Positions 1-64,000 of a DNA stretch of 64,000 nt are shown piece by piece. The notes beneath the pieces were generated by a model. That model searched no databases, was not told the DNA's origin, and saw only the letters and a program-made list of their open reading frames with translations. Source of the DNA: a bacterium (GTDB lineage: Bacteria; JAMCPX01); the NCBI GenBank assembly GCA_021787665.1, contig JAJYLN010000007.1, positions 15,133 to 79,132 of the forward strand. Direction: 5' to 3'. Made by a program: the position numbers and the translations under genes. Positions within the stretch are counted from its first letter, which is position 1; every line of letters starts with the position of its first letter.

Positions 1-1456
1 CGAGGTTAAAGAAAGGCATCGGGTAGACGCCGAGGAATAGGGCGATCAGCACGAGCGGCACGAGGGTAAACAGCTCCCGGCCGTTTATCCGTGCGATGCC
101 ACGGTACTTCTCGTTCGGCGGACCAAGGAACACCCTCTGGTACGCCCAGAGGAAATAGCCGGCCGTGAATATGACGCCCGTCGCAGAGACGATCACGATC
201 ACCGGGTAGACCTTGAACGTACCGAGAAACACCAGCACTTCCCCGATAAACCCGCTCAGTCCGGGTAGCCCGAGCGATCCCATGAAGGCGAGGCTCGTGA
301 TGCCGGCGTACACGGGCATGTACGTGGCGATGCCCCCGAACCCGTTCAGGTCCCTGTGGTGTGCCCTATCGTAGATCACGCCCACCAGCAGGAAGAGCAT
401 CCCGGTGATGATGCCGTGGTTGAACATCTGCATGAGCGCACCGTTGAAGCCTATGAAGGTCATGGAGGCAAGGCCGAGTATCACGAAGCCCATGTGGCTC
501 ACCGAGGAATAGGCAATCATCTTCTTGAAGTCCGTCTGTGCCATAGCAACGAGGGCGCCGTACACGATGTTGATGAGTCCGAGGATGGCAAGGCCGATGG
601 CCGTATAGGCTGCCATGTCCGGGAGCAGCGGGTAACTGATCCTCATGAGACCGTAGGCACCCATCTTCAGCAACACCCCCGCGAGGATGACGCTGATGGC
701 CGTCGGTGCCTCTACGTGGGCGTCAGGCAACCACGTGTGGAACGGGAACACCGGCACTTTGATGGCGAAGCCTATGAACAGCGCCACGTACATCGCGAGC
801 CTCACCCAGAACTGCTTTATGAACATGCCCTGGTTCGCCTGGTTCATGAGCGTCACGATATTGAAGGTGTGGCTACCGGTCGCCGGGTCCGTGCTGTTGA
901 AGTAGAAGGTGAGGATAACCACGAGCATAAGCACGCTGCCAGCGAGGGTGTACAGGAAGAACTTTATGGCCGCATACTCCCTTCTCGGGCCGCCCCATAT
1001 GCCGATGAGAAAGTACATGGGAAAGAGCATCAGCTCCCAGAATATATAGAATAGAAAGAAGTCCAGGGCCATGAATACACCGAACATAGCCGTCACGAGC
1101 AAAAGGTACAGCGAGAAATAGGCCTTGTGCGCCTTGTTGATGTTCCACGACGCGAATACCGACAGGAAGCTCAGCAATCCGGTCAGGACAATCATGGGGG
1201 TGCTGATACCGTCCGCCCCGAGATAGTACTGTATATTGAACGCCGTTATCCACGGGTATTTCTCCACGAACTGAAAGCCGGCGGATGACGCGTCCATCGT
1301 ACCATACAGGTAGAAGGACAGGACCATGGGGATAAAGGTGAACACGGCCGCTGTCCATCTGATCCATGTCACCCTTTCCCGCGGCATCAGCAGGATCAGG
1401 ACGAACCCGATCATCGGTGTAAAGACTATCAAGCTCAACAAATAATTAGACAGCAT
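1..1456 (-). CDS. nuoM: NADH-quinone oxidoreductase subunit M (NuoM), partial
   Basis: Antiporter-like proton-pumping membrane subunit of respiratory complex I. About 485 codons are visible; the 3' end lies beyond base 1, so the C-terminus is missing. Reading from the ATG at 1456 gives an unbroken, strongly hydrophobic protein with many membrane helices and the family signature FPFHTWLPDAHVEAPT, which is the NuoM version of the loop shared by NuoL, NuoM and NuoN. AGGAGG sits six bases before the ATG. The gene follows nuoL by nine bases and is the last visible member of the nuoA-M operon; nuoN would be expected just outside the window. Identification is from the motif and gene order. Confidence 0.96.
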   Translation of the reverse strand, partial: MLSNYLLSLIVFTPMIGFVLILLMPRERVTWIRWTAAVFTFIPMVLSFYLYGTMDASSAGFQFVEKYPWITAFNIQYYLGADGISTPMIVLTGLLSFLSVFASWNINKAHKAYFSLYLLLVTAMFGVFMALDFFLFYIFWELMLFPMYFLIGIWGGPRREYAAIKFFLYTLAGSVLMLVVILTFYFNSTDPATGSHTFNIVTLMNQANQGMFIKQFWVRLAMYVALFIGFAIKVPVFPFHTWLPDAHVEAPTAISVILAGVLLKMGAYGLMRISYPLLPDMAAYTAIGLAILGLINIVYGALVAMAQTDFKKMIAYSSVSHMGFVILGLASMTFIGFNGALMQMFNHGIITGMLFLLVGVIYDRAHHRDLNGFGGIATYMPVYAGITSLAFMGSLGLPGLSGFIGEVLVFLGTFKVYPVIVIVSATGVIFTAGYFLWAYQRVFLGPPNEKYRGIARINGRELFTLVPLVLIALFLGVYPMPFFNL

Positions 1457-1465
1457 CTCTTCCTC

Positions 1466-3472
1466 CTATAATAGAACAAGCGAGAGTAGTATGGCCATAC
1501 CTATGACAGCGACGATAAGATAGTTCTGCACGAGGCCGTTCTGGAGCTTCCGCAGCACTGCACCGGCAGAAACGATACCGTCTCCAACCGCGTTCACCGC
1601 GCCGTCGACGACTACCCTGTCGAACGCGCCCTCAAAGTCCGCGAGCCTCCTGCCGAGCCGTGCCGTGCCGTTCACGGTACCATCTATGATGCGCGCATCG
1701 AACACCCCCAGCAGGTCCTTGAGCCCCATGAGGCCACCCACGATATACTTCTGGTAGAACTCGTCCACGTAATACTTGTTCAGCAGCCACCGGTAGGCAG
1801 TGTTGTACTTCTCTGCCATTATGGCGGGCAACTCCGTCCTCACCCCGTACAAATAGTACGCGAAACCGATACCGGAGAAGGCGGCAAGCACGGAAACACC
1901 CATGAGCGTCCACTCGAGCGATACCGAGCCCTCCGGCAGCCTCACCCCTGACGCAAACACCGGTGCCAGGAACTGTGCAAACACGTTGTGCACGCCAAAA
2001 ATCGCCGGCATACCGATATAGCCGCCGATCGCGGACAGGATGGCGAGTATGATGAGCGGTATCGTCATCGTCTTCGGAGATTCGTGCACGTGCTCCGCAG
2101 TATGGTGGTCCATCCTGGGATTGCCGTAGAAAGTCAGTATCACGAGCCTCGTCATGTAGAACGCGGTGAGCACAGCCGCCACGACGCCGAGCAGCCATAC
2201 GAACGTGCCACCGTACGGGCTGATGTAGGCATGGTACAGGATGTCGTCCTTGCTGAAGAACCCCGCGAAACCGGGAACACCCATGATAGCGAGACTGGCT
2301 ATGACGAAGGTCGTGGTGGTGATGGGCATCTTGCTGGACAGCCCCCCCATCTTCCGTATGTCCTGCTCTCCGGACATCGCATGGATGACACTGCCGGAGC
2401 CCAGAAACAGGAGTGCCTTGAAAAAGGCGTGCGTCATGAGGTGAAATATGCCGGCACCAAACGCACCCACACCCACCCCGATGAACATGTACCCGAGCTG
2501 GCTGACCGTGGAGTATGCGAGTACCTTTTTTATGTCGTTCTGCACGAGCCCGATGGTGGCCGCGAAAAAGGCGGTCAGTGCACCGACGATGGCTATCACC
2601 CGAAGCGCGTCCGGCGCCAGGGCATACAGGAAGTTCATCCGCGCTACCATGTAGACGCCTGCGGTAACCATCGTGGCAGCATGGATAAGGGCGCTGACCG
2701 GTGTCGGGCCGGCCATGGCGTCCGGCAGCCACACGTAGAGGGGTATCTGTGCAGACTTCCCGGTAGCACCGACGAAGAGCATGATCCCGACTGCCGTCAG
2801 TATCGCGGGAGAGACGAGACCTATGTTGGACTTTATCACGCCGAAGTCGAGCGACCATGTCCCGGTCCTGACACCGACCGCCGTGAACAGGAGCATGAAG
2901 CCTACGATAAAGCCGAAGTCGCCGATCCTGTTCACCACGAACGCCTTCATGCCGGCCTTCGCGTTTTCGATCTTCTCGAACCAGAACCCGATTAGAAGAT
3001 AGGAGCAAAGCCCCACGCCTTCCCAGCCGACGAACATCAGGAGGATGCTGTTGGAGAGCACGAGCAGGAGCATCGCGAACGCAAACAAGTTCAGGAAGCC
3101 AAAGTACCTCGAATACCGCTTGTCCCCGTGCATATAGCCAACGGAGTAGAGGTGTATGACAGAGCCGACCCCGCTCACGATAAGGGCCATGACCACGGAC
3201 AGTGGATCTACGAGGAATGACAGCCCCACCCTGAACCCCTGGAGTCCTATCCATGTATAGACCGTATCGATGAACTGCCGCTGACCTGGCGGCAGGGAAA
3301 CGATGTGCAGGTAAGCGATCACGGACAGGACGAACGAGGTCGCGATCGTGCCGATCGCAATCGTATGCGTGACAGGCCTCGGCAGTCTGCTCCCAATCAG
3401 GAGGTTTACCATTGCGCCGGTCAATGGCAGCAGGGGAATCAACCAAATACAATGCTCGATGCATGGATACAT
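1466..3472 (-). CDS. nuoL: NADH-quinone oxidoreductase subunit L (NuoL)
   Basis: Largest antiporter-like membrane subunit of complex I, 668 residues compared with about 613 in E. coli. The protein is polytopic from its first residues, carries the signature WLPDAMAGPTPVSAL, and ends with a hydrophobic segment (final residues AILLSLVLL) after a long amphipathic region, as expected for the lateral helix and last membrane anchor of NuoL. The start ATG at 3472 is preceded by GAGGAGG. The gene lies between nuoK and nuoM in canonical order. By family knowledge it forms the distal proton channel; nothing in the sequence suggests loss of function. Confidence 0.97.
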   Translation of the reverse strand: MYPCIEHCIWLIPLLPLTGAMVNLLIGSRLPRPVTHTIAIGTIATSFVLSVIAYLHIVSLPPGQRQFIDTVYTWIGLQGFRVGLSFLVDPLSVVMALIVSGVGSVIHLYSVGYMHGDKRYSRYFGFLNLFAFAMLLLVLSNSILLMFVGWEGVGLCSYLLIGFWFEKIENAKAGMKAFVVNRIGDFGFIVGFMLLFTAVGVRTGTWSLDFGVIKSNIGLVSPAILTAVGIMLFVGATGKSAQIPLYVWLPDAMAGPTPVSALIHAATMVTAGVYMVARMNFLYALAPDALRVIAIVGALTAFFAATIGLVQNDIKKVLAYSTVSQLGYMFIGVGVGAFGAGIFHLMTHAFFKALLFLGSGSVIHAMSGEQDIRKMGGLSSKMPITTTTFVIASLAIMGVPGFAGFFSKDDILYHAYISPYGGTFVWLLGVVAAVLTAFYMTRLVILTFYGNPRMDHHTAEHVHESPKTMTIPLIILAILSAIGGYIGMPAIFGVHNVFAQFLAPVFASGVRLPEGSVSLEWTLMGVSVLAAFSGIGFAYYLYGVRTELPAIMAEKYNTAYRWLLNKYYVDEFYQKYIVGGLMGLKDLLGVFDARIIDGTVNGTARLGRRLADFEGAFDRVVVDGAVNAVGDGIVSAGAVLRKLQNGLVQNYLIVAVIGMAILLSLVLL

Positions 3473-3485
3473 TGAAGCCTCCTCC

Positions 3486-3800
3486 CTAACCTTTCATGGT
3501 ATCTTCTTTGTCCAGGTCTATGGTCCTCGTGACCTTGTAGATCGAGATCACGATCGCGAGGGCCACGGCGACCTCTGCCGCTGCGATCACGATCGAGAAC
3601 AGCGCAAAGACCTGGCCGACGACTCCAGCATCCGTGAACTTCGAGAACGCCACGAGGTTGATGTTCGCCGCGTTCAGCATGAGCTCCACGCCCATCAGCA
3701 CGGCGATAGCGTTCTTCCTGGTCAGCACGCCAAAGACCCCGATGGAAAACAGTATGCCGGAAAGTATGAGGTAGTCCGTCAATGTTACAGCAGGGGCCAT
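3486..3800 (-). CDS. nuoK: NADH-quinone oxidoreductase subunit K (NuoK)
   Basis: Small three-helix membrane subunit of complex I, 104 residues, normal length for the family. Both conserved membrane glutamates needed for proton transfer are present: Glu39 in GVELMLNA and Glu76 in AAAEVAVA. It lies three bases after nuoJ and 13 bases before nuoL in the operon. The C-terminus is extended slightly by a charged tail. Identification is firm from size, the two Glu motifs and position. Confidence 0.97.
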   Translation of the reverse strand: MAPAVTLTDYLILSGILFSIGVFGVLTRKNAIAVLMGVELMLNAANINLVAFSKFTDAGVVGQVFALFSIVIAAAEVAVALAIVISIYKVTRTIDLDKEDTMKG

Positions 3801-3803
3801 AGC

Positions 3804-4376
3804 CTATGCATCCTTCCTCTCAAGGCCGGCGCCACGCTTGTCCCGGTCCTTCCTTTCCTTCCCTACGCGTAGCTCGGACCTGATCAGATATGCCGCACCT
3901 ACCATGGCGAGGACCAGGAGCACGGACGCGAGCTCGAACGGGAGCAGATAGTCTGTCATGAGCAGGGTGCCGATCGGCCGGGTGGTGGGAATGCTTGCCT
4001 TGTATCCTATTAACCGCCACGGCACCTGCCTGATAGCGTAATAGATAATCGTGAAGGTGACGATCGCGCTGATGGTCCCCATCACCAGCGTACCGAGCCT
4101 GTTGAATATGTCCACGCTATAGGAGTTGTGCGTCAGCATGACCCCGAACACGATGAGGATCATCACCCCACCGATGTAGATGAGCACCTGCGTGACGCCG
4201 ACGAAGTCGGCCCCGAGCAGAATGTAGATGCCCGCAACGCCGAACAGCGTAAAAAACAGTGCGAACGCAGACTGCACGATGTTGCGGAGCAGAACGACGA
4301 GCAGCGCGGACGCTATCGTCATGGCTGCAAAGAAATAGAAGAACAGCAAATGTACCGTGGATGGTACGGCGCTCAT
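3804..4376 (-). CDS. nuoJ: NADH-quinone oxidoreductase subunit J (NuoJ)
   Basis: Five-helix membrane subunit of complex I, 190 residues. The N-terminal half is hydrophobic and contains the characteristic stretch YIGGVMILIVFGVM, the region that in known structures holds the pi-bulge helix linking the quinone site to the membrane channel. The C-terminal tail is unusually rich in Lys, Arg and Glu. The start overlaps the nuoI stop by four bases, so translation is probably coupled. Position between nuoI and nuoK supports the call. Confidence 0.95.
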   Translation of the reverse strand: MSAVPSTVHLLFFYFFAAMTIASALLVVLLRNIVQSAFALFFTLFGVAGIYILLGADFVGVTQVLIYIGGVMILIVFGVMLTHNSYSVDIFNRLGTLVMGTISAIVTFTIIYYAIRQVPWRLIGYKASIPTTRPIGTLLMTDYLLPFELASVLLVLAMVGAAYLIRSELRVGKERKDRDKRGAGLERKDA

Positions 4377-4855
4377 CCCACCGCTCCTTTCGTTTCTTTT
4401 CCCTCACTGGCTGCCGCCGGCTTCTTCTCTGCCGGCTTCGGCTCGCCAAGGCCGAAGTGCGAGACAAGACCCTCCCGTGAGTAGCTGGAGAACTCGTACT
4501 TTTTCTCGAAGTAGAGGCATTGATCGACCGGGCAGGCTTCGACACAGAGACCGCAGTAGATACACCTCGCGTTGTCGATATCGAAGACGACCGGCCTGAG
4601 CTTCTTGTTCTCGTCCCTTACCGTCTTGAGCACTATCGCATCGACCGGACATATCCTCGCACACGCCGTACAGCCGGTGCATATGTTGATGTCGACAAAC
4701 AGCTTGCCCCTGAACCTGTCGGACGGCTCCCGCCTGACCTCTGGATACTGCTGCGTGACCTCGCTCCCGGGCTTCACGCCATATCGAAGCGTGATACGCA
4801 TCCCGGCCAGGACGGACTTTACGGAGCTGAACATTCTTTTCATATACCCCCACAT
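4373..4855 (-). CDS. nuoI: NADH-quinone oxidoreductase subunit I (NuoI), 2x[4Fe-4S]
   Basis: Peripheral-arm ferredoxin-like subunit of complex I carrying the two [4Fe-4S] clusters N6a and N6b, which pass electrons towards NuoB. Two complete cluster motifs are visible: CTGCTACARICPVDAI and CIYCGLCVEACPVDQC. At 160 residues it is close to usual length; the C-terminus is Ala/Lys/Glu rich. Several Met codons lie close together at the 5' end (4855, 4843, 4834), and GGGGG stands just before the second, so the true start may be a few codons downstream. It is encoded between nuoH and nuoJ. Confidence 0.96.
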   Translation of the reverse strand: MWGYMKRMFSSVKSVLAGMRITLRYGVKPGSEVTQQYPEVRREPSDRFRGKLFVDINICTGCTACARICPVDAIVLKTVRDENKKLRPVVFDIDNARCIYCGLCVEACPVDQCLYFEKKYEFSSYSREGLVSHFGLGEPKPAEKKPAAASEGKETKGAVG

Positions 4856-4865
4856 CGCCCGGCCC

Positions 4866-5984
4866 TCAATGCGCGTATAGTCCAGCGATAAGATCGTAGA
4901 CGCCCTTGCCGTGGAACGCCAGCACCCATATGCTCGCGCCGATGAGGTTGAAGAACGCGATCGGCGTGAGGTATTTCCAGCATAGGTCCATAAGCTGGTC
5001 TACGCGTAGCCTGGGGAGTGTCCACCTGATCCACATCATGACATAGATGAGAAGGAACACCTTCCCGAAGAAAACCGCTACCTCAAGCAGCTCCCTCAGC
5101 CACACGGGCATCGCGAGCCCGCCTATGAACGGCACCTGCCAGCCCCCGAGGAAGAGTGTCGTAGCCAGGGCGCTCACGACAAACATGTCCCCGTACTCCG
5201 CCATAAAGAAGAACGCGAAACGCATGCCGGTGTACTCCGTATGATAGCCTGCAACGATCTCGGACTCCGCCTCTGGAATATCGAAGGGCGTCCTGTTCAC
5301 CTCGGCTATGGCGGCTATGAAGTACACGAAGAACGCGAGCAGCGTAAATGGGTTGTTGAACAACAGCCAGCGGAAAATGCCCAGGCCGCCAGCCTGGCAG
5401 CCGATGATGTCCTTCATATCGAGCGACGCCGGTACGATCACCGCGGCGAGCAGAGAAAGCACGATCGGTATCTCATAGCTGATAATCTGAGCGACCGCAC
5501 GCATACCTCCGAACAGCGACCACTTGTTGTTCGAGCCCCATGACCCCATAAGTATCGCCATGGAGACTACGGACGAGATAGCAATGATATAAAGGACCCC
5601 GACGTTGAGGTCCGCCACGTACACATGCTCGCTGTACGACAGGGGCACGAACGCAGCGAATGATGCGGTAAAAACGATATACGGGGCCAAGACGAACAGC
5701 CATCGGTCCGCATAGAAGGGAATGATGTCCTCCTTGAGCAACAGCTTCACGCCATCCGCCACGAACTGCAGGAGCCCGTACGGCCCTACCCTGTTAGGCC
5801 CTATTCTGGCCTGGATGTCACCGGCCACCTTCCTCTCCGCGTACGTAGCGAACCCCTCGTACAGCAGCACGATGCCGAGTACGATCAGCGCGGACGCGAG
5901 CATGATGGCGACGGTAACCAGCAGACGTACCAGCGGGCCCGCATTCCCGAGCGATGTCACTATATCTCTGACAAGACCTATCAT
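4866..5984 (-). CDS. nuoH: NADH-quinone oxidoreductase subunit H (NuoH)
   Basis: Membrane subunit that forms the floor of the quinone-binding chamber of complex I. The 372 residues are polytopic and contain the family motifs RIGPNRVGPYGLLQ, near residues 61-74, and EVNRTPFDIPEAESE, the conserved acidic loop at the quinone entrance. It is somewhat longer than the roughly 325 residues of E. coli NuoH. The start overlaps the nuoD stop by four bases. Because nuoH follows nuoD directly, the usual positions of nuoE, nuoF and nuoG are empty. Confidence 0.97.
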   Translation of the reverse strand: MIGLVRDIVTSLGNAGPLVRLLVTVAIMLASALIVLGIVLLYEGFATYAERKVAGDIQARIGPNRVGPYGLLQFVADGVKLLLKEDIIPFYADRWLFVLAPYIVFTASFAAFVPLSYSEHVYVADLNVGVLYIIAISSVVSMAILMGSWGSNNKWSLFGGMRAVAQIISYEIPIVLSLLAAVIVPASLDMKDIIGCQAGGLGIFRWLLFNNPFTLLAFFVYFIAAIAEVNRTPFDIPEAESEIVAGYHTEYTGMRFAFFFMAEYGDMFVVSALATTLFLGGWQVPFIGGLAMPVWLRELLEVAVFFGKVFLLIYVMMWIRWTLPRLRVDQLMDLCWKYLTPIAFFNLIGASIWVLAFHGKGVYDLIAGLYAH

Positions 5985-7099
5985 CTGTCGATCTCCGGCA
6001 GGATGATATCCAAGCTCCCGATGATCGCGACAAGGTCTGCTATCATGACGCCCTTCCCGAGCTTCGGGACTATACTGAGGGTTGCGAACGACGGTGCCCT
6101 GATCCTGAGTCGGTATGGCTTCGTAGAGCCATCGCTGATAAGATAGAACCCAAGTTCGCCCCGGGGGTTCTCCGCACGCACATAGACCTCCCCGGCCGGC
6201 GGCTTCAATACCTTCGGCACCTTCGCGGTATGGTCACCTGGCTCGAGCATTGCCAGACACTGCCTGACGATCTTTGCGGACTGCTCCATCTCGTATATGC
6301 GCATCATGTACCGGTCCCACGCATCGCCGGTACTACCCATCTCGCCCCTGCCGACCGGGACTTCGAAGTCGAGCTCGCCGTAGACAAGATAGGGCTCATC
6401 CCTCCTGAGGTCCCATGGTATGCCGGATGCCCTGAGGTTCGGCCCGGTAATGCCGTAGTCGAAGGCATCCTCCGGACGTATGACGGCGATGTCCGCGAGC
6501 CTCTTGATAAAGATCGAGTTGTACGATATCAGATCGTTGTACTCTTTTATCTTCGGCGGGAAATAATCGAGAAACTCTCTCGCCTTTTCTATAAAGCCTC
6601 CCGGGATGTCCTGCGATACGCCGCCGATACGAATATAGTTGTACGTCAGCCTTGCGCCGCACGCCATCTCGAACAAGTCGTTGATAAATTCTCTCTCCCG
6701 TATGCCGAACAGGAACGGCGTGAACGCACCCATGTCTGCCGATAGGGACCCGAACGCTATGAGGTGGCTCGAGATCCTGTTCAACTCGGCCATGATCACC
6801 CGTATGATCTGCGCCCTGCGGGGCACCTCAATACCGAGCAGCCTCTCTACGGTCATTGCATACGCCAGGTTGCAGTTCATGGAGGCCAGGTAGTCGAGCC
6901 TGTCCGTGAACGGCGTGAACTGCGGATAGGTGACCCTCTCCGCTATCTTCTCGAGCCCCCGGTGCAGATACCCGATGTACGGCTTTATGCTGCTCAACAC
7001 CTCGCCGTCCGTCTTTACGAGCAGTCGGAGCACGCCGTGCGTGCTCGGGTGCTGGGGACCCATGCTTACCTGCATGAATTTTTCGTCGGCGCCGGCCAT
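5981..7099 (-). CDS. nuoD: NADH-quinone oxidoreductase subunit D (NuoD, 49 kDa-type)
   Basis: Peripheral-arm subunit that builds the quinone pocket with NuoB and is related to the large subunit of [NiFe] hydrogenases. The motif GPQHPSTHGVLRL near residue 14 and the C-terminal DLVAIIGSLDIILPEIDR are diagnostic. A longer frame opens at 7138, but its extra 13 residues would overlap nuoC; the ATG at 7099, one base after the nuoC stop, gives a normal 372-residue protein. In this genome nuoC and nuoD are separate genes, not the fused nuoCD of enterobacteria. Confidence 0.97.
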   Translation of the reverse strand: MAGADEKFMQVSMGPQHPSTHGVLRLLVKTDGEVLSSIKPYIGYLHRGLEKIAERVTYPQFTPFTDRLDYLASMNCNLAYAMTVERLLGIEVPRRAQIIRVIMAELNRISSHLIAFGSLSADMGAFTPFLFGIREREFINDLFEMACGARLTYNYIRIGGVSQDIPGGFIEKAREFLDYFPPKIKEYNDLISYNSIFIKRLADIAVIRPEDAFDYGITGPNLRASGIPWDLRRDEPYLVYGELDFEVPVGRGEMGSTGDAWDRYMMRIYEMEQSAKIVRQCLAMLEPGDHTAKVPKVLKPPAGEVYVRAENPRGELGFYLISDGSTKPYRLRIRAPSFATLSIVPKLGKGVMIADLVAIIGSLDIILPEIDR

Positions 7100-7100
7100 C

Positions 7101-7574
7101 CTAGACGTCCCACGTGTGGTAGCGCTTCGGATAAACATAATCCTTGCGCAGAGGGTATCCTTCCCAGTCCTCGGGCATGAGTATCCGCCTCAGGTCCGGG
7201 TGTCCGTCGAACACGACCCCGAGCAAATCGTAGGCCTCCCGTTCGTACCATGCCGCCACCGGCCAGACTGTCCCGACCGTCCGCACATGCGGGGAACCCC
7301 TATCGAGCTCCACCTTGAGCACGATCGTGTGTCTCTGCCTCATCGAGCCGAGGTGATAGACGACAGCCATCTTACCCTTTTCCTGCATGTCCACAGCGCT
7401 GAGGCAGATGAGCGAAAGAAACTCCAGCTCTTCCGCTTTCTTGAGAAAATCGCACACCTCCACGATTGCTTGATGTCCCACGACGATGGATGGAGGTAAG
7501 GTGTTCTCCTGGAACTGCTGGATCGCGGAGCCGAACCTGCCGGACAATATCTCGTAGATCTTCTTCGCTTCCAT
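7101..7574 (-). CDS. nuoC: NADH-quinone oxidoreductase subunit C (NuoC, 30 kDa-type)
   Basis: Peripheral-arm scaffold subunit of complex I. From the ATG at 7574, which shares one base with the nuoB stop, it has 157 residues. A longer frame reaches back to 7661, but the added residues are charged, unlike the family, and lie inside nuoB. The family signature is the segment WYEREAYDLLGVVFDGHPDL, followed by RRILMPEDWEGYPLRKDY. It sits between nuoB and nuoD with no gap. Confidence 0.95.
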   Translation of the reverse strand: MEAKKIYEILSGRFGSAIQQFQENTLPPSIVVGHQAIVEVCDFLKKAEELEFLSLICLSAVDMQEKGKMAVVYHLGSMRQRHTIVLKVELDRGSPHVRTVGTVWPVAAWYEREAYDLLGVVFDGHPDLRRILMPEDWEGYPLRKDYVYPKRYHTWDV

Positions 7575-8059
7575 CACTTCCTCACCAGGTTCTTCTTCTC
7601 CATGATCTTTTCCTGGAGCTTCATGATGCCCTCTATCAGGGCCTCCGGCCTCGGCGGGCACCCCGGGACGTAGACATCCACCGGGATGATCCTGTCCACC
7701 CCCTTCAGCACCGCGTAGGAGTCTTTATAGAACGGGCCCCCGGTGTTCGCACAGCTCCCCATCGCGATAACATACTTGGGGGAGGGCATCTGGTCATACA
7801 GCCGCTTCACCCTGTCGGCCATCATGTGCGTGATCGTGCCTGCCACGATCATGAGATCGGACTGGCGTGGCGTAGCCCTGAACACGGCGCCGAAACGGTC
7901 GAGGTCATACCGGGACGCGCCGGTCTGCATGAGCTCTATGCCGCAGCACGCCGTGGCGAACAGCATGTACCACAGCGACGACTTCTGGGACCAGTTGAGA
8001 AATTTATCAACGGTGGTGAAGAGTATATTGTCCGGTAACCTGTCTTCCAATGCGCCCAT
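7574..8059 (-). CDS. nuoB: NADH-quinone oxidoreductase subunit B (NuoB, cluster N2)
   Basis: Subunit carrying the terminal [4Fe-4S] cluster N2 that reduces quinone. At 161 residues it has all four cluster ligands: the tandem Cys38-Cys39 (ATACCGIE), Cys103 (MGSCANTGG) and Cys134 (VPGCPPRPE). The start codon overlaps the last base of nuoA, and the stop overlaps nuoC by one base, so A-B-C are tightly coupled. Function and call are secure from the ligand set and order. Confidence 0.97.
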
Positions 8060-8457
8060 TACTCGTCCCCTTCACCTTCTTCCTGAAGATTACCGAGGTC
8101 CTTGATCCAGTCGAGGTCACCCATCTTCCACACATAGGCGAAGCCGACCAGCAGCACTCCCATAAAAATAAGGACGTCCCAGAAGGCTATCCAGCCCATA
8201 GATCGAAACACCACGGCCCAGGGGAACAGGAACACCACCTCGACATCGAATATGACGAAGATAAGCGCTATCACATAGAAGCGGACGTTGAACGTGATCC
8301 AACTGTGCCCGATCGGCTCTTCACCGCACTCGTAGTTGCTCATTTTTATAAGGTTCGGGTCTGCGGGCCGCACGAGCCTTCCCAGAAGCAGGGTGACTGC
8401 GACAAAAACGGTGCCGAGCGTCAAAAAGACGAAAACATTCGAGAAATTAATCAACAT
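8059..8457 (-). CDS. nuoA: NADH-quinone oxidoreductase subunit A (NuoA)
   Basis: First gene of the operon, encoding the three-helix membrane subunit A of complex I, 132 residues. Typical segments are [13 protein letters not shown], the conserved Cys loop near residue 44, and [14 protein letters not shown] in the second helix. The start at 8457 is preceded by a purine-rich AGGTGAAACAGGT. A -35-like TTGACA and a small dyad of GTATAC units lie immediately upstream and are listed separately. Confidence 0.96.
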
Positions 8458-8470
8458 ACCTGTTTCACCT

Positions 8471-8483
8471 GTATACTGTATAC
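8471..8483. promoter_or_regulatory. GTATAC-t-GTATAC dyad before nuoA
   Basis: Two copies of the palindrome GTATAC separated by one base form a 13-base symmetric site, 14 bases before the nuoA start. It falls between the candidate -10 and the ribosome binding site, where a repressor could act. No regulator is identified; the assignment is inference from symmetry and position. Confidence 0.3.
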
Positions 8484-8487
8484 GCTT

Positions 8488-8515
8488 GCTACATTAAACA
8501 ATAAAACCTTGTCAA
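8488..8515 (-). promoter_or_regulatory. Candidate promoter of the nuo operon
   Basis: On the minus strand a perfect TTGACA (8510-8515) is followed after 16 bases by TGTAGC (8488-8493), a weak -10. It lies about 30-60 bases before the nuoA ATG and nothing else upstream of nuoA looks as good. The -35 is convincing, the -10 is not; mapping of the transcript start would settle it. Confidence 0.4.
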
Positions 8516-8963
8516 GCATTGCGGTCAAAAAATGGGTTACCCTCACCTTGGTGATTATGGGGGGGGCACGCCTCCTGTTCGTTCTCTAGCAACCTCATAG
8601 ACGAAGTAGGACAGGTAAGTTGCAGCCGTATGAAATATATTATTTATTGTCTTCTGAATCTTCTCTCATGCGCTTCAAGGCGTTGTTGAAGGCTTCACCT
8701 CCACGATCAAGCCATCAACATCCCTCGGCGTGCGTGACCTGACTGCATCCTTTCTTGCCTCACGAATCATACCATACCAAATGTTCTGTGTCAAAGGGCG
8801 AATCGAATCTGTGTTATCGCCAACCAGTCTTGACTTGAGCCTATGAAAAGGGTGGCTAAGACGGTAAAGCCCCCATAGACACCATGGCCATCTGTGAGAA
8901 GCATCGCATTGCCAAGGCTTTGGCTGAAAACATCACTATGAAGATCGAGCAGGTATGAGCTGG
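8516..8963. other. Intergenic gap, possibly gene relics
   Basis: About 450 bases between nuoA and the aminotransferase gene hold no convincing intact gene. A minus-strand frame at about 8791-8960 reads with protein-like character (segments DVFSQSLGNAML and VYGGFTVLATLFIGSS), and another short minus-strand stretch near 8640-8775 reads NNALKRMREDSEDNK after an apparent frame change. Both look like decayed coding sequence, but I cannot name their origin. Confidence 0.3.
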
Positions 8964-10151
8964 CTATTCGAGCATCATCACGGCCTGGTCTATCCTCTCG
9001 AGTCCTTTCTTGATCATCTCGAGCGATATGGCGTACGAGAGCCTGACATGCTCTTCCGCGCCGAACGGCGCGCCCGGCACGAGGGCCACCTTTGCCTGGT
9101 CGAGCAGGTAGTCCGCAAAGCCGAACGAGTCCTTGATGGCCTTTCCCTTGAACTTCTTCGTGTACAGGGCACTGACGTTCGGGAACGCATAGAACGCGCC
9201 CTTGGGCGTAATGCACCGTATGCCGTTTATCCTGTTCAACCCCTCGACGATGAACTTCCTTCTCCTGTCGAACTCCGTAACCATCTTCGATACGGATTCC
9301 TGCGGGCCGCTCAATGCCTCGACGCTTGCCTTCATCGCTATAGATGTCGGGTTGGACGTGCTCTGACTCTGGATGTTCTTCATGCCCTTTATGATGTCCT
9401 TGGGGCCGGCGGTGAAGCCAATCCTCCAGCCGGTCATCGCGTAGGTCTTCGACACGCCGTGCACGAGCAGGGTACGGGACTTCATGTCCTTCGCCTGGGC
9501 TATCGTGAAGAACTTCTCGCCGTCGTAGATAAGCTTCTCGTATATGTCGTCGGTGACAACGAACAGGTTGTGCTTGCGGACGACCTCTGCAATCTCTTCC
9601 AGGACCTTTCTGGGGTATACGGCGCCGGACGGGTTCCCGGGGCTGTTTATCAGGAGCATCTTGGTCTTCTTCGTGATGGCCTTCTCCACCGCGGCAGGAC
9701 CCAGCGCAAAATTGTCCTTCTCCGAGGTCTTCACGAAGACAGGCTTTCCGCCCGCAACGGCGAACATCTCGGGGTACGACACCCAGTAGGGCGTCGGGAT
9801 GATGACCTCATCGCCCGGGTCAATCATGGCGAGTGCTATGTTGAACAGGGCGTGCTTTGCGCCGACCGACACGATGATCTCGTCCCTGGCGTACTCGATG
9901 CCGTTGTCGCGCTTGAGCTTCAGTATAATAGCGTCCTTGAGCTCCGGTATGCCGTCAACCGGCATATACTTCGTAAAACCTTTGTTTATGGCATCTATCG
10001 CTGCCCGTTTTATATTGTCCGGCGTATCGAAATCCGGCTCGCCCGCTCCAAAGCCGACAACATCGACGCCCTGTGCCTTCAACTCTTTTGCCTTCGTATC
10101 GATCGCCAATGTGGCAGACGGCTTGATACCTCTGGCCCTCTCAGATAACAT
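8964..10151 (-). CDS. aspC: Aspartate aminotransferase (class I/II, PLP)
   Basis: Pyridoxal-phosphate transaminase interconverting aspartate and oxaloacetate using 2-oxoglutarate/glutamate, cytosolic. The 395-residue protein has the class I fold signatures: GFGAGEPDFDTPDNI near the N-terminus, NSPGNPSGAVYP in the middle, the PLP-binding Lys235 in GVSKTYAMTGWRIGF, and the C-terminal substrate Arg region EEHVRLSYAIS. It is closest to the subgroup Ib enzymes common in bacteria other than enterics. GGAGG precedes the ATG at 10151. It is read in the same direction as coaD, 63 bases away. Substrate choice among aspartate, aromatic or prephenate cannot be settled by reading. Confidence 0.9.
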   Translation of the reverse strand: MLSERARGIKPSATLAIDTKAKELKAQGVDVVGFGAGEPDFDTPDNIKRAAIDAINKGFTKYMPVDGIPELKDAIILKLKRDNGIEYARDEIIVSVGAKHALFNIALAMIDPGDEVIIPTPYWVSYPEMFAVAGGKPVFVKTSEKDNFALGPAAVEKAITKKTKMLLINSPGNPSGAVYPRKVLEEIAEVVRKHNLFVVTDDIYEKLIYDGEKFFTIAQAKDMKSRTLLVHGVSKTYAMTGWRIGFTAGPKDIIKGMKNIQSQSTSNPTSIAMKASVEALSGPQESVSKMVTEFDRRRKFIVEGLNRINGIRCITPKGAFYAFPNVSALYTKKFKGKAIKDSFGFADYLLDQAKVALVPGAPFGAEEHVRLSYAISLEMIKKGLERIDQAVMMLE

Positions 10152-10214
10152 AGAATCCTCCTTCTCTTTTATTATAACCCGCCAATGCGGGACATCGAGG
10201 CCCTTCCCCGGCGC

Positions 10215-10727
10215 TCATTCCCACGATACGATATCGGTCTTCCTTTCCTTCAGCCTGTCGCTGAAGCGTCGTATGACGACGTCCGGCACCAGCTCATCCG
10301 CCCTGCCCCCGAGCGATAGTATGTCCTTTATGATACTCGAGCTCAGGAACGAATACCTGTCCTCCGTCATCATAAAAACAGTCTCGATATTCCCGCTCAT
10401 CTTTTTATTGGCGAGCGACATCTGCAGCTCGAACTCGAAGTCCGCGACCGTCCTCAGCCCGCGCAGCACGGTATCCACGTTCCTGGACTTAACGTAGTCC
10501 ACGAGCAGTCCCTTGAAAGGCTCCACGACCACCCTTCTCTCGCGCCTGAATATCTCTTTGATAATGCCCACCCGCTCCTCCATCGAAAAGAACGGTTTCT
10601 TGCCGGACTGGCTATAGGAGACGGCAACGATGACCTTCCGGAATATCTTCAGTGCCCTCTCAATGATATTAATATGGCCGTATGTGATGGGGTCGAATGA
10701 CCCGGGATATATTACCACCTTGTCCAT
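10215..10727 (-). CDS. coaD: Phosphopantetheine adenylyltransferase (CoaD)
   Basis: Penultimate enzyme of coenzyme A synthesis, transferring AMP from ATP to 4'-phosphopantetheine. From the ATG at 10727 it has 170 residues, close to the usual 160. The nucleotidyltransferase motif appears as GSFDPITYGHINII, with the catalytic His of the TxGH motif, and the second signature as YSFLSSSIIKDI. A frame extending to 10760 is possible but its first residues are not family-like and overlap rsmD. The gene follows rsmD by 16 bases; the rsmD-coaD pairing is common in bacteria. Confidence 0.96.
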   Translation of the reverse strand: MDKVVIYPGSFDPITYGHINIIERALKIFRKVIVAVSYSQSGKKPFFSMEERVGIIKEIFRRERRVVVEPFKGLLVDYVKSRNVDTVLRGLRTVADFEFELQMSLANKKMSGNIETVFMMTEDRYSFLSSSIIKDILSLGGRADELVPDVVIRRFSDRLKERKTDIVSWE

Positions 10728-10743
10728 ACTGTTACTCGCCCTA

Positions 10744-11325
10744 TCACCACCGCCTGACAACGGTCAGACACTTGTCTCCGTACCGATACACCGTGCTATG
10801 CAGGCCTTCGGACAGTACCTCCTCGGTGCCTCCGGGTGCATCCTTCTCGTGCGTGGTATGCTCGATGCCTATCAGGAGATCACCCGTCATTATCCCACTA
10901 CGGATCAGGGAAGGCAACACACCAGTATACGCATGCACGTCCCCGTAAGGAGGGTCCACGTAAGCTATGTCCATCCTTGCGGCACTTTCCTTCAGGCGCA
11001 CCAGTGCCCTTTTTGCATCCATCCGCATCACCGTATACGAGCCATTATCTAACAGATCCTCTTTTATTAAAGCAAGGTTTTTCAACAAAAATGTCGATGC
11101 CGGGTCGGAACGTTCGACAAAATAAACCATCCGCGCTCCCCTGCTCAAAGCCTCGATGCCCATGGCTCCGGTACCTGCAAAGAGGTCGAGGAACACGGCG
11201 TCCTCGATCCGGCGTCCCAGAATATCGAAAAATGCCTCCCGGACCTTGGCGAGCGTCGGACGGACAGCATGCCCGGCTGGCGACCTGAGACACATGCCCT
11301 TTAATCTGCCTCCGATTATCCTCAT
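10744..11325 (-). CDS. rsmD: 16S rRNA (guanine966-N2)-methyltransferase RsmD
   Basis: SAM-dependent methyltransferase that modifies G966 of 16S rRNA during 30S assembly. From the ATG at 11325 the protein has 193 residues and starts with the family hallmark MRIIGGRLKG. The SAM-binding motif is FLDLFAGTGAMGIEALSRGA and the catalytic motif is YVDPPYGD, i.e. the N6/N2 amino-methylase DPPY. The frame remains open up to 11400, but the extra 25 residues do not resemble RsmD. It forms a short operon with coaD. Confidence 0.94.
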   Translation of the reverse strand: MRIIGGRLKGMCLRSPAGHAVRPTLAKVREAFFDILGRRIEDAVFLDLFAGTGAMGIEALSRGARMVYFVERSDPASTFLLKNLALIKEDLLDNGSYTVMRMDAKRALVRLKESAARMDIAYVDPPYGDVHAYTGVLPSLIRSGIMTGDLLIGIEHTTHEKDAPGGTEEVLSEGLHSTVYRYGDKCLTVVRRW

Positions 11326-11433
11326 ACAACAGCACAGGGACACCCCGCTATCGGCGGCATGCCCCTGCGCCCATGACTTCACCCTGATCAGGCCGGCCAT
11401 CCACTGACGTAACGGCCCGCCCTCCTGTCCCGA

Positions 11434-12957
11434 TCACTCCGCCGTCATCGCGACATATATGTTGGCGTTGCCGCGCGCTATAAGGAGGGACACCATCTGC
11501 CCCTTCTTGACGGTGGCCAGGACATTGCTGTATTCTTTCGCGCTCTTGATCTCCTTCTGATCCATCTGCTCTATCACATCACCCTTCTGAATACCGGCCA
11601 TGTCCGCAGGGCTCCCCTGTATGACATCGGTCACCACGACCCCCTTGGCAGCCTGAAGGTTGTACTGCCGCTGGACATCCGGCGTGATGGTTTCGACGAT
11701 AATGCCGAGCTTCTTCTCGCTTATCTTCTTGACCTCCGGCGCAACGCTCGCCAGCTTTTCATTCGAGGGGAGCGTCCCGATCTTGACCTTGAATGTCTTC
11801 TCTTTGCCGTGCCGTATGACCGCGACATCCGCTGTACTGCCGATTGCTGTATTGGAAACGATCCACGGGAGGACGTCCGCACTCTTCACGACCTTGCCAT
11901 TAAAGCGTACGATAACATCCCCCTCCTTGATGCCGGCCTTGTCCGCTGGTCCCCCTTTCACCACCTTCGTAACAACAGCGCCCTTCTGGTTTCTGTGCAG
12001 GTGGAACGATTCCGCAAGGTCCGGCGTAATATTCTGGATGTATACCCCGAGCCATCCCCGGATGACCTTGCCGTGCTCTATCAACTGAGGGATAATCGTT
12101 TTTGCCACGTTAATGGGTATGGCGAACCCTATGCCCTGCCCGATACTCGGCGCTATGATGGCGGTACTGATACCGATGACGTCGCCGTTCAGATCGAACA
12201 CCGGTCCTCCGCTGTTCCCCCTGTTGATGGCGGCGTCCGTTTGCAGGAATTGGTCATAATTACTCGAATTTAGCCTCCTCCCCTCTGCGCTGATGATACC
12301 TGCGGTTACCGTATGGTCGAGACCAAAGGGATTACCGATGACAACGACCCAGTCGCCGACATTGACCTTCGAAGAATCCCCGAGATCTACAATCTGGAGC
12401 GGCTTCTTCGAGGACACTTTCAGAAGGGCGAGGTCCGTCTGCGGGTCCGCACCGACGACCTTTGCCGTATACTGGTCCCCGTTATCCGTTATTACCCGGA
12501 TATCGGTCATACCCGCTATCACATGGTTGTTCGTCAGGATGTACCCCTCTTTATTGATAATAAAGCCGGACCCAAGGGCATGCTCCTTGTACTCCTGGGG
12601 ACCACCGGGGCCCATAAACTGCTCAAAGAAATGGGGACCGAAGAACTGTTTGAACTGTTCTCCCATAGGTCCTAATGGCTGTGCCATCGGATTTGTCTTT
12701 ATGATCTTCGTCGTCGATATATTCACCACCGCTCCCTTTACCCTGTTGACGAGCGGAGCGAACGACGCCGGTACACAGCTCTGGGAAGTTCCCAGGGTCT
12801 GCGCAACGGCTGCGGTCGGCTTCTCGCTCCATATCTTTGTTTCTTTGGCATCGGTGGTAGTCGTGATATTCAGCCGCGCGGCAAGCAGCAGTCCTGCCAC
12901 GACTGACGCTATCACAAGGCAGCAGATACCAAGTATCGCATAACCTTTCTTTTTCAT
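11434..12957 (-). CDS. Periplasmic serine protease, HtrA/DegP family
   Basis: Envelope quality-control protease and chaperone. The 507-residue protein begins with a basic N-terminus and one hydrophobic segment (about residues 6-28), a signal peptide or signal anchor. The trypsin-like domain has a complete triad: His145 in TNNHVIAG, Asp175 in QTDLALLKV and Ser249 in NRGNSGGPV. Two PDZ domains follow, with carboxylate-binding-type loops in the segments RGWLGVYIQNI and KKLGIIVETI. Linker residues near 85-120 are rich in Pro, Met, Phe and Gly. AGGAGG precedes the start. It may be cotranscribed with the DUF1844 gene nine bases upstream. DegP, DegQ or DegS cannot be distinguished with certainty; two PDZ domains favour DegP/DegQ. 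Confidence 0.93.
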   Translation of the reverse strand: MKKKGYAILGICCLVIASVVAGLLLAARLNITTTTDAKETKIWSEKPTAAVAQTLGTSQSCVPASFAPLVNRVKGAVVNISTTKIIKTNPMAQPLGPMGEQFKQFFGPHFFEQFMGPGGPQEYKEHALGSGFIINKEGYILTNNHVIAGMTDIRVITDNGDQYTAKVVGADPQTDLALLKVSSKKPLQIVDLGDSSKVNVGDWVVVIGNPFGLDHTVTAGIISAEGRRLNSSNYDQFLQTDAAINRGNSGGPVFDLNGDVIGISTAIIAPSIGQGIGFAIPINVAKTIIPQLIEHGKVIRGWLGVYIQNITPDLAESFHLHRNQKGAVVTKVVKGGPADKAGIKEGDVIVRFNGKVVKSADVLPWIVSNTAIGSTADVAVIRHGKEKTFKVKIGTLPSNEKLASVAPEVKKISEKKLGIIVETITPDVQRQYNLQAAKGVVVTDVIQGSPADMAGIQKGDVIEQMDQKEIKSAKEYSNVLATVKKGQMVSLLIARGNANIYVAMTAE

Positions 12958-12966
12958 GTTTCCTCC

Positions 12967-13398
12967 TTATTTTTTGCCTTCATTCACCAGGACGTATCTC
13001 ATCCTGAGATCGAAAAGTACATTGTCGAGCATCATCGACTCCTCATTGGTCAGATTACCCGTGGTCTTGTCCTTGAGGAGCTCGAGAATATCTATGGTTT
13101 GGCCCGCGGCATTGACGTCCTTCTTGATGACGTTGGTCTGCGGGTCCGCTACGGCACCGAGCTGGATCAACGCGGTCCCGGCAAGCGAGTTTATCAAGTC
13201 TATGAAGCCTATCTTGTCGCGCTCCTCTCCGATCCCACCAGATCCGTGGAGCGGCTCGTATGTCGATGTATCCCTGTCGTCCAGACCGTCTCCCGCGCCT
13301 TCTCCCTTTTCGCCGGAGCCCATGACCTCCCCATCTGCGTCCATCCGAAAACGTCTCTTATCGTTAACCTTGATGTCATCGTCTTCCCTGTCAGCCAT
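12967..13398 (-). CDS. DUF1844 domain protein
   Basis: Hypothetical protein of 143 residues. The first 60 residues are charged and Gly-rich and probably disordered; the conserved part (about 63-143) contains IDLINSLAGTALIQLGAV and ILELLKDKTTGNLTNEE, which I recognise as the DUF1844 family, helical proteins of unknown role often encoded near htrA or cell-envelope genes in Desulfobacterota-like genomes. It lies just upstream of the HtrA-type protease and 17 bases downstream of the DUF4340 gene. Function unknown. Confidence 0.75.
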   Translation of the reverse strand: MADREDDDIKVNDKRRFRMDADGEVMGSGEKGEGAGDGLDDRDTSTYEPLHGSGGIGEERDKIGFIDLINSLAGTALIQLGAVADPQTNVIKKDVNAAGQTIDILELLKDKTTGNLTNEESMMLDNVLFDLRMRYVLVNEGKK

Positions 13399-13415
13399 GT
13401 CCAGGTCCTCCTCCC

Positions 13416-14729
13416 CTATTGATAAATCTTCTTAATGCCCGATTCAAGGGCATCGAAGGCCTCGATCCCGAGCACGGCGACCCTTGGGTCGATGGAGGTC
13501 CTTGCATAGATTGTGACATTGTTTCTGCCTCCGATGGATATCGTCGTGGTGGTAGGCAGCATGGTACCGACAACCGTAAAGGTAATCGCCGCGTTCTCCG
13601 GCGGTGCCTTTGCGACAAAGCGACTCGCACCGACGGAGGTCAGCGTATTGATCATATTATTGACGCCCGCCGTGTTGGTAAAGGGAGCGCCGTCCTTAAG
13701 CCAGGCCGCATAGCCTTTCCTCGAAAGCGTGACCGTCTTGCCGTGCCATACGATCTCCACGGACGATATCGACCACTTGCTCTGTATCAGTAGCTTATCG
13801 TCGACCATCGAGCTCACGGACCTGTCGAACGTAGAGAGTATCCCTCTGTTCACCACATATACCGGGGTCTGTCCTGAAACCGCGGCGTACACATCGTTCG
13901 GGTCCGCTTCCTTCCCTATCTTCACGTCGTAGTGTCTGTTGTCAGTCGTCTCCATGCCGATGATAGCCGAGGGCCTTTTGAGCCCGGTCCCCTGCAGGCC
14001 CCGGGCGTCGTCGATGATATTAGTTGCCCTCAGACTGGTCAGCTTGAAGAGCATATCGTTTAAAAACGTCGTTCTGAGCCTGTTATACGCCGGCTTGGTG
14101 AAGTACCAGACGCCGTTGTTCTGCCTCAGTGTATAGATGGGCCGGTGCTCTTTCGAGAATGACATGCCCGCTATAGCGTTTCGGGGAACAGACAGGACGT
14201 CCTTGTTCCTCAAGTGGTACAGCGTGCTGTCGAGCTGGTTCCGTATCCATGCCGTTATCGTGAAGATGTCCTTGCGGCCGTTCACCGCCCTCGCGTAGTA
14301 GTCCTCCCCGACCGGCGTCTTTGAGCCGATCTCCACAGTATACGCCTTGTTGTCCGATGACACTACTGTTGCCGTTATGGACGCCGGACTCAGCCCGAAC
14401 GCCGAAAGAGAACCCTCACCTATGTCCGTCGCATAGTCGAGTTTCCTGATCCCGTCGGCGATACCGTTGACCACACTCGTGTCGACCCCGGTATGGACCG
14501 GAGATACTATCGTCCAGAGTCCGGGAGCGCTCTGCCGGAGTACGAAGCTGCCGTACCCGTTCTCGATGGACATCCTGGCAAGACGGGCGTCGCCCATCTT
14601 GAATACCTGTTTTGCCTCGATTTGCTCCTTTGTAATCCTGGTGCTGTTCCGCGGCTTCACCACGAAGAGTACGAGGACAAGGGCCGCAGCGAGGAGCGCG
14701 GTAAGATAGAGAGTCAGTTTGAAGTTCAT
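13416..14729 (-). CDS. DUF4340 protein, accessory to Gld-type ABC exporter
   Basis: 437-residue protein with one N-terminal membrane helix (about residues 5-24) and a large exported part, predicted outside the cytoplasmic membrane. The body has repeated beta-rich units of the DUF4340 type, such as the similar segments VVSSDNKAYTVEIG and METTDNRHYDVKIG, each followed by a residue pattern with a Tyr-Val/Ala strand. DUF4340 genes regularly follow gldG-like genes, as here (19 bases after it). By context it would be the extracytoplasmic partner of the ABC system encoded at 14749-17979; substrate unknown. A GGAG ribosome binding site precedes the ATG. Confidence 0.78.
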   Translation of the reverse strand: MNFKLTLYLTALLAAALVLVLFVVKPRNSTRITKEQIEAKQVFKMGDARLARMSIENGYGSFVLRQSAPGLWTIVSPVHTGVDTSVVNGIADGIRKLDYATDIGEGSLSAFGLSPASITATVVSSDNKAYTVEIGSKTPVGEDYYARAVNGRKDIFTITAWIRNQLDSTLYHLRNKDVLSVPRNAIAGMSFSKEHRPIYTLRQNNGVWYFTKPAYNRLRTTFLNDMLFKLTSLRATNIIDDARGLQGTGLKRPSAIIGMETTDNRHYDVKIGKEADPNDVYAAVSGQTPVYVVNRGILSTFDRSVSSMVDDKLLIQSKWSISSVEIVWHGKTVTLSRKGYAAWLKDGAPFTNTAGVNNMINTLTSVGASRFVAKAPPENAAITFTVVGTMLPTTTTISIGGRNNVTIYARTSIDPRVAVLGIEAFDALESGIKKIYQ

Positions 14730-14748
14730 CCGTATCTCTCCTGTAGGC

Positions 14749-16269
14749 CTACAGCCTCTTCATCCTCAGGTATGCGAGCACACCGAAGAAAAAGAGCAGG
14801 GCCGGAATCAGAACCACGGTCATGTAGAAGATCAGCTTCCCCTGCACGACGGTCAGGAACATCTGCTGCCCGCCGTTGGGCCTCGTCCGTATGGTCACGA
14901 GGTTCCCCTCTTTTACGAGCCAGCTCACCGTGTTCATGATAAGGTCCCTGTTGAACAGCGCCGTAAGGTACTTGTTTGTGGCGATCGATGAAGTACCGAA
15001 CACCGCGATGCGCGCGATCCTGTCCCCGATCGTCAGGGGGCCCGCGACGGCGACGCTGATCGGGCCTTTCACGTCTCCTGGACCGAATTTGGCGATTCCC
15101 TTGCTGAACAACGTCTTCAGGTGCACGTCCGTCCAGCTCGAGTTGCTTGTCTTCGCGATGGAAGTGACGCCGGGGGCCGTACCTTCCTTCCGCTTTACCA
15201 CCTCGACCGACCGCACCATCGGGAAGATCGTCGTACCTTTGAAGTCCTTCGTTATGTCGCTTCCCTTGCTGTACTGGGTCACCACAGGCTCTACCCCGAG
15301 GGTCGGGCCCTGGAACAGCCTCACGACCTGATCGAGGACGACGTCGTTCCCCACGGTTATCCCGTACTTCGAGAGGAACTTCGGTATCCCGGTCCTGGTC
15401 CGTGGGTCTATCATGAGCAAGAGGTATCCGCCGTCCCTGAGGTAGCCCGCGATCGAATCCAGCTCCTGGGGCAGGAGCGGCTTCACGGCCCCGGCGTCGA
15501 CCACGAGCGTGCAGGACGTCGGTATGGACGCAACGGCAGGGAGCAGGAGCTGTGTAACGGTATAATCCTGATCGATGAGCGCTCGTCTGAACAGTCCGTA
15601 CCCATTCACGCCTGAGGCGTCCGACAGGTCCCTCTCCCCGTTGCCGGTAATGTAGCACACGTTGATGACACGCGTCGAGAGCAGCTTTAAGATCGCATTC
15701 GTTACATCGTTCTCCGTGGCCTGCCCTATTTTTACGGTCTTACCGTTGTACTGTAGGACGATCGTCCCGCTCGTGGTTATGCCGTAACTCCTGGCGATTG
15801 TCGGCTCCTTGTCCGGATCAATGACCTGGTAGTGCACATACCTGCTCAGGTACGCGTACTCAGCAAGCAGGTCCCTTGCTTTCATGCTCGTGCCTTCCTG
15901 AAAAAAGGCCGTGATCTTCAGGTCTTTCTTGAGCCCTTTAAGGATCTGCCGTGTCTCCTGGGAAAGGGTATACTGACCGTTGGCGGTCATGTCCCATCGT
16001 TTATAATAGTTGCTGGAGACATAGTTTATAACAGAAACTATCCCCAGGACGACCACCACGAGCACGATCGTGTTGAAGCCGTACAGGGCCTTCTTCACGC
16101 TAAAGGCGCTCTTTATCTCCCTCCTGTACAGAAGAAACCACAGTACGACGAGAAGCAGTCCGGCCGACAGAAACAGTATCGTCCACGCGTTCAGCAGCGA
16201 CGTCACGAGGTACACGAACATGCCCGTGACGATAAACAGTACACCAGCGATCCATAATGCTATCTTCAT
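14749..16269 (-). CDS. GldG-like auxiliary component of ABC exporter
   Basis: 506 residues with two or three N-terminal membrane helices (about 1-40 and 67-88), a large extracytoplasmic domain, and a C-terminal helix (about 475-498) ending in RMKRL. The conserved features YYKRWDMTANGQYTLS and a DUF-type ABC domain containing ITGNGERDL are those of the GldG/IntraFlagellar-like family (pfam ABC_transp_aux). GGAGGTG precedes the ATG. It follows the gldF-like permease by four bases. In gliding Bacteroidetes GldA-GldF-GldG form an ABC transporter; in other phyla the same set has no defined substrate. Confidence 0.82.
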   Translation of the reverse strand: MKIALWIAGVLFIVTGMFVYLVTSLLNAWTILFLSAGLLLVVLWFLLYRREIKSAFSVKKALYGFNTIVLVVVVLGIVSVINYVSSNYYKRWDMTANGQYTLSQETRQILKGLKKDLKITAFFQEGTSMKARDLLAEYAYLSRYVHYQVIDPDKEPTIARSYGITTSGTIVLQYNGKTVKIGQATENDVTNAILKLLSTRVINVCYITGNGERDLSDASGVNGYGLFRRALIDQDYTVTQLLLPAVASIPTSCTLVVDAGAVKPLLPQELDSIAGYLRDGGYLLLMIDPRTRTGIPKFLSKYGITVGNDVVLDQVVRLFQGPTLGVEPVVTQYSKGSDITKDFKGTTIFPMVRSVEVVKRKEGTAPGVTSIAKTSNSSWTDVHLKTLFSKGIAKFGPGDVKGPISVAVAGPLTIGDRIARIAVFGTSSIATNKYLTALFNRDLIMNTVSWLVKEGNLVTIRTRPNGGQQMFLTVVQGKLIFYMTVVLIPALLFFFGVLAYLRMKRL

Positions 16270-16273
16270 GCCA

Positions 16274-17050
16274 TCACCTCCATCTCTCTGATTCGAGCAC
16301 TCTGTGCGTTAGGAAAAGGAAGAAAAAAATGCCGCTCAGGTAGTACACGATGTCCCTCGTATCTATAATCCCCTTTATCATGTTCTGGAAATGGATGTCT
16401 ATGAGCGAGAGATAGCTCAGGAAGGCCGACAGTCCCGGGCTGACTCCGTGCGACACCCACCCTATCGCCCAGAACAGGAGCAGGAGCCCGAAGGTTATGA
16501 CTGCGGCGACTATCTGGTTCTCCGTAATGCTCGAGGCGAACATGCCGATGGCGATCATCATCGAGCCCATGAGGAACATGCCGAGGTACGTCGAAAGGAT
16601 GATACCCATGTCCGGCGACCCGTAGATTACCAGGAACACGGGGATCGACAGCGTGAGGACGAGCATGACGCCGAAGACAAGGCATGCGGAGACGAACTTC
16701 CCGATCAAGATATCGGTCAGCGTCACCGGCGAAGTCATGAGGAGTTCCTTTGTCCCGTTCCTCTTCTCTTCGGCAAAGGTCTTCATGGTGACGATCGGCA
16801 TAATCAGAAGGAGGATCACAGCGATGTTCGCGTACATGGGCTTCACGATATAGTCGTTGATGTTCAGCGATGTAATATATCCCTGGTACTTCATGTACTG
16901 GAGGCTCACGAAGTTGTAGAGCTGTATCCTCACGTAGAAGAAGTAGCCCCCTAGGAGCGTGAATATACCCAGGATCACGTAGGCGATGGGCGACGCAAAG
17001 TAAGAGACCAATTCCTTTTTCACTATCGACCAGATCTTTCCCGGGTTCAT
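16274..17050 (-). CDS. ABC-2 type transporter permease (GldF-like)
   Basis: Integral membrane permease of 258 residues with about six helices, beginning with the conserved cytoplasmic stretch IVKKELVSYFASPIAYV and containing KTFAEEKRNGTKELLMTSPV, which is typical of ABC-2 permeases. The start overlaps the ATPase stop by four bases. Together with the ATPase (17047-17979) and the GldG-like protein it forms a complete three-part exporter. Confidence 0.88.
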   Translation of the reverse strand: MNPGKIWSIVKKELVSYFASPIAYVILGIFTLLGGYFFYVRIQLYNFVSLQYMKYQGYITSLNINDYIVKPMYANIAVILLLIMPIVTMKTFAEEKRNGTKELLMTSPVTLTDILIGKFVSACLVFGVMLVLTLSIPVFLVIYGSPDMGIILSTYLGMFLMGSMMIAIGMFASSITENQIVAAVITFGLLLLFWAIGWVSHGVSPGLSAFLSYLSLIDIHFQNMIKGIIDTRDIVYYLSGIFFFLFLTHRVLESERWR

Positions 17051-17979
17051 TGTATACCTCCTCTGTCCTGCGAGAGCAGCTTTATATACACCTCTTCGAG
17101 GCTGACGACCTTTGAGGAGAACTCCACGATGGGATACCCCGCCTTTAAAACTGCGTCCGTGATACGCTCAGGCCCCTTGAAGCCGGTGTCCACCGTAATC
17201 GCGAGTCCGTCGTCCTGCCTCTCCACGTCCTTTATACCGTCTATGGACTTGAGCAGTCGGACGACTCCATCGTCCTGTTTGCCCGTCACGAGGCGGTACG
17301 TTCTCTCCCGGTAGATATCGTCCGAGAGCATATTATAGTCCCCACCAGCGAGCAGCCTGCCGTCGTTTATCACGAGGACCCTGTTGCAGGTAACAGTGAC
17401 CTCAGGGAGCACGTGGGTGCTCAGGATGATGGTGTGGTCCTTCCCGAGCTCCCTGATAAGGTTTCGTATTTCAATGATCTGCTCCGGATCGAGTCCCACC
17501 GTTGGCTCATCGAGTATCAGGATGGAGGGGTTACTCAGAAGGGCCTGGGCAATACCGACCCTCTGCCGGTAACCCCGGGAGAGGTTGCCAACGAGCCTGT
17601 CCTTCACCCGTTCAAGACCGATCTGCTGCACGACGCGGTCGATGGCATTCTTGCCGTACTGGCCTGACAGACCCTTGATCCCTGCCATAAACTTCAGGTA
17701 CCCGAGTACCGTCATTTCCGGATAGGCAGGCGCGAGTTCCGGGAGATAGCCAATGATGCTTCTCACACGGACAGGCTCCTTCCGCAGATCGTACCCGTCG
17801 ACCACCACCTCGCCCGACGTGGGCGATAAATAGCCTGTGATGATGCGCATTGTCGTGGTCTTTCCTGCACCATTCGGACCGAGGAAGCCCAACACCTCAC
17901 CCTTCTCCACGGTGAAGGAAATGCCGTTCAGCACCGTCCTATCGCCGTATTTCTTCGTTATGTTCTTTAGCTCAATCAT
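17047..17979 (-). CDS. ABC transporter ATP-binding protein (GldA-like)
   Basis: Cytoplasmic ATPase of the exporter. From the ATG at 17979 (GGGG eight bases before) it has 310 residues; a GTG nine bases further upstream is also possible. All nucleotide-binding motifs are intact: Walker A GPNGAGKTT, signature LSRGYRQRVGIAQAL, Walker B ILILDEPTVGLDP and the switch His in LSTHVLPEV. The C-terminal 90 residues form a regulatory extension common in ABC-2 ATPases. First gene of the exporter operon. Confidence 0.92.
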   Translation of the reverse strand: MIELKNITKKYGDRTVLNGISFTVEKGEVLGFLGPNGAGKTTTMRIITGYLSPTSGEVVVDGYDLRKEPVRVRSIIGYLPELAPAYPEMTVLGYLKFMAGIKGLSGQYGKNAIDRVVQQIGLERVKDRLVGNLSRGYRQRVGIAQALLSNPSILILDEPTVGLDPEQIIEIRNLIRELGKDHTIILSTHVLPEVTVTCNRVLVINDGRLLAGGDYNMLSDDIYRERTYRLVTGKQDDGVVRLLKSIDGIKDVERQDDGLAITVDTGFKGPERITDAVLKAGYPIVEFSSKVVSLEEVYIKLLSQDRGGIQ

Positions 17980-18053
17980 ACGATACACCCCTTTTTTGCA
18001 CTGGTATGGTATTGTTATAACAAAATAAAAGAAGCAATTTCAAGGCGCTGTCG

Positions 18054-20354
18054 TCACGTCACTACCGATGCGAGCGTTGCATCCGAAACGACGTCCTCGG
18101 CACTGATCTTCACGTCAATGGCGCCATTGTTTATATAGAGGTCGAACTTCTTGGCACTGTCCCAGTTGGCGGTCAGGGGGATCTTGACGAGTTGGTCTAT
18201 CGTCCTTTTCAGCAGTCTCGCTCCGTACTTCTGGCTATAGCCGTTGGCAACGATATAATCTATGGCCTCTTCCGTTACGGACAGGTACCTGTCCTGCCTC
18301 TCCATCTGCTTCATGATCTGGCCAATGTATCTGCGCGCGATGTCCTTTACCGTCTCATACTCCAGCGGGTTGAAGACGATCACCTCGTCTATCCTGTTCA
18401 GGAACTCCGGCGAGAATATCCTCTCAGCTTCGGCGATAACGGACTTCCTCATAGGGCCGAGCCCTTCCCGGGAGTCCTTCAGGAAACCGAGCGGCTGCAT
18501 GAACTTCTTGAACTGGTCCGCGCCAAGGTTGCTCGTCATGACGATGATAGTGTCGCTGAAATATATCTTTTTGCCCCTCCCGTCGGTGAGCCAGCCCTCG
18601 TCGAAGACCTGGAGCAGGAGGTTATGAATGAAGCCGTTGGCCTTCTCGATCTCGTCGAGGAGGACCACCGAAGACGGGTTGTCCCTCACCATATTGGTGA
18701 GTATCCCTCCCCTCTCGGAGCCCACGATGCCCCTGGGCATGCCTATGAGCTTGTCGATGGCTATAGACGAATCGGAATACTCCGACATGTCGATCCGTAC
18801 GATCTTACGCTCGTCCTCATAGAAGAACTCCGCCAGTGCCTTGGCCAGCTCCGTCTTGCCTACGCCGGTCGGCCCCAGGAACAGGAGCACCGCATCCGGC
18901 CTATTGTAGTTCTCCTTCAGGGGGCCTTTGTTCAATCTGATGTAGTCCGTCACGGTCTTAATGGCTTCCGGCTGTCCCCTGACCCTGCGGGAGAGTATCT
19001 CCTCGATATGCAGGAAGCGCTGGGCTACGTCCCTCGACACCATATCGAGCGGTATCTGGGATTCCTGCGCAACGACCTCTTTCACCGTTTCGACCGTGAC
19101 GACCTCCTCGTTCTTGATCTCGGTCTTGACCGACGAGGTATCGAGCCATCCAATCACCTTGTCCGGCAGCCGGACGGACTTGTTGTACCGCTGGCTCATC
19201 TCGACGGCGACGTCCACTGCCTCCTGCGGTATCGTCACCGAGTACAGCTTTTCGAGCCGCGGGATCACTCCCTCGAGGATCGTCTTCGCCTCACCGAATG
19301 ACGGCTCCTTGACATGGACCAGCCTGAACCTTCGTGCAAGCGCCTCGTCTTCCGCTATGAACTCCTTATACTCGGTGTATGTCGTCGCGCCGATGATCTG
19401 GACCTCGCCCCTCGCGAGACTGGACTTGAATATGTTTGCGGCGTCGCTCGGAACGCCCATCGCGGAGCCCGCTCCCACGAGACTGTGCGCCTCATCGACG
19501 AACAGGATGATGTTCTGGCGTTCCTTCAGCTCCTTAATGATGCGCTCTATCCTGTCCTCGAACATTCCCCGGAACATCGTCCCGGCAACGATGGTATTCA
19601 TCTGCAGGTTGACGATCTGCTTATCCTCAAGCCTATGAGGGATCCGGTCAGGTTCGAGCTCTATAAGCCGAGCAAGGCCTTCCACGATCGCCGTCTTGCC
19701 CACGCCGGCCTCCCCCACGAGCATGACGGAGTTGCTCCTCTCCCGGTGCGAGAGGATCTCCATGATCTGATCCAGCTCCTTCTCTCGCCCTATCAGGGGC
19801 GGCAGCTTGTCCAGCCGCGCCAGCTTGTTGAGGTTGGTCCCGAACTGCTTCAAGTACGGCGGAAGCTCGTACTTCTTCTTGAGCTCCTTCTCTTTTTCTT
19901 CGCGTTTCCTCACGAGCCGCTCTATCTCTATGATGACGGTTCTCGGGTCGTACCCGAAACCACGCAGGAGCTGTACCGGATAGCAGTGCCCCTCCTCGAA
20001 CATCGCCACCAGAAGGTCCACCGGCATGATGACCTGTTTGCCCTCGCGGCGTATATTTTCCAGCGCGATCTGTATGATGGTATTCGTGTCGGGAAGAAAC
20101 TTGACTCCCCTCGTAACGAAGTACTTGGAGTTGTTCAGGTGTTCCTTCAGGAGATCCTCTATCAGTCTCCTCTCGATGCCCAGTGCATTGGTGAGGTCGT
20201 TGTAAAACTCCTTCTCGAGCGTAATGAACGCAAGGAACAGGTGCTCTACACCAACATAGAACTGCTGCCGTTTCTTGGAGTCGTCGATCGCGAGGTTGAT
20301 CACTGCCTGGGTCCGCTCCGCAAGCCTATCCTTATAGTTGGTCAAATCGAACAT
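18054..20354 (-). CDS. Clp unfoldase, ClpC/ClpA class AAA+ ATPase
   Basis: Hexameric protein unfoldase of 766 residues. Domain order: Clp N-domain (about 1-150), first AAA+ module with Walker A GEAGVGKTA (residues 214-222) and Walker B IILFVDEAH, a short linker, second AAA+ module with GPTGVGKTE and VVLLDEIEKAN, and the C-terminal D2-small domain. The long coiled-coil middle domain of ClpB is absent. A PLGF tripeptide-type loop lies just after TSNLGADQF, in the position of the IGF/LGF loop that docks onto ClpP; this argues for a protease partner rather than a disaggregase. clpP and clpS are not in the window. It is encoded 16 bases after htpX, suggesting a proteostasis operon. Confidence 0.85.
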   Translation of the reverse strand: MFDLTNYKDRLAERTQAVINLAIDDSKKRQQFYVGVEHLFLAFITLEKEFYNDLTNALGIERRLIEDLLKEHLNNSKYFVTRGVKFLPDTNTIIQIALENIRREGKQVIMPVDLLVAMFEEGHCYPVQLLRGFGYDPRTVIIEIERLVRKREEKEKELKKKYELPPYLKQFGTNLNKLARLDKLPPLIGREKELDQIMEILSHRERSNSVMLVGEAGVGKTAIVEGLARLIELEPDRIPHRLEDKQIVNLQMNTIVAGTMFRGMFEDRIERIIKELKERQNIILFVDEAHSLVGAGSAMGVPSDAANIFKSSLARGEVQIIGATTYTEYKEFIAEDEALARRFRLVHVKEPSFGEAKTILEGVIPRLEKLYSVTIPQEAVDVAVEMSQRYNKSVRLPDKVIGWLDTSSVKTEIKNEEVVTVETVKEVVAQESQIPLDMVSRDVAQRFLHIEEILSRRVRGQPEAIKTVTDYIRLNKGPLKENYNRPDAVLLFLGPTGVGKTELAKALAEFFYEDERKIVRIDMSEYSDSSIAIDKLIGMPRGIVGSERGGILTNMVRDNPSSVVLLDEIEKANGFIHNLLLQVFDEGWLTDGRGKKIYFSDTIIVMTSNLGADQFKKFMQPLGFLKDSREGLGPMRKSVIAEAERIFSPEFLNRIDEVIVFNPLEYETVKDIARRYIGQIMKQMERQDRYLSVTEEAIDYIVANGYSQKYGARLLKRTIDQLVKIPLTANWDSAKKFDLYINNGAIDVKISAEDVVSDATLASVVT

Positions 20355-20369
20355 CTGTCGCTCTCTCCA

Positions 20370-21212
20370 TTACTTAGTATAGATCATTTTCTCCAATCTA
20401 TCAATCCTAGCCTCAAGGGGCGGATGCGTGCTGAAGAGAGACACCATTCCTTTTCCCAGGAACGGCGATACGATAAACAGGTGTGCTGTCGAAGGATTTG
20501 TCTGCATCGGCATTCTCTGGTTCCCGTACTCGAGCTTTTTCAGGGCCGAGATAAGCCCGCTCGGGCTTCCCGTGAGCTTCGCGCTGCCCTCGTCGGCGTA
20601 GAACTCCCTGGATCGCGATATCGCGAGCTGTATGATGCTCGCGGCGATGGGCGCGAGAATGGCGAAAAAGAGCATCACGAACACATTGTTTCTGTTCCTG
20701 CTGTTGAATCCGCCGAACAGGTCGGCAAACATCGCCATCCGTGCGAGCAGGATGATAGCGCCGGCTATCGTCGCGGATATGCTGCTGATAAGAATGTCCC
20801 GATGAGCGACATGCGAGAGCTCGTGACCGAGCACACCCTCCATCTCTTCCTCGTTCATACTATCGAGCAGGCCCTGCGTGACAGCCACCGCGGCATGCTC
20901 GGCACTGCGGCCCGTCGCAAACGCGTTCGGGGTCGGACTCTGAATAAGGTACACCCTCGGCATCGGCAGGCCTGCCTTCGTCGTCAGTTTTCTGATGATA
21001 AAGAACAGCCGCGTTGCCTCTGATTCCGAGAGCTCGCGTGCCTTGTACATCGCCAGAATGATCCTATCTGAAAACCAGTAGCTGAAAAAGTTCATCGCCA
21101 CAGCAATAAAGAACGCTATCAGCATACCGTTCTCGCCTCCGAGTGCTCCCCCAATCAATACCAGCAGGCCCGTGAGCGTACCGAGCAGTAACACCGTTTT
21201 TAGTTGGTTCAT
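20370..21212 (-). CDS. htpX: Membrane zinc metalloprotease HtpX
   Basis: M48 family protease of the inner membrane that degrades misfolded membrane proteins. From the ATG at 21212 it has 280 residues, the usual length; the frame extends to 21278 but overlaps the upstream gene. Two N-terminal helices (about 6-24 and 31-48) precede the zinc site His130-Glu131-x-x-His134 (HELSHVAH); further helices follow (about 146-165 and 175-200). The conserved NAFATGR segment lies before the active site. It sits between the Ppx/GppA gene and the Clp gene. Confidence 0.94.
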   Translation of the reverse strand: MNQLKTVLLLGTLTGLLVLIGGALGGENGMLIAFFIAVAMNFFSYWFSDRIILAMYKARELSESEATRLFFIIRKLTTKAGLPMPRVYLIQSPTPNAFATGRSAEHAAVAVTQGLLDSMNEEEMEGVLGHELSHVAHRDILISSISATIAGAIILLARMAMFADLFGGFNSRNRNNVFVMLFFAILAPIAASIIQLAISRSREFYADEGSAKLTGSPSGLISALKKLEYGNQRMPMQTNPSTAHLFIVSPFLGKGMVSLFSTHPPLEARIDRLEKMIYTK

Positions 21213-21231
21213 ACGTTCGAACTCCTTTCGC

Positions 21232-22173
21232 CTAATTTTCGCTTTTGAAAAATTTAAGCCGCTTGTCTGAGAAGTCAATACGCCTTCCTCCCAGCAGACT
21301 GATCAGCATGCCGTGCAGCAGGCCTTTCGATGACAGGTAGCACCGGCCCATGCCCAACGATTCCATGATCCGTAAAAGGATCATGAGTCCCGGGAGAAGG
21401 ATGTCGGCCTTGTCTTCCTCGAGGCTGGTGAGAGACCGTATCTGACCGATGGTCATCGCGGAAAGCTTTCCGTAAAACGTCCTGAGGTCCTCTAAGGCGA
21501 GCCCATCAGACGGCTTCAGCATATTGTAGATGGTGCCTATATTGCCTGGCACGCCTATCTGTATGTCCGGCCTCAACGTCCGAATCTTCACGAACGTGTC
21601 TTTAAAATCGCCTTCGACAGATGATACCACCGCCGCGAGCTCTCGGCGTGTCGGCGGATCGTGGTGCAGGAAGGCCTCCCTCAATCGTACCGCGCCGGTT
21701 TCTACGGCCAGAGCGACCTGAATGCTCTCACGATCGCCCACGGACAGTTCCGTGCTGCCTCCGCCGATATCGACCACGAACGCCAGCCTACCGGCAACGT
21801 CGATACCGTTCACCGCGCCGGTATGAATAAGCATCGCCTCGTCTGTACCCGCTATTATCTCCACGTGAAAGCCTGTCTTTTGTCTGACAAGATCCACGAA
21901 CTGCCTCGCGTTCTTGGCCGTTCTTAAAACGCTCGTGGACACGACGCGCAGCGTGTCTATATGATACCCCCCGATGATCGATCGCACGTCATCGAACGCC
22001 TCCAGCGTCCGCTCTATAGCATGTCGCTTCAGCATCCCGTCGGAAAACATGCCCTGACTGAGCCTGTTGGGGTAGCGGACATACTTTACGAGCGTGTAAC
22101 TCTGCGGATCTCCCTCCCCTATAGCGAGCCTCATGGCATTCGTCCCCAGATCAACGACGGCTACCTGTCTCAT
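21232..22173 (-). CDS. Ppx/GppA family phosphatase (exopolyphosphatase-like)
   Basis: 313-residue member of the ASKHA-fold Ppx/GppA family, which hydrolyse polyphosphate or pppGpp. Signatures: DLGTNAMRLAIG at the N-terminus (phosphate 1 loop), VSTSVLRTAKNA, and FVVDIGGGSTELSVG (phosphate 2 loop). It has only the two-lobed catalytic core of about 300 residues and lacks the C-terminal HD domain of the long enzymes. Whether the substrate is polyP or pppGpp cannot be decided by reading. It lies 20 bases upstream of htpX. Confidence 0.85.
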   Translation of the reverse strand: MRQVAVVDLGTNAMRLAIGEGDPQSYTLVKYVRYPNRLSQGMFSDGMLKRHAIERTLEAFDDVRSIIGGYHIDTLRVVSTSVLRTAKNARQFVDLVRQKTGFHVEIIAGTDEAMLIHTGAVNGIDVAGRLAFVVDIGGGSTELSVGDRESIQVALAVETGAVRLREAFLHHDPPTRRELAAVVSSVEGDFKDTFVKIRTLRPDIQIGVPGNIGTIYNMLKPSDGLALEDLRTFYGKLSAMTIGQIRSLTSLEEDKADILLPGLMILLRIMESLGMGRCYLSSKGLLHGMLISLLGGRRIDFSDKRLKFFKSEN

Positions 22174-22243
22174 ATCAAAAGATAGTATCTATCACCAAGC
22201 CGGTACAGTCAAGGACCGCCCAGGGCATCTCGCAACGGCTACT

Positions 22244-22894
22244 CTAAAACAGGAATCTGTACCCGGCCATGACTTCATAGCCTCCCACGTTCACCGTGGA
22301 ACCGGGGAAGACTGAGTACTGATCTATCGGGACTGAGAGCTCGGCGGTGACTGCGCCGTTGCCCCCGACCACGAAGTCCGAGCCTACGACCGCCTCCAGG
22401 CCGAGGCCGTACGCGGTAACGCTGCCGTAACCATAGTAGCCCTGGCCCGTCGACGTATCGAATGCAGAGCTGTTGTATACGAGACCGACGCCCAGAAACG
22501 GTATTATGTTGTTCAACGGGAATCTACCGAGCGCGTCCAGCTTGAGCGCTACGTTGCTGAAGTCCATGGTATAGGAATAATAGGTAGCCGTTTGTGTATC
22601 GTAGTTTGTTCCGCTCCAGCTCGAAACGCCGGTATAGTCGAGCTCGACTCCCAAGGCGAAGTAGTCCCCGAAATTGAAGCGGCTGTCCACCCCGATCCCG
22701 ATCCCCGTGCTAAAATCCTTCAGGCCGTCTGAATCCTGGTTCGGGAAAAACCCGATAAGCTTGACACCGACGGACCCGTTATGCCCCCTTGTACCGTACT
22801 GATACGGATACGGATACTGTGCAACGGCAGTACCGCAAAGGACAAGCACCAATCCTCCTACCATCACGCCAGCTTTACTCATACTCTTTTTCAT
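22244..22894 (-). CDS. Small outer membrane beta-barrel protein
   Basis: 216 residues from the ATG at 22894 (GGGGGAG just upstream; an ATG at 22912 is less likely). A signal peptide with a long hydrophobic core ends at about GTAVAQ, residues 21-26. The mature part alternates polar and aromatic residues in about eight strands, with segments such as GVKLIGFFPN, FALGVELDYTGV and YEVMAGYRFLF; the terminal Phe is the usual recognition signal for the barrel assembly machinery. It resembles OmpW/OmpA-like porin-fold proteins, but no specific family is certain. It is 27 bases after ligA and precedes the Ppx gene. Confidence 0.7.
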   Translation of the reverse strand: MKKSMSKAGVMVGGLVLVLCGTAVAQYPYPYQYGTRGHNGSVGVKLIGFFPNQDSDGLKDFSTGIGIGVDSRFNFGDYFALGVELDYTGVSSWSGTNYDTQTATYYSYTMDFSNVALKLDALGRFPLNNIIPFLGVGLVYNSSAFDTSTGQGYYGYGSVTAYGLGLEAVVGSDFVVGGNGAVTAELSVPIDQYSVFPGSTVNVGGYEVMAGYRFLF

Positions 22895-22921
22895 GTTCTC
22901 CCCCACCTCCATGTAGAGTAA

Positions 22922-25006
<2,085 letters not shown>

Positions 25007-25046
25007 TTACCATCCTTCTATGAACAGTACAAAGCGCGTCTCGCAT

Positions 25047-25074
25047 TTGACAATTTGAATAAAATAAGTACACT
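25047..25074 (+). promoter_or_regulatory. Candidate sigma-70 promoter for the BTAD regulator
   Basis: TTGACA at 25047-25052, a 16-base AT-rich spacer, and TACACT at 25069-25074, in the ligA-regulator divergent gap about 40 bases before the start codon. The -35 is perfect and the -10 matches four of six positions. Confidence 0.5.
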
Positions 25075-25111
25075 CTAACATATCTAATTGATTCATTTAT
25101 TAAATACAACC

Positions 25112-28100
25112 ATGAAATTTAATAAATCGTACAGAACATGCGACATCTATCATGGCGTCTATAAAATCAGTAAGCCCGAGGTGGGCGACGTAGTCATGAG
25201 GAGACGACTCTTCCGAATACTGGATAGCTTCAGGTCAAAGCCCGTCATCTGGCTGTCCGGCGTGCCGGGTGCCGGCAAGACGATACTCGCGGTCAGCTAC
25301 TTGAACAGCCGCAAAATTCCGTACCTGTACTATCGCATGGAGGGGAGCGACACGGACCTTGCCACGTTCTTCTATTATCTGGGTATGGCGCTGGGGAATG
25401 CCCGATCCGGCAAGACACCTTTTGGACGATATAGCGGAACACGCGCCGGACAACTCGCCAGTCTGCCGCTCCTCACGCCCGAATACCGACTGGACGTCCC
25501 TGCATTCACCCGGTGGTTCTTTAACGAGTTCTACGGCATGATAGGGCACGAGAAAAGACTGGTTATCGTCTTCGACAATTATCAGGAAGTGCCCGCAGAC
25601 TCCATGCTCCACGCCGTGATCGGCGAAGGGCTCTCGATGCTCCCCGAGGACGTGCACGCTGTCATAATAAGCAAAGGCGATCCGCCCCCGGCGTTTACGC
25701 CGCTGCGCATGGGCAACAAGATGGGGTTCGTCACGGACAAAGAGGTCCGGTTCACCCTGCCCGAGACCGTGGGCCTGCTGCACCGCATGGGGATAGTCCG
25801 TCCCGGTACGTCCGGATCGAAACAATTCCACGAGATGGCCGAGGGATGGGCGGCGGGTCTGGTTCTGCTGACGGAGGAATACAGAAGGGTGCCGGCCCAG
25901 CAAAAGCCATCGCTGCCCGACAAGGCGCTCCTATCGGAAAGATTGTTCGGCTACTTTGCGGACCACATCTTCGGCCGGCTGGACAAAGAATTGCAGGACT
26001 TTCTGCTGAGGACGTCTTTTCTGACGAAGGTAACGGCCGCGGCGGCCAGGGAGATGACCGGCGCAAAGCACCCGGAAGACATACTCGGCTATCTTCACCG
26101 GAACAACTACTTCACGGTCAAGCTCGCGTCCCCGGAGCCCGCATACCACTACCACTCGCTCTTCCGGGAATTCTTGCTGTCACACGCGAGAGCGACTTTT
26201 ACCGAAGACGAGCTCCGCTCCGTCATGGCGCAGGCGGCCCGGCTCCTCGCCCAGTCTGGAGAGTTCGAAGAGGCGGCGAAGCTACTGGCGCGCGCGGGCG
26301 CATGGCCCGATTTCACAAGTCTCGTCGTTGCCCATGCGCCTTCACTGCTCGCGCAGGGACGCAACCAGGTCCTGATACAATGGTTCAAACAAATGGATCA
26401 GAAGGCGGTTGCAGGAAATCCGTGGCTGCTGTACTGGTACGGTCTTTCGATATTCCCCTTCTCGCTGCCGGAGAGCCGCGCGTACCTCGAAAAGGCCTTT
26501 GCATTGTTCAAAGAGCAGTCCGATGAAAACGGCATCTACCTGTCCTGGGCGAACGTCGTAAGGACGTACTGTATCGAATGGAACAGCTTTAAGCCGATCG
26601 ACAGCTGGCTCGACACGATAAACGGCTTCCTCGAACGCGTACCGCTGCCCCCGGGTGAGTCGGGGACCTACTTTATCTCGGTTATGCTTCTTGCACTGCT
26701 CTATCGCAGGCCAAAATACGAAGACATAGCGCCGTGGCTCCTGCGTGCAGAGGAGATCGTGCTGTCCGGCAAAGGCACAGACATGCGTACCAGGATTATG
26801 ATCGGCAGCTACCTGATGCTATATTACTCGTGGACCGGGGATATCTCTAAAATGGAAGTCCTGATGAACACGCTCAGACCGCCGTTCAGGCATTACGACA
26901 CGCGGAAGGACACGGCAAGGTCCACCGCAGACGGGCAGGGAACCATAACGCCACTCGATATGATCCAGTGGCAGATCGTCGAGTCTATATATGCATGGCA
27001 GACGCTCTCCGCGGAAATCTCCTCTGCCATCGAAACGGGCATCGGCATAGCGAATAGCTACGGCCTGCACCTGTGGGACCACATACTGTATTCGCAGGGC
27101 GTATATTATGCCCTCAGCGTCAACGACATGCCTGCCGCGGGCATGTATTTAGACAAGATGTCGAAGGGGGTAAACGTCAATAGTCTGGTGGACTGCTCGC
27201 ATTTTTATTATCTGAAGAGCTGGTACAGCCACGCGCAGGGCAAGCTGCCCCTGGCGATCGAATATGGAGAGAGCGCCCTGCGGAACGCAGTTCAGGCGGG
27301 CGCTGTCTTCCCGGAGATCCTATGCAGGCTCGGACTTGCACGGGTACAAACTGCGGCCGGCAATTACGGAAAGGCGCGCGAAAACGCCGCGCGTGCGGAA
27401 AGGCTCTCGCGCGACATGCGGTGCATCATGGGACAATGCTATTACCATTTGCTGGAAGCCCAGATCGCGTTCGAGCGGGGCGATGAAGAGCGTGGCATCG
27501 AGTCACTGCGGCAGGGCATGAAGATAGGGAGGGAACAGGGATACATCAACAACTGGCGCTGGATGCACGAACCCATGCTCTTCCTGTGTCTGCGAGCACT
27601 CCGGTACAGCATCGAAGTACCGTATGTGCGCATGCTCATCAAGAGGCGCGGCCTCTTGCCGGACCCCCGCTCACTCGACAGGTACGGCATCGATTCCCTG
27701 TCCGATGTAGAAAACTGGCCGTGGACGCTGGACATACGTACCCTCGGCGGCTTCGAGCTTATCAAAGAGGACGACGACGGCAAGCCTGTCGAGTCCCCTG
27801 TCCAGGGCAAGGTGCAAAAGATGCCGCTCGCCTTGCTCAAGGTGGTGATCGCCTCCGGCGGCACGGATGTACGGGAAGAGTCCGTCGTGGACGCACTTTG
27901 GCCCGAGGCGGAAGGCGATAGGACGCACACCGCCTTCTCCACGACCTTGCAGCGTCTCAGGCAGCTTATGGGCAGCGAGAGATGCATCAGGCTCAAAGAA
28001 GGCCGATTGTCCCTCGACCCGCTGGAGTGCAGGCTCGACGTATGGGAATTCGACCGCCTTCTCGACAAGGCCGACGCGCTGTGGAAGCACGACAGGGACA

Positions 28101-28483
28101 AGGCCGTCGGGCTGATAGACAAGGCCGTCGGGCTTTACCGAGGAGGCTTTTTGCCTGAAGACGTCGGCGCGGGGTGGACTACCTCCATGAGGGAGCGCAT
28201 GAGGAGCAAGTTCATTCGCGCCCTCCACAGACTTGGGCATTACTGTGAAGAGCAGGGCGCATACGACAAAGCAGCAGGGGACTACACAAAGGGGCTCGAA
28301 GCGGACGACCTGTCCGAGGAGTTCTACCAGTCCCTCATGTTGTGCTACCATGCGATGGGCAGAGACGCGGAGGCTCTCTCGGTCTACCGCACGTGCCGAC
28401 GTATCCTGCATGACGTTCTGAACATAGCGCCTTCCTCGAAGACCGAGTCCATCTACCGGGACATCAAGAGCGCCCCCCAATAA
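25112..28483 (+). CDS. Large ATPase-TPR-BTAD transcriptional regulator
   Basis: 1123-residue cytoplasmic regulator combining a MalT/LuxR-like STAND ATPase with a SARP-type output. The N-terminal NTPase has Walker A GVPGAGKT (residues 50-57) and a Walker B-like LVIVFDNYQE. A long helical repeat region (TPR-like, about 330-850) follows. The C-terminal part holds an OmpR-type winged helix (from LDIRTLGGFEL, about 870-960) and a bacterial transcriptional activation domain of TPR type (about 970-1110). The ATG at 25112 gives the usual N-terminus ending in ISKP; there is no clear ribosome binding site and a TTG lies at 25088. Such proteins normally control neighbouring genes; the next gene, a drug exporter in the same direction 88 bases on, is the obvious candidate. 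Inducer unknown. Confidence 0.85.
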   Translation: MKFNKSYRTCDIYHGVYKISKPEVGDVVMRRRLFRILDSFRSKPVIWLSGVPGAGKTILAVSYLNSRKIPYLYYRMEGSDTDLATFFYYLGMALGNARSGKTPFGRYSGTRAGQLASLPLLTPEYRLDVPAFTRWFFNEFYGMIGHEKRLVIVFDNYQEVPADSMLHAVIGEGLSMLPEDVHAVIISKGDPPPAFTPLRMGNKMGFVTDKEVRFTLPETVGLLHRMGIVRPGTSGSKQFHEMAEGWAAGLVLLTEEYRRVPAQQKPSLPDKALLSERLFGYFADHIFGRLDKELQDFLLRTSFLTKVTAAAAREMTGAKHPEDILGYLHRNNYFTVKLASPEPAYHYHSLFREFLLSHARATFTEDELRSVMAQAARLLAQSGEFEEAAKLLARAGAWPDFTSLVVAHAPSLLAQGRNQVLIQWFKQMDQKAVAGNPWLLYWYGLSIFPFSLPESRAYLEKAFALFKEQSDENGIYLSWANVVRTYCIEWNSFKPIDSWLDTINGFLERVPLPPGESGTYFISVMLLALLYRRPKYEDIAPWLLRAEEIVLSGKGTDMRTRIMIGSYLMLYYSWTGDISKMEVLMNTLRPPFRHYDTRKDTARSTADGQGTITPLDMIQWQIVESIYAWQTLSAEISSAIETGIGIANSYGLHLWDHILYSQGVYYALSVNDMPAAGMYLDKMSKGVNVNSLVDCSHFYYLKSWYSHAQGKLPLAIEYGESALRNAVQAGAVFPEILCRLGLARVQTAAGNYGKARENAARAERLSRDMRCIMGQCYYHLLEAQIAFERGDEERGIESLRQGMKIGREQGYINNWRWMHEPMLFLCLRALRYSIEVPYVRMLIKRRGLLPDPRSLDRYGIDSLSDVENWPWTLDIRTLGGFELIKEDDDGKPVESPVQGKVQKMPLALLKVVIASGGTDVREESVVDALWPEAEGDRTHTAFSTTLQRLRQLMGSERCIRLKEGRLSLDPLECRLDVWEFDRLLDKADALWKHDRDKAVGLIDKAVGLYRGGFLPEDVGAGWTTSMRERMRSKFIRALHRLGHYCEEQGAYDKAAGDYTKGLEADDLSEEFYQSLMLCYHAMGRDAEALSVYRTCRRILHDVLNIAPSSKTESIYRDIKSAPQ

Positions 28484-28535
28484 CACACCTCAAGACGCGA
28501 AGATTGCGGTTTAGGTTGAAATCCGTGTCCGATTC

Positions 28536-28555
28536 ACTATGTTCTGGTACATAGT
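28536..28555. promoter_or_regulatory. Inverted repeat before the DHA2 exporter gene
   Basis: ACTATGT (28536-28542) and ACATAGT (28549-28555) are perfect inverted arms around a six-base centre, 16 bases before the exporter start. It may be an operator or a small hairpin in the leader. The regulator upstream could act here, but nothing in the sequence proves it. Confidence 0.35.
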
Positions 28556-28571
28556 TTCCGGGTAAACACAC

Positions 28572-30158
28572 ATGGTCACAACAAACAACGACAAAGCATA
28601 TAAATGGTGGGTCCTCGCCATCGTGATTATCGGCAGCTTCATGAGCGTACTTGACAGCTCCGGTATGAACATCGCCCTGCCCCATTTCATGGTCGCGTTC
28701 GGCATCAACATGGACCAGGTAGAATGGATATCGACGGTGTACATGCTTGCCTTCGCCATATTCATCCTGTTCGCCACGTGGATGAAGAACGTGATCGGCC
28801 TCAAACAGACGTTCCTCTGGGGCTTGTCCCTGTTCACGGCCGGTTCTTTCTTATGCAGCTTTTCGTGGAGCCTCGACTCCCTGATTTTCTTCAGGGTGAT
28901 CCAGGCGATAGGCGCGGGCGCCATTACCCCGTTGAGCGTCACCATGATATCCGAAGTGTTTCCAAAAGAAGAGCGGGGGTTCGCGCTCGGCATGTGGGGC
29001 GCGGGTACCACCGTTGCACCTGCCGTGGGGCCTACGATGTTCGGCTATCTTATAGACCACGTGGGCTGGCGCGCACTGTTCTACGTGAACATACCTATCG
29101 GCATGCTGACGCTGTTCTGGAGCATCACGGTACTGCGGCCGTCGAAAGGCAACCTGAAGTATTTCCGGTCTTTCGATTCCGCCGGCTTTCTGACGTTCTC
29201 GCTGTTCGTCTGCACACTCATGGTCGCCCTCCAGAAGGGACAGGAATGGGGGTGGATGTCGAAGGACATCATAACGCTGTTCGCTGTGGCCTACTTCTCG
29301 TTCCTCCTGTTCATTATGACCGAGTTTGTAGTCAAGAAGCCCATCATGGACCTCTCCATCTTCAAGAATTATAATTTCGCACTATCCAACGTCATGCAGT
29401 TAACGAGGTCCGTTGCACTGGTTGGGAGCGTCTTCCTTATGAGCATGTTCTTCCAGAACCTCATGAACTATTCCGCCACGACGACGGGCGTCATGCTGAT
29501 CCCGCAGGCGATCGCCCTCAGTATCAGCATGCCGATAGCGGGCAAGCTTTCCGATCATTTCGGCGCGAAAAGGCCGCTGGTAGCCGGTACCCTGCTGACG
29601 GCGTACTCGCTGTACTATTTCTCGAACCTCTCCATCTTTTCGAGCTACGGCTTCATCGTGGCGGGCATGCTGATGAGAGGGTGCGGGATCAGCTTCATCA
29701 TGGCGCCCTTGACCATATCCGCTATCAACGCGCTGGAGCCCGAGCAGGTGAACCTCGGGTCGGGCGTACTGAACCTTATCATGAGGATCGGGAGCTCGTT
29801 CAGCATAGCCGTCATGGGCGTCATCGTGGAGAACCGTACGGACTTTCATATGTCCACGTATGCGGACAGCGCGGCGTATCGCTCACCGCTTTGGCACGGG
29901 GCTTTGAACAAGACCATGGCATACGCCCTCAGCAAAGGGGCGAGCTTCTATAACGCGGCAATCGCCGGGCGGGGCATCTATGTCGGGTATTATCTGAAAC
30001 GGTGGGCGAATGCCAATGCTTATGATGATGCATTCTTTATTGGAGCCCTGTTCGTTCTGGCAAGCATAGTCCCGGCACTCATGCTGAAAGACATAATCTA
30101 TAAGAAGACCAAGGGGCCCCAAAAGGCCGCCGTGGTCGGGTCGGAACAGGCCGACTGA
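28572..30158 (+). CDS. MFS multidrug exporter, DHA2 (EmrB-type)
   Basis: Inner-membrane proton/drug antiporter of 528 residues with about 14 membrane helices. Signatures: [13 protein letters not shown] in helix 1 (motif D1 of DHA2 proteins, with the conserved Asp), [14 protein letters not shown] (motif B), and [19 protein letters not shown] (motif C to helix 6). The C-terminus KKTKGPQKA is cytoplasmic. No EmrA-type adaptor gene lies next to it, so it would either work alone or share an adaptor. It follows the BTAD regulator gene, suggesting regulated efflux. Confidence 0.92.
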
Positions 30159-30247
30159 TCCGCCTCTGCACCGAAATCTCCGATCTGTGACCGATTTGTG
30201 ACTTTTCGCGTGGTAGACTCGAGTCCTTTAAAAAAAAGGAGAAAACT

Positions 30248-32077
30248 ATGAACAAGACAATTACCTTGATTATCGCAAGTGTGCTTGCCATGGGTATCAT
30301 GGCGGGATGCAGCAGTACAAACGGCAAGAACGGCGCTACCGGCCCGCAGGGCCCGGCAGGACCTATTGGTCCGAGCGGACCGACAGGCGTAACGGGACCA
30401 ACAGGGACTACCGGAGGCATCGGCCCCACGGGCCCCACCATGCCGGTTATCCAGAGTCTTTCGGTGTATGGCCAACCGGCGAATCCAAGTGCGAGCTTTA
30501 CGGCTGATGTCGTCGCACAGAGCGCACAGGGGCTTGCGCTGACCTATACGTGGACGGCAACAAGCCCGTGGGCTATATCGCCGTCCAGTGTAAACAGCCA
30601 GACTGCAACCATTACCGCGCCTTCGAGCTACTCCGCTTCCGGCACGGCCACGATCGAAGTCAGCGATGCAAGCGGCAGGTACGCGATGGGCACGATTGCT
30701 CTGAGCACACAGGGTAACACTGCGCCCGTCATCGACAGCATTGCCATCGGTCCCCAGCCGGTTTATTCGGCGGCGAACCTCGAGTGTTATGCTCAGGACC
30801 CGGACGGCGATCTGCTAAACTTTTCATGGTTTATCGGAGCGTATTTGACAACGACGGGCTTTGAAAATAATACCGTGTGGAATTCACCGGGCATACCCGG
30901 CCTTTACAGGCTAATCGTCGAGGTGTACGACGGCCATGGTAATCTTTCAGAAGGAAGCAGCTATATGAACGTGAGCAGCGCCTCGCCCTGGCCCACGTTT
31001 CACAGGGACATACAGGGAACAGGACTGAGTAATATAAATACAAGCTCTATAACAACACCGACACTAAAATGGAGCTATACAGACCCAAGCATGACGGGAT
31101 ACCAGCTATTGGCATCACCGGTCATTAGTGCGGATGGAACGGTCTACGTAGGCACAACAAACTGGACAAACGGCGCACTGTACGCCATCAATCCGATTGA
31201 TCAAGCACTCGACTGGAGCTTTACGACTGGGGGAGGAGGAATATGGGGAACGCCGACCATTGTCTCAAACGGAACCATCTATCTTCCCTCGGCGGATGAT
31301 CATCTTTATGCCCTCAACGCAACGAACGGAACGGTTGCCTGGAGCTTTACAACAGGGGGAACCATACACGCGACCCCGGCGATCGGAGCGGATGGCACGA
31401 TCTATATCGGGTCGTACGATCAAAATTTCTATGCCATTAGTCCACAGGGGAAAGAAATATGGTATCATTGGACCGGCGGTCTCATTGATTCCGGGGCGTC
31501 AATGGCTCCGGACGGAACTATCTACATCGGAGCAACATTTACTTCGCCTACGCCGAATCAGGGGATGTTATATGCGTTCTACCCGGACGGGACGGTTAAG
31601 TGGAGTCACCTGATATTCAGCGCAAGCTACAGCGCCGCTATAGATTCCAGTCCGGCAATCGGAGCGGACGGTACCATCTATGTCGGTTCGGAGGACCATG
31701 ATCTTTATGCAATCACACCAGCCGGATGGAACAAATGGGCCGCTGCAACGGGAGGTGGCATAGCCACTTCACCGTCAATCGGTCCTGACGGCACGATCTA
31801 TGTGAGCTCCTTGGATGGCTACCTTTATGCGTTTAACCAGGATGGTACGGAGAAATGGTCCGTGCTGACAGGCTCGGTCTATTCATCACCTGCGATCGGA
31901 GCGGACGGTACCATCTATGTCGGTACACAGAATGGTTATCTTTATGCAATCTCACCTGCAGGAAACATAAAATGGGAATATTACGCAGGCAGTAGATTAT
32001 ACTGTTCACCGTCAATCGGTTCTGATGGAAGCATATACATCGGAAACTATATTGGCTCCTTGAGCGTGGTACACTGA
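30248..32077 (+). CDS. Lipoprotein with collagen-like tract and PQQ-type beta-propeller
   Basis: 609 residues. A lipoprotein signal peptide ends in the lipobox MAGC with Cys21 as lipid site. Directly behind it, about residues 26-60, is a Gly-X-Y collagen-like tract (repeats such as [16 protein letters not shown]). Two Ig-like/PKD-type segments follow (about 65-250). The C-terminal 350 residues are a beta-propeller built of repeats with the pattern [12 protein letters not shown]...LYAISP, typical of PQQ-like quinoprotein folds, though without evidence of enzyme activity. AAGGAG precedes the ATG. Nothing identifies a ligand; it is probably a surface or periplasm-exposed binding or display protein. 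A strong terminator follows at 32156-32189. Confidence 0.85.
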
Positions 32078-32155
32078 GTTGGAGTACGGGCAAAAAGAAT
32101 CAACGGAGCGTGCATCGGTGTAAGAGATAATAGCGTTGATAGAAAGAGAGTAGAT

Positions 32156-32189
32156 GGGGTGTCCCGCCGCCGGCAGGACACCCCTTTTT
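32156..32189 (+). terminator. Rho-independent terminator
   Basis: GGGGTGTCC (32156-32164) pairs perfectly with GGACACCCC (32176-32184) around an 11-base GC-rich loop and is followed by five T. It ends transcription of the propeller lipoprotein gene. Confidence 0.85.
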
Positions 32190-32193
32190 CATG

Positions 32194-32254
32194 CTCCCGC
32201 GACGGTACGGTCTACGTCGGCTCGAACGACAAACATCTCTATGCGATACACTGA
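32194..32254 (+). pseudogene. Relic of a second propeller gene (last blade only)
   Basis: Immediately after the terminator, one frame reads RDGTVYVGSNDKHLYAIH and then a stop (TGA at 32252-32254). This matches the repeat unit and the end of the upstream lipoprotein ([16 protein letters not shown]). It has no start or upstream blades, so it is best read as the 3' end of a deleted tandem paralogue. Confidence 0.6.
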
Positions 32255-32260
32255 TTAAGC

Positions 32261-32289
32261 GTAAGGGCAGGTTTCAAACCTGCCCTTAC
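32261..32289. repeat. 29-base perfect palindrome
   Basis: Arms GTAAGGGCAGGTTT (32261-32274) and AAACCTGCCCTTAC (32276-32289) around a single C. Similar GGGCAGGTTT palindromes are dispersed in many genomes; here it would form a stable hairpin in RNA of either strand, but lacks a T tract. Confidence 0.75.
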
Positions 32290-32400
32290 ACCGGGAAATT
32301 TCCCCTGCCCCTCTTTCCCAAAGAGTGGGTCTCGCTGTCTCTCCCCTTTGGGAAAGGGGGACTGAGGGGAATTTTGGGGTTGCGGCTGAAAGCAGTCGCT
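32290..32400. repeat. Likely dispersed intergenic repeat
   Basis: Following the palindrome, GGGAAATTTCCCC is followed by interleaved inverted pieces CTTTCCCAAAGAG, CCCCTTTGGGAAAGGGGG and TGAGGGGAATTTT. It is low in coding character and resembles the CCCTTTGGGAAAGGGGGA-type element common in intergenic DNA of Desulfobacterota-like genomes. A weaker relative (CCCCTTTTGTAAAGG then AGGAGGAATTT) is at 61209-61240. Confidence 0.45.
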
Positions 32401-32471
32401 GGGGCTTACAGCTCCCTCCGCGTGGTTGACTGATACGAACAAAGGCTGTAAATATGGATGAGGAGGCAGAT

Positions 32472-32588
32472 ATGAAAGATAATCTCTTCAAAGACCGCGC
32501 AGGGCACAGATCAGCTCGACCGGTACGCCCTCGCCCTGCATGGAGACAGCCCATGAAGCATTCCGTGGACACAGCAGGCAATGCGTAG
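32472..32588 (+). CDS. Possible 38-residue leader ORF before the PLD gene
   Basis: AGGAGG (32461-32466) stands five bases before an ATG at 32472 that opens a 38-codon frame, rich in Arg and Pro, whose TAG overlaps the start of the phospholipase D-like gene. It may be a leader peptide coupled to the next gene, or the ribosome binding site may belong to an older start. The peptide resembles no family I know. Confidence 0.3.
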   Translation: MKDNLFKDRAGHRSARPVRPRPAWRQPMKHSVDTAGNA

Positions 32589-33186
32589 GACAGGGGCCGC
32601 CACCCTCTTCCCGATCCTCCTCGTCTGTACCCTCGTGCAAGCAGGCCCTATCTGCGCCGCGGGCAGGGAGCGCACCGCGTACGAAGGCGTACAGACAGCA
32701 GAAGGCCGGGGCATCGACCTTCTCATGGATCAGGCGTACTACAGGTCCCTGACGGCGGATCTGGCCCGAGCAAAGCATGAAATCACGATCGTCATGTACC
32801 TGTTCAAGCTCACCGGACACGAATCAGCCCTGCCCAACCGTATCGCGGGCATGCTCATGGACAGTCATCGGCGGGGCGTGGACGTGACGGTTGTCCTGAA
32901 TTTGGACCAGAAGAACAATCTGTACAAAGAAGAAGACGACCTGAATAGGACGAATCTGAAGACGGCAAAGGAGCTGGAGCACCGTGGTATAAAGGTCTCA
33001 TTCGACTCCCTGCACAGGATAACGCACGAAAAGGTCATCATCATCGACCGCAGGATCATCTACATCGGCAGTCACAACCTTACGCAGAGCGCGCTGAAGT
33101 ATAACCACGAGGTGAGCGTACGGATCGTCTCTCCGGCCCTTGCTGGAGAACTCTTACCGTACGTGAAGACACTGATTCAGGAATAG
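32581..33186 (+). CDS. Secreted phospholipase D-like protein, single HKD motif
   Basis: 201 residues with a signal peptide (about 1-27, ending near GPICAAG). The one HKD motif is complete: His149, Lys151, Asp156, then Gly163-Ser164 and Asn166 (THEKVIIIDRRIIYIGSHN). PLD superfamily proteins of this size with a single motif, such as the nuclease Nuc, act as homodimers, with the active site shared between subunits. Substrate may be DNA or phospholipid; sequence alone does not tell. It follows the leader ORF and precedes the histidine kinase by 71 bases. Confidence 0.85.
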   Translation: MRRTGAATLFPILLVCTLVQAGPICAAGRERTAYEGVQTAEGRGIDLLMDQAYYRSLTADLARAKHEITIVMYLFKLTGHESALPNRIAGMLMDSHRRGVDVTVVLNLDQKNNLYKEEDDLNRTNLKTAKELEHRGIKVSFDSLHRITHEKVIIIDRRIIYIGSHNLTQSALKYNHEVSVRIVSPALAGELLPYVKTLIQE

Positions 33187-33257
33187 GGACAGAACAGCAC
33201 GATCCTTTCTATTGTTACGAACCCTAAAATGGGCTATTCTCGGTCTGAGACAAGCAT

Positions 33258-34781
33258 ATGAAACAAGCAATACAACACAGCGTGCGTCGGATCGGGACGG
33301 CGGTCGGCTCTTCCCTGAGATGGATCGGACGGAAGTTCATCAACCTGCCGCTCAAGTTCAAGCTCACGATCGCCATGCTCATGATCATGATCCTTATGGT
33401 GGGACTGCTCTCGCTGCTCCACTACCAGACCGAGAACATGCTCCTCAAGAACGTCATGGAAGATACGATCGAGCTCTCATCAGCCATTCAGATCGGCGTA
33501 CAGCAGCTCACCATGGGGCCGGGCAAGACGGACCAGGCGCGCCTGCAGTCGTACATAAAAAGCCTCCAGGAGAAGGGCGTCAAGGAGATATCCATCGTGA
33601 ACAACGAGAACCAGGTCATCGCGAGTTCGAACCCCAGACACAAGGGCAAGCTCATCTCGATCATCCATCCCAGAAGGGAGTTCGTGATTACGGCGAATCT
33701 CGGAGAGAAGCACGCGAGAGTGCCGCAGAAGTCCTACAACATCATTGTCCCTATCATCGTCGGGAACGTCCAGCTCGGGTACGCGCACATCGTCATGCAC
33801 CTCGACGACATCCAGCAGATACTCGAGGCGACATTCTTCGAGAGGATACTCCTCACGGTGATCATCCTGAGCCTTGGCATAGCCGCGATTATGTACGTGT
33901 CGAACATCTACTCGAAGCCCATTTACAACGTCATCGAGGCGGAGAGGACGGTATCCGACGGGGACTTGTCAGTAAAGCTTCCGGAAGACAGGAGCGACGA
34001 GATCGGTACCCTCAACAAGGGGTTCAACAGTATGATAAGAAGTCTGTCCGAGAAGAAAGAACTCGAGAACAAGCTGCACAAAGCCGAAGAGCTCTCCCGG
34101 CTCGGGCAGCTCTCAGCCGGACTTGCACACGAGATCAGAAATCCGCTGAATCTCATAAACCTCAGCATAGATCACCTCAAGGCAAAGGCGTCCGGGTTTG
34201 ACGAGAAGACAAGGGACGAGTTCATCGGCACGGCCGATACTATTAAAGCAGAGCTCTACCGTCTCAACAAGCTCACGGATCAGTTTCTGAACCACGGGAA
34301 GGCAGTCATAGAAAACAGGGAGGTCCTCAGCGTGAATACGCTCCTCAAACACCTCGCCGATCTGGTCAAGAACAAGTCCGAGACACAGGGCATCAGGCTC
34401 GGCATCGCCCTGCCCGAAGAGCAGGCGTACATCTCCGGAGAGAGGGAACAGCTCAACACGGCATTCCTCAACATCATGCTCAACGCGATCGATGCCATGC
34501 CCTACGGCGGCTCACTCGAGGTAGGCTTGTCAGTCGCGGGCGACGGATGCACCGTGTCGTTCCACGACAGCGGCCAGGGCATCCCCGCCGACATCATCGA
34601 CAGGATTTTCGAACCGTTCTTTACCACGAAGGAGACCGGTATTGGACTGGGACTCGCCATCAGCAAGGACATTATCACACAGCACAGCGGCAGCATCGCG
34701 GTGAAGACCGCCCGGGACAGAGGGACCGAGTTCATCGTCAGCCTGCCGCTTGCTAAGACCGGGACTCCCGATGCAGTATAG
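33258..34781 (+). CDS. Membrane sensor histidine kinase (NtrB/ZraS-like)
   Basis: 507 residues. Two membrane helices (about 35-54 and 194-214) flank a periplasmic sensor domain of about 140 residues; a HAMP domain follows (with KPIYNVIEAERTVSDGDLS). The HisKA domain has the phospho-acceptor His291 in LAHEIRNPLN, and the ATPase domain has the N box NIMLNAIDAMPYGG and G boxes DSGQGIP and GIGLGLA. Its 3' end overlaps the response regulator start by 11 bases, so the two are partners. The signal is unknown; the fold is that of sensors for envelope or metal stress in sigma-54 systems. Confidence 0.93.
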   Translation: MKQAIQHSVRRIGTAVGSSLRWIGRKFINLPLKFKLTIAMLMIMILMVGLLSLLHYQTENMLLKNVMEDTIELSSAIQIGVQQLTMGPGKTDQARLQSYIKSLQEKGVKEISIVNNENQVIASSNPRHKGKLISIIHPRREFVITANLGEKHARVPQKSYNIIVPIIVGNVQLGYAHIVMHLDDIQQILEATFFERILLTVIILSLGIAAIMYVSNIYSKPIYNVIEAERTVSDGDLSVKLPEDRSDEIGTLNKGFNSMIRSLSEKKELENKLHKAEELSRLGQLSAGLAHEIRNPLNLINLSIDHLKAKASGFDEKTRDEFIGTADTIKAELYRLNKLTDQFLNHGKAVIENREVLSVNTLLKHLADLVKNKSETQGIRLGIALPEEQAYISGEREQLNTAFLNIMLNAIDAMPYGGSLEVGLSVAGDGCTVSFHDSGQGIPADIIDRIFEPFFTTKETGIGLGLAISKDIITQHSGSIAVKTARDRGTEFIVSLPLAKTGTPDAV

Positions 34782-36144
34782 CATAGTCGTCGTCGACGAC
34801 GAGATAAAGCAGGCAGAGATTACCGCAAAGATTCTCGAGGATCACGGGTATAGCACCAAGGCTACGAACAGACCAGGCGAGGTCATAGACATCGCGAAGA
34901 ACAGCCCTCTGGACCTCGTCATCACGGACCAGGCGATGCCCGGGATGGACGGGATAAGATTGCTCGAAGCACTCTCCTCCCTCCAGCGCCCGCCGCTGGT
35001 CGTCATACTTACAGGATACGGGACGATATCGAAGGCCGTAGAAGCGATGAAGAAGAAGGCCTTTGACTATATGACGAAGCCGATCGACATGGAGCGGCTT
35101 CTCCTTATGGTAAAGAACGCCCTGGAGCTGAAAAGGCTCGATCGGGAGAACAGGGAGCTGAAGGCGATAATCAAGGGGGAAGGACTCGACAGCATCGTGG
35201 GCAGCAGCGGCGTCTTAGAGGACATCAAGAAGACCATACGGAAAATAGCGCCCACCAATTCCACGATTCTGATCACCGGGGAGAGCGGTACCGGTAAAGA
35301 GCTGGTGGCGCGTGCCATCCACAGCCTGAGCCTCAGGAGAAACGCACCCTTCGAGGCCGTGAACTGTGCGGCCATACCGGACACCCTGATCGAGAGCGAG
35401 CTGTTCGGCTATGAAAAGGGGGCCTTTACCGGGGCGAACACGGCCAAGCAGGGCGTGATTGGTGCCAGCAACGGAGGGACGCTCTTCCTCGACGAGATAA
35501 GCGAGCTCAGCCTCGCGGTCCAGGCCAAACTGCTGCGCCTGATACAGAACAAGGAGATCAAGCCGCTCGGCAGTTCCGAGACGGTGCCCGTGGACATACG
35601 TATCATAGCGGCCACCAACAAGATCGTAGAGCAGGAAATCAAGAACGGCAGATTCAGGGAGGACCTCTACTACAGGCTGAATGTCATCCCGATCCAGCTC
35701 CCGCCTCTCCGTGAGAGGAAGACTGACATTCCCATACTCATCGAATATTTCCTCAAAAAATACGACTCCGTCAACTCGAAGCACACGGAGAAGATCGACG
35801 ATGACTCACTCGCCCTTCTGCTCGAGTACGACTGGCCCGGCAATGTCCGGCAACTCGAGTCAGTCATCGAGAGGACCATCCTCCTGAATGATAACAGCGT
35901 CGTATCGAAAGACGACCTGCCGCTCGAGATAAAGACAAAACGGATAGACCTCGATAAGTACGAGTTCGAGCTGCCGGAGAGCGGTATTAACTTCTCCGAG
36001 CTCGAGAGGGAGATACTCGTGAAGGCCATGAAGAAGTCGGACGGCGTTATCACGAAGGCCGCCAGCCTGCTCGGTATGAGCTACCGGACGCTCCAGTACC
36101 GGCTCGAGAAATTCAAGATCAGCAAAAAGTCCGGTGAGGTATAG
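34771..36144 (+). CDS. NtrC-family sigma-54 response regulator
   Basis: 457 residues from the ATG at 34771 (an upstream in-frame TTG at 34750 is unlikely). Receiver domain with phospho-acceptor Asp53 (LVITDQAMPGMDG) and Lys in MTKPID, then an AAA+ domain with Walker A GESGTGKE, the sigma-54 contact loop GAFTGA and Walker B GGTLFLDEIS, and a C-terminal Fis-type helix-turn-helix (KAASLLGMSYRTLQYRLEK). It activates sigma-54 promoters when phosphorylated by the adjacent kinase. Target genes are not evident here. The stop is seven bases from the convergent ppdK stop. Confidence 0.95.
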   Translation: MQYSIVVVDDEIKQAEITAKILEDHGYSTKATNRPGEVIDIAKNSPLDLVITDQAMPGMDGIRLLEALSSLQRPPLVVILTGYGTISKAVEAMKKKAFDYMTKPIDMERLLLMVKNALELKRLDRENRELKAIIKGEGLDSIVGSSGVLEDIKKTIRKIAPTNSTILITGESGTGKELVARAIHSLSLRRNAPFEAVNCAAIPDTLIESELFGYEKGAFTGANTAKQGVIGASNGGTLFLDEISELSLAVQAKLLRLIQNKEIKPLGSSETVPVDIRIIAATNKIVEQEIKNGRFREDLYYRLNVIPIQLPPLRERKTDIPILIEYFLKKYDSVNSKHTEKIDDDSLALLLEYDWPGNVRQLESVIERTILLNDNSVVSKDDLPLEIKTKRIDLDKYEFELPESGINFSELEREILVKAMKKSDGVITKAASLLGMSYRTLQYRLEKFKISKKSGEV

Positions 36145-36150
36145 CAGGAC

Positions 36151-38916
36151 CTATCTTTTTCCCCTCGCCGCCTCATGCGATGCCAGCGCCGCCTGCGCCG
36201 CCGCGAGTCGGGCGACCGGAATCCTGTACGGAGAGCAACTCACATAGTTGAGGCCTGCGCTGTGGCAGAAATGTATCGTCATCGGGTCTCCTCCATGCTC
36301 GCCGCATATGCCGAGCTTTATGTCAGACCTCGTCTTCCTGCCCTTCGCTGCTGCCATTTTGACCATTTCTCCGACACCCTTGACGTCAATGGTCGCGAAG
36401 GGATCGAACGAGAGTATGTTCTGCGGCTTGACCATGACACGGTACCCACACTCCTCGCACACGCCCTCTTTATTCAGTCTGCCGCCACACACCGGGCAGT
36501 GCTCGGAATACGACCGGTAGAAGCTAATGAACCTGCCAGCATCGTCCCGGGAGAACCCATAGGTCGTCTGGGTAAGGTCGTTGGTACCGAATGAAAAGAA
36601 CTCGGCCTCCGCAGCAATCTCGTCGGCCGTCACGGCGGCCCTGGGCAGCTCTATCATCGTGCCCACGAGGAACCTGAGCTTCCTGCCCCTGTCCTTCATC
36701 ACCTCGTTCGCCGTCTGGATGACGATCTCCTTCTGTGCCCGCATCTCTTCTACCATGCTTATTACCGGGAGCATAATCTCCGGGTAGACCTTGATGCCCT
36801 TGTCCATGAGTCCGCACGCAGCCTCTATGATCGCCCTGACCTGCATCCTCGTGATGTCCGGCATGATGATGCCGAGCCGCGCACCTCGCAGGCCGAGCAT
36901 CGGGTTGAACTCGTGCAACTCTTCGACCCTTGCGAGGAGCTTCTTCTTCTCGGCCAGGACGGCACCGTTCACTCCCTGCATCTCCAGCCTCGCTATCTCG
37001 ACCAACAGCTCTTCTCTCCGGGGAAGGAACTCGTGCAGCGGGGGGTCCAGCAGCCGTATCGTTACCGGCAGCCCCTGCATCTCCTTAAGGATGCCGGAAA
37101 AATCCTGCCGCTGCATCTCGAGGAGCATGTCGAGGTATTTGAGCCTCTCTTCCCTTTTCACGGAGAGTATCATCTTCTGCATGATACCTATCCTGTCCTC
37201 CGCAAAGAACATGTGCTCGGTCCTGCACAACCCCACGCCTTGAGCGCCGAACGCTCTCGCCCTGCTCGCGTCCCTCGGCGTGTCGGCATTCGCCCTTACC
37301 CCGAGCCTCCTGATATTGTCCGCCCATGTCATAATGGTCTTGAAATCGCCGGTCAGGCCAGGGTCCACGAACGGTATCCTGCCGATAATCACGTCCCCGG
37401 TGCTACCGTTTATCGAGATAGCGTCGCCCTCCTTGAGGAGCTTGTCCCCCATCTTTACGGAGCGTGTCTTCTCGTCTATCTCGAGCGCCTCGCACCCCAC
37501 CACCGCGGGCTTGCCGTACTGCCTCGCAACGACAGCGGCGTGCGACGTCATGCCTCCGTGTCTGGTAAGGATGCCCTTCGATGCGTCCATGCCGTGTATA
37601 TCGTCCGGAGACGTCTCCTCTCTCAGGAGAACGACCGCTTCCCCTTTCTGGGACCACTCCACGGCCTTGTTCGCATCGAGCACCACCTTGCCGGACGCCG
37701 CCCCCGGCGAAGCAGCGAGCCCCTTTGCGATTACTTCGTACTTCGCCTTCGGATCGAAGACAGGATGCAGGAGCTGTTCGAGCTTGTCCGGCTCTATCCT
37801 CCGTATCGCCTGCTCCTTCGTTATGAGCCTCTCTTTGACGAGATCAACGGCTATCTTCAGGGCAGCCTGCGGTGTCCTTTTTCCGGTCCTGGTCTGGAGC
37901 ATGTATAGCTTCTCGTTCTCGACGGTGAACTCGAAGTCCTGGACGTCCCGATAGTGCCTCTCGAGCCGTGTCGTTATGTTTCTGAGCTGCTTGAACACGG
38001 CCGGCATCTCCTTTGCAAGCTCAGAGATCTGCTTGGGGGTCCTGATGCCCGCGACTACGTCCTCTCCCTGGGCATTGGTCAGGTACTCGCCGTAGAACAT
38101 CTTTTCTCCGGTGGCGGGGTTGCGCGTAAAACCCACGCCGGTGGCAGACTTGTCGCCGGTATTGCCGAACACCATCGTCTGGATGTTGACCGCAGTGCCC
38201 AGGTTTTCCGGGATATTGTTCTGCTTCCGGTAGTATATCGCCCGGTCATTATTCCACGATTTGAATACGGCCTCCATCGCCATGAACAACTGTTGGTAGG
38301 GGTCCTGCGGGAATTCCGTCTTCGTCTTCGACTTTATGATGCTCTTGAAGTCCTCCACCACGGACTTCAGTGCTGTCGGAGATACCGCCGTATCGTCCTC
38401 AGCGTTCATCTTTTTTTTGTATCCCTCGAAGACCTCCTCAAAAACCTTCTTCCCCATGCCGAGCACCACGTCGCCGAACATATAGATAAATCGCCGGTAG
38501 CTGTCATAGGCGAATCGCTGATTACCCGTCTTGTCAGCAAGCCCGGCAACGGCCTGGTCGTTCAGACCGAGATTGAGGATCGTGTCCATCATGCCCGGCA
38601 TGGAAAACTTGGCGCCGGAGCGTACCGACACGAGCAGAGGGTTGTCCTTGTTACCGAATGTCTTGCCGGTGGCTGACTCGAGCCTTTTTATCGACTGCTT
38701 GACGTCCTCTCTGAGGGTCTGCGGCAGTTTCATCCCCCTTTTGAAATATTCCAGACATACCGTCGTTGGGATCGTAAAGCCCGGCGGGACCGGGATGCCT
38801 GCCCTGGTCATCTCGGCAAGACCGGCGCCCTTGCCACCCAGCAGGTCCTTCATCTCGGCCTTGCCGTCGGCCTTCCCCTTTGCAAAAAAGTATATACGCT
38901 TTATCTTCTGTGCCAT
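36151..38916 (-). CDS. ppdK: Pyruvate, phosphate dikinase with Cys4 insertion
   Basis: Interconverts pyruvate, ATP and phosphate with PEP, AMP and pyrophosphate. 921 residues from the ATG at 38916 (GGGGG upstream), about 45 longer than the common 874. N-terminal ATP-grasp domain (LLGGKGAGLAEMTRAGIPVP), swivelling domain with the phospho-His459 (TRHGGMTSHAAVVARQYG), and C-terminal PEP/pyruvate barrel with the catalytic Cys in GICGEHGGDP. In the last domain, where most PPDKs go straight into DPFATID, there is an extra segment of about 30 residues with Cys807-x2-Cys810-x9-Cys820-x2-Cys823, a zinc-ribbon pattern. The rest looks functional. It lies nine bases downstream of glyS, an order known from Geobacter-like genomes. 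PPDK here may serve gluconeogenesis or PPi-linked glycolysis. Confidence 0.95.
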   Translation of the reverse strand: MAQKIKRIYFFAKGKADGKAEMKDLLGGKGAGLAEMTRAGIPVPPGFTIPTTVCLEYFKRGMKLPQTLREDVKQSIKRLESATGKTFGNKDNPLLVSVRSGAKFSMPGMMDTILNLGLNDQAVAGLADKTGNQRFAYDSYRRFIYMFGDVVLGMGKKVFEEVFEGYKKKMNAEDDTAVSPTALKSVVEDFKSIIKSKTKTEFPQDPYQQLFMAMEAVFKSWNNDRAIYYRKQNNIPENLGTAVNIQTMVFGNTGDKSATGVGFTRNPATGEKMFYGEYLTNAQGEDVVAGIRTPKQISELAKEMPAVFKQLRNITTRLERHYRDVQDFEFTVENEKLYMLQTRTGKRTPQAALKIAVDLVKERLITKEQAIRRIEPDKLEQLLHPVFDPKAKYEVIAKGLAASPGAASGKVVLDANKAVEWSQKGEAVVLLREETSPDDIHGMDASKGILTRHGGMTSHAAVVARQYGKPAVVGCEALEIDEKTRSVKMGDKLLKEGDAISINGSTGDVIIGRIPFVDPGLTGDFKTIMTWADNIRRLGVRANADTPRDASRARAFGAQGVGLCRTEHMFFAEDRIGIMQKMILSVKREERLKYLDMLLEMQRQDFSGILKEMQGLPVTIRLLDPPLHEFLPRREELLVEIARLEMQGVNGAVLAEKKKLLARVEELHEFNPMLGLRGARLGIIMPDITRMQVRAIIEAACGLMDKGIKVYPEIMLPVISMVEEMRAQKEIVIQTANEVMKDRGRKLRFLVGTMIELPRAAVTADEIAAEAEFFSFGTNDLTQTTYGFSRDDAGRFISFYRSYSEHCPVCGGRLNKEGVCEECGYRVMVKPQNILSFDPFATIDVKGVGEMVKMAAAKGRKTRSDIKLGICGEHGGDPMTIHFCHSAGLNYVSCSPYRIPVARLAAAQAALASHEAARGKR

Positions 38917-38925
38917 CAAAACCCC

Positions 38926-41019
38926 CTATAGCAATTTTGTTATGTCCAAGACCTGCGTAACAAGGCCCTTCATCTTTGCAAGCAGATTCAACCTGTTGGT
39001 CCTTATACCCGCGTCGTCGCTCATCACGAGCACCTTCTCGAAAAAGCTATTTATCGGCCCTACCAGATTTTTGACCAGATCTATATACTTAATATATTCC
39101 TTCTTTGCAAGCGCTAATTGAATTTTGGGCTCAAGCTCCAAGTAACTGTCATATAAGGACTTTTCTGATTGCTCGACCAGCAGGCCTGTATTGACTTCCC
39201 CGGCTGGATGGCTTTTGGATATGTTTATGACCCGCTTGAAGGCAAGAAAGACTGGCTCGAAATCCGGGTTTAAGCCAAAGGACTTATCAGCATTAGCTGA
39301 GAACACTACATCTTTAAGGAAGTTTATACGCCGGTCGGCCTCAAGAATGTCGTCGGGCTCGGTTGCGATAACCGCGTCGATAAGCTTTCTTATGTTCGTG
39401 TAGCGTTCCGCCAGTATACCTTCGAGCCTTGTATAGAAGAAGCTGAGCAAAGAAGCCTGTAAGGTACCCTTATTATTGATATGGTTATACTGTCCGATAC
39501 TAAAATCTATCAATGCCTTTATGTCTAATGTGATCTGTATCTGTGGGCCCGACACAGCGGACAACACTATATTTAAAATACCGATTGCAGCCCGCCGCAG
39601 CCCATAGGGATCCTGTGTGCTCGTCGGGGCCTCCCCTATGCTGAAGAACCCGACAAGCGAGTCGATCTTATCAGCAATATAAACAAGAGAGCCTGGTATT
39701 GACATTGGCTGGCTATACTGTTCGGCAACTACAAGCGCCGTTGTTTTGTCCGATGGGTCTTTCAGCAATATATAATGGTGCCCAATAAGGCCCTGTAATT
39801 CCGGAAACTCCGAGACGAGCCGCGTAGCAAGATCAGCCTTACAGAGTCGTGCCGCCTGAAGGGTGATTGTTCTGAGGCTTTCATCGAGTTTAATTGTGTC
39901 GCAAAGGTATTTGGAAATCGCTACAATCCGCTCTGTCTTGTCGTAGAGGCTACCAAGCTGCGGGAAAAACACCATGCCCTTCAACAGATCGACATAGGAT
40001 TCAAGGGGCTGTTTCATGTCCTGATTATAGTAGAACTCGGCATCCTCGAGCCGTGCGCGTAGCACCCTTTCGTATCCTTTTCTTATAATTTTTTTATCGC
40101 CGTAAGGATTATTACTTATACCAATGAAATAGGGCATCAATTTACCCCTGTCATCTGTAACGGGTATGTATTTCTGCTGGGTTTCCATAACACTCCTGAT
40201 GACCTCTTCCGGCATCTTCATGAACCTTGGGTCAAAGCTCCCCTGTATTGCGGTTGGCGATTCGACAAGGTTTGTAATGGCATTATGCAGATAGTAATCA
40301 ATAACTTCACCCCCCCCTACCTTCCTTGCCAATGTATTCGCCTGTTCCCTTATGTCTCTTATTCTTTCAGCAAACTCCGGCAGGATCTTTTCTCTTTTCA
40401 TTGCCTTGCGCCATGAAGCAAGGCCGCTGATCTTTATCTTCCTCCCGCTGCCGGTCCTCAGTCCGTAGGTAAACGACGATGCCTTTACCGTACCTATCGA
40501 AACCGGGACGACCGTGCCGTCGTACAGTACAATAAGCCATCGTATGGGCCGTATAAAACGTACACTTTCGCTGCCCCATCTCATGGACTTCCTGAACGGA
40601 GTGCCGAGTATCAGGCTTGCGAGTTTTTCTTTTATGAGAGATTTTGTGGATACGCCGGGCTTTTTGATCTCCACCTGAACAAACTCGCCCTTGTCGAGCT
40701 TAACCATCCGTAGTGTTTTAACATCGACACCTTTTGACCGTGCAAAGCCGATTGCGGCCGGTGTCGGATTGCCGTCTTTATCGAAGGCCGCTTCCCTTCT
40801 CGGACCAGTATAAGTCGCCGTGCTCTGCTCGCCTTTGTCCGAGAGCCTCTCGACGCAGAGGACCAGCCGTCTCGGCGTAAAATAAGTTATTATTTCTGTG
40901 AAGGCTATGTGCTCCGAATCAAACAACTGCTTTATGCTGTTCGACAGGTGCTCTATCGCAGGGCTTATCTCTGCGACAGGTACTTCTTCGACGCCGATCT
41001 CGATAAACAATTCCGCCAT
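38926..41019 (-). CDS. glyS: Glycyl-tRNA synthetase beta subunit
   Basis: 697-residue tRNA-binding and editing-like subunit of the heterotetrameric bacterial glycyl-tRNA synthetase; family length about 690. N-terminus MAELFIEIGVEEVPVAEI, the conserved segment YFTPRRLVLCV, and the HD-like region LQAARLCKADLATRLVSEFPELQG are typical, as is DPYGLRRAAIGIL. It is separated from glyQ by two bases, so the subunits are produced together. AT content of the 3' half is higher than neighbouring genes, but the frame is intact. Confidence 0.96.
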   Translation of the reverse strand: MAELFIEIGVEEVPVAEISPAIEHLSNSIKQLFDSEHIAFTEIITYFTPRRLVLCVERLSDKGEQSTATYTGPRREAAFDKDGNPTPAAIGFARSKGVDVKTLRMVKLDKGEFVQVEIKKPGVSTKSLIKEKLASLILGTPFRKSMRWGSESVRFIRPIRWLIVLYDGTVVPVSIGTVKASSFTYGLRTGSGRKIKISGLASWRKAMKREKILPEFAERIRDIREQANTLARKVGGGEVIDYYLHNAITNLVESPTAIQGSFDPRFMKMPEEVIRSVMETQQKYIPVTDDRGKLMPYFIGISNNPYGDKKIIRKGYERVLRARLEDAEFYYNQDMKQPLESYVDLLKGMVFFPQLGSLYDKTERIVAISKYLCDTIKLDESLRTITLQAARLCKADLATRLVSEFPELQGLIGHHYILLKDPSDKTTALVVAEQYSQPMSIPGSLVYIADKIDSLVGFFSIGEAPTSTQDPYGLRRAAIGILNIVLSAVSGPQIQITLDIKALIDFSIGQYNHINNKGTLQASLLSFFYTRLEGILAERYTNIRKLIDAVIATEPDDILEADRRINFLKDVVFSANADKSFGLNPDFEPVFLAFKRVINISKSHPAGEVNTGLLVEQSEKSLYDSYLELEPKIQLALAKKEYIKYIDLVKNLVGPINSFFEKVLVMSDDAGIRTNRLNLLAKMKGLVTQVLDITKLL

Positions 41020-41021
41020 GG

Positions 41022-41885
41022 CTATGTTTTCTCAAGTTCTTTTATTGCTTTTGAATCCCTGTAGGTCTGTGCAACGCCCTTTGCCATCGTCCGTACCCTT
41101 CCGATGTACCGAGCCCGCTCAGCGACCGAAATGGCGCGTCGCGCATCGAGCAGGTTGAAGATGTGTGAGCACTTCAGCGTGCAGTCGTAGGCAGGGAGGT
41201 AGAGTTTCTCTCCGATAAGCCGCAGAGACTCTTTCTCGTATTCGTTAAACAGGGAGAGGAGTCTGTCGATGTCCGCAGACTCGAAATTGTAAACGGATTG
41301 CTGGCGCTCGTTCTCCCGAAAGAGCTCACCATAGTTTATCCTATTGTTCCATGCGAGGTCGTAGACGTTCTCAATGCCCTGAAGGTACATGGCGATGCGC
41401 TCGATGCCATAGGTAACCTCGACCGGGACAGGGCTGAGGTCGAAACCACCGACCTGCTGAAAATAGGTAAACTGGGTGATCTCCATACCGTCGAGCCATA
41501 CTTCCCAGCCGAGCCCCCATGCGCCGAGGGTCGGAGACTCCCAGTCGTCCTCGACAAACCGTATATCGTGTTCCTTTGCCTTTATGCCGAGTGCGGCGAG
41601 GCTTTTCAGGTAAAGATCCTGAACAGCGGACGGTGAAGGCTTGATGATAACCTGATACTGAAAATATCGCTGCATCCTGTTCGGGTTCTCGCCGTACCTG
41701 CCATCCGCAGGCCTCCTTGATGGCTGGACATAGGCGGCTGACCACGGGTCCGGATCCAGGACCCTCAAAAAGGTAGAGGGGTGGAATGTGCCGGCGCCGA
41801 CCTCCACATCGTACGGCTGGTCTATCACGCACCCCTGGTCTCTCCAGAACCTGTTCAAGGTAACTATGACATCCTGAACATCCAT
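41022..41885 (-). CDS. glyQ: Glycyl-tRNA synthetase alpha subunit
   Basis: Catalytic class II core of glycyl-tRNA synthetase. From the ATG at 41885 it has 287 residues and begins [12 protein letters not shown] like other GlyQ proteins; an ATG four codons upstream (41897) is an alternative. Conserved motifs are [40 protein letters not shown] (motif 2 region) and [25 protein letters not shown] at 41920-41925 on the minus strand suggests a promoter with a very short leader. No T-box leader is visible. First gene of glyQ-glyS-ppdK. Confidence 0.96.
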
Positions 41886-41972
41886 AACAGAAGGCATGGT
41901 ATCCAGAAACCGGCAGCTTTGTCAATCAGACACCGTGACGGAACTCTAGGGCAAAAGCTCACAACAAAATAG

Positions 41973-42001
41973 TTGAATTTATCTCAAACCTACCCTACTA
42001 T
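41973..42001 (+). promoter_or_regulatory. Candidate promoter of the hpf-pts operon
   Basis: TTGAAT (41973-41978), 17-base spacer, TACTAT (41996-42001), about 38 bases before the hpf start and divergent from glyQ. Both hexamers are reasonable matches to sigma-70. Confidence 0.45.
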
Positions 42002-42039
42002 ATATGAACAGAAGTACAAAATACATGAGGAGGAGCATT

Positions 42040-42573
42040 ATGAATATCCGGATAACCTTCAGACACATCCCTTCATCGAGTGCTTTGAAACAATACGCCG
42101 TAGAAAAGGTCACGAAGCTCATCAAGACACTGAAGGAGCCCGTTGAGGTCCATATCATCTTTACGCAGGAAAAGAAGGCCAACACCGTCGAGATGACGCT
42201 CACTTCCGCAGGCAAAGAGCTCTACGCAAAAGAACGAGGCCTGGATATGTATGCAGCCATCGATCTCATATATGACAAGCTCGACAAACAGCTTACAAAA
42301 TTGAAAGAGAAGAAAAAGAAGCATACCGGGAATACCTCGATGAAGCACCTGCAGCAGGAAGAGACAACGGAGGAAGAAGACGAGGTCAAGGTAATACCGG
42401 AAAAGGACTACTTCGTAAGGCCCATGACGACAGAGGAGGCCGTGCTGCAGCTCGATCTGTCGGAGAACCCCTTCATCGTCTATCTCGATGCCGGGGACGA
42501 GCGGATCAATGTGGTTTTCAAGAGGAGCGACGGCCACTACGGGCTCATCGAAACAGGTGCCAAGTACAGGTAG
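42040..42573 (+). CDS. hpf: Ribosome hibernation promoting factor, long form
   Basis: 177 residues from the ATG at 42040, which has AGGAGG seven bases upstream; the frame opens earlier at 42004 but without support. The N-terminal domain (NIRITFRHIPSSSALKQYA, and GLDMYAAIDLIYDKLDKQLTK) binds the 30S subunit; a charged linker (about 100-125) leads to the C-terminal dimerisation domain (KDYFVRPMTTEEAVLQLDL), so it is the long type that forms 100S dimers by itself. In related genomes hpf stands between rpoN and hprK; rpoN is not here. Confidence 0.94.
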   Translation: MNIRITFRHIPSSSALKQYAVEKVTKLIKTLKEPVEVHIIFTQEKKANTVEMTLTSAGKELYAKERGLDMYAAIDLIYDKLDKQLTKLKEKKKKHTGNTSMKHLQQEETTEEEDEVKVIPEKDYFVRPMTTEEAVLQLDLSENPFIVYLDAGDERINVVFKRSDGHYGLIETGAKYR

Positions 42574-43105
42574 AAAGAGAGTCTCCGAACGTATACACGG
42601 CGTCCTCGTGTCGGTAAAGGACGTCGGCGTTCTTATAACCGGGAAGAGCGGCATCGGCAAGAGCGAGTGTGCCCTGGAGCTCATCATACGGGGGCACAAG
42701 CTCGTTGCTGATGACCTCGTGGTTGTAACAAGGCGCGGACACATGCTGTTCGGGAGGTCCGATCCGCTCATCAGCGGTTACCTCGAGCTGCACGGCCTCG
42801 GCGTGATCAAGGTGAGCTCGCACTTCGGCAAAGGGGCAACGCGCCCGCAGAAGCGGGTGGATATGGTCGTCGATTTCATCGAGTGGGGCGAGTCGAGCCA
42901 CGCCCGGGGCTTCCTGAAATCCTTTACCTATGACCTCCTGGGACAAAGGCTGCCGTTGATCACACTGCCGGTACGGCCTGCACGCAACATGGCATCGCTC
43001 GTCGAGGTTGCCGTTACGAGTTTCCTGCTGAGGAAACGCGGCATGAACGAGTCGAAAGATCTTGAACAGAGAGTCTCGAAGAGTATAAGAAGGGACCATG
43101 GATAG
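42557..43105 (+). CDS. hprK: Short HPr kinase/phosphorylase (C-terminal domain only)
   Basis: Phosphorylates HPr on Ser46 and can reverse it. From a GTG at 42557, overlapping hpf by 17 bases, it has 182 residues and contains just the kinase domain: RIHGVLVSVKDVGVLITG, Walker A GKSGIGKS, HKLVADDLV, and the signature LELHGLGVIKV. The N-terminal domain of classical HprK is absent, as in the short HprK of alphaproteobacteria. The start could also lie at ATG 42488 deep in hpf. Its substrate HPr is encoded 1.3 kb downstream with a perfect Ser46 site. Overlaps rapZ by eight bases. Confidence 0.88.
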   Translation: MPSTGRKRVSERIHGVLVSVKDVGVLITGKSGIGKSECALELIIRGHKLVADDLVVVTRRGHMLFGRSDPLISGYLELHGLGVIKVSSHFGKGATRPQKRVDMVVDFIEWGESSHARGFLKSFTYDLLGQRLPLITLPVRPARNMASLVEVAVTSFLLRKRGMNESKDLEQRVSKSIRRDHG

Positions 43106-43973
43106 CAAACAGCCGCTGAACATCATTATTGTCACGGGCATGTCCGGCTCAGGCAAGACGACCGCCATGGCCGTGCTCGAAGACATGGGCTTCTTCTGCA
43201 TTGACAACATCCCGGTCCAGCTCATGCAGAAGTTTATCGAGCTGGTAGCCGACTCGAAGGACGACATCCACAACCTTGCCTTCTCCGTGGACGTGCGCGG
43301 GAGGGGGTTCCTTGCCGGACTTTCCGACGCTCTGGGCGTTCTGAGGGCCGCACAGAACAAGGTCACCATTATCTTCCTCGATTCCAGCGATAGCGTGCTC
43401 CTGAAACGTTATAGCGAGACGCGCAGGAGGCACCCGCTTGCACACGACATCACCATCGAGGAGGGCGTCACGCTCGAGAGGAAGTACCTCGAGGAACTCA
43501 AGGCGCAGGCAGACCGCATCATAGACACTTCCAGCTTCACGGTACACGACCTGAAGAATGAAATGAAGCTCTTCCTCCGTGAATCCGCAAAGGCCAGACC
43601 CATGACCATCATACTCCAGTCCTTCGGCTACCGGTTCGGCGTACCGGCAGACTCAGATATCGTGTTCGACGTACGGTTCCTGAAGAACCCGTACTTCGTA
43701 CCGGAACTGAAACATTTTACAGGACTGGACCAATGTGTCATCGATTATGTGAGGAACGATAGCATGACTGCCCGGTTCATCGACATCGTCAGGACGTTCA
43801 TGGAGTTTACCGTGCCCCTCTACTACGCCGAGGGCAAGAGCTATCTGACCATATCATTCGGGTGCACGGGCGGGAAGCACAGGTCGGTAACGATCGTGGA
43901 GGAAGCGAAAAAAATCATATCTGCCCTGGGCTATACGCCGGTCATCAAGCACAGGGACATCGAAAAGGAGTAG
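43098..43973 (+). CDS. rapZ: RNase adapter / nucleotide-binding protein RapZ
   Basis: 291-residue P-loop protein. Walker A is GMSGSGKTTA near residues 14-22; the family signatures GFFCIDNIP, ETRRRHPL, QSFGYRFGVP and the C-terminal SFGCTGGKHRSV are all present. In E. coli RapZ senses glucosamine-6-phosphate and guides RNase E to GlmZ; in other phyla its role is less defined. It is translated with overlap from hprK and four bases before the EIIA gene. Confidence 0.94.
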   Translation: MDSKQPLNIIIVTGMSGSGKTTAMAVLEDMGFFCIDNIPVQLMQKFIELVADSKDDIHNLAFSVDVRGRGFLAGLSDALGVLRAAQNKVTIIFLDSSDSVLLKRYSETRRRHPLAHDITIEEGVTLERKYLEELKAQADRIIDTSSFTVHDLKNEMKLFLRESAKARPMTIILQSFGYRFGVPADSDIVFDVRFLKNPYFVPELKHFTGLDQCVIDYVRNDSMTARFIDIVRTFMEFTVPLYYAEGKSYLTISFGCTGGKHRSVTIVEEAKKIISALGYTPVIKHRDIEKE

Positions 43974-43976
43974 ACC

Positions 43977-44384
43977 ATGGTTGGAATCGTTATCGTGGCC
44001 CACGGACAGTTCGCGAGCGAACTGCTGGCAACGACCGAGTTCATTGTCGGCAAGAAGGACTATATTACATCGGTCATGACGGACCCCAAGCAATCCGTGG
44101 AGGACCTGCGGGAATCGATATCTGCCGCAATCAAGAGGGTAGACAGGGGCAAAGGCACCCTCATCCTCACGGACATGTTCGGAGGCACGCCATCGAACAT
44201 AAGTCTCTCCTTCCTTAACGAAGGAAAGGTGGAGGTCCTTGCCGGCGTCAACCTTCCGATGCTCATAAAGCTCGCGTCCATGAACACCAGAATACCCGTC
44301 AAAGATCTCGCCAATATGATAAAAGAGTACGGCAAGCAAAACATCATCCTCGCCGGGGACGTCCTCAACAGAGCGGACCAATGA
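43977..44384 (+). CDS. PTS EIIA component, mannose family
   Basis: 135-residue cytoplasmic phosphocarrier, with the phosphorylated His9 in VAHGQFA and the conserved DMFGGTPSN loop. No EIIB, EIIC or EIID genes are nearby, so it likely regulates rather than transports sugar. Its stop overlaps the HPr start by four bases. Confidence 0.92.
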   Translation: MVGIVIVAHGQFASELLATTEFIVGKKDYITSVMTDPKQSVEDLRESISAAIKRVDRGKGTLILTDMFGGTPSNISLSFLNEGKVEVLAGVNLPMLIKLASMNTRIPVKDLANMIKEYGKQNIILAGDVLNRADQ

Positions 44385-44650
44385 AAAAGGGCGACTTCGT
44401 CATCAGTAACAAACTGGGCTTTCATGCAAGGGCGGCAGCGAAATTCGTGAAGGTAGCGAACGCGTACGAGTCAGAAATCTTTGTCTACAAGAATGGCGAG
44501 AGGGCGAACGGCAAGAGCATACTCGGTCTGCTGACGCTCGCGGCGAGAAACGGGACCGTGTTCACGATAACCGTGGATGGCAGGGACGAGGGTAAGGCGC
44601 TCATCGCCTTGAAATGCCTGATTGAAGACAAGTTCGGCGAAGGCCAATGA
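44381..44650 (+). CDS. ptsH: Phosphocarrier protein HPr
   Basis: 89 residues. It carries both regulatory sites at textbook positions: His15 (GFHARAAAKF) for phosphorylation by EI and Ser46 (NGKSILGLL) for HprK. It lies between the EIIA and EI genes with four-base overlaps on each side. Confidence 0.95.
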   Translation: MKKGDFVISNKLGFHARAAAKFVKVANAYESEIFVYKNGERANGKSILGLLTLAARNGTVFTITVDGRDEGKALIALKCLIEDKFGEGQ

Positions 44651-46368
44651 CGACTTATCTCAAGGGCATTGCTATTTCACCAGGCTGGGCGAGCGGCAGG
44701 GCGATCGTGCCGATCGGAAGCTTCGACGTCCTCCGATACCATGTCACAGCGGACATGGTACCGGCAGAGATAAACAGGTTCCTTGCCGCCTTAGAGAAAT
44801 CCAAGGCGGAGATCAAGGCGCTGTCGGAGAAGATCGATCCGGTGACCGGCAAAGAAGCGCTCCTGATACTCGACATGCACACCATGATTCTCGAGGACAA
44901 GACCTTCATCGAGAACGTCGTGAGCAAGATAAGGACCAACGCGGTCAATACCGAATGGGCACTCACGGAGATCCTGAACGCCATTGAAAAAGCCTTCGAC
45001 AGGATAGACGATGAGTACCTGAAAGAGAGAAAGTTCGACGTGACGCACGAGGGACGCAGGATCCTCAAGAACCTTTCCGGCCAGAAAGCAAGCGACGAGT
45101 CCGGAGAGCCCGGCATCATCGTCCTGTCCGCCTTCGCCATGCTCAACATGCCCTACCTGATGAAGGACAACATCAGGGGAATCGCACTCGAGACCGGCGG
45201 ACCAATATCACATCATGCCATCATCGCGCGTTCCCTGGGCATACCGGCCGTGGCGGGCATCAGGGGACTCACCGACAAAGTGGAGGACGGACGGAGCCTC
45301 TTGATTGACGGAGATAACGGCATTTTGATCATCGATCCTGAAATCGAGATCCTCAGCAAGTATCAGAAGACACGGACAAAGACGCAGGAGCCCGTGATAG
45401 TGCCAACGGCCCAGAACGGGGTACACACGAAAGACGGAGCGCCCGTCAGGATCATGGCAAACATAGAGTTTCTCGATGAAGCGCAGGACGCTTACGACGT
45501 GGGCGCGCAAGGCATAGGGCTCGTACGGACGGAGTATCTCTATACCGAAGGGGGGGCCCTTCCATCGGAGGAAGTGAGCTTTGCGAGCTATGCAACAATG
45601 GTGAAGCTCTTCAGGGGCTCTCCGGTCATCATACGGACCCTCGATATGGGGGGAGACAAGCTCTTCTCTACGACCTACAGGAGATCGGACAACCCCGCTC
45701 TCGGTCTGCGCGGCATACGGCTCTGCCTGAAGGAGCAGCATCTCTTCAGGGCACAGGTTCGGGCGCTGCTGCGCGCGAGCTCCCACGGCGAGATAGGCGT
45801 GTTGCTCCCGATGGTGTCCTCTCTCGGCGAGGTCCGGGAAGCGAAGAAGATTATAGAGGAGGAAAGGAGTGCACTCAGGGCGCAGGGTACGGCGATTGGC
45901 ACGATAAAACTCGGGGTACTCGTAGAGACTCCGGGAGCGGCAATGATCGTGGACATCCTGTCACGGGAGGTGGACTTTATCAGCGTCGGCACGAACGATC
46001 TGATCCAGTACATCATGGCCATCGACCGCGGGGACGAGGACGTCCTGTACCTCTATCAGCCGATGCATCCGGCCGTCCTCAAAGCGCTCTCCCTTATAGC
46101 GGACCAGGCGGTACAGCGCGGACTTCCTGTTCATATATGCGGCGAGATGGCAGGCGTGCCGCTCTACATTCCCCTGCTGATAGGCATGGGGTTCAGGGAC
46201 CTGAGCATGGGCATATCAGCCATCAGCAGGGTACGGCGGTTCATATACCTGATCGACAGCCGAAATGCACGGAACCTTGCTGACGCCGCCCTCAAGCTCT
46301 CGACCGCCGAAGAGGTGGAGAACCTGATCTTGGACAGCTACGCGCGGGAGCTATCGTATGAAGCTTGA
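44647..46368 (+). CDS. ptsI: PTS enzyme I (PEP-protein phosphotransferase)
   Basis: 573 residues, the normal EI length. The phospho-His is His189 in GGPISHHAIIARS; the PEP-binding domain has GIGLVRTEYLY, RTLDMGGDK, NPALGLRGIR and the catalytic Cys region HICGEMAG. It moves phosphate from PEP to HPr. With HprK, EIIA and HPr it makes a complete phosphorelay without a permease in the window. The stop overlaps the epimerase gene by 11 bases. Confidence 0.96.
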   Translation: MTTYLKGIAISPGWASGRAIVPIGSFDVLRYHVTADMVPAEINRFLAALEKSKAEIKALSEKIDPVTGKEALLILDMHTMILEDKTFIENVVSKIRTNAVNTEWALTEILNAIEKAFDRIDDEYLKERKFDVTHEGRRILKNLSGQKASDESGEPGIIVLSAFAMLNMPYLMKDNIRGIALETGGPISHHAIIARSLGIPAVAGIRGLTDKVEDGRSLLIDGDNGILIIDPEIEILSKYQKTRTKTQEPVIVPTAQNGVHTKDGAPVRIMANIEFLDEAQDAYDVGAQGIGLVRTEYLYTEGGALPSEEVSFASYATMVKLFRGSPVIIRTLDMGGDKLFSTTYRRSDNPALGLRGIRLCLKEQHLFRAQVRALLRASSHGEIGVLLPMVSSLGEVREAKKIIEEERSALRAQGTAIGTIKLGVLVETPGAAMIVDILSREVDFISVGTNDLIQYIMAIDRGDEDVLYLYQPMHPAVLKALSLIADQAVQRGLPVHICGEMAGVPLYIPLLIGMGFRDLSMGISAISRVRRFIYLIDSRNARNLADAALKLSTAEEVENLILDSYARELSYEA

Positions 46369-46753
46369 GCATGTCGCGATAGTCGTCAGGGACCTGGACC
46401 AGGCCGTTTCCGTATATAAAGAGAAGCTCGGCCTGCGTCTGGAATCGAGGCAGGTCGTAGACACGGAATCGGTCGAAATAGCCGTTATGGCACTCGACAA
46501 CACGCGCATAGAGCTCGTACGGCCTCTGGATAGCACGGCCGGGGTGGCCCGTTTCCTCGACAAACGGGGTGAAGGACTGCACCACATCTGCCTCGAGGTG
46601 GAGAACCTGGATACGCTGGTCCAATCACTTCATGCGTCCGGCGTGCGGCTCATCGATGCCGCCCCGAGGAAAGGATACCGGGGCAACCGGGCGGTCTTCG
46701 TCCATCCGACCTCGACGGATGGAGTGCTCATAGAATTCTATGAGAAGAGATAG
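46358..46753 (+). CDS. mce: Methylmalonyl-CoA epimerase
   Basis: Epimerises (R)- and (S)-methylmalonyl-CoA in propionate metabolism. 131 residues of the glyoxalase/VOC fold; the expected metal ligands are visible as His5 (KLEHVAIVV), Glu52 (RIELVRP), His76 (GLHHICLEV) and Glu126 (VLIEFYEK). Family assignment is good; some glyoxalase-like relatives have other substrates. Mutase and decarboxylase genes are not in the window. Translationally coupled to ptsI. Confidence 0.85.
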   Translation: MKLEHVAIVVRDLDQAVSVYKEKLGLRLESRQVVDTESVEIAVMALDNTRIELVRPLDSTAGVARFLDKRGEGLHHICLEVENLDTLVQSLHASGVRLIDAAPRKGYRGNRAVFVHPTSTDGVLIEFYEKR

Positions 46754-46758
46754 CCCGC

Positions 46759-46890
46759 TCAGCCTCGGGTCCTTTTTCTGGTATAGAGCTTCGTCAACCC
46801 TACAATCAGACCCAGTGCTGCCGCCGAAAAAACGAGATCGGCAAAGCTAAAGCCGTACAGGCCGACGTACTTCAGAATTTCGACTATCAT
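46759..46890 (-). CDS. Small 43-residue single-helix membrane protein (putative)
   Basis: A minus-strand frame starting at the ATG at 46890 encodes a 43-residue protein: a short amphipathic start, one hydrophobic helix (about residues 12-33, SFADLVFSAAALGLIVGL), and a basic tail TRKRTRG, so Arg/Lys would face the cytoplasm. It fills the only gap between mce and the ICMT-like gene. Its start codon is the outer end of a large palindrome. No family recognised; the hydrophobic-helix-plus-basic-tail design argues for a real gene, but the ribosome binding site is poor. Confidence 0.4.
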   Translation of the reverse strand: MIVEILKYVGLYGFSFADLVFSAAALGLIVGLTKLYTRKRTRG

Positions 46891-46924
46891 AGTAAGTCCT
46901 ATACGTCTTATAGGACTTACTATG
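46888..46924. repeat. 37-base perfect palindrome between divergent starts
   Basis: Arms CATAGTAAGTCCTATA (46888-46903) and TATAGGACTTACTATG (46909-46924), 16 bases each without mismatch, flank CGTCT. Each arm ends in an outward ATG: one opens the 43-residue minus-strand frame, the other a plus-strand frame into the ICMT-like gene. It could be an operator for both directions or a dispersed GTCCTATA-type repeat. Confidence 0.8.
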
Positions 46925-46990
46925 CAACAAATTTCTCAAAGGGTAATGCAAACAAGTGTAGACATGACCCTCAAAATAATATACCATAGG

Positions 46991-47551
46991 ATGATGAAAA
47001 TAAACGAACTCGTGTCCCGCTACAGAACGAAGCTCGGCTTTGTCTTTGCAGCGCTATTCATCATCATGGCAAGACCCACCGTTCTGGGTATGACCGTGGG
47101 TATGCCCATAGGCATCGCCGGACTCCTCATACGGCTGTGGGCATCCGGGTATATCCGAAAGAACAAGGAACTCTCTATGGACGGCCCTTATTCGTACACC
47201 CGCAACCCGCTCTACGTCGGCAGCTTCTTTATCGGTCTGGGCGTTTCTATCATGGGGAGCTGTATTATCTTCATCGTGCTTTTCCTGACAGGCTTCTACT
47301 TTGTCTACGCGAGTGTCATCCGGGACGAGGAGAAGGGCCTCATCGAGCTCTTCGGAGGCTCCTTCCTCGACTATAAATCGAAGGTGCCCGCGTTCTTCCC
47401 GCGGGTAAAGCCTGTACGTCTATCGAAGGATTTCGACCTCAGGCTCGTCGTGAAACATGAGGAGTATAACGCGTGGCTCGGGTTTGCCGCCATGGTCGTC
47501 CTGCTGTACCTCAAATACCATTTTCATCTGTACTCCCTTTGTCCCTTATGA
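46991..47551 (+). CDS. Isoprenylcysteine methyltransferase-like membrane protein
   Basis: About 186 residues with four or five membrane helices and the C-terminal SAM-binding signature of the ICMT/PEMT family: GPYSYTRNPLYVGSFFIGLG, then VIRDEEKGLIELFGGSFLDYKSKVP in the typical position. The methyl acceptor is unknown; bacterial relatives modify lipids or small molecules. The frame is open from 46922, but the residues before 46991 lack family character; AGG precedes ATGATG at 46991-46996. The stop overlaps the GT39 gene by four bases. Confidence 0.78.
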   Translation: MMKINELVSRYRTKLGFVFAALFIIMARPTVLGMTVGMPIGIAGLLIRLWASGYIRKNKELSMDGPYSYTRNPLYVGSFFIGLGVSIMGSCIIFIVLFLTGFYFVYASVIRDEEKGLIELFGGSFLDYKSKVPAFFPRVKPVRLSKDFDLRLVVKHEEYNAWLGFAAMVVLLYLKYHFHLYSLCPL

Positions 47552-49032
47552 AAAGACAGCGCACCATAGCATACCTTGCCATACTGGTGGCATTTGTTCT
47601 CAACGCCTTCTACATAAAGACCACCCACCTCCTCCTGTCCCCGGACGAGGCCTACTACTGGGACTGGGCACGACATCCGTCCCTGAGCTATCTCGATATG
47701 GGGCCGATGATCGCATGGATCAACATGCTCATGGTCCGTATCATGGGGTCGACGGCCTTTGCCCTGAGGATGGGAGCAGACATCTTCGCTTCTCTCTCTG
47801 CGCTGCTGTTTTTCGAGATCTACAACCGCTTCTTCTCTCACGCGACCGCACTGCTGGCCACGCTCCTCTACCTGCTCAACCCGCTCGTTGCCGCTGGAGC
47901 TTTCATCGAGACATACTACGTGCCCCAGATCCTATTCATGACGGCCCTGCTCTTCCTGCTCTTCGAGCTCAACGAGACCCAGAAACCGTGGCTGTGGTAC
48001 CCGATAGGTTTCGTGCTCGGTCTCGGTATCCTGAGTCACCACATGTTTTTCTTCTTCAGTCTCGAGGTCGTACTGTTCGTTGTCATATCCGCCAGAAACA
48101 GGCACTGGCTCTGGAAAAAGGAGCCTTACCTGGGCGCCCTGATAACGGTAGCGACAGCGAGTCCGGTGTTCATATGGAACCTTACCCACGGACTCGGCAT
48201 GTTCAAGAGGGCGCTGTCGCTGATGCCGGCCCACTACAATCCCTGGTTCGTCTTTACCAACTTCTTTTTCGGCGACATGGGGCTTGTAACCCCGTTCGTC
48301 TTTATCCTTCTCATCTACGTCATGGTCTACTCCATACGGAGGGGTCTGTTCCATCACGACGAGAGGTTCAACGTCATTCTCGCTACCTCCCTGCCCACCT
48401 TCGTCTTCATATGCTTTCTCGCATTCCGGGGCAGGGCCGAGGTCAACTGGCCTTCGGCCGGATTCATCGCACCGTTCATCGGCGGTGTGTACCTGCTCGA
48501 AGAGACATACAGGGCCGGCCACAGGAAGTTCGTCTTTCTATCGTTCGCCCTGATGTTCCTGACGATGCTGCCAGTCTTCTACTTCGAGCATTACCCATCA
48601 TGGATATACAAGCGGCTGCATCTGCCTCCTCAGAACCAATTCACCAGGAGGCTGCGGGGGTGGAACAGGCTCGCCGGACAGGTGGAGGGCCTCATACAAC
48701 CCGGGGAATACGTCGGCGCGACGGACTACGGCATCACAGCCGAGCTCGCTTTTTACCTCAAGGGACAGCCGGCGGTCTACTTCCTCAAGGTTAACGATAC
48801 GGCGAAGAACGCCTACTGGTTTTTCCAGGACCGGAGCGTGCTCAAAGGCAAGGATATGATCATCGTAGACCGTGGCAACGGTACGCTGAACCCTGTGACA
48901 CGGTCCCTGTTCTCCCGAGTCAAGCGGCTGGGCACATTCGATCTCACGGAAAGATCATCGGGTACACCCTGGGCCAGCTTCACCTTCTACCGTGGCTACG
49001 ACTATCGAGGAGGTACGTCGTGGACGAGATAG
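47548..49032 (+). CDS. GT39/ArnT-like membrane glycosyltransferase
   Basis: 494 residues, about 10-12 membrane helices. The first periplasmic loop has the catalytic acidic motif LSPDEAYYWDWARHPSLSY, as in ArnT/PMT polyprenyl-phosphate-dependent transferases, which add sugars to lipid A or other acceptors outside the membrane. The C-terminal 130 residues form an extracytoplasmic domain. Starts in the ATGA overlap with the methyltransferase gene and overlaps gmhA by 13 bases. Donor and acceptor are unknown. Confidence 0.88.
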   Translation: MKRQRTIAYLAILVAFVLNAFYIKTTHLLLSPDEAYYWDWARHPSLSYLDMGPMIAWINMLMVRIMGSTAFALRMGADIFASLSALLFFEIYNRFFSHATALLATLLYLLNPLVAAGAFIETYYVPQILFMTALLFLLFELNETQKPWLWYPIGFVLGLGILSHHMFFFFSLEVVLFVVISARNRHWLWKKEPYLGALITVATASPVFIWNLTHGLGMFKRALSLMPAHYNPWFVFTNFFFGDMGLVTPFVFILLIYVMVYSIRRGLFHHDERFNVILATSLPTFVFICFLAFRGRAEVNWPSAGFIAPFIGGVYLLEETYRAGHRKFVFLSFALMFLTMLPVFYFEHYPSWIYKRLHLPPQNQFTRRLRGWNRLAGQVEGLIQPGEYVGATDYGITAELAFYLKGQPAVYFLKVNDTAKNAYWFFQDRSVLKGKDMIIVDRGNGTLNPVTRSLFSRVKRLGTFDLTERSSGTPWASFTFYRGYDYRGGTSWTR

Positions 49033-49616
49033 AGATGATAAAATCTGAGCTCAGGGCGAGCGCCGAACTCAAGCTCAGGCTCATGGACACGCACGCCCCG
49101 ATAATCCAGAAGGCTGCCGATGTTATCTGCCGAGCGGTCACGACCGGGTCGGTGTTGTTCCTGTTCGGCAACGGCGGCTCCGCAGCGGACGCACAGCATA
49201 TCGCCGCGGAGTTCGTGAACAGGTTCAAGGTCGAGAGAAGGCCGTTGCCTGCGGTCGCGCTCTCGACGGATACCTCCGTCATCACGAGCATAGGGAACGA
49301 CTACTCGTTCGACGATATATTCTCGAAACAGATAGCCGCACTCGGCAGAATGGGGGACATAGCCCTGGGGATCTCCACGTCCGGCAATTCCAGGAACATC
49401 GTAAACGCCTTCGGGGCAGCCCGGGACAGGGGTCTCTTTACCATCGGCCTGCTCGGCAGGGACGGCGGCAAGGCACGTACCGTTGTGGACCTTGCCATCA
49501 TTATCGATCATCCTGACACACCGCGCATCCAGGAAGCGCACATAACGATAGGTCACGCCCTCTGCTCGATCATCGATCAGAGGATCAAAGCGATGGGGGT
49601 CAAGGGAGCTTCTTGA
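49020..49616 (+). CDS. gmhA: Sedoheptulose-7-phosphate isomerase GmhA
   Basis: First enzyme of ADP-heptose synthesis for LPS core. 198 residues from a GTG at 49020 with AGGAGG seven bases before. One SIS domain with FLFGNGGSAADAQHIAAE, ISTSGNSRNIVNAF and the C-terminal HALCSIIDQR. The conserved active-site Glu and His residues of GmhA are in place (AAEF and IGHALC). It sits between the glycosyltransferase and reductase genes, consistent with envelope polysaccharide or LPS work. DiaA-type proteins are similar, so the call rests on length and context. Confidence 0.88.
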   Translation: MDEIEMIKSELRASAELKLRLMDTHAPIIQKAADVICRAVTTGSVLFLFGNGGSAADAQHIAAEFVNRFKVERRPLPAVALSTDTSVITSIGNDYSFDDIFSKQIAALGRMGDIALGISTSGNSRNIVNAFGAARDRGLFTIGLLGRDGGKARTVVDLAIIIDHPDTPRIQEAHITIGHALCSIIDQRIKAMGVKGAS

Positions 49617-50494
49617 AGGTATTCGTGGCCGGAGGCACCGGGTATATAGGCAGACACGTTATCAGGCGTCTCCTCAGGGACGGTCACAGCGTAAGGGCGC
49701 TCATCAGGGGAGGATCCGAGGCAAAACTCCGCGACTTCAGCATAGAGACGGTACACGGCGACATATCGGACCCATCCTCCCTGAACGGCGCTCTGGAGGG
49801 ATGCGGCGCAGTCATCTACCTGATAGGCCTCATCAGGGAGCTGCCCTCGAAGGGAGCGACCTTCGAGCACACCCACGTCCGGGGCGTAAGGCATGTATAC
49901 GAGAGGGCCTCCCAAGCCGGCATACGGCGATGGATCCACATCAGCTCAAACGGCGTAAAGCCGGACACCAAGGACGGCTATATAAGGACAAAGTACAGGG
50001 CAGAAGAGTTCATTAAGGCGCAGGACCTCGACTATACCATACTCAGGCCATCCATCGTATTCGGCGACGAGACCGACGGCACCGTCAATTTCGTCACGAC
50101 GATAAAGAGACTGCTTACCCTTTTTCCCTTGATCGTGCCGATCATAGGGAACGGCGGTTACAGACTCCAGCCTGTGCACGTGGATGACCTTGCACAGGTC
50201 CTATCCAGGATACTCGACAGGCCGTCCACATTCAATCACACCTACAGCTTGTGCGGTGCCCGCAGCACCACGTACAACGATATGCTGGACACCGTCGCTG
50301 CACGGTTCGGTATCAAGAAGAAGATGAAGGTACATCTGCCGACCGTCCTGATAAAATCCGCGGCCCTGCTTTTCCAGAAGATAGAATCCTTTCCGTTAAC
50401 CGCTGAGCAGACAGATATACTCGTGGCCGGGAACACCTGCAGCGACTCGGACCTCTTCGACGAACTCGGCATCGTGCCCAAGGCATTCTCCTGA
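49613..50494 (+). CDS. NAD(P)-binding epimerase/reductase, NDUFA9-like
   Basis: 293-residue atypical extended short-chain dehydrogenase. The nucleotide-binding motif is VAGGTGYIGRHVI at the N-terminus, followed by VHGDISDPSSL, and DGYIRTKYRAEEF in place of the YxxxK segment. Proteins of this group are related to the complex I accessory subunit NDUFA9 and to quinone-associated sugar reductases. It starts with TTG, preceded by GGGAG, and overlaps gmhA by four bases. The reading frame stops at IVPKAFS, but the next 20-odd codons in the following frame look like the missing C-terminus (see next feature). Confidence 0.8.
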   Translation: MKVFVAGGTGYIGRHVIRRLLRDGHSVRALIRGGSEAKLRDFSIETVHGDISDPSSLNGALEGCGAVIYLIGLIRELPSKGATFEHTHVRGVRHVYERASQAGIRRWIHISSNGVKPDTKDGYIRTKYRAEEFIKAQDLDYTILRPSIVFGDETDGTVNFVTTIKRLLTLFPLIVPIIGNGGYRLQPVHVDDLAQVLSRILDRPSTFNHTYSLCGARSTTYNDMLDTVAARFGIKKKMKVHLPTVLIKSAALLFQKIESFPLTAEQTDILVAGNTCSDSDLFDELGIVPKAFS

Positions 50495-50559
50495 AGCTGC
50501 AGGACTACCTTGGTGTCGGCAACGCCCGGACGCTGAAAGGGCTGCTCTCGAACGACTAA
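50495..50559 (+). pseudogene. Shifted C-terminal tail of the NDUFA9-like gene
   Basis: Shifting one base after the codons for KAFS gives LKLQDYLGVGNARTLKGLLS followed by ND and TAA (50557-50559). Family members usually end with a helix carrying a Tyr-Leu pair at this spot, so a one-base loss at about 50485-50494 seems to have cut off some 22 residues. It could also be a sequencing error. Confidence 0.45.
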
Positions 50560-51263
50560 CCGGCGTACATCCGAATCTGCTCCGCAAGCCGGTCCACCGG
50601 CATCTGCCCGTCCGCCTTCGGCCTTCCGATGTACCCGTAGGTGATGAGCGAGCCGAAGAGGGGATTCACCACCCTGGAGATCATGCCGACACTGCCAAGG
50701 GATATGGTGATAAGCCGCCCCTTCCGGTGGTCCATCGTAAAGCGCAGAAGGCGCGCAACATCTCCGATGCCGCGCGCCATGAGCGCAAACTTGATTATGT
50801 CCGCGGACTTGCGCTCTGCCATCGACATCATCTTCAGCAGGCTATCGTCAGCAGGGGTCTTTTTCAAATCATGATATGAGGCGATAACGGTCCTTTTGTA
50901 TCTGTGTGCCAGGGCAACGACGCTCGGAAATATCCGAGACTCTATCTCTATGTCCACCAAATCAGCGTTGACGACGATCGCCTCGAACAAGGTGTACCTG
51001 GTCTCTTCGTCCATCACTGCCCTGCCCCCTTCCTTCTTCAGCCGTACGGTGGCAATCACGGGCCTTGACAGCTTGTCCCTTGCCCTGGCAAAGACCCCTG
51101 CCACGTACTCCGGCGACAGCCGCCGAAACAGATCGACCCGCAGCTCTACGAGGTCTATGCGGCGCACCTGTGCCGACGACGCGCGATCGACGTCCCTGTC
51201 CGTCATTGCACATGCTATGAGGGGCCCGGTCCCGGCCATGATGTTACGGAGCATCGTTTTCAT
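50556..51263 (-). CDS. aroD: 3-dehydroquinate dehydratase, type I
   Basis: Third step of the shikimate pathway. 235 residues. Type I signature residues: LVELRVDLF near the N-terminus, VIASYHDLKKTP with the catalytic His, and DIIKFALMA with the Schiff-base Lys; C-terminal PLFGSLITYGYIGRPKADGQ. AGGA precedes the ATG at 51263. Its stop overlaps the tail of the convergent reductase gene. No other aro gene adjoins it. Confidence 0.93.
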   Translation of the reverse strand: MKTMLRNIMAGTGPLIACAMTDRDVDRASSAQVRRIDLVELRVDLFRRLSPEYVAGVFARARDKLSRPVIATVRLKKEGGRAVMDEETRYTLFEAIVVNADLVDIEIESRIFPSVVALAHRYKRTVIASYHDLKKTPADDSLLKMMSMAERKSADIIKFALMARGIGDVARLLRFTMDHRKGRLITISLGSVGMISRVVNPLFGSLITYGYIGRPKADGQMPVDRLAEQIRMYAG

Positions 51264-51386
51264 GCATTCCTTTTATTCCATTCAGGGGTAAAATGCAAAG
51301 CGGACGAAAATTAATGACAAATCCGACAGAAGGGCATATGGAATATATTTGTTTTAAAAATACAGGACCGAAGGGGACAATACCGA

Positions 51387-52181
51387 ATGGACGACAAGAT
51401 CACTTTCTGGGACCATCTCGATGAACTCAGGAAGCGCCTGATACTATCCATCATATTCATAGCTGTCGGCGCATGCGGCGGCTTTTACTTTGCCGCTGAG
51501 CTGCTGAATATCATGGAATTCCCGCTGCGCTCGAGGCTCAGGGTGTCCCTCCACAGCCCCTATATCAGTCTCATAACATCGCACGCGCCCATAAAGCTCG
51601 TGTTCATCCAGCCCATCGAGGCCATATGGACGTACCTCAAACTCGGGCTGATAGCAGGCCTCGTTTTGGCACTACCGCTCGTGCTCTACGAGCTGTGGCT
51701 GTTCATAAAGCCGGGCCTCTACCCTTCCGAGAGGAACTATGTCAGGGTGTTCGTGATCACCGGCGGGGTGTTTTTCTTATTTGGGGGTGCATTCAGCTTC
51801 TTCGTCATACTGCCGTTCGCCATGAAGTTCCTGTTGAGCGTCGGAACAGGGAAACTCATTCCCATGCTCAGCGTGGAACAGTACGTGGACTTCTGTCTCC
51901 AGTTCATCCTTTCATTCGGACTCGTATTTGAGCTCCCATTCGTGCTTCTGATCCTCTCCGCAATGGGGATCGTGAACCCTCGTGGACTCGCAGAGAAGAG
52001 GAGATACGCGATCGTGGGGGCGTTCATACTCGGCGCTATACTCAGTCCCAGCCCGGACGTATTCAACCAGACGCTCGTGGCAGTGCCGCTGATAGTTCTC
52101 TACGAGGTTGGTATACTCCTCTCTTCCCTGTACATGAAGAGGAAGGGAGCAAGATCCGGGAAAGAGGATCCTGTCGCATAA
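51387..52181 (+). CDS. tatC: Sec-independent translocase subunit TatC
   Basis: Membrane receptor of the twin-arginine export pathway, 264 residues with six helices. The conserved N-terminus FWDHLDELRKRL and the Glu-containing loop FIQPIEAIWTYLKLG are diagnostic, and the sixth helix is followed by a basic C-terminal tail. No tatA or tatB lies beside it. A short frame opens directly after its stop codon. Confidence 0.95.
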   Translation: MDDKITFWDHLDELRKRLILSIIFIAVGACGGFYFAAELLNIMEFPLRSRLRVSLHSPYISLITSHAPIKLVFIQPIEAIWTYLKLGLIAGLVLALPLVLYELWLFIKPGLYPSERNYVRVFVITGGVFFLFGGAFSFFVILPFAMKFLLSVGTGKLIPMLSVEQYVDFCLQFILSFGLVFELPFVLLILSAMGIVNPRGLAEKRRYAIVGAFILGAILSPSPDVFNQTLVAVPLIVLYEVGILLSSLYMKRKGARSGKEDPVA

Positions 52182-52301
52182 ATGGTTATAACCGGCAAGA
52201 CGAATTCAGTTACAGCCCCATTCGATATTGCGTACGATAGGATCTCCGAAGTCCACACAGGGCTACCGCCGAATCTGCTCAACGTCCTTTGCCAAGGGTG
52301 A
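52182..52301 (+). CDS. Possible 39-residue ORF abutting tatC
   Basis: An ATG follows the tatC stop codon directly and opens 39 codons to a TGA at 52299-52301. It has no ribosome binding site of its own and resembles no family I know (it contains TAPFDIAYDRISEVHTGLPP). It could be a coupled small gene, a gene relic, or chance. Confidence 0.2.
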   Translation: MVITGKTNSVTAPFDIAYDRISEVHTGLPPNLLNVLCQG

Positions 52302-52340
52302 CCCCATAGCCGGTCGCCCGCTCTATCCTGTCCTCGGATT

Positions 52341-52886
52341 TTACGACGGTGTTGTTGTTAAATAATATTTTATATCGTAAGCCATGTTATACAGGGAATT
52401 CGAAAGCTGTCCGGAAAAAGACATATTGGAAAAACCGCCATAGGGGTTGTATGAAATGGGCGACGGTTCTTCGAGCCTCCGGTAGAGCAGTTTTTTTGTC
52501 CCTCCGTCATAGAAGCTCATCTCGCACTGAAGCTGGTTCCCGATTAATGACACTTTAGAGAACACTATGACCAAGGTATGAGGAGCCCATGGAATGCGTG
52601 CATATCTTGAGGCCGCGCCGATAACGTTCCACCCTTTCATATAGCTTCTGGTATATGACTGGAGCGAGTCGATGTTCTGCGTTTTTATTTCATCTAACCA
52701 TTCTCCTTTTGTCCCGTAACCGAATTTCATCCAATGTTGCTCTCCGAGATCGAGCCAGCCCACATAAATTTTGTTGAATTTCTGATATTGCTCGCTGACT
52801 CGGACAGGCCCGCACCCAGCCGTCATACTTGTCAAAACCATTCCGATAATCCCAAAGGCCACATACCTGTTAAATCTGCTCTTCAT
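52341..52886 (-). CDS. Hypothetical lipoprotein
   Basis: 181 residues from the ATG at 52886, with AGGAGGT four bases upstream. Signal peptide and lipobox end in MTAGC (Cys about residue 24), so it is a membrane-anchored lipoprotein. The mature domain has mixed alpha/beta character with aromatic-rich stretches (YVGWLDLGEQHWMKFGYG) and a C-terminal segment common in small outer-membrane lipoproteins. No function can be assigned. The gene is isolated and AT-richer than its neighbours. Confidence 0.75.
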   Translation of the reverse strand: MKSRFNRYVAFGIIGMVLTSMTAGCGPVRVSEQYQKFNKIYVGWLDLGEQHWMKFGYGTKGEWLDEIKTQNIDSLQSYTRSYMKGWNVIGAASRYARIPWAPHTLVIVFSKVSLIGNQLQCEMSFYDGGTKKLLYRRLEEPSPISYNPYGGFSNMSFSGQLSNSLYNMAYDIKYYLTTTPS

Positions 52887-52980
52887 GCTTACCTCCTTTT
52901 CTTGTTGTTTCACATGGTTAAACCCTGTAAACTTATTACATACAATACTATCAGTAACTTATGGTACCCGGTTCTCCGGG

Positions 52981-53026
52981 CTAAAGAGACCCCCTTCAGG
53001 GATTACATGCACTATTAGCACAGTGG
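52981..53026 (+). repeat. 46-base direct repeat, left copy
   Basis: Matches 63888-63933 at 38 of 46 positions in the same orientation; the last 17 bases (CACTATTAGCACAGTGG) are identical. Lies in a divergent gap, just before the biosynthetic operon. See the right copy and the corresponding finding. Confidence 0.65.
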
Positions 53027-53101
53027 CTTTATAAGGAAAAGAAAAAAGTTTGAAACCTAAAACAGAGATCAACCGATGAAGCGGTCTCTCCTTTGTGCCA
53101 C

Positions 53102-53130
53102 TTGACAAGGCATGGTATTTTTAATAGAAA
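53102..53130 (+). promoter_or_regulatory. Candidate promoter of the ACP-ketosynthase operon
   Basis: TTGACA (53102-53107), 17-base spacer, TAGAAA (53125-53130), 36 bases before the first acyl carrier protein gene. The -35 is perfect and the -10 fits four of six positions. GAGGAG precedes the ATG. Confidence 0.5.
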
Positions 53131-53165
53131 CTGCTCATACAAGCTTGTAACAATGAGGAGATAGC

Positions 53166-53456
53166 ATGGTATCAAACACCAAAAGCGTGACCGTTCAGGA
53201 CATCGAGAGAAGGGTCAGCGAGATATTTATCAATGAGCTCAAGCTCGAGGATGTGACCCCGGAGACGTTGGACACGGAACTACATCTTATGGAAGAACTG
53301 GGAATAGACAGCATGGACCTCATAACCGTGGTACTGGTACTGAAGGACGAATTCTCCGTCAGCATAGAAGAGGCGGATTACCCCAAACTGACCAATATCC
53401 GGCTCATAGCCGAGTACATCAAGGAGAAAATGGAACATGGAAGAAGTGCGGCCTGA
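53166..53456 (+). CDS. Acyl carrier protein 1
   Basis: 96-residue four-helix carrier. The phosphopantetheine site is Ser49 in LGIDSMDL. First gene of the seven-gene operon; the last 20 bases overlap the second carrier. It is longer than housekeeping AcpP because of an N-terminal extension, and the acidic helix II resembles carriers of arylpolyene and other type II systems. The holo form would carry the growing chain. Confidence 0.93.
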   Translation: MVSNTKSVTVQDIERRVSEIFINELKLEDVTPETLDTELHLMEELGIDSMDLITVVLVLKDEFSVSIEEADYPKLTNIRLIAEYIKEKMEHGRSAA

Positions 53457-53769
53457 AAAAGCCTCAATCGGAAAATCATCGAACGGGAAAGCGTCGATCG
53501 GATCATCACCAATCGAAAAATTGATCGATGAGCTGAAAAAAAAGGTCCTCGATATCCTCAATATCCAGGACGTGAGTCTCAGTGATATAGACAGCAACGC
53601 ACCGATGGTGGGGAACGAGCTCGGCATAGATTCCATCGACATTCTGGAACTGGTCACCGTCATCGAGCAGGATTATGGCGTGAGGATCGACAACAAAGAG
53701 TTGGGCCGGAAGGTGTTTGCCTCATTTACTTCTCTCGCACAATATATAGCTGACCACAGAACCAGTTGA
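53437..53769 (+). CDS. Acyl carrier protein 2
   Basis: 110 residues with Ser66 in LGIDSIDIL as carrier site. The first 28 residues are a low-complexity linker of Lys, Ala, Ser, Ile and Gly in imperfect repeats (KASIGKSSNGKASIGSS), which is unusual for a free-standing carrier and suggests an unfolded tether. Overlaps carrier 1 by 20 bases and the ketosynthase by three or lies 11 bases before its ATG. Confidence 0.92.
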   Translation: MEEVRPEKASIGKSSNGKASIGSSPIEKLIDELKKKVLDILNIQDVSLSDIDSNAPMVGNELGIDSIDILELVTVIEQDYGVRIDNKELGRKVFASFTSLAQYIADHRTS

Positions 53770-53780
53770 ATGTGCCTGTA

Positions 53781-55970
53781 ATGTCGTCTGAAGGCATTTT
53801 CATCACGGGCCTCGGCATCATCAGTCCTCTGGGGAGAGGACTCCCTTCGACGATCCATGCGCTAAAAAATCCGGTTTCGGGTATCCACAGCGCCGACCTT
53901 TTCAACGTTGCCGTCGATCAGATCATGCCGGTGGCCGATGTCACGGTACCGTTTCCGACCGAGCCCGGCGTCCCGAGGACGCATGCATTGGCGCTCGTTG
54001 CGGCACGCGATGCGATGGAAGGTCGAAAAGCCCCTCCGGATGCTATCGTTATCGGGGTCACCACCGGGGGCATGCCGAAGAGCGAGCAATTGCTCGGCTC
54101 GAAGATCGTGTCGCCGCAGGAATATGTGTACCATGGGGCCGGGACCGTGGCGACATACCTCGCAGAGCACGTATCGTGTACCGGACCGGCCTTCACCCTA
54201 TCGACCGCGTGTTCAAGCGGTACCGCGGCCATCAAGATCGCCCTGGAGATGCTCAGGCGGGGAAAGGCAAAGAGCGTGCTCGTCGGAGGAGCAGATGCGT
54301 TGTGCAGGTTTACCTACTTTGGCTTTTTCTCGCTCCAGCTCATAGACCCCAAGGGCGCACGGCCTCTCGACAGGGACAGAGCCGGCATATCACTCGGCGA
54401 AGGAGCGGCAATGCTCCTGCTCGAGAGTGCACCGACGCCCCCCCAGGGCTCCATCGCTCAGATCCTGGGCGGTGGCATCTCCTGCGATGCGTACCATCCG
54501 ACAGCACCGCATCCGAAAGGAGAAGGTGCCCTGAAGGCCATGCAGGACGCCATAGCAGACGCGGGCATCCGGGCAGTTGATATCGGCTATATAAACCTTC
54601 ACGGCACGGCAACACTGGACAATGACGCGTCCGAAGCAACAGCACTCAGGACATTGTATCTCGACCGTATCCCCTCGGTGTCATCCACCAAAGGGATGAC
54701 CGGCCATTCGCTCGGTGCAGCAGGCGCGGTCGAATGCGCGATAAGTGCATTGTCCGTTTCCGAGGAACTGATCCCGGCCAATACCGGGTGCGTGAACCCG
54801 GACGCTTCACTGGGGCTGCCCGTCGTATTGAAACCGGAAAGCCGTCCTGTGAAGATTGCACTGTCGAACTCCTTCGGCTTCGGCGGCAATAATGCTGCCG
54901 TGGTGATCGGTTCCGTGGACCTACCGGTGCCGGTCCGTCAGAGGACATGCCCCATGAGCCTGCAGGTCACGGGTCTTGCCTGCCTGACCGGCAGCGGTGG
55001 CACGGATGACTCTTTCCAGAAATTCTCACAGGGCGTTCATGTTACCGGCGTCCTGAGCGATGAGGAGGTCTCAAAGGACCTGCCCCAGCGTCAGGTACGC
55101 CGCCTCAAGAGGACCTCCCGCATGGCACTCGCCCTGGCCACGGCGGCACGCAAGGACGCCGGAGGAAGTGATTGTCCGTCCTCGGTCTTCTTCGGGACAG
55201 GATGGGGCCCCCTGACCGAGACATACGATTTCCTTACCAAGCTCTTCGGGTCCGATATGAAATTTTCCAGTCCTACGGACTTCATCAATTCCGTGCACAA
55301 TGCACCCGCAGGACAGGTCGCCATGGAGCTCAAGGCACACGGCGCCAATATCACGGCAACAGGCGGCGATTATTCCTTCGAGCAGGCCCTGTTTATTGCG
55401 AGCCTCCTGACGTCCGAAAAAGATAATCTGCTCCTCCTCGGCGCGGACGAGATGCATCCGGAACTGTCTCTTCTGTTCGATCCATCGTCGGCAGGCGACA
55501 CCACCCCTTCGGACGGCGGCGGCGCGATTATGGCGGTGGCGACAGACTCCCCGGAAGGTCCTGCGATCACGCCGGTCGCGTACCGGATGGCGCCGGGGAA
55601 TACCGGCTCTGCACCCATGATTGACCCCGGGATCATAAAAGATATCGACAGGCGTTATGGCGCGCTCTTTGTCGGAATCCCCCTTGCATACGAAGTGGCG
55701 GCAAGGGCCCAGGTAAAAAGTTTCCTTACGTACTCCAAGTTCAGCGGGCCTGTAGTCGATTACAGAAAGTACACGGGACAGTATGCTACGTCCGCCGCCG
55801 TTGCGACCGTCCTTGCTGTGAAAGCGATCAAACGGGGATCCCTTCCCGCGATCCTGACCGGTAAACAAGAAGTTTCCCTCAGCGGGAAAGGCATCCTGGT
55901 CATGGGCTTCGGTCCTTATTGTACTGCTATCGATGTCCGTAACCATAACCGAGGTGTGCATGCCCCCTGA
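53781..55970 (+). CDS. Ketosynthase fused to chain-length-factor-like domain
   Basis: 729 residues from the ATG at 53781 (a TTG at 53766 overlapping the ACP2 stop is the alternative). The N-terminal half (about 5-400) is a complete FabF-type condensing enzyme with Cys144 (TACSSGTA), His274 (LHGTATLDND) and His309 (GMTGHSLGAAGA). The C-terminal half (about 405-640) follows the pattern of the second ketoacyl-synthase family (PF13723) of aryl-polyene clusters, with RRLKRTSRMALALA and FINSVHNAPAGQ, but lacks a catalytic Cys. In known systems these are two proteins forming a heterodimer; here they are one chain. It would set chain length of a polyketide or fatty acyl product. Confidence 0.85.
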   Translation: MSSEGIFITGLGIISPLGRGLPSTIHALKNPVSGIHSADLFNVAVDQIMPVADVTVPFPTEPGVPRTHALALVAARDAMEGRKAPPDAIVIGVTTGGMPKSEQLLGSKIVSPQEYVYHGAGTVATYLAEHVSCTGPAFTLSTACSSGTAAIKIALEMLRRGKAKSVLVGGADALCRFTYFGFFSLQLIDPKGARPLDRDRAGISLGEGAAMLLLESAPTPPQGSIAQILGGGISCDAYHPTAPHPKGEGALKAMQDAIADAGIRAVDIGYINLHGTATLDNDASEATALRTLYLDRIPSVSSTKGMTGHSLGAAGAVECAISALSVSEELIPANTGCVNPDASLGLPVVLKPESRPVKIALSNSFGFGGNNAAVVIGSVDLPVPVRQRTCPMSLQVTGLACLTGSGGTDDSFQKFSQGVHVTGVLSDEEVSKDLPQRQVRRLKRTSRMALALATAARKDAGGSDCPSSVFFGTGWGPLTETYDFLTKLFGSDMKFSSPTDFINSVHNAPAGQVAMELKAHGANITATGGDYSFEQALFIASLLTSEKDNLLLLGADEMHPELSLLFDPSSAGDTTPSDGGGAIMAVATDSPEGPAITPVAYRMAPGNTGSAPMIDPGIIKDIDRRYGALFVGIPLAYEVAARAQVKSFLTYSKFSGPVVDYRKYTGQYATSAAVATVLAVKAIKRGSLPAILTGKQEVSLSGKGILVMGFGPYCTAIDVRNHNRGVHAP

Positions 55971-57435
55971 AGATCCTATAGTCATTATAGGTTCCGGTAT
56001 CGGCGGCCTGACCGCTGCTATCATCCTCGCAAAGCTGGGCCATCGTGTGACTGTTGTGGAAAAGAACAAGCTGCCCGGCGGCCTGATGAGGAGCTATACC
56101 AGAAAGGGGATCGAATGCGAAGTAGGGATCCACTACATGGGCGCCCTAGACAAGGGTCAGCCTTTGCGCCAGATCTTCGACTTTATCGGGGTATCCGATC
56201 GTATACCCCTCACGCGCATGGGCGAAGACGGGGTCGTCGATAAATACATCCTGCCCGGGATGGAGTTCGATTTCCCCGCGAGCATCGATCGATACGGAGA
56301 GAACCTCCGTGAGGCCTTTCCGGATGAGGGCCGTCAAATAGCCGCAATTATCGCTGTTCTTCACGATGCGATCGGCCGGTTCGACAGCATGTCTATATTT
56401 TTGAAGGGGGAAACAAATTTCGACTTTGCCCGGGAACTGCGGCCCGCGGGCGATTATTTCAATGAACTGGGATGCTCCCTGGGGCTGCGCAGCATCCTGA
56501 GTGTTCCCCTGTCATTGATCGGCGTAGGACCCGATGAATGCCCCGTATATCTATGGAGTTCCTCGGTCTCTTCCTATCTGATGTCCTCGTGGAGGCTGAC
56601 ACGCGGGGGCGCACATATGGCGGATACCTTCGCAGAGAGGCTGCGTGAGCTCGGTGGAGAAATCATCTGCAATGACGGGGTATCGAAGATCCTCGTACAG
56701 AACCGCGCTGTCCGTGGCGTAGCCTTGAAGTCCGGAAGGGAGCTTGTCTCTCCCACGATCATATCGGCCATCCATCCAAAGCTGATGCTCGGTCTGCTAT
56801 CCGACGATTCTTATAAGCCTTCCTTTAAAAACAGGATCCTATCTCTCCAGGAAACGCCCGGGATTTTCGCAACCCATGTAGCGGTCCCCGAAGATGAGCT
56901 TCCTTTAAGGCCGTACAATATCTTCATCCTGAACGAGGCCGCGGACAAGTACGAGGTAGTGACATTTCTTAACATGAAGAAATCACCCGAACCCGGCTGG
57001 AACACACTGTCCATCCTGGGAGGGAGCCCGTACGAGCAATGGCGCACATGGGAGCACACGACGAGAGGGCAGCGACCCCGTGAATACAAAGAGGCGAAGG
57101 CCCGCGAGGCCGCTGTTCTCTTTGATAGGGCCCTAAAGCTTTTCGGGCCCCTCCACCGGGCACGGGTCGTAGACTCCTTTACGCCCCTGTCGTTTGTAGA
57201 CTGGATGGGGAGTCCGGAAGGTGGCGCCTATGGCGTACGCCGATCGACGACACAGAAGTTCAAGACCGCTGCACTGCACCGTACGCCGCTAACAGGGCTG
57301 CATGCAGTCGGGCAGAGCGTCTTCGCCCCGGGCATACTGGGTACGGCGCTGGGGACCCTGCGGGTACTCGCCCCTCTGGTGGGATATGAAACGCTCCGTC
57401 AGAAATTTATTGACTCAGGTATAGAAGGAATTTAA
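55960..57435 (+). CDS. FAD-dependent oxidoreductase, phytoene desaturase (CrtI)-like
   Basis: 491 residues from the ATG at 55960, with GAGGTG six bases upstream; an upstream ATG at 55933 is less likely. The Rossmann motif IIGSGIGGLTAAIILAKLG at the N-terminus, the KLPGGLMRSY segment and the C-terminal GLHAVGQSVFAPGILGTALG identify the CrtI/carotenoid isomerase group. Such enzymes desaturate or isomerise polyenes; the one here stands among ketosynthase genes, as in ladderane-type clusters. Overlaps the ketosynthase stop by 11 bases. Confidence 0.82.
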   Translation: MPPEDPIVIIGSGIGGLTAAIILAKLGHRVTVVEKNKLPGGLMRSYTRKGIECEVGIHYMGALDKGQPLRQIFDFIGVSDRIPLTRMGEDGVVDKYILPGMEFDFPASIDRYGENLREAFPDEGRQIAAIIAVLHDAIGRFDSMSIFLKGETNFDFARELRPAGDYFNELGCSLGLRSILSVPLSLIGVGPDECPVYLWSSSVSSYLMSSWRLTRGGAHMADTFAERLRELGGEIICNDGVSKILVQNRAVRGVALKSGRELVSPTIISAIHPKLMLGLLSDDSYKPSFKNRILSLQETPGIFATHVAVPEDELPLRPYNIFILNEAADKYEVVTFLNMKKSPEPGWNTLSILGGSPYEQWRTWEHTTRGQRPREYKEAKAREAAVLFDRALKLFGPLHRARVVDSFTPLSFVDWMGSPEGGAYGVRRSTTQKFKTAALHRTPLTGLHAVGQSVFAPGILGTALGTLRVLAPLVGYETLRQKFIDSGIEGI

Positions 57436-57452
57436 AAGATGAAAGGATTGTC

Positions 57453-59006
57453 ATGACGAAGAAACATACACGAAACACGTCGTCACAAAAGCCGGTTGTC
57501 ATAGGAGAAGGCGATCTTACGCCGGCGCAGGTCGTCGCCATCGCCCGTGGCAAGGAGAGGGTACGCATCAGCACGAACAAGGACTTTACCGGCAGGATGA
57601 AGCGGTCGCAAAAGATACTCCAGCACGCGCTCGACGCCGGCGAGCCGGTTTATGGAGTAACCACCGGGTACGGAGCTGCGTGTGGCAATAGGATCCAGAA
57701 GCATAAAACCGAGGAACTCGGGAGCAACCTCATCAAGTACCACGGATGCGGCACCGGTGAGCCGTTGGGCGTAGAAGAGGTGCGTGCGTCCCTGATGTGC
57801 AGGCTCGCGTGCTTCGCACAGGGACATTCCGGGGTGTCCGTCAACCTGCTGCAAGCCCTTGCGGACTTCCTCAACAAAGGCATAACACCGGTCGTACCTT
57901 CCCTCGGCTCTGTCGGCGCATCCGGGGACCTCACCCCTATGTCATACATCGCCGCCTGCCTGTCCGGAGACAGGGAGGTCCTGTATAAAGGACGGCGAAT
58001 GCACTCCCGGAACGCTCTGTCTCTGGCAGGCCTGTCTCCCTACCGCTTTCTTCCGAAAGAGCCGCTCGGCATGATGAATGGAACTTCCGTTATGACCGGG
58101 ATCGCGGCCCTTGTTCTGGACAAAAGTAGGGTCATAGCAGATGCTGCACTCGCAGCTACGGCACTCTCGCTCCATGCCATCATAGGACACGAGCGGCACT
58201 TCCATTCGGCGGTGGTCAACTCGAAGCCCCATCCCGGACAGCACAGCACCGGCGAGCGGCTGCGGGGCCTTCTGGCCTGCGTGGACTGTCCTCCGGAATC
58301 CGGCAGGGAAAATGATCTGCAAGACCCTTATTCCACACGCTGCGCCCCGCAGATCCTCGGCGTCGTGTACGATGCCTTCGAATGGATCGGGCAATGGGTC
58401 CACCGGGAGATAAACAGCTCCAACGACAATCCGCTGTCCGACGGCGACAACGAAGAGGTCTTCATGGGCGGCAATTTTTACGGCGGTCACATAGCATACG
58501 CCATGGACGCCCTGAAGAGCGCGCTGGCATCGGTCGCAGACATGGCTGACCGACAGATGGCCCTGCTGGTCGATCCCCGGTACAACCGGGGTCTCCCGGC
58601 AAACCTCGTGAAGGTGAAGGGTGACAAACAGCCCCTGCACCACGGGTTCAAGGGTATGCAGATCACCGCCTCGGCACTTACGGCAGAAGCCCTGAAGAAC
58701 ACCATGCCCGCGGCATCGTTCTCCAGATCAACCGAGTCCCATAACCAGGACAAGGTGAGCATGGGCACGATCGCCGCACGGGACGCTTCGCGGCAATGCG
58801 ACCTCGTCAGCAGGGCTGTGGCCATCCATCTCATGGCAGCGGTCCAGGCATGCGAGCTGCGCGGTAATCTGGACAGGAGACCTGCACTGGCGTCCCTGGT
58901 AAAAGAGGTCAGAAAGGTGGTAAAGGAGACGGTCTTCGACCGCCCCATGGACAGGGACATCGAGGCCCTCGTAGGCGCGCTGCCGGACGTGGTACGATCC
59001 GTATGA
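57453..59006 (+). CDS. Histidine/aromatic amino acid ammonia-lyase (MIO enzyme)
   Basis: 517 residues. The cyclising triad Ala156-Ser157-Gly158 (SVGASGDLTPMSYIAA) makes the MIO electrophile. Other family features: YGVTTGYGAACGNRI, and NSSNDNPL near residue 325. The selectivity pair, at residues 96-97 in NLIKYHGCG, is Tyr-His; known histidine lyases have Ser-His, tyrosine lyases His-Leu and phenylalanine lyases Phe-Leu, so the substrate is open. Similar lyases supply the aryl starter of aryl polyenes and flexirubins. AAGGA lies before the ATG; the stop overlaps the thioesterase start by four bases. Confidence 0.88.
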   Translation: MTKKHTRNTSSQKPVVIGEGDLTPAQVVAIARGKERVRISTNKDFTGRMKRSQKILQHALDAGEPVYGVTTGYGAACGNRIQKHKTEELGSNLIKYHGCGTGEPLGVEEVRASLMCRLACFAQGHSGVSVNLLQALADFLNKGITPVVPSLGSVGASGDLTPMSYIAACLSGDREVLYKGRRMHSRNALSLAGLSPYRFLPKEPLGMMNGTSVMTGIAALVLDKSRVIADAALAATALSLHAIIGHERHFHSAVVNSKPHPGQHSTGERLRGLLACVDCPPESGRENDLQDPYSTRCAPQILGVVYDAFEWIGQWVHREINSSNDNPLSDGDNEEVFMGGNFYGGHIAYAMDALKSALASVADMADRQMALLVDPRYNRGLPANLVKVKGDKQPLHHGFKGMQITASALTAEALKNTMPAASFSRSTESHNQDKVSMGTIAARDASRQCDLVSRAVAIHLMAAVQACELRGNLDRRPALASLVKEVRKVVKETVFDRPMDRDIEALVGALPDVVRSV

Positions 59007-59428
59007 CAGATAAGGCTATACGGTCATTCTCGGTCAGACTTAGAGTGCCGTTCTACCATGTCGACCCGATGCAGGTCGTATGGCACGGCAATTACTTCAA
59101 ATACTTTGAAGCGGCAAGGGACGCCTTGCTGGAAAGCGTCGGCATCGACCTCGAGAGCTTTTATACCTCCCATAAATACGTATTCCCGGTAGTACGCGGC
59201 TCGGTAAAATTCATCCATCCCCTCCGCTACAAGGACGTATTCCTTTGCACGGCAAAGGTCATGGAAATCAGACGGAAGATCGTGATCGGATACGATATCA
59301 AACTGGCGTCAACTAACACCCTCTGTACAACGGGCAGCACGGAGCAGGTCGTCCTCAAGATGCCGGAGGCCGAGATCGAGTTCAAGGTCCCGGAAGAAAT
59401 ACTCAGGGCAATAGGGCACAGTCCATGA
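59003..59428 (+). CDS. Acyl-CoA/ACP thioesterase, 4HBT hot-dog family
   Basis: 141 residues of the YbgC/FcbC type. The catalytic region reads YHVDPMQVVWHGNYFKYFEAARDALL, with the conserved Asp-Pro-Met/Gly helix start, followed by VRGSVKFIHPLRYKD in place of the usual beta strand. It would release the product from ACP or CoA. Overlaps both neighbours by four bases, so it is clearly part of the operon. Confidence 0.9.
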   Translation: MTDKAIRSFSVRLRVPFYHVDPMQVVWHGNYFKYFEAARDALLESVGIDLESFYTSHKYVFPVVRGSVKFIHPLRYKDVFLCTAKVMEIRRKIVIGYDIKLASTNTLCTTGSTEQVVLKMPEAEIEFKVPEEILRAIGHSP

Positions 59429-61152
59429 AGGGAGACTTTTTCGACGCGCTGCGCGCAGGCGCCGAGAGGGTCGCGGTCTGGGCCGACCTCCTGGACAGGA
59501 TAAACGTATTCCCGGTAGCGGACGGGGACACCGGGCGCAACCTGCTGATCAGCCTCCTGCCCCTGAAGTCCTCCGAACGCGATCGTTCCGCACTCATCGA
59601 AAAGCTCTTTTTGTCGGCGCGCGGAAACTCCGGAAATATTGCCGCACAGTTCTTTACGGGATTCCTTTCCTGCGAAAATGAGGCGAAGTTCCCGAAACTC
59701 CATGACGCTGTTCATAGGGGTACAAAACAGGCATGGCAGGCAGTTGCCAATCCCCGTCCCGGTACCATACTCAGCGTCTTCGACGATCTGGAAAGCTCGC
59801 TGAAGCATGTCCCTATGGACGATCAAGGGGAATGGGTGTCCGTCGTTTTGAAAAAACTGGAAGGCACGGTCCTGAAAACGGCACGTATCTTGCCGGTCCT
59901 TCAAAATGCAAACGTCGTCGATGCCGGGGCACTGGGCATATTCATTTTTTTCGATGCTTTTCTGCATGCCCTGTATCTGAGAGGTCCGCAATTCGCGCCC
60001 CTGTCCGCCACGTTCAAGGAACACCTCTCGGTCAGGGAGGCATGGGAAGCAGACGTGGAAACCGGGTCGTGCGTCGACGCCGTGGTCAGATTGAAAGAGG
60101 GAGGGAAAAAGGTCATGGAGGACCTGTCCCTGTCCGGCAACAGCGTGGTCGCCCGGGAGAACGGGGATTGCATCAAGATCCATATCCATACCGGTGACCA
60201 GTCGGCCATCCGCGATGCGCTTTCCCGCGGAGGCAGCATTATCCAATGGGCATCCGATGACCTTTCCGCACAGACCAGGGCGTTCTCCTTCCGGCCCCTC
60301 CATCAGGCAGTCCATATCATGACCGATGCAGCGGGAAGCATAACACGCGACAACGCCAGACATCTCGGCATGACCGTTCTGGACAGCTACATCGCCATCG
60401 GGACCAAAGACCTACCCGAGACATACGTCGATACTGCCGACATGTACACCGCCATGGCTCAGGGGATCAGGGTTACCACGTCCCAGGCGTCCGTGTTTGA
60501 GCGTTATCAGCACTACGAGAAGATACTGGGCCTGTACAACACGGCCCTCTACCTGTGCGTCGGCTCTGTTTATACCGGAAATTACCATGCAGTCATGGAC
60601 TGGAAAAGCGCACATGACCCTGAGGACCGGCTGAAGGTCATCGACACCGGGGCCGCTTCCGGTAAACTGGGACTCATCGCCATAGCAACCGCAGAACATG
60701 CCGCAACCACAACAACGGCAAAAGAGGTTTCGGACTTTGCCCTGCATGCCGTGGCAGCGTGCGAAGAATATATCTTTCTGGACACGCTCCATTTTCTGGC
60801 CATGGGCGGACGCCTGTCGAAGACCAGCGCGGTCTTCGGCGACATGCTGCATCTGAAGCCGGTGGTCAGCCCGGCCCCGGAAGGCGCCAAAAAGGTGGCA
60901 GTCCTGCGAAACAGAAAGGACCAGGTCGCCTTTGCCATGGAAAAGCTTGAGAATACTATCCACAGCGATGCTCATCCGATCATCATGATAGAGTATACGG
61001 ACAATAAGGAATGGACAGAAAGCGGCATCGCGGCCACGGTAAGGAAGAGTTTCCCGTACGCCGAGATCATCCTACAGCCTTTCTCCCTTACGACAGGCGC
61101 ACACACCGGCCCCGGCACATGGGGCATTGCCTTCCTGCCCTCCGGCTCATAA
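59425..61152 (+). CDS. DhaL (DAK2)-DegV fusion, putative fatty acid kinase
   Basis: 575 residues joining two halves of the FakAB system. N-terminus (about 1-190): DhaL/FakA kinase fold with the metal site NVFPVADGDTGRN and SARGNSGNIAAQF. Middle (about 205-285): FakA-like domain with KIHIHTGDQSAIRDAL. C-terminus (about 293-575): DegV/FakB acyl-binding fold with MTDAAGSITRDNARHLG and VTTSQASVFERYQHYEK. In Gram-positives FakA phosphorylates a fatty acid held by FakB to acyl phosphate for phospholipid synthesis. Fused kinases of this type are uncharacterised to my knowledge. Last gene of the operon. Confidence 0.85.
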   Translation: MKGDFFDALRAGAERVAVWADLLDRINVFPVADGDTGRNLLISLLPLKSSERDRSALIEKLFLSARGNSGNIAAQFFTGFLSCENEAKFPKLHDAVHRGTKQAWQAVANPRPGTILSVFDDLESSLKHVPMDDQGEWVSVVLKKLEGTVLKTARILPVLQNANVVDAGALGIFIFFDAFLHALYLRGPQFAPLSATFKEHLSVREAWEADVETGSCVDAVVRLKEGGKKVMEDLSLSGNSVVARENGDCIKIHIHTGDQSAIRDALSRGGSIIQWASDDLSAQTRAFSFRPLHQAVHIMTDAAGSITRDNARHLGMTVLDSYIAIGTKDLPETYVDTADMYTAMAQGIRVTTSQASVFERYQHYEKILGLYNTALYLCVGSVYTGNYHAVMDWKSAHDPEDRLKVIDTGAASGKLGLIAIATAEHAATTTTAKEVSDFALHAVAACEEYIFLDTLHFLAMGGRLSKTSAVFGDMLHLKPVVSPAPEGAKKVAVLRNRKDQVAFAMEKLENTIHSDAHPIIMIEYTDNKEWTESGIAATVRKSFPYAEIILQPFSLTTGAHTGPGTWGIAFLPSGS

Positions 61153-61189
61153 CGCAAAGGACATTCTCTCGAAAATCTCCCGACCCAAG

Positions 61190-61250
61190 CTTCGCTCGGG
61201 TACCCCGACCCCTTTTGTAAAGGAAGGACAGGAGGAATTTGGTTTCTCCT
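61190..61250. repeat. Weak copy of the intergenic CCCTTT/GGAATTT element
   Basis: After the operon, an imperfect hairpin CCCGA-n-TCGGG (61180-61201) is followed by CCCCTTTTGTAAAGG and AGGAGGAATTT, resembling the repeat at 32290-32400. It has no T tract; it may still reduce read-through. Confidence 0.35.
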
Positions 61251-61380
61251 GTCGATACCATTATGGACTTACTAATACGTGGGGCTCTCAGCGGCCTGCA
61301 AAAGCTCTTTTTTGATCTCGGCCCTGAGCCACGCAGGCTCGATTACCTTGGATCGCACCGGTCGCTTTTTGTAGCATTTT

Positions 61381-61644
61381 TCAACCAATTTTATACCAAT
61401 TTTCGTAATACTCCCTTGCCGACATTCCGCCCAGTCTCTCATGAGGACATACCGTGTTATAGTCCTCGATCCAGCCGGACATTTTGGCGCGTACGTCTTC
61501 AAAGCTCGCGCACAGGTTCTGGTTAACATAATCCGCCCGTATCCACCGATTCATAGATTCAGATACCCCGTTACTCTCAGGACTCCGTACCGGCGTATTG
61601 CATACCTTTAATACCTCGTCTAACCATTCTTCCTTAATGGCCAT
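61381..61644 (-). mobile_element. Chimeric insertion sequence remnant (IS3-like integrase 3' part behind an IS256-like start)
   Basis: An 87-codon frame. About residues 19-83 are the C-terminal part of an rve-type integrase, with TPVRSPESNGVSES, NRWIRADYVN and CPHERLGGMSAREYYENWY. The first 16 residues (MAIKEEWLDEVLK) match an IS256-type transposase start and lie just inside an IS256-like end (next entry), so two different elements have been joined by deletion. It cannot make a working transposase. A further minus-strand frame at about 61272-61390 may be additional degraded transposase. Confidence 0.6.
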
Positions 61645-61671
61645 GCTTTCCTCCTATATTTTTTCATCATA

Positions 61672-61710
61672 TAAGATGACGGCCATTTACACACTTTATC
61701 TGACAGACCC
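61672..61710 (-). mobile_element. IS256-like terminal inverted repeat
   Basis: Read on the minus strand from 61710 it begins GGGTCTGTCAGATAAAGTGT and continues GTAAATGGCC, the typical end of IS256-family elements such as those found with MAIKEE-type transposases. The other end is not found, so this is a remnant; it truncates nothing visible but sits five bases after a methylase relic. Confidence 0.6.
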
Positions 61711-61715
61711 GAGTT

Positions 61716-62057
61716 TTATGTTTTTTGCATGATAAAGAGATACTTGAACCCTCGTAGGTAAAAATTAAACTCTCTTGCCCTTCCATGCCAGATACCCGTA
61801 TTGGAGGTTTGATTCCTTCTGATGACACAGATAACATCGACTGGGCTAAACTATTGACTCAACATATCATACACTCTGAACCCGACTGGTATATATCCTG
61901 TTTTCTTCCTCCAATGATCTCCGATTAACCATGCCATGTATTTGCCTGGTTTTAACATTCTGTGTATTTCTTGTACAACTTTTTCTAATTCTATAAAAAA
62001 CTTTTCTTCCGTACATGGGATCTTGCCGATACACTGCGGATGATCAGAATAATTCAC
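61716..62057 (-). pseudogene. C-terminal relic of a second DNA methylase
   Basis: Read on the minus strand from 62057 the frame gives RMLKPGKYMAWLIGDHW and GYIPVGFRVYDMLSQ, then an in-frame TAG, then VDVICVIRRNQTSNTGIWH and FNFYLRGFKYLFIMQKT before a TAA at 61716-61718. This is the C-terminal third of an N4/N6 adenine/cytosine-type DNA methylase (RvLKPG and GDh regions). It lacks the catalytic and SAM motifs at its 5' side, where the restriction gene relic is fused to it. Confidence 0.7.
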
Positions 62058-62466
62058 ATTATTACAGCTACGATGGTATAGGTCTGCGGCTTATAGATTA
62101 TTATATCTACATCAGGGAGGTGCGAACCAAATTCGCCATAATCTATAAGCAGATTTCTTTTTACACTACCAAGTTCTCTGGAAAGAGTATTGCTATTGGT
62201 TCGCTCCAATGAATTGCCATCAATAATGCTCAAACCAATACGTTCGACTTCATCTTTGATTATGCGCAAAACAAGCTTTTCGAGATTTTTTCCTTTAAAC
62301 GCACGCCACGACTGTTCATGATCTCTGTTTGGAGTTGGATTTTTTGACCAATCATCTTTATGTATTTTTTTGCCTCTTTGAGAAGTTCAGAAACATGCCT
62401 ATACGTTTTTGTACCCTATGTTTCCTTCTTTTTCTCATAGAGTTTCAACAAGTCCTCGAAAGTCAT
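62058..62466 (-). pseudogene. Frameshifted 5' part of a type II restriction endonuclease gene
   Basis: Starts with an ATG overlapping the methyltransferase stop by four bases (MTFEDLLKLYEKKKET), then meets an in-frame TAG. After a one-base shift in a run of seven A at about 62365-62371 the reading frame shows KNPTPNRDHEQSWRAFKGKN and LLIDYGEFGSHLPDVDIIIY, the latter with the PD-x(n) start of the restriction active site. It ends abruptly at TYTIVAVI, where a second methylase relic begins. Thus the gene is dead in two places and truncated. Confidence 0.7.
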
Positions 62467-63839
62467 ATTTTCTTCCCAATCACAATATACTCTGTCGGGT
62501 AAGCATGGAAATCTTCCTCGCCATTCTTCGCGAATCTTCCTGTCTCAGCGTCCCTCTTCTGCGGTAGTATCTTTAAAGGGATTTCTCTCTTAATGATTCT
62601 ATCTATCGTCAGCCCCGCATACTGCATGCTCTCTGCAAAGACCTCCGCATTCAAAATCTCGACTTTCTTCAAGGTCGTGTTCCCGATGACGTAGCAGCAT
62701 CTGCCGCCATGACGCAATATCCTGTAGGTCTCATCGAAGCACTCCTGCATATCGATAAAGAACGCCTGAATCTCCTCCGACATGGACCTGTCCTTCTCCG
62801 CCATTCGATGCGTTATCGATTGCCCGATCTTGCTCTTGAGCTGCCTCACCTCGTCGTGCCTGTACGATGTGCCTATGAATTCTGTCCGGTACCCCGACAG
62901 GTCCGGCGTATACTCAAGCCACAGGGTACTGAGCTGGTGAAGGTCTGCATACTCGTAGCTCGTCACATAAGGGCTTGATGTTATCTGGATGTCGACGGTG
63001 CCGTCCTCCACAGGCTGCCTTCTGGCGTCCCCTCGCGTGATGTTTAAAAATCTGCCGATATCAGCCTTGACCCTCTCCGGCACGACGTCCCAGAATGCAC
63101 GATTCCCCCGGCTCATCTTATGTATATGCCTCTTAAAGGCGGTCATAGGCCGCTGCGGATTTTTGTTTGAATCCCTTGTTGGCTTTGTGCTCCCCATGAG
63201 CCATATCGAAACCGTCTTCAGGATATGGCTGAAGCATACCTTCAGGAAATTTCTGACCGTGATGTCGGTCTCTTCGTTGATCCTGGCAAGTATTACCCCG
63301 AGTTCATTCTTTATCTCTGGCTTAAACCAATAATTGATCCTCTCGATGTTCGTTTCCGGTATATAGGGCTTCATTGAGAGATGCGAAAAAAGGGTGCTTG
63401 AATCGGATTCCAGAAAATTCAGATCGATGAGAAACGCCTCGACCCTTTTTTGTAAATATTCGGGATCGATAGGCGTACTCTTGACCCTTGTAATGAGCTC
63501 CGAAATATAATTTATGTCGGTCCCGCTCGCCCTGTATCCCCTGCTTATGGCACAGGTGATCGTTGTCCCGCTGCCCATAAAGAGGTCGTTGACATGGGGC
63601 TCGTCTATACCTATCACATACTCATCCATGAGCTTTTCTACCAGTTGTGGGACAAATTTTGCCGGGTATCTGTGATAACCGTGTGTAAGCTTGGAAGTGT
63701 CTCCTGGAGTGTACTCGCTGAATGACCAATCTGAGTCTACAGATAGTGAATGAAACAGGTCTATGATTTCTGCGGATGTATAGCAGTTTTCTTTCTTATT
63801 ATTTTGTCCGATCCCGTGTATTGGTGAAATAGCCTTCAT
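62463..63839 (-). CDS. Site-specific DNA methyltransferase (intact)
   Basis: 458 residues. Motif order puts the SAM-binding GYHRYPAKFVPQLVEKLM and DLFMGSGTTITCAIS (motif I/FxGxG) before the catalytic motif QITSSPYVTSYEYADL; the usual SPPY appears as SSPY, a conservative change. It methylates an exocyclic amine (m4C or m6A) in a short site. The 3' end overlaps the restriction gene relic by four bases, so it was the M gene of a type II system. Now it would act as an orphan or protective methylase. The 5' region is AT-richer than the core genome. Confidence 0.88.
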   Translation of the reverse strand: MKAISPIHGIGQNNKKENCYTSAEIIDLFHSLSVDSDWSFSEYTPGDTSKLTHGYHRYPAKFVPQLVEKLMDEYVIGIDEPHVNDLFMGSGTTITCAISRGYRASGTDINYISELITRVKSTPIDPEYLQKRVEAFLIDLNFLESDSSTLFSHLSMKPYIPETNIERINYWFKPEIKNELGVILARINEETDITVRNFLKVCFSHILKTVSIWLMGSTKPTRDSNKNPQRPMTAFKRHIHKMSRGNRAFWDVVPERVKADIGRFLNITRGDARRQPVEDGTVDIQITSSPYVTSYEYADLHQLSTLWLEYTPDLSGYRTEFIGTSYRHDEVRQLKSKIGQSITHRMAEKDRSMSEEIQAFFIDMQECFDETYRILRHGGRCCYVIGNTTLKKVEILNAEVFAESMQYAGLTIDRIIKREIPLKILPQKRDAETGRFAKNGEEDFHAYPTEYIVIGKKI

Positions 63840-63887
63840 ACTTATTTGTCCCTATACAAGCCCAATCCTTGCTTCCGGATTTCCAAG

Positions 63888-63933
63888 CCAAAGTGACCTC
63901 ATTTAGGGATTTAATTCACTATTAGCACAGTGG
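63888..63933 (+). repeat. 46-base direct repeat, right copy
   Basis: Right copy of the 52981-53026 repeat; eight mismatches, none in the last 17 bases. It lies in the divergent gap between the methyltransferase and the next gene. Separation of the copies is 10.9 kb. Confidence 0.65.
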
Positions 63934-63983
63934 ATTAAAAAGGGACAGGAAAAATAGTATATAATCGAAAAGGAGGTTACCAT

Positions 63984-64000
63984 TGGAAATGAGTATGGAT
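63984..64000 (+). CDS. Start of a further gene, cut by the window end
   Basis: AGGAGG at 63971-63976 stands seven bases before a TTG at 63984 that opens a frame reading MEMSMD up to the window edge; ATG codons at 63989 and 63995 are alternatives. Product unknown. The repeat at 63888-63933 lies 50 bases upstream. Confidence 0.5.

Follow-up and report, generated by a model that had tools for sequence, protein, structure and literature searches.

We consider it likely that the seven-gene operon at positions 53166 to 61152 of the window (the whole stretch of 64,000 nucleotides that was analyzed) encodes the elongation machinery and the starting and finishing steps of an aryl-polyene (APE-type) lipid pathway, in which a fused fatty-acid kinase would make an acyl phosphate. 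Aryl polyenes are membrane pigments that derive from an aromatic amino acid. The sequences themselves show which genes are present, that their order is conserved, that the active sites are intact, that the genes are homologous to those of APE clusters, and that the kinase goes with the pathway. Most parts of this pathway core are known, whereas the link with the kinase is new. Its genes and flanking features are as follows.

53166..53456, + strand: ACP1, 96 aa (PF00550, E = 1.2e-7; matches to NCBIfam PRK08172/PRK09184)
53437..53769, + strand: ACP2, 110 aa, APE type (PRK09184; NF006617, 70.6 bits, cut-off 70)
53766..55970, + strand: KS-CLF fusion, ApeO-ApeC type (PF00109, PF02801, and PF13723)
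55933..57435, + strand: CrtI/CrtD-like FAD oxidoreductase, 500 aa (PF13450, PF01593)
57453..59006, + strand: MIO-dependent aromatic amino acid ammonia-lyase, 517 aa (PF00221, E = 6e-157)
59003..59428, + strand: YbgC-like hot-dog thioesterase, 141 aa (PF03061, E = 4e-10; PF13279)
59425..61152, + strand: fused fatty-acid kinase, Dak2 (FakA_N)-FakA_M-DegV (FakB) (PF02734, PF21645, PF02645)
61196..61208, + strand: weak intrinsic-terminator-like hairpin 3′ of the operon (consensus scan only)
61381..61644, − strand: transposase/integrase remnant, rve_3 (PF13683, E = 1e-14)

The positions and families given for the seven genes in an earlier note on this DNA hold, and some of its starts and overlaps need small corrections. 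Relatives of the KS-CLF start at the equivalent of MSSEGIFITG, so its true start is probably the ATG at 53781, which would remove the overlap with ACP2. Similarly, relatives suggest that the CrtI-like gene probably starts at 55960 (an 11-base overlap) rather than 55933 (a 38-base overlap). A gap of 17 bases separates this gene from the lyase gene, and overlaps of 4 bases join lyase to thioesterase and thioesterase to kinase. Upstream of ACP1 lies a Shine-Dalgarno sequence, GAGGAG; a search for a sigma-70 promoter in the same place gave no match. The consensus scan found three terminator-like hairpins in an 800-base stretch, against 0.6 expected. The transposase remnant occupies the spot where relatives have an acyltransferase gene.

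Gene order is conserved well beyond this genome. The same seven-gene order, whole or interrupted by contig ends (e.g., inside the KS-CLF in genome G003), was found in seven of the nine species of the window's family, with operon proteins 61 to 84% identical in related species that keep the order, and a looser version recurs across the Desulfobacterota. The earlier note had asked whether the seven genes remain linked in multiple genomes, and they do; an order unique to the window's genome is therefore rejected, and conservation in related species shows that it is no chance effect.

The core enzymes match those of known APE clusters. Both those of Acinetobacter baumannii and Pseudoalteromonas and the ape clusters of E. 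coli CFT073 and Xenorhabdus doucetiae (PMC8253772, PMC8358021) share with the operon two ACPs and an ApeO/ApeC-type KS and CLF. ACP1 carries its phosphopantetheine serine within LGIDSMDL and is 55 to 64% identical to ACPs adjoining distant KS-CLFs, while ACP2, above the PRK09184 cut-off, is 35% identical to ACPa of Acinetobacter and Pseudoalteromonas APE clusters (E = 1e-14 to 8e-16). Among the best PDB sequence matches are the ApeO ketosynthases 6qsp_A and 7f28_B for the KS half and 9s5h_C and 6qsp_B (ApeC) for the CLF half. The label of KS-CLF fusion proved right because the catalytic residues Cys149, His279, and His314 are intact in the first half and the second half lacks an active-site Cys. 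The AlphaFold model (pLDDT 88.7, pTM 0.92) matches the fused KS-CLF of PfaC from polyunsaturated fatty acid synthases (6riw) end to end (TMq 0.82), the best full-length fold match and likewise a KS and CLF on one chain. In contrast to PfaC, to which it is only 16% identical, the KS-CLF here is stand-alone and nearer ApeO/ApeC by sequence.

The lyase, too, belongs with APE clusters. Its closest named relatives (43 to 47% identity) lie in those of Acinetobacter and Pseudoalteromonas, where, as here, the hot-dog thioesterase follows directly, and a tree places it in a clade with APE-cluster lyases with support of 0.99. It has ASG at residues 156 to 158, the selectivity pair Tyr96-His97, and Gln432. 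That it is instead a histidase for histidine catabolism sitting by chance in a lipid operon is extremely improbable. The NCBIfam hutH model does score 426 bits, close to the best family's score, but this falls short of its cut-off of 539; Gln432 replaces the motif-2 Glu of histidases, Tyr/Phe-His replaces their Ser-His, the lyase clade is separate from Desulfobacterota histidases, and the window's genome has no urocanase, nor was one found in nine carrier genomes. The earlier note had named a true histidase in a Hut context as the finding that would overturn its proposal, and on Gln432, the tree, and the lack of urocanase we reject it. As in the flexirubin pathway (FlxA TAL and the 4-coumarate-CoA ligase FlxY; PMC3992019), the ammonia-lyase would supply an aryl polyene with its arylacrylic starter, and both lyases have Gln at motif 2 and a HAL-like His at motif 1. 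However, the lyase scores 314 bits against a cut-off of 700 for the FlxA model, and dialkylresorcinol (DarA/DarB) genes are absent from the genes seen at the operon and at the C22 loci described below.

The thioesterase, ApeK-like in position and family, conserves the Asp/HGNY region and is 30 to 32% identical to the thioesterase of the adjacent lyase-thioesterase pair in annotated APE clusters (32% to that adjoining the lyase in A. baumannii, E = 5e-19); to the lyase of that pair, the lyase here is 44 to 45% identical. The proposal of an aryl-polyene-type pathway is thus supported by KS-CLF, ACPs, lyase, and thioesterase, whereas the claim that the combination as a whole was unknown is not: lyase, thioesterase, two ACPs, and KS/CLF are the make-up of the A. 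baumannii and Pseudoalteromonas clusters. Unlike those clusters, KS and CLF are fused here, the genes are spread over three loci, a fused fatty-acid kinase and radical-SAM genes resembling those of ladderane-candidate clusters are present, and the carriers are Desulfobacterota and the window's lineage. The CrtI-like oxidoreductase also differs. It scores 91 bits against NCBIfam CrtD, well below the cut-off of 550, and shares only the Rossmann motif with the FAD enzyme of known clusters; we rejected it as that enzyme since the alignment is limited to 33 FAD-motif residues. Its orthologues lie directly 3′ of the KS-CLF at L028, L029, and L164 (44 to 49% identity).

Ketoreductase (KR), dehydratase, and ligase genes are missing from the operon, as the earlier note observed. 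Of its two explanations, location elsewhere is confirmed and borrowing from housekeeping fatty acid synthesis is rejected, as pathway-type copies are found on another contig of the same genome, C22; the pathway genes are thereby split over three loci. At ~13 to 27.5 kb, C22 carries a KR (52% identical to APE KR, E = 6e-89), an ApeR-like second KS (44 to 45% to APE KS2, E = 4e-124), GT2, an LpxL-like acyltransferase, LolA, a DUF3261-like lipoprotein (20.4 bits, just below the cut-off of 22.3), LPLAT, and an RND transporter with a methyltransferase domain, so that the APE attachment and export set (LPLAT, GT/AT, LolA, RND, DUF3261) is complete there. At ~71 to 73.6 kb are an ApeP-like dehydratase (E = 1e-14), a second dehydratase, and an AMP-binding, ApeH-like ligase (34% to ApeH, E = 5e-34), an acid-activating enzyme with a putative role in the pathway. 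KR, ApeP/ApeI-like dehydratases, ApeR-like KS, ApeH-like ligase, and LPLAT are shared with known APE clusters, as are GT2 plus acyltransferase, LolA, RND, and the DUF3261-like lipoprotein for attachment and export. No enoyl reductase was seen at the operon or the C22 loci. The dehydratases and ligase adjoin radical-SAM genes at a locus apart from the operon and may serve another pathway.

This second C22 locus and related clusters share tandem radical-SAM genes, extra KSs, a ligase, and a CrtI-like gene, and such genes are listed for the Kuenenia ladderane-candidate and Desulfotalea clusters (PMC2649909, PMC4790861), which, by the papers' gene lists alone, also have FabG/FabZ and a glycosyltransferase in common. 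These parallels raise the question of a ladderane- or polyunsaturated-hydrocarbon-type pathway, in which CrtI-like, radical-SAM, and KS enzymes produce polyunsaturated chains that lack an aryl group and the lyase serves some other supply. We regard this as quite improbable: the best matches of the window's operon are APE genes, and the polyunsaturated chains produced by Desulfotalea are acyclic rather than ladderanes.

The most distinctive component is the kinase. It carries the FakA Asn/Asp/Asp metal site, the Cys-His-His site, and the FakB Thr/Ser/Arg/His motifs (TTSQAS, GSVYTGNY, GGR, and GAHTGPG); residues N27/D33/D35/N68 and C216/H253/H255 of the FakA part and the DegV T/S/R/H motifs are conserved in 16 to 34 orthologues. 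The FakA_N/FakA_L catalytic residues and FakB motifs of FakAB (PMC9136124) are thus likewise present, and in agreement with FakAB folds the model folds as FakA_N plus FakB1. In contrast to FakAB, everything is on one chain, FakA_C (itself FakB-like) is replaced by the DegV/FakB domain, and the link is to a pigment-type pathway instead of fatty-acid uptake. Across 395 Desulfobacterota genomes, 20 have the KS-CLF, 30 the fused kinase, and 19 both (Fisher 9e-24, with genomes treated as independent and shared ancestry not corrected for), usually 5 to 12 kb apart in those 19. The lyase clade occurs in 13 genomes, every one with the kinase, and with gaps of 82 to 542 bases in 11 of them. Viral contigs scanned with the kinase gave no match, and the open-licence literature yielded nothing relevant on a DegV or fatty-acid kinase paired with polyene clusters.

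In the main model we infer what the enzymes act on, that the kinase takes part and at which point, what the CrtI-like enzyme does, and how the product is anchored in lipid, as follows. The lyase would deaminate an aromatic amino acid, more probably Tyr than Phe, and so yield coumarate or cinnamate, which the ApeH-like ligase from C22 probably loads onto an ACP. The KS-CLF, two ACPs, KR, ApeP/ApeI-like dehydratases, and second KS would then build a conjugated polyene without enoyl reduction, to which the CrtI-like enzyme probably adds double bonds, or whose double bonds it isomerizes. The thioesterase would release the polyene acid from ACP, the fused FakA-FakB kinase would turn the free acid into an acyl phosphate, PlsY-type or dedicated acyltransferases would pass this to a glycerolipid, and the RND/LolA/LolB-like set would export the glycerolipid-linked product. 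Comparative data make the acyl-phosphate role, the new part, plausible.

The kinase might act earlier, phosphorylating coumarate or cinnamate; the ACP would then be loaded from this acyl phosphate instead of an adenylate, and the operon would need no ligase. The window's operon indeed lacks a ligase, and the genes for lyase, thioesterase, and kinase lie side by side in the window's family and seven other genomes (G148, G500, G286, G184, G402, G463, and G499). We nevertheless judge early action unlikely, given that an ApeH-like ligase is present in the genome, that such a ligase lies directly 5′ of the kinase in many lyase-free clusters (L151, L152, L162, L163, L168, and L169), that in 13 surveyed genomes KS-CLF and kinase occur while the lyase clade is missing, and that the DegV half is predicted to have the fold of long-chain acid carriers. 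Where a ligase instead of a thioesterase adjoins the kinase, as in some KS-CLF clusters, the arrangement also sits poorly with the main model.

A salvage role off the main path, with the thioesterase clearing ACPs that are wrongly primed or have stalled and the kinase either re-activating the acids set free or serving the uptake of external fatty acids, seems rather unlikely. No hydrolysis by the thioesterase homologue ApeK was seen in vitro, and its authors suggested that it proofreads (PMC8253772), which favors salvage and counts against the main model; Gram-positive FakAB is described as a scavenging system (PMC12594616, PMC10146087). Moreover, no other protein of the window's genome gives a strong Dak2/DegV match, and the fused kinase could therefore serve general fatty-acid uptake. 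Its near-perfect co-occurrence with the KS-CLF and the short distance between them, however, exceed what general scavenging needs. A further point against the main model is that known APE clusters lack such a kinase, yet their product is attached.

More tentatively, and with the odds somewhat against it, Desulfobacterota and the window's lineage may have a dedicated branch that attaches aryl-polyene acids to glycerolipids, using a FakA-FakB kinase on a single chain followed by transfer of the PlsY type; the clusters concerned would also have radical-SAM, CrtI-like, and KS genes in common with ladderane-candidate clusters. If so, this would be a lipid-attachment route so far undescribed for aryl polyenes. 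The molecule that anchors the E. coli aryl polyene has been described as not yet identified (PMC8253772), and for this branch a kinase expected to make acyl phosphates, which accompanies the KS-CLF in 19 of the 20 Desulfobacterota genomes that have it, would provide a direct answer that can be tested. The range of aryl polyenes, so far chiefly pathogens and symbionts among Gram-negative bacteria, would widen to sulfate-reducer-type lineages and the window's lineage, and the operon family would give a new starting point for understanding the ladderane-like gene clusters, which have been a puzzle. A PlsY homologue lies within the extended cluster of G145, G146, and G148, and LPLAT, on C22 in the window's genome, lies 3′ of the kinase in L030 and G005.

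Seven co-directional genes at 53166-61152 of the window constitute a real, conserved aryl polyene (APE)-type operon in unusual lineages, of which the fused fatty-acid kinase is the new, informative part. Profile matches place all seven in the families proposed by the earlier note: two ACPs, a KS-CLF fusion, a CrtI-like oxidoreductase, a lyase, a hot-dog thioesterase (TE) and the kinase. Its claimed overlaps of 3-20 bases hold for ACP1/ACP2 (20 bases), lyase/TE and TE/kinase (4 bases each), but not for CrtI/lyase, separated by a 17-base gap. The ACP2/KS junction is an overlap of 4 with a TTG start or an 11-base gap with ATG 53781, the start that agrees with relatives; KS/CrtI overlap by 38 or 11 bases, and a Shine-Dalgarno sequence precedes ACP1. 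The window spans C20:15133-79132 in a draft genome of 2.25 Mb. The support that note asked for is there: the genes are kept together across genomes, the order being whole or contig-cut in seven of the nine species compared in the window's family (G000-G008). It is complete in G000 (the window's genome), G004 (last gene truncated by the contig end), G007 (locus L023) and G008 (L030), and interrupted by contig ends in G003 (L031), G005 and G006 (L024); G001 (84% complete) and G002 (92% complete) gave no operon match.

The pathway is very probably APE-type in its broad outline. The best PDB matches are ApeO structures for the KS half and ApeC chains for the CLF half; a recent KS/CLF-like structure, 9s5h, matches both. 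Searching annotated plasmid records with the lyase (tblastn) gave matches of 43-47% in Caballeronia, Burkholderia, Acinetobacter and Pseudoalteromonas, and in the two annotated cases examined (Acinetobacter, Pseudoalteromonas) the lyase lies inside a complete APE cluster, followed by an acyl-CoA thioesterase. Gene-by-gene BLAST of G000 against those two clusters found counterparts for almost all APE functions. Those outside the operon are on another contig of this genome, C22, and include the KR, dehydratases and ligase, which the earlier note expected to be borrowed from housekeeping FAS or to lie elsewhere:

C22, within about 13.1-27.5 kb: GT2, RND transporter, LpxL-like acyltransferase, two B12-radical-SAM proteins
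C22, within about 13.1-27.5 kb: polysaccharide deacetylase, KR, LolA, DUF3261-like lipoprotein, ApeR-like KS, LPLAT
C22, within about 61-73.6 kb: radical-SAM proteins, two more KSs, PS-DH/phosphopantetheinyl transferase fusion
C22, within about 61-73.6 kb: ApeH-like ligase, ApeP-like dehydratase, second dehydratase

Almost all of these genes occupy a single locus in G148 (L029, L047, L054). Residues 852-994 of the RND/MMPL transporter (C22:13063-~17100, L051) form a C-terminal SAM-methyltransferase domain, so that the protein resembles ApeM fused to an ApeB-type methyltransferase; its homologues elsewhere are of comparable length (about 1020-1040 aa). The PS-DH/phosphopantetheinyl transferase fusion (L071:12126-13667; C22 about 69.1-70.7 kb) joins a polyketide-type dehydratase domain to a 4'-phosphopantetheinyl transferase (PF14765 + PF01648), adjoins tandem radical-SAM genes and two KSs, and has similar-length relatives in G148, G193, G002 and G003.

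The MIO triad ASG, Tyr67 and the Asn/Tyr/Arg residues of the lyase are all conserved. A histidase in a Hut context is very unlikely from motif 2, phylogeny and the genomes' content: Gln432, present in all clade members, is Glu in every Desulfobacterota histidase compared (Gln marks TAL/PAL and Glu HAL; PMC3992019); window, Desulfobacterota and APE lyases form one clade against histidases (support 0.99); and none of nine carrier genomes has a urocanase. At motif 1 the pair reads Tyr-His or Phe-His, as in APE-cluster lyases, versus Ser-His in histidases; FlxA, a proven TAL, combines a HAL-like motif 1 with a TAL/PAL-like motif 2 (PMC3992019). Judged by sequence, the substrate would be Tyr or Phe.

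The kinase is a single chain with Dak2, FakA middle and DegV domains. By motif position, the counterparts of FakA residues Asn32/Asp38/Asp40/Asn82 and Cys240/His282/His284 (PMC9136124) are N27/D33/D35/N68 and C216/H253/H255, which vary little or not at all among orthologues. In a predicted model, the DegV half can be superposed on FakB1/DegV structures that bind fatty acids, with a TM by target of about 0.8-0.87. Whereas FakA_C of Staphylococcus aureus is FakB-like and FakB-binding, the window kinase has FakB itself in that place. Given these residues, this fold and this replacement, the kinase is expected to convert a long acid into its acyl phosphate. We infer that this acid is the aryl polyene, from genomic linkage, TE-kinase coupling and a homologue of PlsY, the acyltransferase taking acyl phosphate, inside the clusters of G145, G146 and G148 (PF02660, E 5e-31 in L026); the single PlsY of G000 lies on a different contig. 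Whether the kinase acts in lipid attachment is evenly balanced.

KS-CLF fusions occur in Desulfobacterota, including Desulfobacteraceae MAGs, at 42-53% identity. A survey of 395 Desulfobacterota genomes (thresholds: KS-CLF E<=1e-100, fused kinase E<=1e-60) found the former in 20, the latter in 30 and both in 19 (Fisher P 9e-24, uncorrected for ancestry), mostly 5-12 kb apart. The lyase clade (54-63% identity) was found in 13 of the 395, all with the kinase, 82-542 bases away in 11 of 13 pairs; the next-closest lyases were one at 46%, then histidase-like proteins at 33-39%. Seven genomes have the lyase adjoining the kinase without the fused KS-CLF, and the four such loci read (L158-L161; G184, G402, G499, G463) share the order B12-radical-SAM/lyase/TE/kinase/GT2/RND/LpxL-like. 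Two separate KS-like genes lie near this mini-cluster in L159, L160 and L161. KS-CLF without lyase occurs in 14 genomes, 13 with the kinase; in six of the lyase-less loci read (L151, L152, L162, L163, L168, L169) an ApeH-like ligase is directly upstream of the kinase. TE adjoins the kinase in G145, G146 and G154, though the lyase is located elsewhere there.

In the window's family, at loci L028 and L029 and in G193, the gene after KS-CLF encodes the CrtI-like protein. Phytoene-desaturase-like proteins of Kuenenia do not desaturate phytoene (PMC4790861), and our guess for this enzyme is polyene desaturation or cis-trans isomerization.

Within 61152-64000, close to the contig end, an integrase remnant follows the operon; beside it, on the minus strand (62463-63839), is a DNA N4/N6 methylase-like protein (PF01555), which may belong to a mobile element or a restriction-modification system. 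Assembly breaks fall in or beside the operon in most family genomes (G003:C74, G004:C1, G005:C60, G006:C38); this may be a mobile or repeated locus, or one that varies within the population. Upstream of the window, two near-identical transposase-like ORFs (MARPLRILYAGAFYHVTARGNEKKTIFKHDADY...) lie at 4689-4997 and 8729-9472 of its contig, C20 (L053).
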